From contig CP070633.1 in the NCBI GenBank assembly GCA_020356085.1, forward strand, positions 1,147,388-1,192,786: DNA of 45,399 nucleotides. The letters run 5' to 3'. A program made the position numbers and the translations under genes. The notes beneath the pieces were generated by a model. It ran no database searches and was not told the DNA's origin. It was given only the letters and a program-made list of their open reading frames with translations. Positions 1 to 45,399 of the stretch are shown here, in pieces (within the stretch, counting starts at the first letter, position 1; each line of letters starts with the position of its first letter). Source of the DNA: Candidatus Coatesiibacteriota bacterium. Its GTDB lineage: Bacteria > RBG-13-66-14 > B26-G2 > WVWN01.

Positions 1-189
1 GCCGTCGTCCTGGCCGACGAGCCCTCCGGCAACCTGGACGAACGGACGGCGGAAAACCTGCACGATTTGTTGTTTCGCCTGAACGCCGAGCTGGCGCAGA
101 CGTTCGTAATCGTCACCCACAACCGCGGCCTGGCGGGAAGATGCACGCGAACGTTAAATTTGGAGGGGGGCACGCTACACGAAACGTAA
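1..189 (+). CDS. lolD: LolD-type ABC transporter ATP-binding protein, C-terminal part (truncated by window start)
   Basis: Only the last 62 codons are present. They begin just before a Walker B/D-loop (VVLADEPSGNLDE) and continue to the H-loop histidine in FVIVTHNRGLA. The D-loop style and the ending after a short strand/turn (LEGGTLHET) match the LolD/MacB family of small ATPases that drive lipoprotein release or tripartite efflux. LolD is favoured because the H-loop segment and tail are of LolD length, and the organism encodes Lnt and many lipoproteins. The permease partner would lie upstream, outside the window. The gene ends in a G/C hairpin that overlaps the clpC promoter. MacB/FtsE-type ATPases remain possible. 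Confidence 0.75.
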   Translation, partial: AVVLADEPSGNLDERTAENLHDLLFRLNAELAQTFVIVTHNRGLAGRCTRTLNLEGGTLHET

Positions 190-214
190 CCCCCCGCCAG
201 CTTGCGGGGGGTTT
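188..214 (+). terminator. Hairpin after the LolD-like gene (weak terminator)
   Basis: A perfect 10-bp stem (188-197 with 204-213, six consecutive G:C pairs) with a 6-nt loop immediately follows the stop codon. Only TTT and then G/A-rich sequence follows, so termination may be incomplete. The right arm contains the -35 box of the clpC promoter. Confidence 0.55.
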
Positions 215-230
215 GAAAAAATGTTATAAT
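202..230 (+). promoter_or_regulatory. Promoter of clpC
   Basis: TTGCGG (202-207), a 17-nt spacer and a perfect TATAAT (225-230). The -35 sits in the 3' arm of the preceding terminator hairpin. The predicted leader is about 50 nt and ends with a GGGGTGAAGAG-like ribosome-binding site ahead of the ATG at 290. Confidence 0.7.
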
Positions 231-289
231 TACTCGTAAAAAACGGAATCGCGAGGTATCTCCCGAAGTGTGGGGTGAAGAGTTAAAAT

Positions 290-2740
290 ATGCTGGATAA
301 ATTTACGGCCCGCGCCCGCAAAGTAATCCTAATCGCGCGCGAGGAGGCGACGCGCCTCCACCACGACGCCGTCGGCACCGAACACATCCTGTTGGGCCTT
401 ATTCGCGAGGGCGAAGGCGGCGCCGCGACCGTGCTCCGCAAATTCGGCCTCTCGCTTGAGATGATCCGGAGGCAGGTCGAAAAACTGGTCCCGCCGGGAG
501 GCGGCATGCGGACCGTGGGCGACATTCCGTTTACCGCCCGCGCCAAATCCGTCATCGGCCACGCCGTCGAGGAATCCGGCCTGCTGAACCACAACTACGT
601 CGGGACCGAACACCTCTTGCTAGGCATTATCCGCGAGACGGAGAGCGTCGCGGTCAAGGTCCTGACGCATCTCAACCTCGACCCCGACGACGTCCGGCTG
701 GAGGTCATTTCCAATCTCGGGACGGGCGAGAAGACCGCCCGCGGCCGCCGGCGGAAGTCCAAGACGCCGGTCCTGGACGAGTTCGGCCGCGACCTGACGG
801 GGCTCGGCCGGGAGGGCGAGCTCGACCCGGTCATCGGCCGGGAGGACGAGATCGAACGCGTCATCCAAATCCTCAGCCGGCGCAAAAAGAACAACCCGGT
901 CCTCATCGGCGAGCCGGGCGTCGGTAAAACGGCCATCGTGGAGGGCCTGGCGCAGCGCATCGTCGACAACAACGTTCCGGAGGCCCTCACCGGCAAGCGC
1001 CTCCTGACGCTCGACCTCGCCGCGGTCGTCGCCGGCACTAAATACCGGGGCCAGTTCGAAGAGCGGATGCGGATGATCGTCGAGGAGATCCGTAAAAACG
1101 AGGACGTCATCATCTTCATCGACGAGCTGCACACCATCGTCGGCGCCGGCGCGGCCGAAGGCGCCATCGACGCCTCCAACATGCTCAAACCGGCCCTGGC
1201 GCGCGGCGAGCTCCAGTGCATCGGCGCCACCACCCTCTCGGAGTACCGCAAACACGTCGAAAAGGACGGCGCCCTTGAGCGCCGCTTCCAGACCATTATG
1301 GTCGACGCGCCCTCGGTGGAGGAGACCATCGAGATTATCCAGGGGCTGCGCGACCGCTACGAGGAACATCACCGCGTAAAGATTACGGAGGAGGCCATCG
1401 TCGCCGCCTCCCGCCTCGCGGACCGCTACATCTCCGACCGCTATCTGCCCGACAAGGCGATTGACGTGATCGACGAGGGGTGCGCGATGGTCCGCCTCCG
1501 CCACTCTACGCTCCCGCCGGACATCCGCGACCTCGAGACGAAAATGGCGGAAATGCGGGGCGAAAAAGAAGCGGCCATCGAACGGCAGGAATTCGAGACC
1601 GCCGCCCGGTACCGCGACCGCGAACGAGAATACCGCCTTAAAGTGGAGGAGGCCAAGGAGCGCTGGCGCGCGCTCACCGAACAGGAGGAAAACGTCCTCA
1701 CGGTCGACGACGTCGCTTACATCGTCTCCAAGACGACCGGCATTCCGGTCGACCGCCTCGAGCAGGAGGAGTTCGAAAAGCTCCTCCACATGGAGGTTGA
1801 ACTCCATAAGCGAGTAGTCGGTCAGGACGAGGCGATAGGCGTCGTAACGCGGGCCATCCGGCGGAGCCGGCTCGGCGTTAAAGACCTCAAGCGTCCTATC
1901 GGTTCGTTTATCTACCTCGGCCCCACCGGCGTCGGGAAAACCGAGCTCGCCAAGGCGTTGGCCGAATTCCTCTTCGAGGACGAGGAGGCCGTGATCCGCG
2001 TCGACATGTCGGAATATATGGAGAAGCACACGGTCTCGCGGCTCGTCGGCGCGCCGCCCGGCTACATCGGCTACGAAGAGGGCGGCCAACTCACCGAACG
2101 CGTCCGTCGCAAACCGTACTCGGTCATCCTGCTCGACGAGATAGAAAAAGCGCACCCGGACGTATTCAACATCCTGCTCCAAGTAATGGAGGACGGCCGC
2201 CTGACCGACAACATCGGCCGGACCGTAGACTTCCGCAACACCGTCTTGATCATGACCTCCAACATCGGCGCGCGGCAAATCAAGGACGGCGGAGGCATCG
2301 GCTTCGGCGCCGCGCCGGGAGAGGCGACGTACAAGGAGATCAAAAAGACGGTCATGACGGAGGTCAAGAAGCTCTTCAACCCCGAATTCCTCAACCGCGT
2401 CGACGAGGTCATCGTCTTTCACCCGCTGGATAAAGCACACCTCCGCGAGATCGTGAAACTCATGATCAACGAACTCAAAGCTCGGCTGGAAGAGCACATG
2501 CTCGAGCTGTACTTCACGGACGACGCCAACGAGTTCCTGATGGAAACCGGGTACGACCCGACGTTCGGCGCCCGGCCGCTGCGGCGAACCATCCAAAAAC
2601 ACGTCGAAGATCCGCTAGTCGAAAAATTACTGCGCGAGGAGATCCACCCCGGCGACACCGTCGCGATCGACGTCGCCCCGGAGGCGGAGAAACTTTCGTT
2701 CGAGGTAGTTAAAAGCCTCGCCGGCGCGGAGCAAAGCTAA
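290..2740 (+). CDS. clpC: ATP-dependent Clp protease ATP-binding subunit ClpC
   Basis: An 816-aa HSP100 unfoldase with class-typical length. The order is two N-terminal Clp repeats (about 1-145), an AAA+ D1 domain with Walker A GEPGVGKT near residue 207, a middle domain carrying a UVR-like segment (about 424-457, rich in E/R), and an AAA+ D2 domain with Walker A GPTGVGKT near 544. A GGGIGFG loop near 668 is the expected ClpP-docking loop, so the protein should feed substrates to ClpP. The UVR-containing middle domain identifies ClpC rather than ClpA or ClpB. The start at 290 has a good upstream purine-rich site and the expected [12 protein letters not shown]-terminus. The usual Firmicute neighbours ctsR and mcsAB are absent here, so the adaptor or regulator is unknown. 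It has its own promoter and a terminator-like hairpin. Confidence 0.97.
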
Positions 2741-2767
2741 CGCCGCGCGGCGTGAGGATTTCTGAGC

Positions 2768-2799
2768 CCCCCGGGGGGAGCGCGGCCGCCGGGGGTTTT
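2768..2799 (+). terminator. Intrinsic terminator of clpC
   Basis: A seven-bp stem CCCCCGG/CCGGGGG (2768-2774 with 2789-2795), a 14-nt loop and then TTTT. It lies 28 nt after the clpC stop. Confidence 0.6.
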
Positions 2800-2801
2800 G
2801 G

Positions 2802-2818
2802 TTACCGGGCCCCGGTAA
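2802..2818. repeat. Near-perfect inverted repeat before the DUF3467 gene
   Basis: TTACCGGG-C-CCCGGTAA: 8-bp arms around a single central base. It lies 26 nt before the start codon and upstream of the ribosome-binding site. It could be an operator or a small leader hairpin; no regulator can be assigned. Confidence 0.4.
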
Positions 2819-2844
2819 ACCGCCGCCCCGCGTTTGGAGGCATT

Positions 2845-3165
2845 ATGGCCGAAGGAAAGAAAGGGAAAACGCCGCCCGAAAGCCCGCTGGTCCAACCCGA
2901 AATCGAGGAGGAGGTCGCCGACGGCACGTATTCCAACGTGGCCCAAATCGTATTCTCCCCCGCCGAATTCGTGTTCGATTTTGGGCGCGCCGTCCCGGGC
3001 CGGACCGGATTTAAAATCATCAGCCGCATTATTACGACGCCGCTGCACGCCAAACAGTTCCTCCTTACACTCTCGGAAAACGTCTCCCGGTTCGAGGAGC
3101 AGTTCGGCGAAATCCAAATTCCGCGGCAGCCCGCCCCCGGCGAACCCGACGGCTTCAAACAATAG
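2845..3165 (+). CDS. DUF3467 family protein
   Basis: A 106-aa soluble protein. The core from about residue 32 (YSNVAQIVFSPAEFVFDFG) through the LTLSENVSRFEEQFG segment is the pattern of the DUF3467 family, small proteins of unknown function found widely in bacteria. The N-terminus (about 25 residues) is lysine/proline/glutamate rich and probably disordered. The start at 2845 is chosen over in-frame upstream starts because TTTGGAGG lies 4 nt before this ATG and the conserved part begins downstream. The reading frame upstream to 2752 runs through the terminator hairpin. The HIT protein gene starts 2 nt after the stop, so the two are probably co-translated. Function unknown. Confidence 0.85.
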   Translation: MAEGKKGKTPPESPLVQPEIEEEVADGTYSNVAQIVFSPAEFVFDFGRAVPGRTGFKIISRIITTPLHAKQFLLTLSENVSRFEEQFGEIQIPRQPAPGEPDGFKQ

Positions 3166-3167
3166 CG

Positions 3168-3683
3168 ATGGCCGAACGACGCAACCTCTTCGTACCCGGT
3201 AAAACGGAATACGTCAAGGCGAAGCGCTCTCGGGCCGCCGGCGAATGCATCCTCTGCGATATCGCCCGCGGCGCCGACACGGTCGTCAACCTCCAAGTCG
3301 CCCGCGACAACGGCTTCGTCGTCAGCCTCAACTTATATCCCTACAACCCGGGCCACGTGATGATTTTCCCGGCGCGCCACGTCGAGGACCCCCGGGAACT
3401 TTCGCCCGACGAACTGGGCCACCTCGCGCGCCTCCAAAATCTGGCGCTCGACGTACTCGCGGCCGAATACCAGGCCGGCGGATTCAACGTCGGCTTCAAC
3501 CTGGGGGAGGCGGCCGGCGCCTCCCTTCCCCATCTACACCTCCACGTCGTCCCCCGTTATAAGCGGGAGCTCGGCGTCCTCGACGTACTTTCCGGGACGA
3601 AGATTATCATCGAAGACCCGCACGAAACGCAGCGCCGCCTACGCGCCGCCTTCGAACACGCCCTCCAAAAAAGCCGCGGCTAA
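3168..3683 (+). CDS. HIT domain protein, Ap4A phosphorylase-like
   Basis: A 171-aa HIT-family nucleotide-binding protein. The C-terminal active-site motif is PHLHLHVV (His-x-His-x-His, about residues 121-128), whose central histidine forms the nucleotidyl intermediate. Near the N-terminus ECILCDI supplies a CxxC typical of zinc-binding HIT proteins. The run LYPYNPGHVMIFPARHV and the later GGFNVGFNLGEAAG resemble the bacterial diadenosine tetraphosphate phosphorylase-like group (Mycobacterium Rv2613c type) more than Hint phosphoramidases. The likely role is degradation of dinucleoside polyphosphates in the cytoplasm; substrate choice is inferred. No Shine-Dalgarno is obvious and the start lies 2 nt after the DUF3467 stop, so translational coupling is likely. 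Confidence 0.88.
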   Translation: MAERRNLFVPGKTEYVKAKRSRAAGECILCDIARGADTVVNLQVARDNGFVVSLNLYPYNPGHVMIFPARHVEDPRELSPDELGHLARLQNLALDVLAAEYQAGGFNVGFNLGEAAGASLPHLHLHVVPRYKRELGVLDVLSGTKIIIEDPHETQRRLRAAFEHALQKSRG

Positions 3684-3695
3684 CTTCGCCGCGGC
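3667..3695 (-). terminator. Intrinsic terminator of the first GT-C/TPR gene
   Basis: Read on the minus strand: an 8-bp GCCGCGGC stem (3688-3695 with 3673-3680), a 7-nt loop, one C, then six T (3667-3672). It lies between the convergent HIT and GT-C/TPR genes and overlaps the end of the HIT gene. Confidence 0.8.
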
Positions 3696-3719
3696 GGATG
3701 GCCTCCGTATTCGCCCCGC

Positions 3720-5840
3720 TTACTCCACAAACCCCGTGGCCCGCTCGAACGCCTCGTCGCGGCCGCCCCCCGCCGCCAGGTAATCGCGATACGCGCTGTG
3801 GGCCAGCTCCAAGTTACCGGTCTCCACGTACAACGCCGACATGAACGCGAATACGCGGGGATTCCCCGGCTGCAGCGCCGCCTCCCGCTCGAAATACGGC
3901 AAGGCCGCAGCGAATTCGCCGCTCTCGTAGAGGATACGCCCGAGCAGCAATCCCGGCCCCGGAAAACCAGGTTCCTGCTTAATAGCAGCTTCGGCCCAGG
4001 AGGCGGCTTCCGCGGCGTTTCCGAGCTGGTATTGCAGTTCGGCGAAGCGGTAAAAAAGTTGCGCCGACGGCGGCGAAAAAGCCAGCGCGTTCCGATACGC
4101 CCCGTCGGCGCGGCGAAACTCGCCCAGGCCGATATACACTTCGGCCAGCTGCATCCACGCCTCGCCGTATTCGGGTTCGAGCTCAAGCGCGCGGTGCAGC
4201 GAGGGGATCGATTCGCGCAACATCTTCTGCCGCGCCAGGGCGACGGCGAAGTTGAAATGCATGGTGGCATTGTCCGGAGCCGCTAACGTCCCGTGATAAA
4301 ACGCAGTCAGCGCCGTATCCGGCTGCCCCATCTCTTCGTACGAGATGCCGATCATTAGGAACGCCTGGTACATTTCCGGCGACAGCCTCGTCGAGCGGTG
4401 AAAATAGGAGATAGCTTTTTCGTAATTGCCCTCGTCGAAATAGAATTTCCCGTACCGGTAATAACTTTGGCCGAACGCTCCGTCCCGTTTGACGCCGGAG
4501 AGTGGCCACACGGCGAACGCGCCGAGCACGACGGCCGCCGCTGTCATGGCCGCTGCCGCCCGCCACCGCCACCGCCGCCAAGCCTCGTACCACCGCGCCA
4601 ATCCCGCGCCGGCGAAGGCGATCAGTATCGGTATCGCCGGTAGACGGTACCGCGCCGAGATAAAAAATAATAAAACCGATAACCCGTAAGCCGCGACGAA
4701 AATGATCGCCGCTTTTTGGACGAACGTCGACTTGCGCGCCGTTAACAACATCCCCAATACGCCGAACGGCATTACGAAGGCGAACCACGGTACCTGGACA
4801 CGATGGAACGGCGAAATGAATTTCATGAAATAGAAATCGACGTTTAAACTTACCTCGTAGTCGTTCAATAAAAACCGGAATTTCCGCCAGTACAGGCGAG
4901 CGAGGTCCCCGGGATTATCGCGCGCCCAGGTTAACGCGTTTAAAAACCACCGCCGCTGGACCTCGGAGGGTTTAAGTTCCCGCCCTTCCTGCTCCTCGGC
5001 GAGGGAGGTCGCCAAATCGCGGTTCAGCTCTTCCGGCCGCCCCTGGTATATCTGGCCCAAGTTCCAATATACGCCCGTAGCGCGTTCCGAATTGCCGAGG
5101 TAGAAATTCAATCCCCCCTGGGAGGATATGAGAACGAGGTCTTTACCTACGACGGCGTTGCGGACGGTAACGACGCCGACAAGGAAGATGACCGGCGCGA
5201 AGTACCCGAGGAGACGTCGCCAGGTCAAGCGTTTGAGGTAGCACAGGAACAGCGGCACCGCGGCGGCGACGAAGATCAAGAGGTTCCCCCGGTCGAGGGC
5301 GGCTAAACCCAGCAACGCGCCGGCGGCGACGACGTTCCCCACCCGGCCCTCGGCGCCGCGCGCTAAAAAATAAAACGAGCCGGCGATCAGGAAAATATCG
5401 AGGGATACGGGGAGTATGAACGAGCTGAAGAATATCGCGGGGAGATATAATACCCAAATAACGCCGGCGATTTTAGCGGCCCGCTCGCCCAGCGCGCGGC
5501 GCGTAAAGCCGAAGAGGAACAGCGCCGTCCCGACCTCCAAGCCAATATGGAGGAAGCGGATGACGGTGAGGTGAGGACCGATTAATTTATAAATCAGCGC
5601 CAGAAAGTAAGCGTAGAGCGGCCCGATGAAGAAAACGTCGTCGCCGCCGAGCCAGTCGCCGGAGGCGATCCCCTGGGCCCAATTGTTGAAGAAAAACGCG
5701 TCGGGGATGTGGCGGAGGTAACTGAAGAACGGGTCGCCAGCGACGGTCGCGAGGTAAACGGCCCGTGTCGCCACCGTCAACGCGGCCAGCACCAGCGGCC
5801 ACCAGTTAGCGGCCAACCAGTCTTTGAACTTCGACGTCAC
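3720..5840 (-). CDS. GT-C membrane glycosyltransferase-like protein with C-terminal TPR repeats (paralog 1)
   Basis: A 706-aa protein. Residues about 1-440 form a polytopic membrane domain with roughly 10-12 hydrophobic helices. After the first helix the periplasmic loop carries PDAFFFNNWAQ and GPLYAYFLALIY, the layout of ArnT/PMT-type (GT-C, PF13231-like) glycosyltransferases that use polyprenyl-phosphate sugar donors; the loop Asp is the candidate catalytic base. Residues about 455-700 are tandem TPRs (YYRYGKFYFDEGNYEKAISY onward), presumably extracytoplasmic. The N-terminus MTSKFKDWLAANWWP aligns with the paralog at 6203-8326. A strong minus-strand promoter and a terminator frame it as a single gene. 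Likely role: glycosylation of a protein or envelope polymer, with the TPRs binding the acceptor (inference). A non-enzymatic TPR membrane protein is the alternative. Confidence 0.8.
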   Translation of the reverse strand: MTSKFKDWLAANWWPLVLAALTVATRAVYLATVAGDPFFSYLRHIPDAFFFNNWAQGIASGDWLGGDDVFFIGPLYAYFLALIYKLIGPHLTVIRFLHIGLEVGTALFLFGFTRRALGERAAKIAGVIWVLYLPAIFFSSFILPVSLDIFLIAGSFYFLARGAEGRVGNVVAAGALLGLAALDRGNLLIFVAAAVPLFLCYLKRLTWRRLLGYFAPVIFLVGVVTVRNAVVGKDLVLISSQGGLNFYLGNSERATGVYWNLGQIYQGRPEELNRDLATSLAEEQEGRELKPSEVQRRWFLNALTWARDNPGDLARLYWRKFRFLLNDYEVSLNVDFYFMKFISPFHRVQVPWFAFVMPFGVLGMLLTARKSTFVQKAAIIFVAAYGLSVLLFFISARYRLPAIPILIAFAGAGLARWYEAWRRWRWRAAAAMTAAAVVLGAFAVWPLSGVKRDGAFGQSYYRYGKFYFDEGNYEKAISYFHRSTRLSPEMYQAFLMIGISYEEMGQPDTALTAFYHGTLAAPDNATMHFNFAVALARQKMLRESIPSLHRALELEPEYGEAWMQLAEVYIGLGEFRRADGAYRNALAFSPPSAQLFYRFAELQYQLGNAAEAASWAEAAIKQEPGFPGPGLLLGRILYESGEFAAALPYFEREAALQPGNPRVFAFMSALYVETGNLELAHSAYRDYLAAGGGRDEAFERATGFVE

Positions 5841-5960
5841 AGGCGAACTCCCACAACGGTTAATCCCCGCGTACGGGGGGCATGGGTGCTACTTTATAGG
5901 ACTCAGCCGGTCCCGGTACGGCTCTCCTCGCGAACTTGAAATGACTACCGCGAGGCTCCT

Positions 5961-5989
5961 CTTATAGTCCAACCGGCGCGCCTTGTCAA
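5961..5989 (-). promoter_or_regulatory. Strong promoter of the GT-C/TPR paralog 1 gene
   Basis: On the minus strand: TTGACA (5984-5989), exactly 17 nt, TATAAG (5961-5966). The leader is about 115 nt. The -35 box overlaps the 3' edge of the decayed third-copy fragment. Confidence 0.8.
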
Positions 5990-6077
5990 GGGAGAATACG
6001 GCGTCGGCCACCGTCAACGCGGCCGGCGCCGGCCGCCAACGGTTGACCGACACCCAATTCTTCAGTTGCGAACTCAC
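5988..6077 (-). pseudogene. Decayed N-terminal fragment of a third GT-C/TPR copy
   Basis: Within the 362-nt gap between the two paralogs, the minus strand reads from a GTG at 6077 (AAGGGAG upstream) as VSSQLKNWVSVNRW, then PAPAALTVADAVFSL. This aligns with the paralog 1 start MTSKFKDWLAAN..ALTVATRAVYL and the paralog 2 start MRPEFNDWLKKYRW. An 18-nt stretch (6007-6024) is identical to 5770-5787 in paralog 1. Homology stops after about 30 codons, where the promoter of paralog 1 begins. The frame stays open to 5889, but the later residues look unrelated to the family. It is best read as the relic of a deletion inside a former three-gene tandem array. A leader-encoded peptide is a less likely alternative. 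Apart from this and the promoter, nothing else is apparent in the gap. Confidence 0.65.
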
Positions 6078-6202
6078 GACCCGGCTCCCTTGCGAAACCA
6101 AGCACGTCGGGCGGTAGTACTGCGGCTAACACCCGTTTTCGTACGCACGCGTGTCCGGCTTGCCGAGGGTCAACGGCCGACCGCGCGGCAACGTTCAACC
6201 TG

Positions 6203-8326
6203 TCACCGGGGCGGCAGCCCCACTTCCCGCTCGAAGTCCGGATCCGCGGACCCGCCCAAAGCCTCGTATTTCTCGTATGCCCGCGCCGCGGCTTCCCCGT
6301 CCATCAACTCCGCGTACGATACGGCCAATAGGCCGAATACCTCCGGCTTGTGAGGTTGGAGTTCGGCCTCCCGCTCCAAATACGCCACGGCGGCGGCGTA
6401 GTCGCCGCGTTCGAAGCATATCCTCCCCGCTGTGAAATGTGTCCCCGGTAGATTCGGGTCGGCTTCGGCCGCCGCTTCGGCCCACGGTAAAGCTCTCGCG
6501 TTGTCGCCTATGTGGACGAGGATTTCCGCGTATCGGCTCATTGTGCGCGGTTCGCGCGGCGGGATTCCAACCGCCCGGCGGTACGCCGCCTCGGCGCGCC
6601 GGTAATCTCCCAGCGCGATAGAGACCTCGCCCAGCTGCACCCACGCCGCCTCGTATCCGGGATCGAGTTCCACCGCCCGGTAGAGCGGCGGTAATGCCTC
6701 CCCAAAGCGCCCCGCTCGCCCTAGCGCGACGCCGTAGTTGTAGTGAGTCTCGGCGGCGTCGGGCGCGGCCAACGTACCGCAACGGAAGGCGTCGAGCGCG
6801 GTTTCGGTCCGGCCCAACGTCTCGTACGCTACACCCAGCATTATAAAGGACTGATAGAAAGCCGGCGCCGCCGCCGTTGCCTTATTCAAATAATGTATCG
6901 CTTCCCCGTAGTCCCCCTCTTCGAAATAAAATTTGCCCAGCTGGTAATACGCCTGGCCGAAGGGGACGTCGTATCGTATGCCCTTAACGGGCCATACGGA
7001 AAACGCGCCGAGCGCGAACACCGCCGCCGTCAAAGCCGCCGCTGAACGCCAACGCCACCTCCGCCAAAGGTCGTACCAGCGCACCAATCCCGCGGACGCG
7101 AAGGCTATCAAGAGGGGAACCGCCGGCAGTCGGTAACGCGCCGAAACGAAGAAAGCGAGGACCGACACCGCGTACGTAGCGACGAACAGCACTCCCGCCG
7201 TCCGCGCGAACGGCGACCCGCGCCACCCCCTCGCCATACCTATTGCGCCGAACGCTAATACAAAAGCGAACCAGGGAAAGGGCGCGCGATGGAAAAGCGA
7301 TACGAATCTCCTGAAATAAAAATCGGCGTTCAAACTTACTTCGTAGTCGTTGGTTAATAAACGCAGTTTCCGCCAATATAATCTAACCGCGTCTCCCGGA
7401 TTATCGCGCAACCACGCGAAGCCCCGGGCATAAAACCAGCGTTGAACTTCGGAAGGTTTCAACCGGCGGCCCAGCGCGCGTTCCGCAAGGCCGGTCGCGG
7501 CGTCTCGATTCAACGTCCCCGGGTCGCCGGCGTATACGTCTCCGAGATTCCAGTAAACGCCGGCGGCGTTGGCCGAGTTGCCGAGGTAGAAATTGAGGCC
7601 GCCTTGCGACGACACCACGACGACGTCGCCGCCCACCAGGGCGTTGCGCGCCGACGCCGCCAACACTATCACAGCTATCGGCGCGAAGTACGCGGCGAGG
7701 CGACCCCACTTCAAACGCTTGACATGCGCCAAAAAGAGCAGTACGGCCGCCAATACGAAGATTAACAGGTTCGTCCGGTCCAGCACCGCTAGGCCCAGCA
7801 GCGCGCCGGCGCCCGCGAAATTCCCCCACCGTCCCGCTACACCCCGCGCCAACAGGTAAAACGAACCCGTAATCAGGAATACGTCCAACGATACCGGGAG
7901 CAGGAACGAGGTGAAGAAGATAGCAGGCAGGTAAAGTGCCCATATTACCCCCGCCACCTTCGCCGCCCCCTCCCCGAACGCCCGCCGCGCGAACCCGAAC
8001 AGGAATAGCGCCGCGGCCGCGTCCAACGCGATATGTACGAAACGCACCGCCGTTACGTGCGGCCCGATCGCGCGGTAGATTATCCCCAAAAAGTACGCGT
8101 ACAGCGGCCCGATGAAGAAAACGTCTTCCCCGCCGGCCCATTCCCCCGACGAAATCTCCTGTGCCCAATTATTAAAGAAAGCCGCGTCCGGTACGTTCCG
8201 GACGTGCGTGAAGAAGGGGTCGTCGGCCACGGTGATGAAATATGCGACGCGCACCACAACGACGGTCGCCGCCAACGCCAACGGCCAACGGTACTTCTTC
8301 AACCAATCATTGAATTCCGGGCGCAT
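6203..8326 (-). CDS. GT-C membrane glycosyltransferase-like protein with C-terminal TPR repeats (paralog 2)
   Basis: A 707-aa paralog of the 3720-5840 product, collinear over the whole length. The multi-helix GT-C-like membrane domain (about 1-440) has the same loop signature (PDAAFFNNWAQEISSGEW, GPLYAYFLGIIYRAIGPH) and conserved blocks SSQGGLNFYLGNS and NDYEVSLNADFYF. The C-terminal half is a TPR array (GKFYFEEGDYGEAIHYLNKA and further repeats). The shared membrane and TPR blocks imply duplication followed by substantial divergence. GGGATG lies 10 nt upstream of the start. No convincing promoter is seen: the start is only 15 nt past the tRNA-Glu terminator T-run on the same strand, so transcription may depend on read-through. 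Role as for paralog 1 (inferred). Confidence 0.8.
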   Translation of the reverse strand: MRPEFNDWLKKYRWPLALAATVVVVRVAYFITVADDPFFTHVRNVPDAAFFNNWAQEISSGEWAGGEDVFFIGPLYAYFLGIIYRAIGPHVTAVRFVHIALDAAAALFLFGFARRAFGEGAAKVAGVIWALYLPAIFFTSFLLPVSLDVFLITGSFYLLARGVAGRWGNFAGAGALLGLAVLDRTNLLIFVLAAVLLFLAHVKRLKWGRLAAYFAPIAVIVLAASARNALVGGDVVVVSSQGGLNFYLGNSANAAGVYWNLGDVYAGDPGTLNRDAATGLAERALGRRLKPSEVQRWFYARGFAWLRDNPGDAVRLYWRKLRLLTNDYEVSLNADFYFRRFVSLFHRAPFPWFAFVLAFGAIGMARGWRGSPFARTAGVLFVATYAVSVLAFFVSARYRLPAVPLLIAFASAGLVRWYDLWRRWRWRSAAALTAAVFALGAFSVWPVKGIRYDVPFGQAYYQLGKFYFEEGDYGEAIHYLNKATAAAPAFYQSFIMLGVAYETLGRTETALDAFRCGTLAAPDAAETHYNYGVALGRAGRFGEALPPLYRAVELDPGYEAAWVQLGEVSIALGDYRRAEAAYRRAVGIPPREPRTMSRYAEILVHIGDNARALPWAEAAAEADPNLPGTHFTAGRICFERGDYAAAVAYLEREAELQPHKPEVFGLLAVSYAELMDGEAAARAYEKYEALGGSADPDFEREVGLPPR

Positions 8327-8341
8327 TTAGTACATCCCATT

Positions 8342-8363
8342 AAAAAAGCCCCCGAGCGGGGGC
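8342..8363 (-). terminator. Intrinsic terminator of tRNA-Glu
   Basis: On the minus strand, GCCCCCG (8357-8363) pairs with CGGGGGC (8348-8354), followed by six T (8342-8347). It begins 3 nt past the tRNA 3' end and lies just before the start of the GT-C/TPR paralog 2 gene. Confidence 0.85.
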
Positions 8364-8366
8364 CGT

Positions 8367-8438
8367 TAGCGCTACGGGGATTCGAACCCCGGTCTGATGG
8401 CTGAGAACCACCTATCCTAACCCCTAGACGATAGCGCC
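8367..8438 (-). tRNA. tRNA-Glu (anticodon CTC)
   Basis: A 72-nt cloverleaf read on the minus strand. The 7-bp acceptor is GGCGCTA/TAGCGCT (outermost pair G-U) with discriminator A. The D-arm is TCGTCTAGGGGTTAGGAT, as in known tRNA-Glu. The anticodon stem GGTGG/CCATC encloses loop TTCTCAG, giving anticodon CTC. The T-arm CGGGG-TTCGAAT-CCCCG carries the canonical TTCGAAT. No 3' CCA is encoded, so a CCA-adding enzyme is needed. It is flanked by a clear promoter and terminator and is thus an independent unit. GatCA is encoded in the same window, so an indirect Glu-to-Gln route may exist, but that pathway acts on tRNA-Gln. Confidence 0.95.
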
Positions 8439-8447
8439 GTCTCGCTT

Positions 8448-8476
8448 TATATACCTTATTAACCGTGCGATGTCAA
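8448..8476 (-). promoter_or_regulatory. Promoter of tRNA-Glu
   Basis: Minus strand: TTGACA (8471-8476), 17 nt, TATATA (8448-8453), ending 9 nt before the mature tRNA 5' end. It is divergent from the lnt promoter. Confidence 0.85.
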
Positions 8477-8516
8477 CCCCCTATAACGGTTCGGCGTACT
8501 GGCAGGATATCGGAGG

Positions 8517-8545
8517 TTTACGCGACCACCGTTTTCTGTTATAAA
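8517..8545 (+). promoter_or_regulatory. Probable promoter of lnt (leaderless)
   Basis: TTTACG (8517-8522), 17 nt, TATAAA (8540-8545). The -10 box ends 9 nt before the lnt ATG at 8555 and no ribosome-binding site fits in between, so the transcript probably starts at or next to the start codon. Confidence 0.5.
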
Positions 8546-8554
8546 TACGGCTAC

Positions 8555-10126
8555 ATGGGACCGTCGTACGGCACCTCGCCCCCAGCGCCGCGGAAGCTTA
8601 CCTCCCGCGATTACTTGCTCGCGATTTTCGCCGCCGCGGCGTTGACGCTGGCGTTTCCCCGCTTCGACGTGGAACCGCTGGCGTTCGTCGCGCTCCTCCC
8701 CCTCTTCTTTGCGCTGGAGGGGCTGACCGCCCGCCAGGGCGCGTGGCTCGGATTCGTCTTCGGCCTCCACTGGAACGTATTCCTTTTATACTGGCTTTCG
8801 CCGGCGACGACGCCCGGGTTCTTGAGCGCGGTCGTCTACTTGGCCCTCTACCCGGCCCTCTTCGCCTTCCTGTACGTGGCCGCGCGGCGCCACGGCAACG
8901 TCCCTACTCTGCTGGCCGCGCCGCTGCTCTGGGTCGCCGTCGAGTGGCTACGCTCGCAAGGGTACCTCGCCTTCCCGTGGGGGCTGCTGGCCCACACGCA
9001 GTACAAATGGAACTTGTTTATCCAGGTGGCCGACCTGGCGGGCGCGTGGCCCGTTTCGCTCGCGGTCGTCGCGGTCAACGCGCTCGCGTACCACGTCCTT
9101 AAGAATCGGCGCCAGGTCGCGACGTGGCTTCGCGCCGGAGGCGCCGTCGCCGGCCTTTTGGGCGCCTTTTGCCTTTACGGCGCGCTCGCCCGCGTCTCCC
9201 CCCACGAGGGGTCGCCGGTCCGCCTCGCCGTCTTGCAACCCAATATCGACCAGGACGTCAAATGGGATCCCGCCTACCGCGACGAAACGATACGGATCCT
9301 GGCGGACCTGAGCTACGAGGCCCGGCGGGAAGGAGCCGAGTTCGTCGTCTGGCCCGAAACCGCCACGCCTTTTTATCTGTTCGAGAATTACTACTACGGC
9401 AATCTCGTGTGCGAGCTGGCGACGGATATGGACGTCTACCTCCTTACCGGAACGGTCGAGCGAAAACCCCGCCCCGACGTAATCCGGGGAAACGACCATT
9501 ACCGCTACAACGCCGCGGCCCTCCTCACGCCTGGCGGCGACGTTGCCGGCCGCTACGCCAAAGTCCGCCTAGTCCCCTTCGGCGAACATATCCCCTGGGA
9601 GGCGGACCTCCCGGCGCTCTCGAATACGCTGTTCGCCAATTCCGGCGACTTTACGCCCGGGCCGGGGTGGGAGGTCATGCGCGCGCGCGACTTCGACTTC
9701 GGCTGCTCCATTTGCTACGAAATAATCTTCCCGGACATTTCCCGGGAGCAGACTCGCCGCGGCGCCGACTTCCTCGTTAACCTTACCAACGAGGCCTGGT
9801 TCGGCCGGACCAACGCGCCGTACCAGACGCTGGCGGCGGCCGTCTTCCGGGCCGTGGAAAACCGGTCGTGGCTCGTCCGCTCGGCCAACACCGGCGTAAC
9901 GTGCTTTATCGACCCTAACGGCCGCGTCGTGCGGAAATCGAAAATTTACGTCCGTAACCAACTGACCGATTACGTTTACCCGCGCCAGTACCTCACGTTC
10001 TACGCGCGCGCCGGCGACTGGTTCGCGTACGGCGTAGCCGCAGCCGCCGCGCTGATTACCGGGTGGACGTTGTACTGCGGCCTCCGGTCAATTCGGCTGT
10101 CACGGCGCCGTCGCGGCCGCGACTAA
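8555..10126 (+). CDS. lnt: Apolipoprotein N-acyltransferase Lnt
   Basis: A 523-aa inner-membrane enzyme that adds the third acyl chain to the N-terminal cysteine of lipoproteins. The N-terminal ~200 residues hold several membrane helices (starting DYLLAIFAAAALTLAF). The C-terminal nitrilase-type domain (about 220-490) carries the catalytic triad: Glu in WPETATPFY, Lys in YAKVRLVPFGE and Cys in CSICYEIIF. A last hydrophobic helix follows. The frame is open back to 8465, but that part would overlap the divergent tRNA promoter and is not family-like. The ATG at 8555 is therefore preferred, apparently leaderless. It fits the several lipobox proteins in this window. The CreD-like gene follows after 35 nt. 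Confidence 0.95.
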   Translation: MGPSYGTSPPAPRKLTSRDYLLAIFAAAALTLAFPRFDVEPLAFVALLPLFFALEGLTARQGAWLGFVFGLHWNVFLLYWLSPATTPGFLSAVVYLALYPALFAFLYVAARRHGNVPTLLAAPLLWVAVEWLRSQGYLAFPWGLLAHTQYKWNLFIQVADLAGAWPVSLAVVAVNALAYHVLKNRRQVATWLRAGGAVAGLLGAFCLYGALARVSPHEGSPVRLAVLQPNIDQDVKWDPAYRDETIRILADLSYEARREGAEFVVWPETATPFYLFENYYYGNLVCELATDMDVYLLTGTVERKPRPDVIRGNDHYRYNAAALLTPGGDVAGRYAKVRLVPFGEHIPWEADLPALSNTLFANSGDFTPGPGWEVMRARDFDFGCSICYEIIFPDISREQTRRGADFLVNLTNEAWFGRTNAPYQTLAAAVFRAVENRSWLVRSANTGVTCFIDPNGRVVRKSKIYVRNQLTDYVYPRQYLTFYARAGDWFAYGVAAAAALITGWTLYCGLRSIRLSRRRRGRD

Positions 10127-10161
10127 TTCCGGAAAACCCCCGGCCCAAGGAGGATCCGGTC

Positions 10162-11421
10162 ATGACCGTACTACGAACCGCTGCGATTATATTCATCTTC
10201 TTCTGCTCCGCCGTCGCGTGGGTTATTCTCGGCGGAACGCTCGTCCACCGCACCGACCAAGCCAAGGATTTCGGAACCGGCGCCGTCGGTGAGTTGTGGG
10301 GCACCGAACAACTTCAAGTCGCTCCCCGCTTCTACTATAAGGTAACGCGCGAGGTGGAAGTCCCAGCGGAAGAGCCCGCGGAGGGCGGCACGCCGACCCC
10401 CGCGAAGAAACAAATAATCGAAGAGCCCGTTTTCCTCGAACCGGCCCAGGCCGACGTAGACGCCTCGCTTAACCTCCAACACCGGAAGAAAGGGCTCTTA
10501 TGGTTTAGTACGTACGTAGTCGAATACCGCTCGACGTACCGCCTCGTTAACGACGCCGCCGAACCCCGCGTGGTTTTCGTCGAATACTCCTTCCCGGCCA
10601 CCAATGCCCTGTACGACGACTTCACGTTCCGCTTCAAGGACCAGGAGGTCGAGTTCCCCTCCGGCGGCGCCGACTATATCGTGTCCTCCGTCGAACTCGG
10701 CCCGGGCGAAACGGCCGACGTCGTCATCGGGTACAACTCCCCCGGCCTCGACAAATGGGTCTACTCGTTCGGCGACGGCGTGACGCGGGTCCGCAACTTC
10801 ACGCTGGTCGCGCGTACGGATTTTAAAGACGTAGACTTCCCGGAAGGATGCGTATCGCCCACCGCCAAAAAAGAAACGGAGGAGGGGTGGGAACTGACGT
10901 GGGCATACAAAGACCTCGTCACCGGCTACCAGCTGGGCGTCGAAATGCCCAAAAAGCTTAACCCGGGGCCCATCGCAAGCCGGATGTCGTTCTTCGCCCC
11001 GGTCTCGTTGCTGTTCTTTTTTACGGTCTTGTTCATCATCTCGGCCGTCAAAATCAACGGCGTTAAACCGATCCACCCCATGAACTACTTTTTCCTGGCC
11101 GCGGCGTTTTTCGCCTTCCACCTCCTCTTCGCCTACCTCGCGGACCACGTCGACATCCACCTCACCTTTTTAATCTCCGGCGTGATTTCGTGTCTGTTGG
11201 TATTCGTCTACATAGCGTTGGCCCGGAGCGCGAAATACGCCCTCGCCTACGCCACCTTCCCGCAGCTGATGTTCCTAATCCTGTTCTCCTACGCTTTCTT
11301 CTACCCCGGCTATACCGGCCTGATAATCACGGTCGGCGCGATCGCGACGCTCGCGGTCTTAATGGTAGCGACGGCCCGCGTCGACTGGGCCGCGAAATTC
11401 GGCGCCAAGAAAGGGGATTAA
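10162..11421 (+). CDS. CreD-like inner membrane protein
   Basis: A 419-aa protein. One N-terminal membrane helix (about 5-27) is followed by a large extracytoplasmic beta-rich region (about 30-270, with [16 protein letters not shown] and [15 protein letters not shown]) and about five or six C-terminal helices. The last third ([22 protein letters not shown] through a terminal ATARVDW) matches the C-terminal membrane module of the CreD/Cet inner-membrane family, including the HPM-Y and final R-x-DW features. CreD is linked to envelope stress and colicin tolerance in enterobacteria; its biochemical role is unknown. The start is set by AAGGAGG 7 nt before the ATG at 10162; the open frame upstream overlaps lnt. 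The extracytoplasmic region is divergent, so 'CreD-like' is as far as I would go. Confidence 0.7.
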
Positions 11422-11435
11422 ACGCGGCCCGGCGT

Positions 11436-11464
11436 TTGCCTCGTGGTTCCGATTCTGCTATAAT
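11436..11464 (+). promoter_or_regulatory. Promoter of the histidine kinase gene (leaderless)
   Basis: TTGCCT (11436-11441), 17 nt, perfect TATAAT (11459-11464). Only 7 nt separate the -10 box from the ATG at 11472, so the mRNA should begin at the start codon. Confidence 0.7.
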
Positions 11465-11471
11465 AGGCGTA

Positions 11472-12308
11472 ATGTTAAACGGACCGGAACCGAACGTCAC
11501 TGCGAAGGAGGCCGTGGCCGACGACGCTGCCGAATGCGCCCAGAACCTGGACGAGGCGCGCGAACAAATCGAAGGGCTCCGCGCTGCCGAGGAGAGGCGG
11601 CAGGACTACCTGTTAACGCTGGTCCACGAATTCCGGAACCCGCTGACCGCGCTGGCCGGCGCCGTCGAAATTCTAAAGGGAACGCTCGCCGACCGCGTAA
11701 ACGCCAAGGAACGAGAGTTTTTCGACGTAGCGGAGGCAAGTCTCGCGCGCCTGCATCAAATGCTCGACGAGATGCTCGAGCTCACCGCGCTCGAAGGCCG
11801 CGCCGTAGAACTCCACTACGACCTCGTAGACGTCGCGGCCCTGGCGCGGGACGTCCTCGGGGAATTCGAACCCCGGGCGAAAGTGTACGACGTATCGCTG
11901 GCCCCCGTGGAGGTACAAGGAGAGGTCCCCGCCGTCGAGTGCGACCCGGGCTTAATTGCACGCGTAATATCGAACCTGCTCTCGAACGGCGTTAAATACA
12001 ACCGCCCCGGCGGCGAGGTGACGGTAACGATTGCGCGCGAGGACGCCGGCCTCCGCCTCGCCGTCGCCGACACCGGCGCCGGGATCGCTCCGGAGGATTT
12101 CCCGAACCTCTTTTCGCGCTTCTACCGCGCGCCGGAGGTTCGACAAAAGAAAATTATGGGGACCGGCCTCGGCTTGACCGTCGCGAAGCGCATCGTCGAG
12201 CTCCACGGCGGCGAAATCACTTTCACCTCGGAACTCGGCGTCGGGTCGACCTTTTCTTTCACCCTCCCCCTCCGTCGGCCGGGGGACGACGAACGCCGTG
12301 AAAGCTAA
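11472..12308 (+). CDS. Soluble sensor histidine kinase
   Basis: A 278-aa two-component kinase with no membrane segment and no recognisable sensor domain. A short predicted coiled coil (about 15-45) leads into the HisKA dimerisation domain with H-box [12 protein letters not shown] (phospho-accepting His near residue 55). The HATPase domain has N-box [11 protein letters not shown]1 DTGAGI and G2 [13 protein letters not shown]. All catalytic motifs are intact. The start at 11472 is supported by a TATAAT box 7 nt upstream; the frame is open back to 11190 but only overlaps the CreD-like gene in another frame. No response regulator lies next to it. E. coli couples CreD to the CreBC two-component system, so the neighbouring CreD-like gene may be functionally linked (inference). 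Confidence 0.92.
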
Positions 12309-12456
12309 ACCGACACCTTCTCCCGTTAGCCGCAGGTCTTTTATCGGCTTGTTGGCCGCGGCCGCGGCTTTCGTCCTCGCGCGCCTTCCGCGCCGCGGCG
12401 AGAAGGGCACGCGGACGACGGCGCGTTTTTGGCGCCGCGTGCCGGGCAGCGGTTAG
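12298..12456 (+). CDS. Small protein with a twin-arginine-like signal (52 aa)
   Basis: A GTG-initiated frame overlaps the end of the kinase gene by 11 nt and stops 25 nt before its terminator. The N-terminal part has SRRSFIG followed directly by a hydrophobic stretch ([11 protein letters not shown]) and then LPRRGEK, the layout of a Tat signal sequence (S/T-R-R-x-F-[LI]). The remaining ~20 residues end in [13 protein letters not shown]. It may be a small Tat substrate, a membrane-anchored micro-protein, or the relic of a longer Tat protein whose 3' part was lost. No strong ribosome-binding site is visible, so it would rely on coupling to the kinase gene. I know no function for it; reality as a gene is moderately likely. 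Confidence 0.5.
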
Positions 12457-12480
12457 CGCCAGAAAGAATAATCGCGGATA

Positions 12481-12509
12481 ACGGGCCCGGGCCGGGCCCG
12501 TTTTATTTT
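12481..12509 (+). terminator. Intrinsic terminator of the kinase/Tat-like unit
   Basis: ACGGGCCC (12481-12488) pairs with GGGCCCGT (12494-12501), then TTTATTTT. The T-run overlaps the stop of the convergent sugar transferase gene. Confidence 0.85.
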
Positions 12510-13210
12510 CCCGAGGGGGGCGGCGGCGGCCGCCGCGTATAGGGGAAGAGACCGGCCACTCGGCCCAAAACCTTGTAAGCCAAAGCGACGGGCGTGTAGA
12601 GGATTAGCAACATGTCTTCCTTAAACGACCAATGGGTAACGTAGGCGAGATCGGAGGCGAGCTTGTCGGCGAGCACGTTCTCGACGTAGTGTTCGTCGAT
12701 GTTGACCGGCGAGAGAAGTTCCTCCTCCGCGATGTACCGCAGCTGCGTCGGGCCGGTCATCCCCGGCCGAAATTGGAGTATTAGCCGCTGTTCGAGCGTC
12801 AGCGTCGACATGAACCGCGGCAAGTCCGGCCGGGGGCCGACGAAGCTCATATCGCCCCGGAACACGTTGATCAGGTTGGGGAGCTCGTCGAGCTTGGCCC
12901 GGCGGAGGAGGCGCCCCAACTGCGTAATGCGCGGGTCGCCGAAACCCGTAATGCCCGGGCCGAGTTTCGGCGCCTCCTGCACCATAGTCCGGAATTTGTA
13001 GATCAGAAAGGGCCGGCCGTATTGGCCGATACGCTCCTGACGGAAGAAGACGGGCCCCGGACTCGTTAGCTTTACGGCTAATGCAATCAGGCCGAACAGG
13101 GGGCCGAGCACCGTCAGGCCGAAGGCCGCGCCGGCAAGATCGAACCAGCGCTTCACATACTTTCGGCCGAACAGGACGGTGGCCGGTTCCACTGCGTTCG
13201 CGGGCGCCAC
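12503..13210 (-). CDS. PglC/WbaP-type bacterial sugar transferase (polyprenyl-phosphate phosphoglycosyltransferase)
   Basis: A 235-aa monotopic phosphoglycosyltransferase that loads a sugar-phosphate onto polyprenyl phosphate, the first step of O-antigen, exopolysaccharide or glycoprotein glycan synthesis. Motifs: the re-entrant helix preceded by KRWFDLAGA, basic-aromatic IYKFRTM, the catalytic Asp-Glu pair in KLDELPNLINV, and SFVGPRPDLP. Only the minimal catalytic module is present, without the four extra N-terminal helices of WbaP. The start is a GTG at 13210, exactly 7 nt downstream of a TATAAT box, so the mRNA is leaderless. The frame is open further upstream, but that part lies beyond the promoter and overlaps thrS. 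It may supply lipid-linked sugars to glycosyltransferases encoded elsewhere in the window (inference). Confidence 0.9.
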   Translation of the reverse strand: MAPANAVEPATVLFGRKYVKRWFDLAGAAFGLTVLGPLFGLIALAVKLTSPGPVFFRQERIGQYGRPFLIYKFRTMVQEAPKLGPGITGFGDPRITQLGRLLRRAKLDELPNLINVFRGDMSFVGPRPDLPRFMSTLTLEQRLILQFRPGMTGPTQLRYIAEEELLSPVNIDEHYVENVLADKLASDLAYVTHWSFKEDMLLILYTPVALAYKVLGRVAGLFPYTRRPPPPPSGK

Positions 13211-13217
13211 ATAATTG

Positions 13218-13246
13218 ATTATAAAGAGGGTACGAGGATAAGTCAA
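13218..13246 (-). promoter_or_regulatory. Promoter of the sugar transferase gene (leaderless)
   Basis: Minus strand TTGACT (13241-13246), 17 nt, perfect TATAAT (13218-13223), 7 nt before the GTG start. It is divergent from the thrS promoter. Confidence 0.85.
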
Positions 13247-13280
13247 TTTTTTCGGCCGCGCCTCCCGCCGCCCTTTCTCG

Positions 13281-13310
13281 TTGACTCTAAATCGCCAATT
13301 TTGATAGAAT
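13281..13310 (+). promoter_or_regulatory. Promoter of thrS
   Basis: TTGACT (13281-13286), 18 nt, TAGAAT (13305-13310). The leader is about 14 nt and contains GAAGAGG before the ATG at 13332. There is no room for a T-box or autoregulatory operator. Confidence 0.75.
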
Positions 13311-13331
13311 ATTACCGAAGAGGTTGTACTG

Positions 13332-15257
13332 ATGGCCAAGATTACCGTATCCGTGGAAGGCTCCGGCGCCGTGGAGGTGCCGAGCGGAGTCACCCTGCTC
13401 GACGTCGCCCGGGCGGCGCAAGTCGAAGACGCCCTGCTCGCCCGTCGCGGCGAGACCCTTGTCGATTTGACGGCCCCCGCCCAGGACGGCGAGACGGTCG
13501 CGTTCCTGACCTACGAGGCGGAGGAGGCGCGAGAGGTATTTCGGCACACCGCCTCCCACCTCCTGGCGCACGCGTTGACGGACCTGTACGACGGCGTTAA
13601 ACTCGCCATCGGCCCCGCGACCGCGGACGGCTTCTACTACGACTTCGACGCGGCGGTTGCGGTCAACGACGACGACTTGCCGCGGTTGGAGGCGCGGATG
13701 CGGGAACTCGCGGAGGCGGACCTTCCGGTGGCCCGCGAGGAAGTCGGTAAAGCGGAGGCGCGCAAGTTATTCGCCGGCAACCCCTATAAACTGGAGCTGA
13801 TCGAGGAAATCCCCGAAGACACCGTCATTCTGTACCGCCAAGGCGATTTCGTCGACCTCTGCCTGGGGCCGCACCTTCCCTCCACCGGCTACGTCAAAGC
13901 CTTTAAACTCACCGCCGTAGCGGGAGCCTATTGGCGCGGCGACGAACGGAACGACATGCTCACCCGCGTGTACGGTACCGCCTATCGCGAGGAGGAGGAG
14001 CTCGAGCGGCACCTGGCGGCGATTGAGGAGGCGAAGCGGCGCGACCACCGGACGCTCGGCCGCGACCTCAGCATCTTCTCCATCGCCGAGGAGCGCGGCG
14101 CCGGCCTGGTATACTGGCACCCGAGCGGCGCCTTCGTCCGCGACCAGATCGAGATCTTCTGGAAGGAGGAACATCACCGGCGAGGGTACCAACTGGTCGC
14201 CACGCCCCACATCGCCCGGTCGCGCCTCTTCGAAACCTCGGGGCACTTCCACTACTTCCTCGATAACATGTACACTTTCGAGGTCGACGGCATCCCGTAC
14301 GTCCTCAAGCCGATGAATTGCCCGATGCACATCGCCATCTACAACTCCCGCGTGCACTCGTACCGGGAACTCCCGATCCGCTACGCCGAACTCGGTACGG
14401 TCTACCGGAAGGAACGCTCCGGTACGCTTCACGGCCTGCTGCGCGTCCGCGGTTTCACCCAAGACGACGGCCACATCTTTTGCACGCCCGAACAATTAGT
14501 GGACGAATTATGCGGGTGCGTGGACCTCGCCCAATTCCTGCTGCATACTTTCGGCTTCACCTCCTACGACGTCGAGCTATCGGCGCGCGACCCGCAACGG
14601 CCCGACGACTACGCCGGAACCGAGGAAGAGTGGATCCGCGCAGAGGAGGCGTTGGCCGAGACCTGCCGGCTTAAGGAACTCGCCTACACCCGGAGAGAGG
14701 GGGAGGCGATATTCTACGGGCCTAAAATCGACATCCAAATCTACGACGCGCTGGGCCGGAAATGGCAAGGGCCGACAATACAATTCGACTTCAACCTCCC
14801 CCACCGGTTCGGCGTAACCTACGTCGGCGCCGACGGCGCCGAGCACCAGTGCTATATGATCCACCGCGCCCTCTTGGGATCCCTGGAACGATTTTTCGGT
14901 ACCTTGCTTGAGCACTACGCCGGCGTGTTCCCGCCGTGGCTTGCGCCGGTGCAACTGCGGTTTATCCCGGTTAACCAGGAGGTCCTGCCGTACGCGAAAG
15001 ACCTGGCCGCCCGATTCCAAGCGGCGGGGTTGCGCGCCGAGGCCGACGCCGCCGACGGAAAATTGGCCGCCAAAATCCGCGCCGGCGAAATGGCCAAAAT
15101 ACCCTACCTCGGCGTGGTAGGGAAAAAAGAACAGGAGGCGGATACGGTCGCTCTTCGCCGCCACGGCGGCGAGGACCTCGGAACCGTCGACGCCGACCGC
15201 CTCCAGGAGGCTCTCCAGCGAACCGTAGCCGATAAGTCCGGCACGCTCGAGTTTTAG
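13332..15257 (+). CDS. thrS: Threonyl-tRNA synthetase
   Basis: A 641-aa class II aminoacyl-tRNA synthetase of normal bacterial length. The order is an N-terminal TGS domain (about 1-62), the editing/SAD domain starting HTASHLLAHAL (about 73-220), a catalytic core with motif 2 YRKERSGTLHGLLRVRGFTQ and the zinc-site cysteine in MNCPMH, then motif 3 and a C-terminal anticodon-binding domain ending before residue 641. It charges tRNA-Thr and edits mischarged serine. The start is supported by GAAGAGG upstream. The cyclase-like/AAA/TPR gene follows after 21 nt with no terminator, so the two are probably co-transcribed. Confidence 0.98.
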   Translation: MAKITVSVEGSGAVEVPSGVTLLDVARAAQVEDALLARRGETLVDLTAPAQDGETVAFLTYEAEEAREVFRHTASHLLAHALTDLYDGVKLAIGPATADGFYYDFDAAVAVNDDDLPRLEARMRELAEADLPVAREEVGKAEARKLFAGNPYKLELIEEIPEDTVILYRQGDFVDLCLGPHLPSTGYVKAFKLTAVAGAYWRGDERNDMLTRVYGTAYREEEELERHLAAIEEAKRRDHRTLGRDLSIFSIAEERGAGLVYWHPSGAFVRDQIEIFWKEEHHRRGYQLVATPHIARSRLFETSGHFHYFLDNMYTFEVDGIPYVLKPMNCPMHIAIYNSRVHSYRELPIRYAELGTVYRKERSGTLHGLLRVRGFTQDDGHIFCTPEQLVDELCGCVDLAQFLLHTFGFTSYDVELSARDPQRPDDYAGTEEEWIRAEEALAETCRLKELAYTRREGEAIFYGPKIDIQIYDALGRKWQGPTIQFDFNLPHRFGVTYVGADGAEHQCYMIHRALLGSLERFFGTLLEHYAGVFPPWLAPVQLRFIPVNQEVLPYAKDLAARFQAAGLRAEADAADGKLAAKIRAGEMAKIPYLGVVGKKEQEADTVALRRHGGEDLGTVDADRLQEALQRTVADKSGTLEF

Positions 15258-15278
15258 GTGCGAGGCGCCTAGCCCAAG

Positions 15279-18200
15279 ATGTCCCCTTCCTGTCCCAACT
15301 GCGGTCGATCCCTAACTCCGGCCGCAGCCTTTTGCCCCCACTGCGGCGTTAAAGCCGAGGGGCCAGGAGAGTCCGCCGCCGTAGCGGCCGAACTCGGCGG
15401 ACTAGATTCTCTCGGACCCGCCCTCCCGCCGGACGCCCTGGGCGAAATTACCGAAAAGTTCCTGACCGCGGCCGAGGGCGTCGCCGTCGACTACGATGGG
15501 ACCGTGACGCGGGAAGACGCAACTACGATAACAATCGCCTTCCCCGAGGGTACCCCTTCCCCCGCCGACCGCGCCGCCGAATGCGCTCTGACCCTCCGCG
15601 ACGTAACGCGCGACCTCCTCGTCGCGCTCCTCCGTGACGGCCCGGGCGATCTTCACCTGACGACCGGCGTCGACAGCCGGCCGAAAATCCCCGCCGGCGA
15701 AGCCGTGGCCTCGCCGCGAGCGGGAGCGAAGCGGCTCCGCACCAAAGCGACCGCGTGGATCATCTTGGCGAGCGAAGCCGTCCGTACCTCCACCTCCGAC
15801 GAATTCGAGTACGCGACGGTTGGTTTCTATCAAACCCGTACCGGCACTCCCCCCGTTAAAATATACCAACTTCTCGATAAAACTCGAGCCGAGGAGGCGC
15901 CGGCGCCGCCCGAACGCGAACCGTACGCCCCTCTCCCCGAACTAGAAAACGCTTTCACCCGCTTTCTCCGCGACGCGCGCTCCGAAGGAAACCGACGCGT
16001 GCTATTAGTTACCGGGGAGAGGGGGAGGGGGAAAACAACGGCCCTGGAGCAGGCCGCCCGCCTCGCCTCCGCGGAGGGGTTTCGGGTTTTCAGCGCGACC
16101 TGTTATAGCCGGCGGCGATTTTGCCCCCTTGGCGCGTGGGTCCCTATTTGGACCGAAATGTTTGCGGAGGCCGTCGACGGCACCCCCTCTCCGGAAAACG
16201 CGGCCGCCGCTCTCGCCCCCTTTGAATCCCACCACAAGATCTGGGGGCCGGTATTCGCCGGCCTGGCGGGCCCTCCGCCCTCGGCCCACCCTTACGTAAT
16301 GGACGCCGCGCCGGCGTTCCGGCGACGACGAATATTCGAAATCGCAACGCGCTTCCTCCTGGGCCGGGCCTCCGAAGCCGCCACCGCGCTCCTCTTCGAC
16401 GATTTCGACCGGGCCGACTCGACCTCCCGCGCGCTCCTCGCCCACCTCCTCGCCGCGGAACCGGAAGCGCCGCTGGCCGTAATATTGGCCGTCGCCTCGC
16501 CGGACGAGTCGTTGCGCCGCCTCGCGGACGAAGTCGTCGCGGTACCTCCGCTCCCCTCCCCGGCCGCGGCGGCGTTCCAAATCGCCGACGAAAAAACGGG
16601 CGCTGCCGGCGTAAGGTTCGCGTTAAGCCAAGGGCGGCCCGATCTCCTTAAAGCGTTGTGGTTGTGGGCGCTCCTTCAACCGGACGCAAAAATCGGCGGC
16701 CGCCCCCCCGAAACCTTAACCGACCTCTCGGCCCTCTACAGCCGCTTGCTCCGCGACCTGGAACCCCGCGGCCGGCGCGCTACGGCAGCCGTCGCCGCGC
16801 TCGGCCTTCCCCTGCCGCCGGAGGAGCTTTTCCTCCTTGCCGAAGAATCGCTGGGTGAAAGAACGGCCGATCAGGAGGCGTGGCTGACCAAGCTGGAGGA
16901 ACTGCGGTTGCTCCGCTCTCCTCTCGGCGAGAGCGAGGGAACGCAAGCCGTTCCGCCCCATCTGGTCGCCGCCGTCCTGAGCGTTACGGCCCCTTCAGAG
17001 GAGGGGCGCGCGGCGGCCGCAGGCGGCGCGGCAGCCTTTCTCGCGGCGCAACGTCCGGCGGAACTGTCGGCACGGCTGACGCTCGAAATCGAAGCTGGCC
17101 GGTACGTCGCGGCCTTTGAGCTGGCCCACGAAAACGCCCGCCGGGCGCGGTGGTTCGGCGCCCCCCACGACGCGGTAGCGCAACTGACGGCGATAATCCA
17201 GGAACTGGAACGAGGTCCCGCCGGCCGCGTCGCCCGGGGCCGATTACCGGAGCTCCTTTTCGCCCGCGCGGAAGCCTTCCAAGAAGCCGGCCTGGTGGCC
17301 GCGGCGTTAAACGACCTTGAACACATCGCCTCCCTGGAGGGAGAACTGACGGCGCGACAACTCTATACGCAGGGGCAAGTTTATCAGCACCGCAATTATT
17401 ACGACGAAGCGGAAAACGCTTACCTGGCGGCGATTCAGGCCTCGGCGCGGGGAGGAGACGAATCCCTTCTCGCGGAAGTGGAAGTCGCTTTGGCCCGGCT
17501 CCTCCTCCGCCGGGGCGAAATCGACAAAGCCGCATATGAACTAGAGAAATCGTTGAAAGCACGCCGGCCGGAAGCGGCCGGGGCGTACGGCCTGCTGGCC
17601 GATTTAAACTACCGCCGGGGCCGAATTACGGCCGCAGCCAAAGCCGCCCACCATTGCCTCGCGCGGGTGGACCGCGAGGCGGCCCCAGTCACCGTCGCCA
17701 CCTCGGCCCTGGCGTGCGCGCCCATAATCTTCGAAAACGGCGCCGTGGCCCACGCGCGGAAGTTATTACACGACGCGCAACAAACGTTCGAGGTGCTCGG
17801 CGACCCGGGGCGGCAATGCGAGGCGAAGTTGTTGGAGACGGAAATCGGCCTCTTGACGGAGAGCTTGGAGGCGACGGATTCTAACGTGAAGGACCTCCTG
17901 CGCCGGTCGGAACCCTACAAGAGCGACGAGTGTGTGGCCTCCGCCTCTGTGGCCGGGGCCGTCGCCGCGGTCTTCCGGGGCGAGCGAACGCAGTACCGCC
18001 ACTATATGAACAAGGCCCGCGAGACCGCCGCCGGCGCGACGGAACCCACCGCGAGTAAAGTCCGCTTCGCGGAGGCGATCGAAGCGTACTACGCGGCGCG
18101 GGACTACGTCGCCTCTCTCGCCCTCGCCGAAGAGGCGGCGGCCGAACTAGAGACCGCCGGCAGCCTCTACTTCGGCGAGGCCGTAGCCTTGGCCGCGGCC

Positions 18201-18566
18201 GCGGCGATGGCGCGCGACGACGACGAGACGGCCCGCGCCCTCCTAAACCGCGCCGACCTCACCCGCCGCGCCCAAGAATCGAAGCTTTTCGCAGCCGAGT
18301 ATCATTACGTCACAGGCGTATGGTTCGCCCGAACCGGGGACCGCGAACGCGCCCTCCAGTATTCGCGCGCCGCGGCGGCCGCCGCCCGCGAAACGGGCCT
18401 GTGGCGTATAACCGGCGAAAACTACCTTAGCTTGGCCTCCCTCGCCTCCGGCCCGGAGCGGGAAGAATACTCGCGCCGGGCCCAGTGGACTTTCGAACAC
18501 CAGGGCGCGACCTTCCTCGCCGAACGGGCGCGCGAATTGGCGACGACCTTCCCGCCGGCCGGGTAA
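15279..18566 (+). CDS. Zinc-ribbon / degenerate cyclase-like / AAA-type ATPase / TPR signalling protein
   Basis: A 1095-aa multidomain cytoplasmic protein. Residues about 5-22 form a zinc ribbon (CPNCGRSL and CPHCGVK). Residues about 45-200 have the layout of a class III nucleotide cyclase homology domain but look degenerate: the N-terminal metal-binding DIxGFT-type segment is not recognisable, while the later FEYATVGFYQTRTGTPPVKIYQL portion resembles the usual domain end. A P-loop ATPase follows, with Walker A TGERGRGKTT near 248 and a Walker B-like ALLFDDFDRAD near 370. The rest (about 580-1090) is alpha-helical with TPR-like repeats (e.g. LYTQGQVYQHRNYYDEAENA). Similar cyclase-AAA-TPR proteins are signalling or regulatory scaffolds. 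It shares strand and neighbourhood with mglB/mglA and may feed into polarity control (inference). Weak ribosome-binding site; the gene follows thrS closely. Confidence 0.75.
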   Translation: MSPSCPNCGRSLTPAAAFCPHCGVKAEGPGESAAVAAELGGLDSLGPALPPDALGEITEKFLTAAEGVAVDYDGTVTREDATTITIAFPEGTPSPADRAAECALTLRDVTRDLLVALLRDGPGDLHLTTGVDSRPKIPAGEAVASPRAGAKRLRTKATAWIILASEAVRTSTSDEFEYATVGFYQTRTGTPPVKIYQLLDKTRAEEAPAPPEREPYAPLPELENAFTRFLRDARSEGNRRVLLVTGERGRGKTTALEQAARLASAEGFRVFSATCYSRRRFCPLGAWVPIWTEMFAEAVDGTPSPENAAAALAPFESHHKIWGPVFAGLAGPPPSAHPYVMDAAPAFRRRRIFEIATRFLLGRASEAATALLFDDFDRADSTSRALLAHLLAAEPEAPLAVILAVASPDESLRRLADEVVAVPPLPSPAAAAFQIADEKTGAAGVRFALSQGRPDLLKALWLWALLQPDAKIGGRPPETLTDLSALYSRLLRDLEPRGRRATAAVAALGLPLPPEELFLLAEESLGERTADQEAWLTKLEELRLLRSPLGESEGTQAVPPHLVAAVLSVTAPSEEGRAAAAGGAAAFLAAQRPAELSARLTLEIEAGRYVAAFELAHENARRARWFGAPHDAVAQLTAIIQELERGPAGRVARGRLPELLFARAEAFQEAGLVAAALNDLEHIASLEGELTARQLYTQGQVYQHRNYYDEAENAYLAAIQASARGGDESLLAEVEVALARLLLRRGEIDKAAYELEKSLKARRPEAAGAYGLLADLNYRRGRITAAAKAAHHCLARVDREAAPVTVATSALACAPIIFENGAVAHARKLLHDAQQTFEVLGDPGRQCEAKLLETEIGLLTESLEATDSNVKDLLRRSEPYKSDECVASASVAGAVAAVFRGERTQYRHYMNKARETAAGATEPTASKVRFAEAIEAYYAARDYVASLALAEEAAAELETAGSLYFGEAVALAAAAAMARDDDETARALLNRADLTRRAQESKLFAAEYHYVTGVWFARTGDRERALQYSRAAAAAARETGLWRITGENYLSLASLASGPEREEYSRRAQWTFEHQGATFLAERARELATTFPPAG

Positions 18567-18573
18567 AAAAACC

Positions 18574-18602
18574 TTGACTTGCTGGGTTTTTTATACTTTA
18601 AT
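18574..18602 (+). promoter_or_regulatory. Promoter of the mglB-mglA unit
   Basis: TTGACT (18574-18579), 17 nt, TTTAAT (18597-18602). The transcript would carry a leader of about 95 nt before the mglB ATG at 18706. Confidence 0.7.
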
Positions 18603-18609
18603 CTAAAAA

Positions 18610-18705
18610 GTAAGTACGGGCTCTTTAAACCCAAGCCGGAGCGCCTTTTCCGGTTACCCGAGGCGTAGGTGGAGGTAATACTCACCTGACGCGGGGTGAG
18701 GTTAT
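18610..18705 (+). promoter_or_regulatory. Structured leader of mglB with ribosome-site-masking hairpin
   Basis: Upstream hairpin CCGGA/TCCGG (18636-18640 with 18649-18653). Hairpin A: AGGTG (18667-18671) with CACCT (18683-18687). Hairpin B: CTCACC (18681-18686) with GGTGAG (18695-18700). B contains the likely Shine-Dalgarno (GGTGAGG, 5 nt before the ATG), and A and B compete for 18683-18686. This allows on/off translation control, but I could not match it to a known riboswitch class. Confidence 0.45.
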
Positions 18706-19206
18706 ATGCCGGGCACGGAACTCGTATTATTCGAAGAAGATTATACGACGATTAACGAGATCCTCGCGACTCTCGTCCGCGAAACCAACTCCAAATTCGC
18801 CCTCCTCGTCGATCGTTCCGGCCAGCTCATTTCTAGCCAAGGCGACACCGAGAATATGGACTCGCTGTCCTTCGCCTCCCTCTCGGCCGGCAACTACGCT
18901 GCGACCAGCGAACTGGCAAAGATTTTGGGTCAGGAGGAGTTCTCGGTCCTTTTCCACCAGGGAACCAACGAATCGATCCACCTCTCCATCGTCGCGAAGC
19001 GGATTATCCTGGTGGTGGTCTTCGATAACAAGACGACGTTGGGGCTCGTGCGGCTCCGCGTTAAAAAAGCGGTCGAGGAGCTTTCGGCCATATTCAACCG
19101 TATTTTCCAGAAGGTGGCGGAACGCGGGGCCGAGGCGCCCTCCCCGTTGGGCGACACGTTCTCGAGCGTCGCCGAAAGCGAAATCGATAACCTCTTCAAG
19201 GATTAA
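18706..19206 (+). CDS. mglB: MglB-like Roadblock/LC7 protein
   Basis: A 166-aa Roadblock/LC7 fold protein. The conserved core is INEILATLVRETNSKFALLVDRSG, then GQLISSQGD and the second-half segment ESIHLSIVAKRIILVVVFDNKTTLGLVRLRV. In Myxococcus, MglB is the GTPase-activating protein that sets the polarity of MglA; this gene lies directly upstream of mglA with 32 nt between. The C-terminus (about 135-166) is an extra acidic, probably helical tail. The start at 18706 has GGTGAGG 5 nt upstream, within a hairpin. Expected role: MglA GAP or co-GEF in motility, polarity or surface-polymer localisation; which of these cannot be told here. Confidence 0.92.
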   Translation: MPGTELVLFEEDYTTINEILATLVRETNSKFALLVDRSGQLISSQGDTENMDSLSFASLSAGNYAATSELAKILGQEEFSVLFHQGTNESIHLSIVAKRIILVVVFDNKTTLGLVRLRVKKAVEELSAIFNRIFQKVAERGAEAPSPLGDTFSSVAESEIDNLFKD

Positions 19207-19238
19207 CCCGTACTAAGTCGGCAGCCGGGGGACCTGGT

Positions 19239-19832
19239 ATGTCGCTCATCAATTACTCCTCACGCGAAATAAACTGCAAGATCGTGTACTACGGGTGCGG
19301 CTTGTGCGGCAAGACCACCAACCTGTTGTACATCCACGAAAAACTCCCCCACGACATCAAGGGGAAAATGGTCTCGCTAGCCACGGATACGGACCGAACG
19401 CTCTTTTTCGACTTTCTCCCGCTCGAGCTCGGAACAGTTAACGGCTTTAAAACGCGGTTTCACCTCTATACGGTTCCGGGGCAGGTACACTACGACGCCT
19501 CCCGCAAGCTCATTCTCAAAGGGGTTGACGGCATCGTCTTCGTGGTCGACTCCCAGCGCAACCGCTTCGACGAGAATATCGAATCTTTCGAGAATATGCT
19601 AAAGAATTTGCAGTTGCAGGGTTACCGGCTCGAAAATATCCCGTATATAATCCAATACAATAAACGAGATCTACCGAACTGCTCCCCGGTGGAACAGTTG
19701 GAAGCGGCGCTCAACAAAGACGGCGTCCCGTGCTTCGAGTCCATCGCCACGACCGGGATCGGCGTCTTCGATTCGCTTCGCGCAATATCGAAATTAGTAA
19801 TCGCGCATCTCTCGCGGCAGACGGCGCGTTAA
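19239..19832 (+). CDS. mglA: MglA-type small Ras-like GTPase
   Basis: A 197-aa GTPase very similar in layout to Myxococcus MglA (N-terminus SLINYSSREINCKIVYYG). The P-loop GCGLCGKT spans residues 19-26; the first-position proline I remember from Myxococcus MglA is Cys20 here. The switch region RTLFFDFLPLELG and the MglA-hallmark TVPGQ (Thr in place of the Ras DxxG Asp) are intact, as is the base-recognition motif NKRD. It cycles between poles in complex with MglB and controls cell polarity or gliding in other bacteria. GGGGGACC precedes the start at about 7 nt. The DUF4388 gene follows. Confidence 0.96.
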   Translation: MSLINYSSREINCKIVYYGCGLCGKTTNLLYIHEKLPHDIKGKMVSLATDTDRTLFFDFLPLELGTVNGFKTRFHLYTVPGQVHYDASRKLILKGVDGIVFVVDSQRNRFDENIESFENMLKNLQLQGYRLENIPYIIQYNKRDLPNCSPVEQLEAALNKDGVPCFESIATTGIGVFDSLRAISKLVIAHLSRQTAR

Positions 19833-19862
19833 AAAGCCGCCGGCGGTGCAGCGAACGGCCAA

Positions 19863-19894
19863 CGGCGGGAGTGCTGTTTGGACCCGCCGGTTTT
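19863..19894 (+). terminator. Possible attenuator/terminator between mglA and the DUF4388 gene
   Basis: CGGCGGG (19863-19869) pairs with CCCGCCG (19883-19889), 13-nt loop, followed by GTTTTC. The T-run is short. It lies directly before the DUF4388 start, so partial termination could reduce expression of that gene. Confidence 0.4.
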
Positions 19895-19905
19895 CAATCC
19901 GCGAA

Positions 19906-20973
19906 ATGGGATTAGACGGTAATCTAGAGGATTTCCCGCTCGCCGACGTTCTCCAGCTCATCAACATGGGCTCGCGGACGGGTTTGCTCGCGATTACCGA
20001 TAAGGATAATACCGCGCGGATTTGGTTCGAGCGCGGCCAAGCGGTCCACGCGGAGGTCGGCGAGCAAGAGGGCGAGAAGGCCGTTTACGAAACCTTCAAC
20101 TGGCGCGAAGGCCGTTTTACGTTCGACACCGACGCCAAAACCGAACGCCGCAGCATCGACCTCGATTGCCAAAACCTCATCATGGAGGCCGTCCGGCGCC
20201 TCGACGAGTGGACCAAACTCCGTAAAGTCATCCCCAGCTCGGACTACGTCGTCGCGTTCGCGGCCGGCCCGGGCGAAAAAGCCGGCAACATCACCCTCCA
20301 AGCCCACGAGTGGAAAGTCTTATCCCTGGTCAACGGCGAATTGCGCCTCGCGGAGCTGGCCGAAAAAACCGGGTTCTCCGAACTCAAAACGACCCAAATC
20401 GTCTTCACGCTAATCGAATCGGGCTTGCTGGAAGTCCACCCCTCGGGCGCCAAGCCCGCCGCCCCGCCCGGCGAGGAAGAACCGCACGTTAAAAGCCTCC
20501 GCGAATTCCTTAAAGGCGTAGAACAACCGGCCGAAATTCGGGAAACTACCGCCACCGTCTCGGCCGCCAAAACCAACGTCGGCGTCCTGGCGTTGTTCAT
20601 CAATACCCTCCTCGATAATTTCGAAAATCCCAACGGCCTCTACAACGCCGTTAAACAAGAACGTCCCTTGCGCGAACGCATCGCGGAGCAGGCCGAGCGC
20701 TATCCCCAAGTCGAGATTATAAAATTCGCCGACGACCGGGTGGACATCGAACGACTCGACCAGGATATCGAAACCCTAGACGATCTCGGCAAAAAAAATC
20801 TCATCGTAGCGCTGGCCGAGGTCAAAGAACAGATTTTCCACACCGCCGAGGCCCAATCGAACAAGATCGCCGCCTCCCGACGCCACAATAAAGTACTGGA
20901 GCAGCTTTTCGGTACCAACGGCACGCCCCAAGACCTCGGCTTGGGCAGCATTCTGGAACGGAAGACGCAATAA
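19906..20973 (+). CDS. DUF4388 (PATAN) domain protein
   Basis: A 355-aa protein. Residues 1-100 match the DUF4388/PATAN pattern (GNLEDFPLADVLQLINMGSR, TGLLAI, IWFERGQAVHAEVG, EAVRRLDEW). A winged-helix-like segment follows (AELAEKTGFSELKTTQIVF). The C-terminal half is helical, charged and without known domain. PATAN domains occur in response regulators and in proteins linked to MglA/Roadblock modules, where they are thought to mediate protein contacts. The start is taken at 19906 (GLDGNLEDF), where the family N-terminus begins; there is no clear ribosome-binding site, and a longer in-frame form from 19846 is possible. Expected role: effector or partner of the adjacent MglA/MglB pair (inference). 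Confidence 0.85.
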   Translation: MGLDGNLEDFPLADVLQLINMGSRTGLLAITDKDNTARIWFERGQAVHAEVGEQEGEKAVYETFNWREGRFTFDTDAKTERRSIDLDCQNLIMEAVRRLDEWTKLRKVIPSSDYVVAFAAGPGEKAGNITLQAHEWKVLSLVNGELRLAELAEKTGFSELKTTQIVFTLIESGLLEVHPSGAKPAAPPGEEEPHVKSLREFLKGVEQPAEIRETTATVSAAKTNVGVLALFINTLLDNFENPNGLYNAVKQERPLRERIAEQAERYPQVEIIKFADDRVDIERLDQDIETLDDLGKKNLIVALAEVKEQIFHTAEAQSNKIAASRRHNKVLEQLFGTNGTPQDLGLGSILERKTQ

Positions 20974-21043
20974 CCGCGGGTACTTGCGCACCCTCCCGTT
21001 CTTCCGCCCGCAAGGGCGATTTTTAATAAGCCGTCTCTCGGCT

Positions 21044-23026
21044 ATGGCCAAACCGCGCCTCAACCCGTCCCAAGAAAAAGTCGTTACGGCGCCGCCGGGG
21101 CCGATGGTCGTCATCGCCGGCGCGGGTTCCGGGAAAACGCGAGTCATTACCGAACGAGTGCTCCACCTCCTCGCGCACCGCGCCGTCCCGCCGGCCCACC
21201 TCCTCGCCGTCACGTTCACGAACAAGGCCGCGCAGGAGATGCAGCGCCGCCTCGCCGCCGGCCTGGGGTACCGTCCGGCCCTGTGGGTCGGCACCTTCCA
21301 CGCGACGGCCTCCCGGATCCTGCGGGAGGAGGCCGGCCACGCCGCGGGCCGCGTCGACCGCAACTTCGTCATCTTCGACCAGGCCGATACCGAAGCCGCC
21401 CTCAAAAAGATCGCCGAGGCCTGGTCCCTCCCCGCCGAGCAATTCCACCACAAACGTCTCGCCGCGGCCATCGAGGCCGCCAAACGCGAACTCGTTACCG
21501 CCGCGGACTACCCCCGCTCCGACGGCTACCGCGAAACCGTCGCCGACGTGTACGCCGCCTACCAGGAAATCCTCCGGGCCAACAACGCCTACGACTTCGG
21601 CGACCTATTGCTGGAGCTCGTGCTCCTGTTCCGTCGCGCCCCCCAAGTTCTGGCGCGGTGGCAAGACCGCTTCCGGCATATCCTGGTCGACGAGTACCAG
21701 GATACGAACTACGCCCAATACGAGATCCTACGGCTGCTGGGCCAGAAACGCCGCCACCTCTGTGTCGTCGGCGACCCCGACCAGTCGATCTACCGGTGGC
21801 GGGGCGCGGACATCGCCAACTTCAAACGGTTCGCCGAGGATTTCCCGGAGGCGGAGTTCTATACCCTCGAGCAAAACTACCGCTCCCACCAAGCAGTCCT
21901 CGACGCCGCCAACGCCCTCATCCGCTTCAATACCCAGAGCCGGTACGCCAAAGACCTGTGGAGCGACCGCCCCGCCGAGACCACCCCGGCCGTCATGCGG
22001 TGCTACGACGAACGCCACGAGGCGTTGCGGGTCGCGGTGGCCGTGGAGGAGGCCCGCGCGAACTACGGCCTGGCGTATCGCGACTGCGCCGTACTCTACC
22101 GCGTCAACGCGCAATCGCGGGTGTTCGAGGAGGTCTTGGCGCGCGCGGGCGTGCCGTTCCAAATCGTCGGCGGGACGCGGTTCTACGAACGCCGTGAGGT
22201 AAAGGACGCGCTCGCCTACCTGCGCCTAATCCACAACCCGCAGGAGGCAGTCTCGTTCGGCCGCGTCGTCAACGTGCCGCCGCGAGGCGTCGGCGCGGCC
22301 TCCCTAAATATCCTGGAGGAAAACCGCCGCGGCCGCGCGCCGCTCGAGGCCGCCGCGGACGAAGAGGTTCTCGCGCTTCTGCCGGCGCGCGCGGCCGCCG
22401 GCCTCCGCCGCTTCACCTCGCTTATCGCCGAGCTTGCGCGGGAAGCGGAGACCGCGCCGCCGAGCGTTACCTTGGCCGCGGCCGTCGAAAAAAGCGGCTA
22501 CCTGGCCTGGCTCGCCGAAAGCAAGGACGTCAAAGGCGAGGCGCGCGCCGAAAACGTCCGGGAATTGATAACCGCCGCCGCCGAATACGAGGATGAACGC
22601 GCGGAGGCGACGCTGGCCGAGTTCCTGGAGTCCGTCGCGCTGGTTAGCGACATCGACTCTTACGATGCCGACGCCGACCGCGTATCGCTAATGACCCTCC
22701 ATACCGCCAAGGGATTGGAGTTCCCCGCCGTTTTTCTGGTCGGAGTGGAGGAGTACCTCCTCCCTCATGCGAATTCCATGGGGGAGGCGGCCGAATTGGA
22801 GGAGGAACGCCGCTTGTGTTACGTCGGCGTAACCCGCGCCCAAGACCTGCTATTCCTCTCCTTCGCCGAGACGCGCAACGTCGCGGGTTCCCTGGAGGCC
22901 CGCTCGCCGTCGCGGTTCCTCGCCGAAATGGGCGAGGCCAACGTCGCCGAGCTCGAGCCCTTGGACGTGGACGACGTCGTTACGTACGAACCGTGGGGCC
23001 GCCGCGGCGGATCCACGTTGTATTAG
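21044..23026 (+). CDS. pcrA: PcrA/UvrD-type superfamily I DNA helicase
   Basis: A 660-aa 3'-5' DNA helicase, slightly shorter than typical PcrA (~720 aa). Motif Q and Walker A (LNPSQEKVV, GAGSGKT), motif Ia TFTNKAAQEM, motif II VDEYQDTN, motif III GDPDQSIYRWRGA, motif IV LEQNYRSHQAV, motif V MTLHTAKGLEFPAVFLVG and motif VI ERRLCYVGVTRA are all present in order. The C-terminus ends VVTYEPWGRRGG, with no long RNA-polymerase-binding tail obvious. The start at 21044 (AKPRLNPSQEK) fits the family; the frame is open from 20984 but without family-like residues. It acts in repair and replication-fork maintenance. The gatC ribosome-binding site overlaps its stop codon, so the helicase and gatC are coupled. 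Confidence 0.95.
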   Translation: MAKPRLNPSQEKVVTAPPGPMVVIAGAGSGKTRVITERVLHLLAHRAVPPAHLLAVTFTNKAAQEMQRRLAAGLGYRPALWVGTFHATASRILREEAGHAAGRVDRNFVIFDQADTEAALKKIAEAWSLPAEQFHHKRLAAAIEAAKRELVTAADYPRSDGYRETVADVYAAYQEILRANNAYDFGDLLLELVLLFRRAPQVLARWQDRFRHILVDEYQDTNYAQYEILRLLGQKRRHLCVVGDPDQSIYRWRGADIANFKRFAEDFPEAEFYTLEQNYRSHQAVLDAANALIRFNTQSRYAKDLWSDRPAETTPAVMRCYDERHEALRVAVAVEEARANYGLAYRDCAVLYRVNAQSRVFEEVLARAGVPFQIVGGTRFYERREVKDALAYLRLIHNPQEAVSFGRVVNVPPRGVGAASLNILEENRRGRAPLEAAADEEVLALLPARAAAGLRRFTSLIAELAREAETAPPSVTLAAAVEKSGYLAWLAESKDVKGEARAENVRELITAAAEYEDERAEATLAEFLESVALVSDIDSYDADADRVSLMTLHTAKGLEFPAVFLVGVEEYLLPHANSMGEAAELEEERRLCYVGVTRAQDLLFLSFAETRNVAGSLEARSPSRFLAEMGEANVAELEPLDVDDVVTYEPWGRRGGSTLY

Positions 23027-23035
23027 GAGCTGCGC

Positions 23036-23350
23036 ATGACTCCCGCCGAGAAGAGATCCGACGTCATTAGACGCATGGTCCGCGAGGCCTATCTGGCCTT
23101 ATCGCCCGCCGAGGAAGAGCAACTCGCCCGCGACGTCGTCGGCCTCTTGGAGAACGTCGACCTCCTGGCGGCGTTGGAGGTGGAGGCCAAACCCCCGCCT
23201 TCGGCCGTGGAACCCGCGGACCTCCGGGCCGACGAGGTGACGCCGTCGCTCGCGCTCGAAGACGCCCTCCGCAACGCCCCCGCCGCCCACGACGACTTCG
23301 TTTCGGTCCCGAAAGTCCTCTCCCCCCCGGAGAAAGAGGAGGCCGAATGA
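23036..23350 (+). CDS. gatC: Asp/Glu-tRNA amidotransferase subunit C
   Basis: A 104-aa divergent GatC. The tail LRADEVTPSLALEDALRNAP followed by FVSVPKVL is the hallmark GatC ending, and the N-terminal ALSPAEEEQLARDVVGLLENVDLL matches the helical start. GatC tethers GatA and GatB in the complex that amidates Glu-tRNA(Gln) and/or Asp-tRNA(Asn). AGGAG lies 6 nt upstream and overlaps the helicase stop. The Kelch lipoprotein gene overlaps its stop by 4 nt (ATGA), and gatA comes after that gene. No gatB is in the window. Confidence 0.9.
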   Translation: MTPAEKRSDVIRRMVREAYLALSPAEEEQLARDVVGLLENVDLLAALEVEAKPPPSAVEPADLRADEVTPSLALEDALRNAPAAHDDFVSVPKVLSPPEKEEAE

Positions 23351-24468
23351 GCCGCCCCCTCCCGCTACTCGCCGCCACGACCCTCGCCCTTAGCCTGGCC
23401 GCGTGTACCACGCCGGAAAAGGAGCCCGCCTCCGCCGAGACCGCCTCCACGGTCGAAGCCCCGCCCACTATCGAAACGCTCGCCGCGCCGCGGGCAAACG
23501 TCGACCTCCGGTGGGAGGAGTGGGCGCCGGTCGGCGTCGCCTCCGCCCGCCTCGACTGGCCCGCCGGCGCCGCCTGGGCCCAGGGAAAGTTGTACCTGGT
23601 GGGGACGCGGAAGTTGCGGGCCCCCGGCGTCGGCCGCGGCCCTCGGGCCGAAATCGTCCTCACGAACCTCTCGCCGCGCGGCGCGGAGGAAGTGGCGGAC
23701 TTCCCCAGCCGATTCGCCGAACGGGCGGAAGCCGCGTTGGCGGCCTCCCCCGACAACCGCCTCTGGCTAGTCGGGGGGAACTACACGCCGCCGCCGATCA
23801 ATCTCGCGCCGGAGGGCCGCCTCGACTATACCGAGCTGGGCACGCCCGTCGGCGAGGTGTACGCCTGGTCGCCGGGCGCGGATGACCTCAAGCTGGAGAC
23901 CTTTCTCCCCGTTCCCCGCGGCGAGGCGGCCGCCTTCTTCTACGGCGGCGATCTGTACGTCGTAGCCGGCCTCTACGACGCGGCGAATCCCGACGACGTC
24001 AACAACCTCCAGGTCCACAAGTACGAACCGGCGGAGGGGCTGTGGACGAAATATCACGACCTCCCCGTCCCGTTGGCGGGGCCGGCGGCGGCCGTCGCCC
24101 GCGGCGGCCTGTACGTTATCGGCGGTAAACAACTCAAACCGGCGTTTATCTCCAACGCCGTCTTCCGTTACGACTTGGAAGTCTTCAAATGGCAGCGGCT
24201 CCCCTCCGCGCCGGCGCCGCGGATGGGGGCCCGGGCGTACGTCGTGGGCGGCCACCTCTACCTCCTCGGCGGGTGCGAGGCAGAGGGGTTGGGGACGCCC
24301 GCGCGGATGGGCCTTAAAACGTACCGCCTCGACGTCGAGGCCAACCGGTGGGAGGAACTCGCGACGCCGCTACCCGAAGGTACCACGCTGACCGCGTACG
24401 ACGGCTCCTATTTTTACGTGGTCGGCGTCGAAAAGACCTACCGCGGCCGGCTGGTCAAAGCGCCGTAG
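23347..24468 (+). CDS. Kelch-repeat lipoprotein
   Basis: A 373-aa exported lipoprotein. The N-terminal signal peptide ends in lipobox LAAC (Cys20), followed by a Thr/Glu/Ala-rich linker. From about residue 60 there are Kelch-type beta-propeller blades, each with a hydrophobic strand, a GG or G-G turn and a W/Y position: AFFYGGDLYVVAGLYD, AVARGGLYVIGGKQL, AYVVGGHLYLLGGCE. Kelch propellers usually bind proteins or sugars; no enzymatic residues are evident. It lies between gatC and gatA, overlapping the gatC stop (ATGA) and ending 17 nt before gatA, so it is co-transcribed with translation genes although it acts outside the cytoplasm. Lipid anchoring would need Lgt, Lsp and the Lnt encoded upstream. 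Confidence 0.88.
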   Translation: MSRPLPLLAATTLALSLAACTTPEKEPASAETASTVEAPPTIETLAAPRANVDLRWEEWAPVGVASARLDWPAGAAWAQGKLYLVGTRKLRAPGVGRGPRAEIVLTNLSPRGAEEVADFPSRFAERAEAALAASPDNRLWLVGGNYTPPPINLAPEGRLDYTELGTPVGEVYAWSPGADDLKLETFLPVPRGEAAAFFYGGDLYVVAGLYDAANPDDVNNLQVHKYEPAEGLWTKYHDLPVPLAGPAAAVARGGLYVIGGKQLKPAFISNAVFRYDLEVFKWQRLPSAPAPRMGARAYVVGGHLYLLGGCEAEGLGTPARMGLKTYRLDVEANRWEELATPLPEGTTLTAYDGSYFYVVGVEKTYRGRLVKAP

Positions 24469-24485
24469 CCCGTTGCGCCTAAACC

Positions 24486-26042
24486 ATGGAAATAGTTAAT
24501 CTGACCGCAACCGAAATCGCCGCGAAAGTCCGCGGCCGCGAGTTGACGGCCGCCGAGGTCCGCGCCGCCTTTCGGGACCGCGTGGCAGCGCTGGACGGCG
24601 ACGTGGGCGCGTTCCTGGTGCTAAATGACCGCGACGACGGCGGTGCACAGGAGGGCCCGCTGGCAGGGGTGCCGATCGCCGTCAAAGACAACCTCTGCAC
24701 GGATTGGCTACCCACCACGGCCGGCTCGCGCGTAATCGAGAACTACCGGCCACCGTACAACGCCACCGTAGTGGATCGCCTGCTACGCGCCGGCGCGTAC
24801 GTCCTCGGGAAGACGAACCTGGACGAATTCGGGATGGGTTCCTCCACCGAGTATTCGGCGTTCTTTCCGACGAAAAACCCACGGGACTTGACGAAAGTCC
24901 CGGGCGGCTCGAGTGGCGGCTCCGCCGCGGCCGTCTGCGCCGGCTTCGCGCCGGTGGCGCTCGGTACGGACACGGGTGGATCTGTCCGCCAACCGGCGGC
25001 GATGTGCGGCGTCGTCGGCCTCAAGCCGACGTACGGCCGCGTGTCCCGCTACGGCCTAATATCCTTCGCCCCCTCCTTCGACCAAATCGGCCCGTTGGGA
25101 CGCTCGGTGGCCGACGTCGCGCTGGTCGCGCAGGTTATAGCGGGAGAAGACCCGCGGGAAGCTACCTCCGGCGCCGAGGCGGTACCCGACTACGTCGCGG
25201 CACTGGGCCAAGCCCCCGGCCCGCTTCGGATCGGCGTTATCGAGGAATTTTTCGGGACGGGCGAGATTCCCGACCCGGCCGCGTACCGCGAGACGCTATC
25301 CCACACGTTCGGGAAAAAAGTCCCCGCCGAGACCGTCGAAACGATCATCGCCCAAACCTCCGTCTTCTTCGAGGAGGGAGCGATCGAGCCCGGAACGCGG
25401 CAAGCCCTGGACGGCGCGCTCGCGGCGCTACGCGACCTGGGCCATACGGTCGAACCGATCGGCATCCCGAGCGCCGCTTGGGCGTTACCCACTTATTACG
25501 TCGCGGTGTGCGCCGAGACGTACTCCAATCTCGCCCGCTTCCAAGCGGTGCTCTTCGGCCCGCGGGCGGAACCGTACGACGGCCCGTCCGAAATGGTGGC
25601 GCGCGCGCGGGCCCGGGGATTCGGCGCGGAGGTCAAACGGCGGCTCGTTGCCGGCGCCTACGTCCTGTCCGTCGGGTACCGCGACGCGTACTACGGCAAA
25701 GCCCAGACCATCCGGCAACACCTCCGCCACCGCTTCGCGCAGGTGCTGGAGGATTACGACTTCCTCCTCTCGCCCGTCTCGCCGTTCACGGCGTTCGAGT
25801 TGAATACGCGGAACCTCGACCCCCAACTGATGTACTTGGCCGACATATTTTCGAGTTTGCCCAACCTCGTCGGCTTTCCGGCGTTGACGCTTCCCTGCGG
25901 CTTCGACGAGAAAGGCCTTCCCGTCGGCCTGCATCTCCTCGCGCGGCCGTGGGCGGAGGACCGCCTTCTGGCGTTCGCCCACCAACTCGAGGCCGCCCTG
26001 GACCTGCCGCGCGACGTCGTAACGCCGCGGCCGCCGGCGTAA
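24486..26042 (+). CDS. gatA: Asp/Glu-tRNA amidotransferase subunit A
   Basis: A 518-aa amidase-signature enzyme that releases ammonia from glutamine for tRNA-bound Glu/Asp amidation. The Ser-cisSer-Lys triad is visible: Lys in IAVKDN (about residue 67), Ser in GGSSGGSAAAV (about 142) and the nucleophile Ser in GTDTGGSVRQPAA (about 165). It is slightly longer than the usual ~485 aa. No strong ribosome-binding site is seen 17 nt after the Kelch gene. Together with gatC it indicates indirect Gln-tRNA or Asn-tRNA synthesis; gatB must lie elsewhere. A few GatA-like amidases have other substrates, but the nearby gatC supports this assignment. Confidence 0.97.
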   Translation: MEIVNLTATEIAAKVRGRELTAAEVRAAFRDRVAALDGDVGAFLVLNDRDDGGAQEGPLAGVPIAVKDNLCTDWLPTTAGSRVIENYRPPYNATVVDRLLRAGAYVLGKTNLDEFGMGSSTEYSAFFPTKNPRDLTKVPGGSSGGSAAAVCAGFAPVALGTDTGGSVRQPAAMCGVVGLKPTYGRVSRYGLISFAPSFDQIGPLGRSVADVALVAQVIAGEDPREATSGAEAVPDYVAALGQAPGPLRIGVIEEFFGTGEIPDPAAYRETLSHTFGKKVPAETVETIIAQTSVFFEEGAIEPGTRQALDGALAALRDLGHTVEPIGIPSAAWALPTYYVAVCAETYSNLARFQAVLFGPRAEPYDGPSEMVARARARGFGAEVKRRLVAGAYVLSVGYRDAYYGKAQTIRQHLRHRFAQVLEDYDFLLSPVSPFTAFELNTRNLDPQLMYLADIFSSLPNLVGFPALTLPCGFDEKGLPVGLHLLARPWAEDRLLAFAHQLEAALDLPRDVVTPRPPA

Positions 26043-26073
26043 CGGCACCTCTCCAGGCGGGGATCATAAAAGG

Positions 26074-26103
26074 TTGACACCCCGCCTCGCTCAACCCTAT
26101 AAT
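26074..26103 (+). promoter_or_regulatory. Promoter of the transsulfuration-type PLP enzyme gene
   Basis: Perfect TTGACA (26074-26079), 18 nt, perfect TATAAT (26098-26103): the strongest consensus match in the window. The leader to the ATG at 26148 is about 38 nt, too short for a SAM riboswitch. Confidence 0.85.
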
Positions 26104-26114
26104 GCGCCGTCGCC

Positions 26115-26134
26115 GCGGCCGCCGTCGCGGCCGC
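26115..26134 (+). other. Leader hairpin with two NotI-like arms
   Basis: GCGGCCGC-CGTC-GCGGCCGC: a perfect 8-bp all-G/C stem with a 4-nt loop, starting a few nt after the predicted transcription start and 13 nt before the start codon. No ribosome-binding site is visible. It may stabilise the 5' end or impede ribosome loading. Confidence 0.5.
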
Positions 26135-26147
26135 GCCGCCCGCCTCG

Positions 26148-27320
26148 ATGAAACCGCCCAAATTCCATACCCGCGCCGCGCGAGGCACGGCCCCGATCGA
26201 CGAAAAGACCGGGGCCTTGTCGGTCCCCATCGTCCAGACCGCCTCCTTCACGCTGGAGCCCGGCGCCGCCGGCCGCGCGGTAGTCGCCGGCGAGGCGGAG
26301 GGTTATTTCTACGGCCGCTTCGCCAATCCCACGACCGCCGTTTTCGAAAGGGACGTCGCAGCGCTGGAGGGTGCCGAAGCCGCGCTGGCGTTCACCTCCG
26401 GGATGGCGGCCATCTCCACCACCGTCCTGGCGCACGTGGGCGCGGGAGACCACCTGGTTACCCAACGGCAACTCTACGGCGGGACGGCCATCTTCTTCGC
26501 GGAACAGCTCCCCCGCCTGGGCGTGGAGTTAACGTATCTCGAAGAACCGGAGGCGGAGACGGTCGCGGCGGCGATCCGGCCCCAGACCAAGCTGGTCTAC
26601 CTGGAAACGCCCTCCAACCCGCTGCTGCGCCTCGTTGACATCGAGGCGACGTCGCGGGCCGCGGCTGCGGCGGGCGTCCCCGTCATCTTCGACAATACGT
26701 TCGCGACGCCCTACCTGCAGCGGCCGCTCGAACTCGGCGCCACCTACACCGTGCACTCCGCGACGAAATACTTCGGCGGCCACGACGTTATCGGCGGCGT
26801 CTTAACGGGGCCGGCCGACCGCCTCCACCGAATCCGGAATACGCTGTACAAAGACCTGGGCGTGGCGCCCGCACCGGCGGTATCGTACCACCTCCTCCGG
26901 GGCTTAAAAACGATGCCGCTGCGCATGGACCGCCACTGCGCCAACGCGCAAGCTATGGCCGAGTTCCTGGCGGCCCACGATAAAGTGAAAACGGTATACT
27001 ATCCGGGGCTCCCCCAGCATCCCGGGCACGAACTCGCGCGGCGCCAGATGTCCCAATTCGGTGGGATCCTCGCGTTCGAACTTGCCGACGGCGAGGCCGC
27101 GCGGCGCTTCGTGGAGGCGCTCGAGCTATGCGTCTTCGCGGTTAGCCTGGGGGACGCGCTAACGCTGGTCCAACACCCGCCGGGAATGACACACGGCGTA
27201 TTCGAGGCCGAAAAGGAGGCGGGGGCGGGGATGGGCCCGGGCTTTATCCGACTCTCGGCCGGATTGGAAGACGCCGACGACATAATCGCCGATTTGGCGC
27301 AAGCTCTAGACCGCACGTAA
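26148..27320 (+). CDS. PLP-dependent Cys/Met metabolism enzyme (cystathionine gamma-synthase / methionine gamma-lyase family)
   Basis: A 390-aa fold-type I PLP enzyme of usual length. Family features: GYFYGRFANPTTAVFERDVA (tetramer-type substrate/PLP site), the PLP-stacking Tyr in QLYGGT, Asp in VIFDNTFATPYLQRP and the Schiff-base Lys in HSATKYFGGH. The ending SLGDALTLVQHPPGMTH is typical. The family includes cystathionine gamma-synthase, beta/gamma-lyases, methionine gamma-lyase and O-acylhomoserine sulfhydrylases, and the sequence alone does not separate them; the C-terminal SLG..TLVQHP.GMTH pattern fits lyases and MGL well. It has a strong promoter of its own, and a small lipoprotein gene follows after 20 nt. 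Confidence 0.9.
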   Translation: MKPPKFHTRAARGTAPIDEKTGALSVPIVQTASFTLEPGAAGRAVVAGEAEGYFYGRFANPTTAVFERDVAALEGAEAALAFTSGMAAISTTVLAHVGAGDHLVTQRQLYGGTAIFFAEQLPRLGVELTYLEEPEAETVAAAIRPQTKLVYLETPSNPLLRLVDIEATSRAAAAAGVPVIFDNTFATPYLQRPLELGATYTVHSATKYFGGHDVIGGVLTGPADRLHRIRNTLYKDLGVAPAPAVSYHLLRGLKTMPLRMDRHCANAQAMAEFLAAHDKVKTVYYPGLPQHPGHELARRQMSQFGGILAFELADGEAARRFVEALELCVFAVSLGDALTLVQHPPGMTHGVFEAEKEAGAGMGPGFIRLSAGLEDADDIIADLAQALDRT

Positions 27321-27340
27321 CGCACAAAGCGAGGTTGAGT

Positions 27341-27976
27341 ATGCAACGGATATTGACGACGGTCGCCCTCGGCGGGGTGCTGGCCCTCGGCGCCGGGTGC
27401 ATTTCGTACGAAGTTAACCTCTCGTTGGAAAAAGACGGCTCGGGTACCGTCGTAGTCGATACCTGGGTCGACTATCTCGGCGAGGAGGAGGGCGACCAGG
27501 AAGTCGCCGAAGCGCCTGAGATTAGCGAAGAGATGGGTCCCGCGTTCGCCGAGCTGGAAGGCGTAACCGTCGAGGAGAACTGGGCCAGAACGGAAGGCGA
27601 GGGCGATGACCGCCGCGAACATACGCACCTCCTCCTGGCGTTCGAGGACGTGGAAATCCTTAGCGGCCAGGGCATCTTCGAAAATCAAGACTTGACGTTT
27701 GAGAAGAAAGGGAAGGAATACGTCTTCACCCACGAGATCCGTAACGTCCGCGAACAACCCGCCGCGGAAACGGCCGAGGAAAGCTCGGAGGAAAACGAGG
27801 AATTGGCCCGGGCGCTGTTCGAGGGTTACACTTTTACGTATACGGTAGTTATGCCCGGCGACGTCACCGACACCAACGGGATCGTGGCCGACGACGGCCG
27901 GACGGTTACGTGGGAGTGGCCCCTCTACGACTTCGCGCAACAAGAGGAAATCGTCATGACGGCTACTTCTCGGTAA
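27341..27976 (+). CDS. LppM-like lipoprotein 1
   Basis: A 211-aa exported lipoprotein. The signal peptide ends in lipobox LGAGC (Cys20). The mature start SYEVNLSLEKDGSGTVVVD matches the mycobacterial LppM N-terminal pattern (strand, then DGSG turn, then strand). The middle is acidic and variable, and the tail VVMPGDVTDTNG then TVTWEWPLYDF resembles the other LppM-like protein (28130). The start is the ATG at 27341 with GCGAGG about 7 nt before it; a TTG two codons earlier is less likely. There is no membrane anchor besides the lipid. LppM-type proteins are envelope proteins of unclear biochemical role. Confidence 0.82.
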   Translation: MQRILTTVALGGVLALGAGCISYEVNLSLEKDGSGTVVVDTWVDYLGEEEGDQEVAEAPEISEEMGPAFAELEGVTVEENWARTEGEGDDRREHTHLLLAFEDVEILSGQGIFENQDLTFEKKGKEYVFTHEIRNVREQPAAETAEESSEENEELARALFEGYTFTYTVVMPGDVTDTNGIVADDGRTVTWEWPLYDFAQQEEIVMTATSR

Positions 27977-28003
27977 GCCGCCCTTACCCGGCCGAAAATA
28001 ATG

Positions 28004-28032
28004 TTGACAGGCCTAGGGCTTATTGTTAGAAT
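28004..28032 (+). promoter_or_regulatory. Promoter of LppM-like lipoprotein 2
   Basis: Perfect TTGACA (28004-28009), 17 nt, TAGAAT (28027-28032). The leader is about 90 nt and ends in TTAGGAGGAATTC before the ATG at 28130. The lipoprotein therefore has its own transcript. Confidence 0.85.
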
Positions 28033-28129
28033 GCGTTACTTTATGGCGGCCGGTGAGGTCCGCAAACTGGCCGCGCAAGGGTAAGCGAAACGCACTTAAA
28101 CCCGCTTTTATACTTAGGAGGAATTCTTT

Positions 28130-28918
28130 ATGCGGTCGAAAATTTTTGGGGTAGCCGCCTTGGCCGTGGGCCTTATCGTAGTGGCCGGCTGCATTAACTA
28201 CGATCAAGACCTCACGCTCAACCCGGACGGCTCCGGCACGGTAATGATCCGCTACGACAGCGCGGCCCAAAAACCGGGCGGCGAGAAAGCGGATATGGCG
28301 GCCGACGTCCCGATGCTCGCCTTCACCGAAGAGGCCATCACGGCTGAATACGATGGCTCGGGCGCAACGGTCCGCGATATCGTCGTCGGCGTCCTGGAAG
28401 GCAGCGAGGAAACGCCCGAGGCGACCTACTACCTCGACTTCGGCAACGTCACCGACCTTAACGGATACGGCGTATTCGCGATCGAAGGCGACAAGTTGAA
28501 GCAAACGTTCACGCTCGCAACCGAAGGCGAGAATACCGTCTTCACGGACCTCGTCCAGTTCAAAATGGAGGTCGAGGACCCCGAACAGCTCTCGAGCTAC
28601 GAATTCAACTACACGCTGAACTGCCCGGGCGAAGTCGTCGAGACCAACGGTACGGTCGCGGGCAATACGATCACCTGGAATTACACGCTCGACAAATTGA
28701 TCAATAACGACATCGAGATGACCGCCACCTACAAGGGCGGCGAGGCCGCCGGCGGCAGCAAAATCGCCGTCATTATCGGCATTATCCTGTGCGTAGTCAT
28801 TCTCATCGTCGTCATTATCGTCATCATCGTCCTGCTTACCAAGAAGAAGAAGAAACCGGCCGCGGGAGCGACCCCGCCCCCGGCGGAGCCGACCGAACCG
28901 ACCGGCGGCGCCGCGTAA
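28130..28918 (+). CDS. LppM-like lipoprotein 2 with C-terminal membrane helix
   Basis: A 262-aa protein. The signal peptide ends in lipobox VVAGC (Cys21), then NYDQDLTLNPDGSGTVMI, matching lipoprotein 1 and mycobacterial LppM. After a beta-rich domain (to about 200) a strongly hydrophobic helix (about 207-233, IAVIIGIILCVVILIVVIIV and more) is followed by TKKKKKPAAG and a Pro/Thr/Glu-rich cytoplasmic tail. Lipidation plus a C-terminal transmembrane helix would fix it in the inner membrane. GGAGG precedes the start by 9 nt, a strong site. Probably a duplicate of the 27341 gene that gained or kept a membrane anchor. Function unknown. Confidence 0.85.
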   Translation: MRSKIFGVAALAVGLIVVAGCINYDQDLTLNPDGSGTVMIRYDSAAQKPGGEKADMAADVPMLAFTEEAITAEYDGSGATVRDIVVGVLEGSEETPEATYYLDFGNVTDLNGYGVFAIEGDKLKQTFTLATEGENTVFTDLVQFKMEVEDPEQLSSYEFNYTLNCPGEVVETNGTVAGNTITWNYTLDKLINNDIEMTATYKGGEAAGGSKIAVIIGIILCVVILIVVIIVIIVLLTKKKKKPAAGATPPPAEPTEPTGGAA

Positions 28919-28945
28919 AGCGACACGGACGGTAATGAAACCTAC

Positions 28946-28971
28946 GGGCGGCCCTACCCGGGCCGCCCTTT
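28946..28971 (+). terminator. Terminator after LppM-like lipoprotein 2
   Basis: A perfect 9-bp stem GGGCGGCCC (28946-28954) with GGGCCGCCC (28960-28968), 5-nt loop, then TTTGCG. Strong stem, short T-run. Confidence 0.6.
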
Positions 28972-29025
28972 GCGCTCCGCCCCGGCGGTTTCCCCTAAAC
29001 CACCGGGGCCCCTCCTTCCAGCGTT

Positions 29026-29631
29026 ATGGCAAATCAAAGCCAAGTAATCGAACGGTTAATAAACGAGTTAACGAAGATGCCCGGTGTCGGCCGGAAGACC
29101 GCCCAGCGGCTAACGTTTTTCCTCCTCACCGCGCCCGACGACTACGTCGTGCGCCTCGCGGCGTTGTTGCAAGAGGTCAACGAGCACGTGAAGCCGTGCC
29201 GGGAATGCGGCAACCTCACGGAGTCGGACCTGTGCCCCGTCTGCGCGGACGACACGCGCAACCGCCGCCTGCTCTGCGTCGTCGAGGAACCGGCGGACAT
29301 CCCGCTCGTCGAACGGACCGGCGAATTCAGTGGCCTGTACCACGTCTTGATGGGCGTCATTTCGCCGCTGGACGGCATCGGGCCCGACCAGCTCCGCCTG
29401 GCGGAACTCGTCCGCCGGGCCCGGGAGGGGGACGTCGTCGAGGTAATTGTGGCCACCGACCCCGACGTCGAAGGCGACGCCACGGCATACTATATCGCGA
29501 AACTCCTAACGCCGCTCGGCGTAAAGGTAACGCGGATCGCGCGCGGCCTCCCGGTGGGCGGCGACCTCGACTTCGCCGACGAGGTGACGTTGGCGAAAGC
29601 GATCGCCGGCCGCCACCTCCTGGAGGGATAG
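29026..29631 (+). CDS. recR: Recombination protein RecR
   Basis: A 201-aa ring-forming recombination mediator that works with RecO/RecF to load RecA on gaps. Order: helix-hairpin-helix KMPGVGRKTAQRLTFFLL (about 17-35), C4 zinc finger CRECGN...CPVC (about 57-72), Toprim domain beginning LLCVVEEPADI and a C-terminal Walker-like end. Usual length. Typical partners dnaX and ybaB are not next to it. The ATG at 29026 has no strong Shine-Dalgarno. A terminator follows shortly after the stop. Confidence 0.97.
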   Translation: MANQSQVIERLINELTKMPGVGRKTAQRLTFFLLTAPDDYVVRLAALLQEVNEHVKPCRECGNLTESDLCPVCADDTRNRRLLCVVEEPADIPLVERTGEFSGLYHVLMGVISPLDGIGPDQLRLAELVRRAREGDVVEVIVATDPDVEGDATAYYIAKLLTPLGVKVTRIARGLPVGGDLDFADEVTLAKAIAGRHLLEG

Positions 29632-29653
29632 CGCCACGTTGCCGGGGACAGGA

Positions 29654-29684
29654 AAACCGGGCCCTCGCGGGCCCGGTTTATTTA
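29654..29684. terminator. Terminator shared by recR and the beta-propeller gene
   Basis: An 11-bp stem AAACCGGGCCC (29654-29664) with GGGCCCGGTTT (29669-29679) around a TCGC loop. TTTATTT follows on the plus strand and GGTTTTCC on the minus strand, so it serves the convergent pair, better on the plus side. Confidence 0.85.
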
Positions 29685-29704
29685 CGTACGCCGTTTAGAC
29701 GCCG

Positions 29705-30475
29705 TTAATGGAACAAAGTCTTTACGCGTCCCAGAGAGGCCGGCTCCACACCCACCCCCTGGATATCGATTTTCCACAACCACCCGTTATCCGCGAGCGT
29801 GCTAAGCCAGAGATAGGTCCCGTCGAACGTCGCCCCCCGAGGGTCGTCGGCCGGCGGCGTAACCGCGGCGACCAGCGTGCCCTTGGCAACGCTTAACGCG
29901 ACGATCCGGGTGCGTTCTCCGATCCGGTCGTACTCCGGCGCCCAGAGGTATCGGCCGTCCCACGCGAGGTCGTATAAAACGTAATAGGAGATGAAAGACC
30001 GGATTACTTTGCCGTCGAAGCGCATCTGATAGAAGCGGTACGCCCACGTGCCGCCGTCCTGCGTACCCCATAAATGTAAGCCGGACCACGCCAGGCCGCG
30101 GGCTACGTTCCATCCGGGCTTGAACGAGGAAACGACGCTGCCGCCCCACTCGAAACGGTAAATGCGGTTTTCCTCGTTATTCCCCGCCCAGAACCAGCGG
30201 CCGTCGTGGGCCAGCCCCCCCGTCTCTTTCCCGGTGGCGGCGAAGACGAACGACCCAACGGCATTGCCGGTGCGGGGATTTATTTTCCAAATCCGGTAGG
30301 GGCTCGTATTGCAGTAGCAGTACAGTTGGCCGTCCGCCCACGCCAAAGCCATCGGTTCGGCGGCGGGGGCGCGAAAGGAGGCGACGACGTCGCCGAAGGC
30401 CCCGCTCGCCGGCGAAGCGAGCATCCCCACCGCGCTCAAGCCGAGCAACCACATCCAGGACTTACGTTTCTTCAT
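29705..30475 (-). CDS. Secreted beta-propeller protein
   Basis: A 256-aa exported protein. Signal peptide MKKRKSWMWLLGLSAVGMLA with a likely cleavage site after ASPASGA. The mature part repeats units of about 40 residues with a G-L/W-W/F pattern: ALAWADGQLYCYCN, GLAHDGRWFWAGN, GLAWSGLHLWGTQD, DLAWDGRYLWAPEYD, GATFDGTYLWLST. This is an NHL/YncE-like six-bladed propeller, compatible with binding a surface partner; no catalytic residues are apparent. The start at 30475 is supported by the signal peptide and GAGGTG upstream; the frame is open further but lies in the promoter region. No cell-wall sorting or lipobox motif. Function unknown. Confidence 0.82.
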   Translation of the reverse strand: MKKRKSWMWLLGLSAVGMLASPASGAFGDVVASFRAPAAEPMALAWADGQLYCYCNTSPYRIWKINPRTGNAVGSFVFAATGKETGGLAHDGRWFWAGNNEENRIYRFEWGGSVVSSFKPGWNVARGLAWSGLHLWGTQDGGTWAYRFYQMRFDGKVIRSFISYYVLYDLAWDGRYLWAPEYDRIGERTRIVALSVAKGTLVAAVTPPADDPRGATFDGTYLWLSTLADNGWLWKIDIQGVGVEPASLGRVKTLFH

Positions 30476-30509
30476 AAACAACACCTCGTGTTTAATATGT
30501 AACGGATAG

Positions 30510-30538
30510 ACTATAAAGGTTTCAGCGGGGATAGTCAA
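30510..30538 (-). promoter_or_regulatory. Promoter of the beta-propeller gene
   Basis: Minus strand TTGACT (30533-30538), 17 nt, TATAGT (30510-30515). The leader is about 28 nt and includes GAGGTG. Confidence 0.8.
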
Positions 30539-30636
30539 CCGAAAAGGCCGCCGGCGGCTCGGCCCCCGAACGGCCGAGCCGCCGCGTCTCCGCCAGCGGC
30601 TAATCACTGAAAAATCCCCCCGCCGGCAGGTTCTTA

Positions 30637-30645
30637 TGCTATACT
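30637..30645 (+). promoter_or_regulatory. Extended -10 promoter of porCDAB
   Basis: TGCTATACT (TGn + TATACT, 30637-30645). No convincing -35 at the right distance (the region is C-rich), which is acceptable for an extended -10 promoter. The leader is about 60 nt. Confidence 0.5.
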
Positions 30646-30713
30646 GGGTTTTGTTTAACGCGATCGTGAAAAACGGAACGAACCCCGACTTTACGTAATC
30701 GAGGTGATAAAAA

Positions 30714-31292
30714 TTGCCGGACGACGTTTTAGAAATCCGGTGGCACGGCCGGGGCGGCCAAGGCGTTAAGACGGCGGCGATGCTCTTTGCCGAGGCGGCG
30801 TTCGAAGGGGGAAAGTTTATCCAGGGTTTCTCGGACTACGGCCCCGAACGGTCCGGCGCCCCCATCCAGGGTTTCACCCGGGTAAGCGATAAACCCATAA
30901 CCCTCCACAACTTCATTACCGAGCCAGACGTCGTCGTTATCCTCGACCCTACGCTGCTGGGGACGGTACCCGTCGCCGAAGGGCTCCGGCCGGGAGGCAA
31001 GGTACTGGTCAATAGTTCGCGCGACCCGGCGGAAGTCGCCGCCGTTCTGGGCGTCGACGCGAGCCAGGTTTACGTCGTGGACGCGAAGACGATATCGCTG
31101 GAGGTTATGGGTAGGGACATGCCGAACTCGCCGATGATCGGCGCTCTGGTCAAGGTCCTCGGGACGGTCGAACTCCCCTGGGTTAACGAAACTTTCGAGA
31201 AAAAATTCGGCGCGAAGTCGAAAACGGTAGTGGAAACCAACGTCGCGGCCATTAAACGGGCGTACGACGAAGTCCGCGGAACGTCGAAGTAG
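30714..31292 (+). CDS. porC: Pyruvate/2-oxoacid:ferredoxin oxidoreductase, gamma subunit
   Basis: A 192-aa gamma subunit. The conserved start EIRWHGRGGQGVKTAAMLFA and the later YGPERSGAPIQGFTRV segment identify the POR/KOR gamma domain, the small subunit of the heterotetrameric 2-oxoacid:ferredoxin oxidoreductases. The first codon is TTG, with GAGGTGAT 7 nt upstream deciding the start. First gene of a tight gamma-delta-alpha-beta operon, all on the plus strand, encoding a complete enzyme that interconverts pyruvate (most likely) with acetyl-CoA, CO2 and reduced ferredoxin. 2-Ketoisovalerate or 2-oxoglutarate specificity cannot be excluded. Confidence 0.95.
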   Translation: MPDDVLEIRWHGRGGQGVKTAAMLFAEAAFEGGKFIQGFSDYGPERSGAPIQGFTRVSDKPITLHNFITEPDVVVILDPTLLGTVPVAEGLRPGGKVLVNSSRDPAEVAAVLGVDASQVYVVDAKTISLEVMGRDMPNSPMIGALVKVLGTVELPWVNETFEKKFGAKSKTVVETNVAAIKRAYDEVRGTSK

Positions 31293-31312
31293 CGCCGGGA
31301 GGCAATCGCCCC

Positions 31313-31600
31313 ATGGAAAAGAAGAAAGGTTGGAAAGAAATCCCCCTCGGCGGCTTAATCACGGAGGCGGGCAACGCCGAAGAATACGATACCGGGTCTT
31401 GGAGAACGTTCAAGCCGGTATTAGACGCCGAGGCGTGCAATAACTGCCTGTTGTGTTGGATCTTCTGTCCCGATACCTCCGTCCTGGTGGAGAACGAAGA
31501 AGTCAAGGGGTTCGACTACAAGCACTGCAAAGGGTGCGGCATTTGCGCCGCCGAATGTCCCAAGAACGCCATCGAAATGGTTTTAGACGAAGAGGAGTAG
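31313..31600 (+). CDS. porD: Pyruvate/2-oxoacid:ferredoxin oxidoreductase, delta (2[4Fe-4S] ferredoxin) subunit
   Basis: A 95-aa iron-sulfur subunit with two Cys clusters: CNNCLLCWIFCPD (Cx2Cx2Cx3C) and CKGCGICAAECP (Cx2Cx2Cx3C), each binding a 4Fe-4S centre. The N-terminal half has the WKEIPLGGLI start common to PorD proteins. It passes electrons from the TPP subunit to free ferredoxin. GGGAGG precedes the ATG. Second gene of the operon; the alpha-subunit gene starts 7 nt after its stop and its own ribosome-binding site lies in the last codons (GAAGAGGAGTAG). Confidence 0.95.
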   Translation: MEKKKGWKEIPLGGLITEAGNAEEYDTGSWRTFKPVLDAEACNNCLLCWIFCPDTSVLVENEEVKGFDYKHCKGCGICAAECPKNAIEMVLDEEE

Positions 31601-31607
31601 ACGTCTC

Positions 31608-32804
31608 ATGGCCGGACCTTCGGTACAATCCCTCAAGCTCCCGCTGACGGGCAACGACGCCGCGGCCTACGCCATGAAGCAAGTCAACCCCGACGTCGTG
31701 GCCGCTTACCCCATCACGCCCCAAACGGAGCTTATGCAAACCTTCGCGGAATACGTCCACGACGGCGAGGTGGATACCGAGCTCATCACCGCCGAGAGCG
31801 AGCACTCGGCGATGAGCGCGTGCGTCGGCGCCGCGGCCGCGGGAGCCCGCACCATGACGGCGACCTCCGCGAACGGCTTCGCGTTAATGTGGGAGGTGCT
31901 CTATATCGCAGCTTCGCTCCGCCTCCCTATTACGATGACCGTCGTCAATCGCGCGCTCTCCGGCCCCATCAACATCCACTGCGACCACTCCGATTCGATG
32001 GGGGCCCGCGATGCCGGGTGGATTCAGCTCTACGCCGAAAACCCCCAGGAGGCGTACGACCTCTTGCTCGTCGCGCTGAAGGCCGCGGAAAACCACGACG
32101 TCCTCCTGCCGGCGATGGTCATGTACGACGGCTTCATTATCAGCCATACGATGGAAGTCGTGGAGACGCTCCCCGACGAAGCCGTACGAGAGTTCGTCGG
32201 CCCGTACAAACCGGCCTACGCCATGCTGCTGGATAAAAAGCCGTTCACCGTGGGCCCGTTGGACTTCCACGATTACTATTTCGAGCACAAACGCCAGGAG
32301 ATCGAGGGCATGCTCCACGCGCCAGCGGCGCTGGCCGCGTCGGCGGCCGAGTTCGAGGGCTTGACCGGCCGCTCCTACGGCCCCCTCGAAACCTACCGCG
32401 CCGACGACGCGGAGGTTATCATGGTCGCGCTCGGGTCCACCGCCGGCACGGCCCGGTACGCCGTCGACGCCTTACGGGAGCAAGGCCACGCCGTCGGCCT
32501 GATGAAACTGCGGACGTTCCGGCCCTTCCCCGCCGCCGAAATCGCCGCGGCGCTCGGCGGCGCCAAGTGCGTGGTAGTCTGCGACCGCGTCGTTTCCTTC
32601 GGCGCGTTCGGGTCACCGACGTTCGCGGAGGTCCGCAGCGCGTTGTACGAAGTCCCCGAACGGCCGCTGGTGATAAACTACATCTACGGCCTCGGCGGCC
32701 GCGACACCGGCCCGGACCTCCTGGAACAAGCCTTCGAGGAAGGTCTCCGCGTGGCCTCCACCGGCGAGATAAAAGAACACGTCGGCTATCTGGGAGTACG
32801 CTAG
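31608..32804 (+). CDS. porA: Pyruvate/2-oxoacid:ferredoxin oxidoreductase, alpha subunit
   Basis: A 398-aa alpha subunit. The opening LTGNDAAAYAMKQVNPDVVA and AYPITPQTELMQTFAEYV match the pyrimidine-binding domain of POR alpha subunits. The segment ITAESEHSAMSACVGAAAAG carries the Glu that activates TPP, and a later transketolase-C-like domain (about 250-390) includes LMKLRTFRPFP. Length as in PorA. It forms the TPP-binding interface with PorB. Confidence 0.96.
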   Translation: MAGPSVQSLKLPLTGNDAAAYAMKQVNPDVVAAYPITPQTELMQTFAEYVHDGEVDTELITAESEHSAMSACVGAAAAGARTMTATSANGFALMWEVLYIAASLRLPITMTVVNRALSGPINIHCDHSDSMGARDAGWIQLYAENPQEAYDLLLVALKAAENHDVLLPAMVMYDGFIISHTMEVVETLPDEAVREFVGPYKPAYAMLLDKKPFTVGPLDFHDYYFEHKRQEIEGMLHAPAALAASAAEFEGLTGRSYGPLETYRADDAEVIMVALGSTAGTARYAVDALREQGHAVGLMKLRTFRPFPAAEIAAALGGAKCVVVCDRVVSFGAFGSPTFAEVRSALYEVPERPLVINYIYGLGGRDTGPDLLEQAFEEGLRVASTGEIKEHVGYLGVR

Positions 32805-32833
32805 CGACCCCGGCCCGACTAAGGAGTCCCTAG

Positions 32834-33793
32834 ATGACTACGCTGAAAGAACTATCGCATCGCGAGGAACGGTTCACGGGCGGCCACCGCTTGTGCGCCG
32901 GTTGCGGCGCGGCCATCGTCGCCCGCCAGGTGCTGCTGGCCGCGGACGGGCCGGTCGTTATCGGCAACGCGACGGGGTGCTTGGAGGTCGCGACGACGCT
33001 GTACCCCTACAGCTCATGGAAAGTACCCTGGATCCACAACGCCTTTGAAAACGTGGCGGCCACCATTTCCGGCGTCGAAACGGCCTACCGGGCCTTCCAA
33101 GAAAAGGGCCGCCTCGCCGAAAAGTGGCATTTTATCGCGTTCGGGGGCGACGGCGGAACCTACGACATCGGCCTCCAAGCCCTCTCCGGCGCGCTGGAAC
33201 GCGGCCACCGTATGCTCTACATTTGTTACGACAACCAGGCCTACATGAACACGGGCATTCAACGCTCCGGCGCCACGCCCAAAGGGGCCTCCACCACGAC
33301 CGCCCCCGCCGGTAAAGTCATCCCCGGGAAGCTGCAGCCGCGCAAAGACCTTACCGCCATCGTCGCCGCCCACCATATCCCGTACGTGGCGCAAGCCGCT
33401 CCCCACAACTTCATGGATCTCACGCGTAAAGTCGAAAAAGCCCTCGCCGTCGACGGCCCCTCCTTCCTCAACATCCTCGCGCCGTGCCACCGCGGCTGGC
33501 GTTACCCCCCGGAGGACACGCTTAAAGTCACGCGGGTCGCGGCGAATACATGTTTCTGGCCGCTCTACGAAATAGTCAACGGCGAATATAAACTCAACTA
33601 CAAACCGCGAAAAAAGCTCCCGATTGAGGATTGGCTGACGTTCCAAGGGCGCTACGCCCACCTCTTCGAGGGCGACGGCGAACCGGAGTTGGTGGCCGAG
33701 ATCCAGGCCGACGTCGACCGCGCGTGGGAGGACTTGCTGATCCGCTGCGGCGAACTCCCGCCGCGCGAATGCCGCGACGAAAAGAAAAAGTAA
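32834..33793 (+). CDS. porB: Pyruvate/2-oxoacid:ferredoxin oxidoreductase, beta (TPP-binding) subunit
   Basis: A 319-aa beta subunit. LCAGCGAAIVARQVL at the N-terminus provides two Cys of the proximal 4Fe-4S cluster. The TPP/Mg motif is GGDGGTYDIGLQALSGALE, with YDNQAYMNTGIQRSGATPKG after it; the TPP-site pattern and the PKGASTTTAP stretch are close to pyruvate-type enzymes. It completes the porCDAB set. AAGGAG precedes its ATG. The transcript ends at the strong terminator 23 nt downstream. Confidence 0.96.
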   Translation: MTTLKELSHREERFTGGHRLCAGCGAAIVARQVLLAADGPVVIGNATGCLEVATTLYPYSSWKVPWIHNAFENVAATISGVETAYRAFQEKGRLAEKWHFIAFGGDGGTYDIGLQALSGALERGHRMLYICYDNQAYMNTGIQRSGATPKGASTTTAPAGKVIPGKLQPRKDLTAIVAAHHIPYVAQAAPHNFMDLTRKVEKALAVDGPSFLNILAPCHRGWRYPPEDTLKVTRVAANTCFWPLYEIVNGEYKLNYKPRKKLPIEDWLTFQGRYAHLFEGDGEPELVAEIQADVDRAWEDLLIRCGELPPRECRDEKKK

Positions 33794-33815
33794 CTGCCGC
33801 GTTTTGCGGAAGAAG

Positions 33816-33841
33816 AAAGCCGCCCTCCCGGGCGGCTTTTT
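33816..33841 (+). terminator. Intrinsic terminator of porCDAB
   Basis: AAAGCCGCCC (33816-33825) pairs with GGGCGGCTTT (33830-33839), TCCC loop, followed by a T-run (33837-33841). Confidence 0.9.
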
Positions 33842-33896
33842 CGCAACTAGCGCGGCCGCGGGTGTTTATCAGGGGGATGGAGTATTCCGGTTTGCC

Positions 33897-33926
33897 TTGA
33901 CCCGCTGCAACAATCTTTGGTAGAAT
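33897..33926 (+). promoter_or_regulatory. Promoter of the exporter operon
   Basis: TTGACC (33897-33902), 18 nt, TAGAAT (33921-33926). The leader is about 27 nt with AAGGAT 9 nt before the ATG at 33960. Confidence 0.75.
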
Positions 33927-33959
33927 ACCGTAATTTATTACGTCAAGGATTACCCCTTT

Positions 33960-35264
33960 ATGAGACGGTTTGTGATTATGTTGGCGCTCGCGGCCGTTGC
34001 CGGAGCCGCGTTCGCGGAAGAAATCACGCTGGAAGAGGCGATCGATTTCGCACTGGCGCGGAGTCCGGCCGCCGTGGCCGCCGACTCCACCTACCTCAAC
34101 GCCCGCGCCGACCTCTATCAGGGGTGGGGCGGCATTATGCCCTCCGCCCAACTCTCGTATTCCGCCTCCCGCTACTACGACCGAGACGTCCTCCGGTTTA
34201 GCGGCTACGAGATTCCGGGCTACGTCCCGCCGGCCCACTACTATTACGCCCAAGCCCGCCTCGACCAGCCGCTCTTCGCCGGCGGCCGGCTGTGGTGGGG
34301 CGTCCTGTCGGGACGGGCCTCCGCCCGCGCCGGAGAGGCTGACCGGACGGCGCAGCGCCACCAACTCGTCGTGGACGTCGCCCGCGCGTATTTCGGCGTA
34401 TTAAAAGCGGACGGTTTGCGGGAGGTCGCCGACCTCTCGTTGGAGGCCAGCCGGAATAATGAGGAGCTCGCGCTCGTCCAGTACGAAACGGGAGCCCTCT
34501 CCCGCGCCGAATATCTCGCCGCCGTCGTGCAACGCGGCGCCGACGAGATAGCTGCCATCGCGGCCGAGTCCGCCGCCGTGACTGCTCGCCTCGCGTTCTT
34601 CAATACGGTAGGCATGGAACCCGAACCGGGTCTGGTCTTCGCCCAAGTCGAGGGCGAAACGCCGCCGCCGGACCTCCCCCCGCTTGAGCGGCTCCTGGAG
34701 GAGGCTATGGCGGGCCGCCCCGACGTAGTTAAGACGCGGGAGGAAAAACGCGTGGCGGACCTCGCGGTCCGCTCCGCCCGGGCGGGGTGGTTCCCCTCCG
34801 TGGGAGCCTCCGCCACTTACCAGTGGAACGATTACAACTCCCCCGCCGCCGACACCTGGGACGACTACGACGAGTGGACCCTCGGCCTCTCGGCTTCCTG
34901 GTATCTGTTCGATAGCTTCCAAACCAAGGCCAACGTCGATCGGGCCCGCGCGGCGGCCGCGCTCCGTCGTTCCGCCTACGAGCGGCTGCGCGACGTCGTC
35001 GCGCTCGACGTCACGAACGTGTACTACGAATATAAGCGGCAAGCGGAGACCGTGACCGTGGCCACGGAGACGGCCGCCGCCGCCGAGGAAGAATTCGCCA
35101 TCGTACAAGAACTTTACGCCTTGGGCGGGGCCTCGACGCTCGAACTCACGGGCGCCCAAGCTCGCTTCGTCGACGCCGGCAATTCGCTGGTAGAGGCGAA
35201 ATACGACATGTTAATCGCCGACTTCGACCTCCACCGCGCGCTCGGCGACCTTCCCTACCGCTAA
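33960..35264 (+). CDS. TolC-like outer membrane efflux protein
   Basis: A 434-aa outer-membrane channel. Signal peptide MRRFVIMLALAAVAGAAFA, then EEITLEEAIDFALARSPAAV, the standard start of OEP (PF02321) repeats. Long alpha-helical segments (VDVARAYFGVLKADGLREVA..., and RDVVALDVTNVYYEYKRQAE...) with two internally similar halves give the beta-barrel/helical-barrel fold of TolC. Expected role: trans-periplasmic conduit for a tripartite exporter. First of four tightly coupled genes (TAATG overlap with the next). The tripartite partners HlyD-like adaptor and ATPase follow; the inner-membrane permease does not. Confidence 0.93.
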   Translation: MRRFVIMLALAAVAGAAFAEEITLEEAIDFALARSPAAVAADSTYLNARADLYQGWGGIMPSAQLSYSASRYYDRDVLRFSGYEIPGYVPPAHYYYAQARLDQPLFAGGRLWWGVLSGRASARAGEADRTAQRHQLVVDVARAYFGVLKADGLREVADLSLEASRNNEELALVQYETGALSRAEYLAAVVQRGADEIAAIAAESAAVTARLAFFNTVGMEPEPGLVFAQVEGETPPPDLPPLERLLEEAMAGRPDVVKTREEKRVADLAVRSARAGWFPSVGASATYQWNDYNSPAADTWDDYDEWTLGLSASWYLFDSFQTKANVDRARAAAALRRSAYERLRDVVALDVTNVYYEYKRQAETVTVATETAAAAEEEFAIVQELYALGGASTLELTGAQARFVDAGNSLVEAKYDMLIADFDLHRALGDLPYR

Positions 35265-36190
35265 TGCCGCTGCTCACGAATCGAGAGGGTCGCCTCCGGG
35301 CATGGGTTCGTCTCGCGCTGTTCTACGGCGCGGCCGCGGCCGCCTCGCTACTGACCATGATTACGGTCGCCGCAATCTCGCGGCTCGCCAGCGTCGGCGG
35401 CGAACATCCCCGTTTCGAATTCCCGGGAACTACGAACCCCTGGCTCTTGGCGGCGGCCGGGCTCGTAATCCTGGTACCCCTCCTTGCGGTTACGATGGGA
35501 GCGCGGAAACTCTTGGACCGGCGCCCGCCGCTTCTCTCGTTGGGACTGCGGCCGCGCGCCGCCCCCCGCGGCCTGGCGTGGGGTTTCGTCGGAGGCGCGG
35601 CCTTTTTGAGCCTTACCTCCGGGATACTCGCGCTCGCGGGAGGCGCCAGGTTCGAATACGTCGACCTCACGGCGGCCGCGCTGGCGTACGTACCGGCGAC
35701 GCTGGTTTTCTTCGCTATCGCCGGGACCGCTGAGGAATTACTCCTCCGCGGCTACCCGATTACGGTATTGGACGAGTCATGGGGCCGCGCCGGCGCCGTT
35801 CTGTTAACCGCCGTCGCGTTCGGGGTCTTGCACCTTCTCAACCCCGGCTCCCACGTGCTACCGGCGGTTAACGTCACGCTCGCAGGGGTTATCCTCGGAT
35901 TATTGTATCTGCAGAGCGGCTCGCTCTGGTTCGCAATCGGTTTTCACGGCGGATGGAATTTCGCCGAGGGTACGGCGTTCGGTTTTCCCGTCAGCGGCCT
36001 CCCGCTGGGGGCCGGAATCGTCGAGGCCGTACCGGCGGGGCCCGGTTGGTTGTCCGGCGGGACGTTCGGCCCGGAAGGGTCCGTCGTCCTCACGGCGACC
36101 TCCGCGGTCCTGATAGCCCTGATCCTCCTAAGGAAAATACCGTATCCGAAATCGGAACGGGCTTCCGCCGCGGAGGGGAGACCGCAATGA
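35264..36190 (+). CDS. CPBP (CAAX-type) intramembrane metalloprotease
   Basis: A 308-aa polytopic membrane protein. The active-site motifs of the CPBP/Abi family are visible: EELLLRG (EExxxR, Glu157-Glu158, Arg162), then LTAVAFGVLHLLNPGS (His about 190) and IGFHGGWNF (His about 227). These coordinate zinc in the membrane. Family members cleave prenylated proteins or, in bacteria, process or give immunity to bacteriocin peptides. The ATG overlaps the tolC stop (TAATG) and its own stop overlaps the next start (ATGA), so it belongs to the exporter operon and is expected to act on the exported peptide or on the exporter (inference). Confidence 0.92.
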   Translation: MPLLTNREGRLRAWVRLALFYGAAAAASLLTMITVAAISRLASVGGEHPRFEFPGTTNPWLLAAAGLVILVPLLAVTMGARKLLDRRPPLLSLGLRPRAAPRGLAWGFVGGAAFLSLTSGILALAGGARFEYVDLTAAALAYVPATLVFFAIAGTAEELLLRGYPITVLDESWGRAGAVLLTAVAFGVLHLLNPGSHVLPAVNVTLAGVILGLLYLQSGSLWFAIGFHGGWNFAEGTAFGFPVSGLPLGAGIVEAVPAGPGWLSGGTFGPEGSVVLTATSAVLIALILLRKIPYPKSERASAAEGRPQ

Positions 36191-37512
36191 AACGCCAATT
36201 TCGCATGACCAAGATCCGGTGGGCCATAGTGATAGTAATATGGCTCATCCTCGTATCGTGCCCGTTGCTCCTCTCGAACTCTAAACGGCAACAAATTCCG
36301 CCCGTCCGGACGGATGCCGTGGTTACGGCCGACATTACCTCCTACGTATCGGGGCCGGCGACCGTGGAACCCCGTGTCAGCGTCGACGTCTCCGCGAACA
36401 TCATGGGGAAGGTAACCGCCATCTACGTCGAGGAGGGCCAACCCGTAACCAAAGGTGACCTGCTGTTGGAATTGGAACAGACGCAATACCGGGCCGGCCG
36501 CACGGAAGCCGGGGCCGCGTACCGCAGCGCCGTGCGCAGCCTCGAGCTGTCGGAAACCAAATGGAAAACCGCCAAAGAGGTCTTCGCGCGGAAGCAAGAG
36601 CTGTTCAATAAGAACCTTATCTCGCGCGAACAGTACGATCTCGCGCAAACCCAATTCGAGGCGGAACGGACCGAATACGACCTGGCCCGCAACAACGTCG
36701 TCCGCGCGCGAGCGGCGTTGGTCCAAGCCAAGGATTCGTTCGACAAGACCATCTACACCGCCCCGCTCGACGGCGTCGTGACGGCGCTCAACGTCGAGGA
36801 GGGCGAATTCACCGTCGTCGGCACTCTCAATACGCCCGGTACCGTGATGTTAACCGTCGCCGACCTGGCCGCCATGCAAGTCGTAACCGATATCGACGAG
36901 ACCGATATCGTCGATCTTCGCGTCGGCCACCCGGCCTCCGTTACGGTCGACGCGTTCCCGGATACGATCTTCCGCGGGGAGGTCATCGAAATCGCCTCCA
37001 GCGCCAAAGAGGAGGCCGTGCTCACCGGACAGGAAAAAACCTCCGCCGATTTCGAGGTTACGGTCCTGCTCGGCGGCGACACGACGGCGCTCCGGCCGGG
37101 GATGACCGCGACCGCGGACCTCATCACGGCCAAAGTCGAAAACGTCGTCGCCGTCCCCATCCAAGCGCTGGTAACGCGCACGCGCGAGCAGGTGGAGGCC
37201 TGGAAGGAGAGCCGCGGCAAAAGCGCACCCGGGAAAAAAGGCTCGCCCGAGAAAATAGCCGCCGAATCGGACCTGTTTCGCAGCGAATACGTGAAAGGCG
37301 TCTTCATCCTGGAGGAGGAAAAACCGTTCGTTAGGCGGGCGCGCTTCGTCCCGGTCGAAGCCGGGATTATGGGCGACCGCTACGTCGAAATTAAAAAAGG
37401 TTTAAAGAGCGGCGAGACGATCATCGCCGGCCCGTATAAAACGCTCCGCCAACTCGACGACGGCGACCTCGTTCGCCTCGAACCGCGGGCCGCGGAACCG
37501 GAAGAATCGTAA
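36187..37512 (+). CDS. Periplasmic adaptor (HlyD/MacA-type membrane fusion protein)
   Basis: A 441-aa adaptor. One N-terminal helix (about 11-29) anchors it in the inner membrane. The order is barrel-sandwich/lipoyl half (GKVTAIYVEEGQPVTKGDLL), a long helical hairpin (about 95-180, Arg/Lys/Glu-rich), the second lipoyl half (DGVVTALNVEEGEFTVVG) and beta-barrel and membrane-proximal domains. This is the MacA group of MFPs, which work with MacB ABC exporters and TolC. The start at 36187 fits the anchor and GGAGGGGAG lies 8 nt upstream; the frame is open from 35953 but overlaps the CPBP gene. It couples to the ATPase gene by TAATG. Confidence 0.93.
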   Translation: MKRQFRMTKIRWAIVIVIWLILVSCPLLLSNSKRQQIPPVRTDAVVTADITSYVSGPATVEPRVSVDVSANIMGKVTAIYVEEGQPVTKGDLLLELEQTQYRAGRTEAGAAYRSAVRSLELSETKWKTAKEVFARKQELFNKNLISREQYDLAQTQFEAERTEYDLARNNVVRARAALVQAKDSFDKTIYTAPLDGVVTALNVEEGEFTVVGTLNTPGTVMLTVADLAAMQVVTDIDETDIVDLRVGHPASVTVDAFPDTIFRGEVIEIASSAKEEAVLTGQEKTSADFEVTVLLGGDTTALRPGMTATADLITAKVENVVAVPIQALVTRTREQVEAWKESRGKSAPGKKGSPEKIAAESDLFRSEYVKGVFILEEEKPFVRRARFVPVEAGIMGDRYVEIKKGLKSGETIIAGPYKTLRQLDDGDLVRLEPRAAEPEES

Positions 37513-38240
37513 TGGCCGAACCTCATATCAAACTCCGCGGCATATCTAAGATCTATCACATGGGAGGCGAAGACGTCGCCGCGCTGCAGGATATCGACCT
37601 CGACCTCGACCGCGGCGAATACTTCGCCATCATGGGGCCGTCGGGGTCCGGGAAATCGACGCTGATGAACGTTATCGGCTGCCTGGACGTCCCCACCAGC
37701 GGTTCCTACCACCTCGACGGCCAGGAGATTGCCACGGCGACGGAAGACGAACTCGCGGCCATTCGCAACCGGGAAATCGGCTTCGTCTTTCAGACGTTCA
37801 ACCTCCTGCCGCGCTCAACCGCAGCTAAAAACGTAGAGCTCCCGCTGATTTACGCTGGCGTGCCCCCCGACGAGCGCCGCGAGCGGGCCGCCGAAACCCT
37901 AGCTATAGTCGGCCTGGAAAAGCGCGGCCACCACAAACCCAACGAGATGTCCGGAGGCGAAAGGCAGCGCGTCGCCATCGCCCGGGCGCTTATCAACCGG
38001 CCTTCGATCGTCCTGGCCGACGAACCTACCGGGAACCTCGACACTAAAATCGGCGAAGAGATCTTGGAAGTATTCCAAGAGATTAACGACGAGGGCAAAA
38101 CCCTCGTCGTCGTAACGCACGACCCGGACGTCGCGGCGCGGGCCCGCCGAATCATAGTTCTCCGCGACGGCCGCATCGTAAAGGGCGCGGGAGAGAAAAT
38201 AAAAAACCGCCGGAACGCGGCGGCCTCGGCCGGAAAATAA
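37512..38240 (+). CDS. MacB/LolD-type ABC transporter ATP-binding protein
   Basis: A 242-aa ATPase: Walker A GPSGSGKST, Q-loop in FVFQTFNLLPR, signature MSGGERQRVAIARAL, Walker B IVLADEPTGNLD and H-loop VVTHDPD, all intact. The D-loop style and N-terminal HMGGEDVAALQDIDL place it in the MacB/LolD/FtsE group, which pairs with FtsX-like permeases. A basic C-terminal tail (KGAGEKIKNRRNAA) is an addition. The ATG overlaps the MFP stop (TAATG). No permease gene follows: the next gene is on the opposite strand, so the partner permease is encoded elsewhere or is missing. Confidence 0.95.
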   Translation: MAEPHIKLRGISKIYHMGGEDVAALQDIDLDLDRGEYFAIMGPSGSGKSTLMNVIGCLDVPTSGSYHLDGQEIATATEDELAAIRNREIGFVFQTFNLLPRSTAAKNVELPLIYAGVPPDERRERAAETLAIVGLEKRGHHKPNEMSGGERQRVAIARALINRPSIVLADEPTGNLDTKIGEEILEVFQEINDEGKTLVVVTHDPDVAARARRIIVLRDGRIVKGAGEKIKNRRNAAASAGK

Positions 38241-38244
38241 CGCG

Positions 38245-39009
38245 CTAGTAAATCTCGGCCGGGATACCCGCCTCCTCGCACACCCGACGAGCGATGCCCG
38301 CCAACCGCTCCCGCGGCACCATCCGGACGCCGGCCCGCGCCACCGGCCTATCCGTGGTGTAGATCTGTACCGCCGCCGGCCGGACGATTCCCACGATCCG
38401 AACGTAATCCGCGACCGCCCCGTCGTCGGCGTTCCCCGGGTTATCGGCCACAAAGCACGATTGGGCGACGAAGTGCTTCATCGCCTCCAGGCCGGCCACG
38501 ATATCCTCGAACTTCACGCCCGGAGCCGGAACGTTGATCGCCTCGAACGCCGCCGCCGAACCGACGTCGAGTTTCATAATCGGAAGGTCCACCCGCGCCA
38601 GCGCGGCCCGCGTCCGCTCCTCGCCCACCATACTCGAGTTGGAGAGGACCGCCACCTTCGCCTCCGGGCAGAGCCGGTCTCGTACGTCACGTACAGCCTC
38701 CACGATCGCGGGGAACTCCGGGTGGAGCGTCGGCTCGCCGTTCCCCGAAAACGTTAGGTAGCCGGGAGGGTCGATCCCGGGGAGGGCGGCCGCCAACGCC
38801 TCCGCCACCTCGTCGCAGGAAGGGAACATGTCCTCCGCCCCCGCGGCGGAGGCGAGATGACGGGTCGTCGGGCCGTACTGGCAATAGACGCAATCGAACG
38901 AACAGACGTTGGCCGTCGTGGAGGAGAGGTTAATCCCCAGCGACGGGCCCAGCCGGCGGGAGGCGATGGGGCCGTAGATAATGGTTTTTTGGAGCTCGAG
39001 CACGGACAT
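38245..39009 (-). CDS. Radical SAM protein (COG0731-like)
   Basis: A 254-aa radical SAM enzyme. The CX3CX2C cluster motif is CSFDCVYC (Cys36, Cys40, Cys43), preceded by YGPIASRRLGPSLGINL, the usual lead-in of the COG0731 (tRNA wybutosine TYW1-like) group. The SAM-binding GGE-like motif is SGNGEPTLHP. Its substrate is unknown. The frame extends upstream past 39009, but the M-S-V-L-E-L-Q start at 39009 fits the family. A TATATC box 8 nt upstream on the minus strand could make it leaderless, but no good -35 is present. It is divergent from the DUF6485 gene, with 61 nt between. No terminator was found in the 4-nt gap to the convergent ATPase gene. Confidence 0.9.
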   Translation of the reverse strand: MSVLELQKTIIYGPIASRRLGPSLGINLSSTTANVCSFDCVYCQYGPTTRHLASAAGAEDMFPSCDEVAEALAAALPGIDPPGYLTFSGNGEPTLHPEFPAIVEAVRDVRDRLCPEAKVAVLSNSSMVGEERTRAALARVDLPIMKLDVGSAAAFEAINVPAPGVKFEDIVAGLEAMKHFVAQSCFVADNPGNADDGAVADYVRIVGIVRPAAVQIYTTDRPVARAGVRMVPRERLAGIARRVCEEAGIPAEIY

Positions 39010-39016
39010 CGCCCGA

Positions 39017-39025
39017 TGATATAAT
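39017..39025 (+). promoter_or_regulatory. Extended -10 promoter of the DUF6485 gene
   Basis: TGATATAAT (TGn + TATAAT, 39017-39025). No clear -35. The predicted leader is about 40 nt. A minus-strand -10-like TATATC for the radical SAM gene overlaps it. Confidence 0.5.
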
Positions 39026-39070
39026 AAATCCAGGCCGCGAACAACCATAAAGAACGGGGGTTCTACTGCT

Positions 39071-39271
39071 ATGGCCGACTGCAAGGTCGAAACCAATCTC
39101 GCCGCGTGCAACTGCACCTACGAACCGTGCGCTCGCAAGGGCCGGTGCTGCGAATGTATTACCTACCACCGGTCAATGGGCGAGCTGCCGGCGTGCTACT
39201 TCGACGCCGCCGCCGAGAAAACGTACGACCGGTCGATCTCGTACTTCGTCCAGCTAAACGCACGTGGTTAA
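39071..39271 (+). CDS. DUF6485 family small cysteine-rich protein
   Basis: A 66-aa protein with eight cysteines in the order C...C-x-C...C...CC-x-C...C ([19 protein letters not shown], later LPACYFDA). The C-terminal [13 protein letters not shown] and the RKGRCCECI(x)YH block are hallmarks of the DUF6485 family, small cytosolic proteins of anaerobes. A metal or iron-sulfur site is likely given the Cys content (inference). GGGGG about 10 nt upstream supports the ATG at 39071. Divergent from a radical SAM gene. Confidence 0.88.
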
Positions 39272-39278
39272 AAAAGCG

Positions 39279-39307
39279 TTGACCCGCGAAGGCGGTTGGC
39301 GTATAGT
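39279..39307 (+). promoter_or_regulatory. Promoter of the GT2 glycosyltransferase gene
   Basis: TTGACC (39279-39284), 17 nt, TATAGT (39302-39307). The leader is about 45 nt and contains the hairpin at 39322-39340. Confidence 0.75.
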
Positions 39308-39321
39308 GGGGCGGTACCCGG

Positions 39322-39340
39322 CCCCGCCGCCTCGGCGGGG
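39322..39340 (+). other. Leader hairpin of the GT2 gene
   Basis: CCCCGCCG (39322-39329) pairs with CGGCGGGG (39333-39340), 3-nt loop. It has no T-run and sits upstream of GAGAGG and the ATG at 39360, so it is a leader stem and not a terminator. Confidence 0.55.
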
Positions 39341-39359
39341 AGCCGTATAAGAGAGGCGT

Positions 39360-40043
39360 ATGAAATTATCCATAATTATCCCCGTCTACGACGAAGAGGC
39401 CACCGTAAAACAGATCCTAGACCGTTGCCGCGCGCTCCCGCTCGACAAGGAGATCGTCGTCGTCGACGACGGCTCGACCGACGGAACGCGCGAAATACTC
39501 GGCCGCGAGGACGGCGTCGACGGCGTAACGGTCCGCTACCACGACGCAAACCGCGGCAAAGGCGCCGCCATCCGGACCGGCATCGAGGAGTGCACCGGCG
39601 ATATCATCGTCATCCAGGACGCGGACCTCGAATACGTCCCGGAGGAGTTCCCCGGCCTTATCCGGCCCATCGTCGAAGAGTGGGCCGACGTCGTCTACGG
39701 CTCCCGCTTCCTCGGCACGCACCGCGTCTTCAAAGTCGTGCATTATTTCGGCAACAAATTCCTGACGCTGATTACCAACGTTCTGTACGACACCATGCTC
39801 ACCGACATGGAGACCTGTTACAAAGCCTTCCGCGCGGAGATCATCAAAAACGTCACCATCAAATCGGACCGCTTCAACTTCGAACCCGAAATAACGGCCA
39901 AGGTCTTTAAACAGAAAAAGCTCCGCGTTTACGAAATGCCGATAACCTACCACGGCCGCGACTACGACGAGGGGAAGAAGATAACCTGGTTCGATGGCCT
40001 CCCGGCGCTGTGGGCCCTTATAAAATACCGCTTCGTCGACTGA
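39360..40043 (+). CDS. GT2 family glycosyltransferase (dolichol-phosphate-mannose-synthase-like)
   Basis: A 227-aa GT-A enzyme. [17 protein letters not shown] opens the fold, [14 protein letters not shown] and [10 protein letters not shown] supply the metal-binding DxD-like residues, and [16 protein letters not shown] with [11 protein letters not shown] are characteristic of Dpm1-type GT2 enzymes that load a sugar from a nucleotide onto polyprenyl phosphate. There is no membrane helix at the C-terminus, so it is peripheral. It could supply the lipid-linked donor used by the GT-C/TPR proteins at 3720-8326 (inference; not genetically linked). GAGAGG precedes the start. The transglutaminase-like gene begins 3 nt after its stop. 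Confidence 0.94.
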
Positions 40044-40046
40044 GCG

Positions 40047-40607
40047 ATGGCCGAATTCCCGGTGAAGATCTGGTTGGCGGCCGTGAAATGGCCGCTAACC
40101 TTTTTTTTCAACCGCTTCGTGCTGCGCCGAACGCGCCTTCGCGCGACGCCGGCCTTCGCCGCGTGGGCGACGGCGGCGGCAGCCGGCGGTCCTCCCGCGA
40201 TAGCCACCGCGGTCAAAACCCGCGTACGATACGCCAACGACCCGTTCGGCGGCCTACTCGACTACGTGGCCGCGCCCGAGGTCACCTGGGCGCGCGGCTG
40301 GGGCGATTGCGACGACTTCTCCTACCTGACCGCGGAGGTCCTACGCCGCGCCGGCGTCGAGTGCTGGATTGCGACGTACGTATGCTGGAACGTCAAGGAC
40401 TCGCACGTCGTTTGCCTTTTCCGCCTCGGCGAGCGGTACGCCCTTCTCGACCAAGGCGAATTACGTATGGACCTCGCCTCGCTGGCGGAGGCGGCCCGGG
40501 AGGCGAGGCCGACGGCGACGGTCGCCGCGCAGTACGTCCGGCCGTACCTCGCGGAGGCCATAGGCCGTTGGTTTTCGAGGCCCCCGGTCGCCGCAGCGAA
40601 AGAATGA
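40047..40607 (+). CDS. Transglutaminase-like protein
   Basis: A 186-aa protein. The transglutaminase-like triad is visible: Cys in GWGDCDDFSYLTAEVLRRAG, His in KDSHVVCLF and Asp in YALLDQGEL. The WGDCDDF pattern resembles bacterial transglutaminase-like cysteine peptidases. The N-terminus is amphipathic or hydrophobic (IWLAAVKWPLTFFFNRFVL) and may associate with the membrane; no signal peptide cleavage site is evident. It starts 3 nt after the GT2 stop, so the two are co-translated. Expected activity: cysteine protease or amide-bond chemistry; substrate unknown. Confidence 0.85.
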   Translation: MAEFPVKIWLAAVKWPLTFFFNRFVLRRTRLRATPAFAAWATAAAAGGPPAIATAVKTRVRYANDPFGGLLDYVAAPEVTWARGWGDCDDFSYLTAEVLRRAGVECWIATYVCWNVKDSHVVCLFRLGERYALLDQGELRMDLASLAEAAREARPTATVAAQYVRPYLAEAIGRWFSRPPVAAAKE

Positions 40608-40696
40608 TTTCCTATTGATTTCCCCCACCTTTTTATATTAACGTTGCGGCCCCGCGAAAAATAACCTTTCAATCGGTAAATCTGGAAGGAGCGCTT

Positions 40697-41590
40697 ATGT
40701 CCGACGAACTCATTATCCAAGGGTTAACGCTCGAGCAGTACGCGCTCTACAGCGCCGAGGCCAACCTGCTGCGCCAAAAATGGGAACAGAGCGAAGGGTC
40801 GTTAGATATCCGCGACGAAATGCTGGGGATCTTAAAGAAATACAGCCAAAACCCCGCGACCTGCATGGACGAGGAGGGCAACCTGAATTACCACGCCTGC
40901 GGCCTTATTGCCGAATGGCACGACGTCATTAACAAAGACGCCGAAATGATGACGCAGTACAGCCAGATCTCCGGCGACTACGTGTCGAAGCAGATGTTCG
41001 GAACCGCCGAGGCGACCGCCGGCGAGACGGTAGAGGGCGTGACGCTCGAGCAATACGCCGAGACGGCGGCCAAAACCCAGCACGCGAGCGAGGTGGAGGC
41101 GCCCGGCATTATTATGAATCTGGGTTATTACAAAGATATGGACCATTACGGCCGCGTGCGCGACGCCTTCACCAAAGCCATGGAGGAGGATGTTTCCCTC
41201 AAGCTCGCGACCCATTTCGGCCAGCTGTTCGCCAAGTACGGAACGGCCCATATGGAGGCCGCGACGCAGCATACAATCGACGTGGTAGCGGAGGCTATCG
41301 AAGAGGGCGAGGACCGCGACGCGCTAATCGAGGAAGCCGTCCGGGAGGTCGTAAAACGCGCGGCCGCCGGCGACGTCGCGGGAATCGTCGATTACCTGAA
41401 GCAAACCTTCCCCGACGACGCCGACGACAACGACGCGCTCGATTGGTATCTCGACAAGGCGTGCGACTTGCTCGCCGAGGCCGGTAACCGCGACGCCGCC
41501 CGCCACCTCCTGGGAGTTCGGCACGGCCTCGTAGGCGAGGACGAAGATAGAGAGGAGTGGATCGAGAGTGAACTCGACTCCCTCTTCTAG
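40697..41590 (+). CDS. Uncharacterised helical protein with repeated GLTLEQYA motif
   Basis: A 297-aa acidic cytoplasmic protein, not recognised with confidence. Two copies of a motif, GLTLEQYALYSAEANL (about residues 9-24) and GVTLEQYAETAAKTQ (about 115-129), are followed by helical segments including MDHYGRVRDAFTKAMEED and LATHFGQLFAKYG. The spacing suggests a tandem duplication of a ~100-residue unit. It recalls families with G-(I/V)-(S/T)-LE-x-YA repeats such as DUF6620, but I am unsure. The C-terminal part is highly acidic. GGAAGGAG lies 7 nt before the ATG. The next gene overlaps its end by 23 nt, so the two are co-expressed. A promoter is likely in 40608-40696 but not clearly readable. 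Confidence 0.7.
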   Translation: MSDELIIQGLTLEQYALYSAEANLLRQKWEQSEGSLDIRDEMLGILKKYSQNPATCMDEEGNLNYHACGLIAEWHDVINKDAEMMTQYSQISGDYVSKQMFGTAEATAGETVEGVTLEQYAETAAKTQHASEVEAPGIIMNLGYYKDMDHYGRVRDAFTKAMEEDVSLKLATHFGQLFAKYGTAHMEAATQHTIDVVAEAIEEGEDRDALIEEAVREVVKRAAAGDVAGIVDYLKQTFPDDADDNDALDWYLDKACDLLAEAGNRDAARHLLGVRHGLVGEDEDREEWIESELDSLF

Positions 41591-41987
41591 CGAACCTGAA
41601 ATAGTCGCCGTCGCGCGGGCGAAGGCCGAATACATCAAGGCCGAAATGATGGCCGAGTTTAAGCGGCTCGACGCCGGCGAGACCCAACTCACGCCCGCCG
41701 TCGTAAAGACCTTCGAACGAAAGTGGAAAGGCGAGCTAAAAGAACTCGACGACCGGATCTTCACCGCCAGCGTCTCGCCGGGGGCGGAAGCGTACGTCGG
41801 CCCGCTGGAGGAAATGAAAAAAGAGCTGACCGGTTTTATCGACCAATACCTCCAAGCGCTCACTTACCACTACGTCCGTGAGGCGGGCGAGGCGCCGGCC
41901 GAGCCGACAGAGGACGAGAAAGCGCGGCGGCGCGCCGAACGTCGCGCACGGATGGAAAAATTCCGGCGGGGCGAAAAGCCGGACTAA
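41568..41987 (+). CDS. Uncharacterised small charged protein
   Basis: A 139-aa protein of unknown function. GTG start with GAGAGGAG 10 nt upstream, overlapping the previous gene by 23 nt. The body (about 10-95) looks like an amphipathic helical bundle (AEYIKAEMMAEFKRLDAGE, KTFERKWKGELKELDDRIF). The C-terminal 30 residues are strongly basic (KARRRAERRARMEKFRRGE), which could contact nucleic acid or membrane. No known motif. The overlap implies partnership with the 40697 protein. Confidence 0.7.
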   Translation: MNSTPSSSEPEIVAVARAKAEYIKAEMMAEFKRLDAGETQLTPAVVKTFERKWKGELKELDDRIFTASVSPGAEAYVGPLEEMKKELTGFIDQYLQALTYHYVREAGEAPAEPTEDEKARRRAERRARMEKFRRGEKPD

Positions 41988-42001
41988 CCGCCGCGCGGCG
42001 G
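41988..42001. repeat. Palindrome after the 41568 gene
   Basis: CCGCCGCGCGGCGG, a perfect 14-bp palindrome directly after the stop codon. No T-run follows, so it is not a clear terminator. Confidence 0.4.
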
Positions 42002-42032
42002 CCGGCGCCAAAGCTCTGAGGAGTGGATTATC

Positions 42033-42983
42033 GTGAAAGCGGTCGTTTTAACCAGCGGGAAGCTTTCGGCCCGCGAGGACTATCCCAAACCGGCGCCGGA
42101 ACGCGACGAGGCGGTCGTCAAGGTTACCCTGGCGGGCGTATGCGACACCGACGTCCAGCTCGCCGGCGGGTATCTCTCGTTCGAGGGCGTCCCGGGCCAC
42201 GAGTTCGTGGGCGTCGTGGAAGCCGGCTCCGCGGATTGGCTCGGCCAACGCGTCGTCGGCGAAATCAACTGTCCGTGCGGCGTATGCGAGCGCTGCCTTG
42301 CGGGACGTGGAAACCATTGCGCGTACCGGACCGTGCTGGGGATAGACGGCCGCGACGGCGCCTTCGCCGAATACCTCCTGCTTCCGACCGCCAACCTTCA
42401 CGTCGTCCCGGCCGGCCTTCCGGAGGAAAAAGCCGTCTTTACCGAACCGTTGGCGGCTGCGGTGAACGTCGTGGAGCTTACGCACGTCGCCCCGACGGAC
42501 CAGGTCGCCGTCGTGGGGGACGGCAAACTGGGTCTCCTCGTCGCCCAGGTCGTGAGTCTGACGGGGGCTGCGGTCGTCGTCGCCGGCCACCACCCCGGCC
42601 GCGCCGAAAAGCTCGCGCGGATGGGCCGCACGCTACCGCTCCTCGCCCCCGCCGACGTCCCCGCCAACCACTTCGACGTCGTCGTCGAGTGCACCGGCGC
42701 CGCCGACGGCCTGGACCACGCGCTGCGGTACGTCCGCCCGGCCGGCGTCGTCGTACTCAAGACGACTCTCGCCGACCCGTACAACGTCGACCTGGCGGCC
42801 GCCGTCGTCGACGAGATCGCTATAGTCGGGAACCGGTGCGGCCCCTTTACCCCGGCACTCCACCTCCTGCAGGAGGGCCTGGTCGACCCGACGCCGCTCG
42901 TCGAGGAAACCCACGCCGTCGAGGATTTACCGGACCTTCTGGCGCGCGGCGCCCCCGGATTGAAACATTTAATCCGTCTCTAA
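42033..42983 (+). CDS. Zinc-dependent medium-chain dehydrogenase (MDR family)
   Basis: A 316-aa alcohol/polyol dehydrogenase-type enzyme. Catalytic zinc ligands: Cys in AGVCDTD (about 36), His-Glu in PGHEFVG (about 55) and a later Glu in FTEPLA. The structural zinc site is CPCGVCERCLAGRGNHC. The Rossmann NAD(P)-binding loop VVGDGKLGLLVAQVV has the GxGxxG spacing with Asp and Lys inside. The start codon is GTG, with GAGGAG 9 nt upstream. Substrate (alcohol, threonine or polyol) cannot be told. Slightly short for the family (~340 aa). It shares a terminator with the convergent 44-aa protein gene. Confidence 0.93.
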   Translation: MKAVVLTSGKLSAREDYPKPAPERDEAVVKVTLAGVCDTDVQLAGGYLSFEGVPGHEFVGVVEAGSADWLGQRVVGEINCPCGVCERCLAGRGNHCAYRTVLGIDGRDGAFAEYLLLPTANLHVVPAGLPEEKAVFTEPLAAAVNVVELTHVAPTDQVAVVGDGKLGLLVAQVVSLTGAAVVVAGHHPGRAEKLARMGRTLPLLAPADVPANHFDVVVECTGAADGLDHALRYVRPAGVVVLKTTLADPYNVDLAAAVVDEIAIVGNRCGPFTPALHLLQEGLVDPTPLVEETHAVEDLPDLLARGAPGLKHLIRL

Positions 42984-43009
42984 AAAAACGGCGGCCGCCC
43001 GGCCGCCGT
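42982..43009. terminator. Terminator between the MDR gene and the 44-aa protein gene
   Basis: A 10-bp G/C-rich stem (42988-42997 with 43000-43009). On the minus strand it is followed by seven T (42982-42988), an excellent terminator for the TonB-receptor unit. On the plus strand TTCGCATTT follows, so it may also terminate the MDR gene. Confidence 0.85.
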
Positions 43010-43027
43010 TCGCATTTCCAGTTCCCC

Positions 43028-43162
43028 CTACTCGCCTTTGGCTTCCAACCGTTTAACGCGCTCCTCCAGCGCTCGAAAGCGCCGCGCTTGCAGGAAATCG
43101 CCGACGAGATTGATAAGGTAGAGCAACGTTAAAAAAGACAACCAGATCGCGGCCCACTTCAT
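43028..43162 (-). CDS. 44-aa membrane and coiled-coil protein
   Basis: A small frame of 44 codons with GGAGGAGG about 5 nt before the ATG at 43162, one of the best ribosome-binding sites in the window. The start KWAAIWLSFLTLLYLINLV is a single transmembrane helix. The rest (FLQARRFRALEERVKRLEA) is a charged amphipathic helix with heptad-like spacing. It begins 15 nt downstream of the TonB-dependent receptor stop and ends before the terminator, so it is the last gene of that unit. Possible roles: assembly partner or regulator of the receptor, or an unrelated small membrane protein (inference). Confidence 0.75.
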   Translation of the reverse strand: MKWAAIWLSFLTLLYLINLVGDFLQARRFRALEERVKRLEAKGE

Positions 43163-43177
43163 GTCAGCCTCCTCCGG

Positions 43178-45399
<2,222 letters not shown>

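Follow-up and report, generated by a model that had tools for sequence, protein, structure and literature searches.

A minority of the genes in this genome would, with a probability of a little under nine in ten as judged from the sequence, be leaderless and transcribed from sigma70-type promoters that lie 6-8 nt upstream of their ATG or GTG start codon, and most of the others would be leadered. The promoter layout, the in-frame start codon and a spacing between them that is conserved while the letters diverge are seen directly. RNA polymerase normally initiates 6-8 nt past the -10 box, so the mRNA should begin at the start codon or within one or two nucleotides of it, with no room for a Shine-Dalgarno (SD) sequence, and the ribosome would take up such an mRNA at its 5' terminal AUG or GUG by the leaderless route. 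We infer this transcription start and this route of ribosome loading for about 3% of comparable genes, in which the -10 hexamer of an ordinary sigma70-type promoter ends 6-8 nt before the start; most other genes would carry leaders, many of them with an SD sequence. Among the genes of the window, a sugar transferase and a radical SAM gene fit the prediction; lnt may do so, and a histidine kinase (HK) probably does not.

The window is the whole stretch of 45,399 nt that was analysed, positions 1147388-1192786 of a single-record genome of 2,344,902 bases (G000). It was compared with three congeneric genomes (G001-G003), with G004, which shares the order but not the family, and with nine further members of the phylum. 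Genes in G000 were called with a hexamer model in 60 stretches of 20 kb, spaced evenly along the genome, which gave 1027 genes. For a test of conserved spacing between orthologs, genes were called in 1.23 Mb of G000 (the window and 59 of the 60 stretches, with about 3.6 kb present twice), 0.79 Mb of G002 and 0.40 Mb of G003 (about 52%, 27% and 15%), which gave 579 reciprocal-best pairs (333, 155 and 91) among these three same-genus genomes, in 458 families. A promoter was taken as a TAnnnT box at most two changes from TATAAT with a -35 box at most three changes from TTGACA and at most four changes in total, and a pair was counted when both partners had such a promoter at an equal distance (±1 nt) before an in-frame ATG or GTG. 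All in-frame start codons close to the N-terminus in the alignment were tried, so that the test, the strongest of those made, depends little on start prediction.

A conserved promoter 5-9 nt before an in-frame ATG or GTG was found in 19 of the 579 pairs and 15 of the 458 families (3.3%), with no pair at 0-4 nt and one at 10-14 nt. When partners were shuffled, the mean at 5-9 nt was 0.42 pairs (50 shuffles); no pair was found in frames +1 and +2, nor when TTG, CTG or RTC took the place of ATG/GTG. Under all five thresholds tried the peak stayed at 6-8 nt, with 5 to 28 pairs at 5-9 nt and shuffled means of 0 to 2.3. The -10 box belongs to a full sigma70-type promoter, being 95% identical between partners and preceded at about 17 nt by a -35 box that is 89% identical, and identity is 51% in the 17-nt spacer, 56% between the -10 box and the start and 49% in the 20 nt further upstream. 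To judge from these comparisons, selection maintains the distance from the -10 box to the start and not the intervening letters.

The start codon at the conserved sites is ATG in 19 instances and GTG in 13, and an SD match of at least 4 nt accompanies 2 of the 32. The share of GTG (13 of 32, compared with 105 of the 473 ATG/GTG starts at consistent pairs) gives p 0.03, for instances that are not independent. TTG is absent from the ortholog test although it is the start in 55 of 528 consistent cases, and when it replaces RTG in the whole-genome pattern described below it gives 10 matches with one long coding frame, compared with 40 of 53 for RTG, the matches not being independent. Among the 15 families, that of a GidB homologue (L119) has a near-identical promoter-to-start stretch and a GGAG in the relatives, and may be SD-led. 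Three of the conserved, predicted leaderless genes encode beta-propeller proteins with NHL or PQQ repeats (Table 1), which is too few to speak of a bias.

It could be argued that TATAAT-like boxes fall near starts by chance, upstream regions being richer in AT than a genome of 64% GC, and that the striking cases were simply picked. The bare counts are what such an explanation predicts: TATAATN7RTG matches 18 times in G000 compared with 15 times for the reversed control, and TTGAC-N18-TATNNT-N6-8-RTG matches 57 times in G000-G003 compared with 45 with a spacing of 15-17 nt, a modest difference. Since the one shows no excess and the other little contrast with its control, bare counts were not used as evidence, and since the pattern has matches in 38 of 41 genomes it does not single out this lineage. 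The excess at called starts is likewise modest: among 1023 usable starts, relaxed -10 boxes occur 18 times at 6-9 nt and 29 times at 6-11 nt, compared with 24 in 12 flanking positions (p 0.009 and 0.001 respectively, for windows picked post hoc), and this histogram is weak because the coding score places starts only roughly. However, chance is scarcely tenable for two reasons: first, among 159 promoter-like sites, the start codons found 6-8 nt downstream are in the frame of the gene in 9 of 12 cases (one third expected, p 0.004) and in 6 of 6 where the -35 box is good, compared with 6 of 18, the chance level, at 0-5 nt. Second, the 19 conserved ortholog pairs far exceed the shuffled mean, and the other frames and codons yielded none. 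The excess that the earlier note expected of a genome-wide scan at short spacing is thus missing from the bare pattern and present, at 6-8 nt, in the scans that take genes into account.

For 53 of the 57 whole-genome matches the DNA was at hand, and in 40 of these a coding frame of at least 60 aa starts at the RTG; four of the 40 (h26, h31, h34 and h36) are doubtful, for example as probably SD-led or of unconserved frame. Two groups recurring between species, TATAAT..GGTGATATTATG and TATAAT..ACGGAATG with a distance of 6-8 nt, were excluded because their translation probably starts at a later ATG with an SD sequence, and the TATAATGTTAGAGGTG group was dropped for its unconserved frame.

A second objection grants the promoters and denies the leaderless starts: transcription would come from other promoters upstream, the near -10 box being unused or serving one growth condition. 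A second promoter further upstream could indeed give leadered mRNAs of the same genes. Nevertheless, this is very unlikely as a general account, given that both hexamers and the spacing are conserved while the neighbouring letters drift, which argues that the near promoter is used, and that 30 of the 32 conserved sites are free of an SD match. The leaderless reading of these sites stands beside real SD usage in the same genome: an SD match of at least 4 nt precedes 468 of the 1027 called starts, compared with 19% of 13,813 internal codons, and the anti-SD is intact in the 16S rRNA of G001 and G002. It had been claimed at the outset that the organism uses both initiation modes, and this is supported by the 6-8 nt excess, which becomes sharp when conservation between species is required; very probably both modes are in use, with leaderless starts a minority of about 3% beside SD starts.

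Table 1. Positions of the features discussed; positions are those of the window except for the beta-propeller genes, which are given by locus in G000.
Feature	Position	Strand	Basis and remarks
Sigma70-type promoter of the sugar transferase, TTGACT-17-TATAAT	13218..13246	-	Read in the sequence; TTGACT 13246-13241, TATAAT 13223-13218
Bacterial sugar transferase (PF02397, Bac_transf), 235 aa	12503..13210	-	Pfam 2e-55; predicted leaderless GTG start at 13210
Promoter-like site before HK, TTGCCT-17-TATAAT	11436..11464	+	Read in the sequence; TTGCCT 11436-11441, TATAAT 11459-11464
Histidine kinase (HisKA + HATPase_c)	11472..12308	+	Pfam; possible leaderless ATG 11472 (to 11474), rival GTG 11514
Promoter of the radical SAM gene, TTGTTC-17-TATCAT	39016..39044	-	Read in the sequence; weak -35
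Radical SAM protein (PF04055)	38245..39009	-	Pfam; predicted leaderless ATG start at 39009
TATAAA box upstream of lnt, 9 nt from ATG 8555	8540..8545	+	Box and surroundings conserved in G001-G003
lnt, apolipoprotein N-acyltransferase	8555..10126	+	Pfam, run from upstream GTG 8465
thrS, divergent neighbour of the sugar transferase gene with leader and SD (contrast case)	13332..15257	+	NCBIfam thrS 1.2e-195; GAAGAGGTTGTACTG-ATG
Beta-propeller gene	L010:9832-10806
Beta-propeller gene	L181:9495-10589
Beta-propeller gene	L182:7459-8439

Within the window, the sugar transferase is a good example of a predicted leaderless start. The earlier note had read TATAAT, 7 nt and GTG without an SD sequence, which is exact (no SD match of at least 4 nt ends 3-13 nt upstream of this GTG), and the spacing is kept in each of the four genus genomes, at 7, 7, 7 and 6 nt in G000, G001, G002 and G003, the promoter of the three relatives being TTGACA-17-TATAAT in the same layout. 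An earlier start is impossible in G003 because the frame is open for just one codon upstream. In G004 the gene has, by eye, a leader with GAGG. The sugar transferase and thrS genes have divergent promoters (window 13208-13332), about 35 nt separating the two -35 boxes, and a similar divergent motif can be seen by eye in G001-G003.

The radical SAM gene had been described as having a weaker promoter 8 nt from its start; the -35 box (TTGTTC) is weak, and the distance is 6 nt, from TATCAT, not 8. There is no SD sequence, and the distance is 6, 6, 6 and 7 nt in G000, G001, G002 and G003, the promoter being TTGT..-17-TATGAT in the three relatives. For lnt the 9 nt before the ATG were found as claimed, from a box that reads TATAAA, but the short spacing is kept in only two of the four genus genomes (G000 and G003); in G001 and G002 a GTG about 26 nt downstream of the box serves as start, and the lnt start would perhaps have a very short leader or none. 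As to the genes said to have good ribosome-binding sites, this is true of the CreD-like gene (AAGGAGG), DUF3467 (GGAGG) and thrS (GAGGT), and the SD-like sequence of clpC (GGTGA) is weaker.

The HK gene is a different case. Its TATAAT, 7 nt and ATG, without an SD match of at least 4 nt ending 3-13 nt upstream (by eye), were exactly as first described, but the 7-nt spacing is kept in neither of the two relatives in which an ortholog was found. In these, G001 and G002, TATAAT lies 40-41 nt before a start that aligns 10 residues downstream of ATG 11472. This raises the possibility, which we regard as moderately probable, that TATAAT is the promoter of a leadered gene whose true start is GTG 11514, with a leader of about 40 nt and AAGGAGG nearby, and that ATG 11472 is fortuitous. 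Consistent with this, AAGGAGG ends 2 nt before GTG 11514, the coding score slightly favours that GTG (with ATG 11472 within 4 nats) and a TTAAACGG-like stretch past the -10 box resembles, by eye, the leader of G001. Against it, a distance of 2 nt is nearer than is usual for an SD sequence and the same letters encode Lys-Glu, the 7 nt before the ATG are the usual distance for a leaderless start, and the N-terminal alignment is weak and comes from two relatives only. A MAFFT DNA alignment of the upstream regions left the -10 boxes out of register and so was not used. In summary, HK is probably not leaderless.

Beyond the window, several genes keep the layout within the genus. The distance from the -10 box to the start is 6 nt for polA in each of G000, G001, G002 and G003, and 7, 8, 8 and 8 nt for selA in the same order; the layout is also kept in all four genomes for two further proteins, one of 109 aa with no Pfam match and one with a Yip1 domain, and in three for the NAD(P)H-hydrate repair enzyme. 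Outside the genus, selA of G004, from another family, reads TTGACA-17-TATACT-6-GTG, and in seven other phylum members read, selA has no such box at a plausible start. For polA, SD-like sequences stand in place of a near promoter in G005, G008, G009 and G010, and neither an SD-like sequence nor a near promoter was found in G004 and G006. A further stretch of G004 (G004:C1:2134434-2134473) has TATAAT, 8 nt and ATG and resembles the promoter and start of the 109-aa gene, of which it may be the ortholog.

The polA gene also bears on the state of the genome record. In G000 it (L245:1580-2233 = G000:C1:2170979-2171632) seems to stop after the 5' nuclease, where the record enters a stretch of N, and beyond this a methionyl-tRNA-synthetase-like frame on the opposite strand is seen by eye; this appears to be a scaffold gap and not a split gene. 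Given the 13,465 N across the 60 sampled stretches (1.2 Mb), the record is a gapped scaffold, and gaps of this type may explain the 78% completeness of G000. No 16S rRNA was matched in G000, and one was found in 10 of 15 genomes searched; that of G000 was probably lost in the gaps. The thrS of G000 has at most 55% identity to any among the best 80 named relatives.

The phenomenon would be a known mechanism, ordinary among bacteria, found here as a minority mode in another lineage. Leaderless genes behind a -10 box occur in many bacteria, with group averages given as 2.4 to 39.4% where present, and are described as conserved among relatives and as replaced by SD starts, or replacing them, the more often the greater the distance (Zheng et al. 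2011, PMC3160421). The TA-led genes of that survey resemble the present ones in having a -10-like box about 10 bp upstream of the point where transcription and coding begin, in being a minority beside SD genes, and in being kept among close relatives and exchanged with distance. The share of about 3% is usual among published bacteria, lying within the ranges given there for Spirochaetes (1.8-6.9%) and Firmicutes (2.4-16.6%) and far below the averages for Actinobacteria (19.2%) and Deinococcus-Thermus (39.4%); the present lineage, unlike the groups of that survey, is a deep branch. Deinococcus-Thermus (PMC12340547) offers a further likeness, a TANNNT motif about 6-7 bp upstream of the ORF and conserved across a genus, but in D. 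radiodurans it concerns nearly one third of the genes and is backed by experiments, whereas in the present lineage it concerns a few per cent, with clear -35 boxes. In mycobacteria, ATG or GTG is reported to be needed at the mRNA 5' end (Shell et al. 2015, PMC4633059), a rule that the absence of TTG here may reflect. The use of ATG or GTG is shared with the present starts, as is conservation between species despite variation near the start; the mycobacterial starts were mapped by RNA-seq, ribosome profiling and reporters, and the present ones are predicted from sequence.

A more ambitious reading is that a small, stable gene set (the sugar transferase, radical SAM, selA, polA, the 109-aa protein, NAD(P)H-hydrate repair and others) is kept leaderless by selection on spacing in order that its translation can be switched independently of the SD genes, for example in stress or starvation. 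This is unlikely; if true, selA would have been leaderless since before the split of two families. For the practice of annotation, the starts of leaderless genes are open to error, as for the sugar transferase, whose start the coding-score caller placed 6 codons downstream of the conserved GTG. Demanding that spacing be conserved between ortholog promoters can find leaderless genes in draft genomes that come without RNA data, and works where bare pattern counts fail. With the genes so found, an uncultured lineage would join the bacteria that have a small conserved set of leaderless genes.
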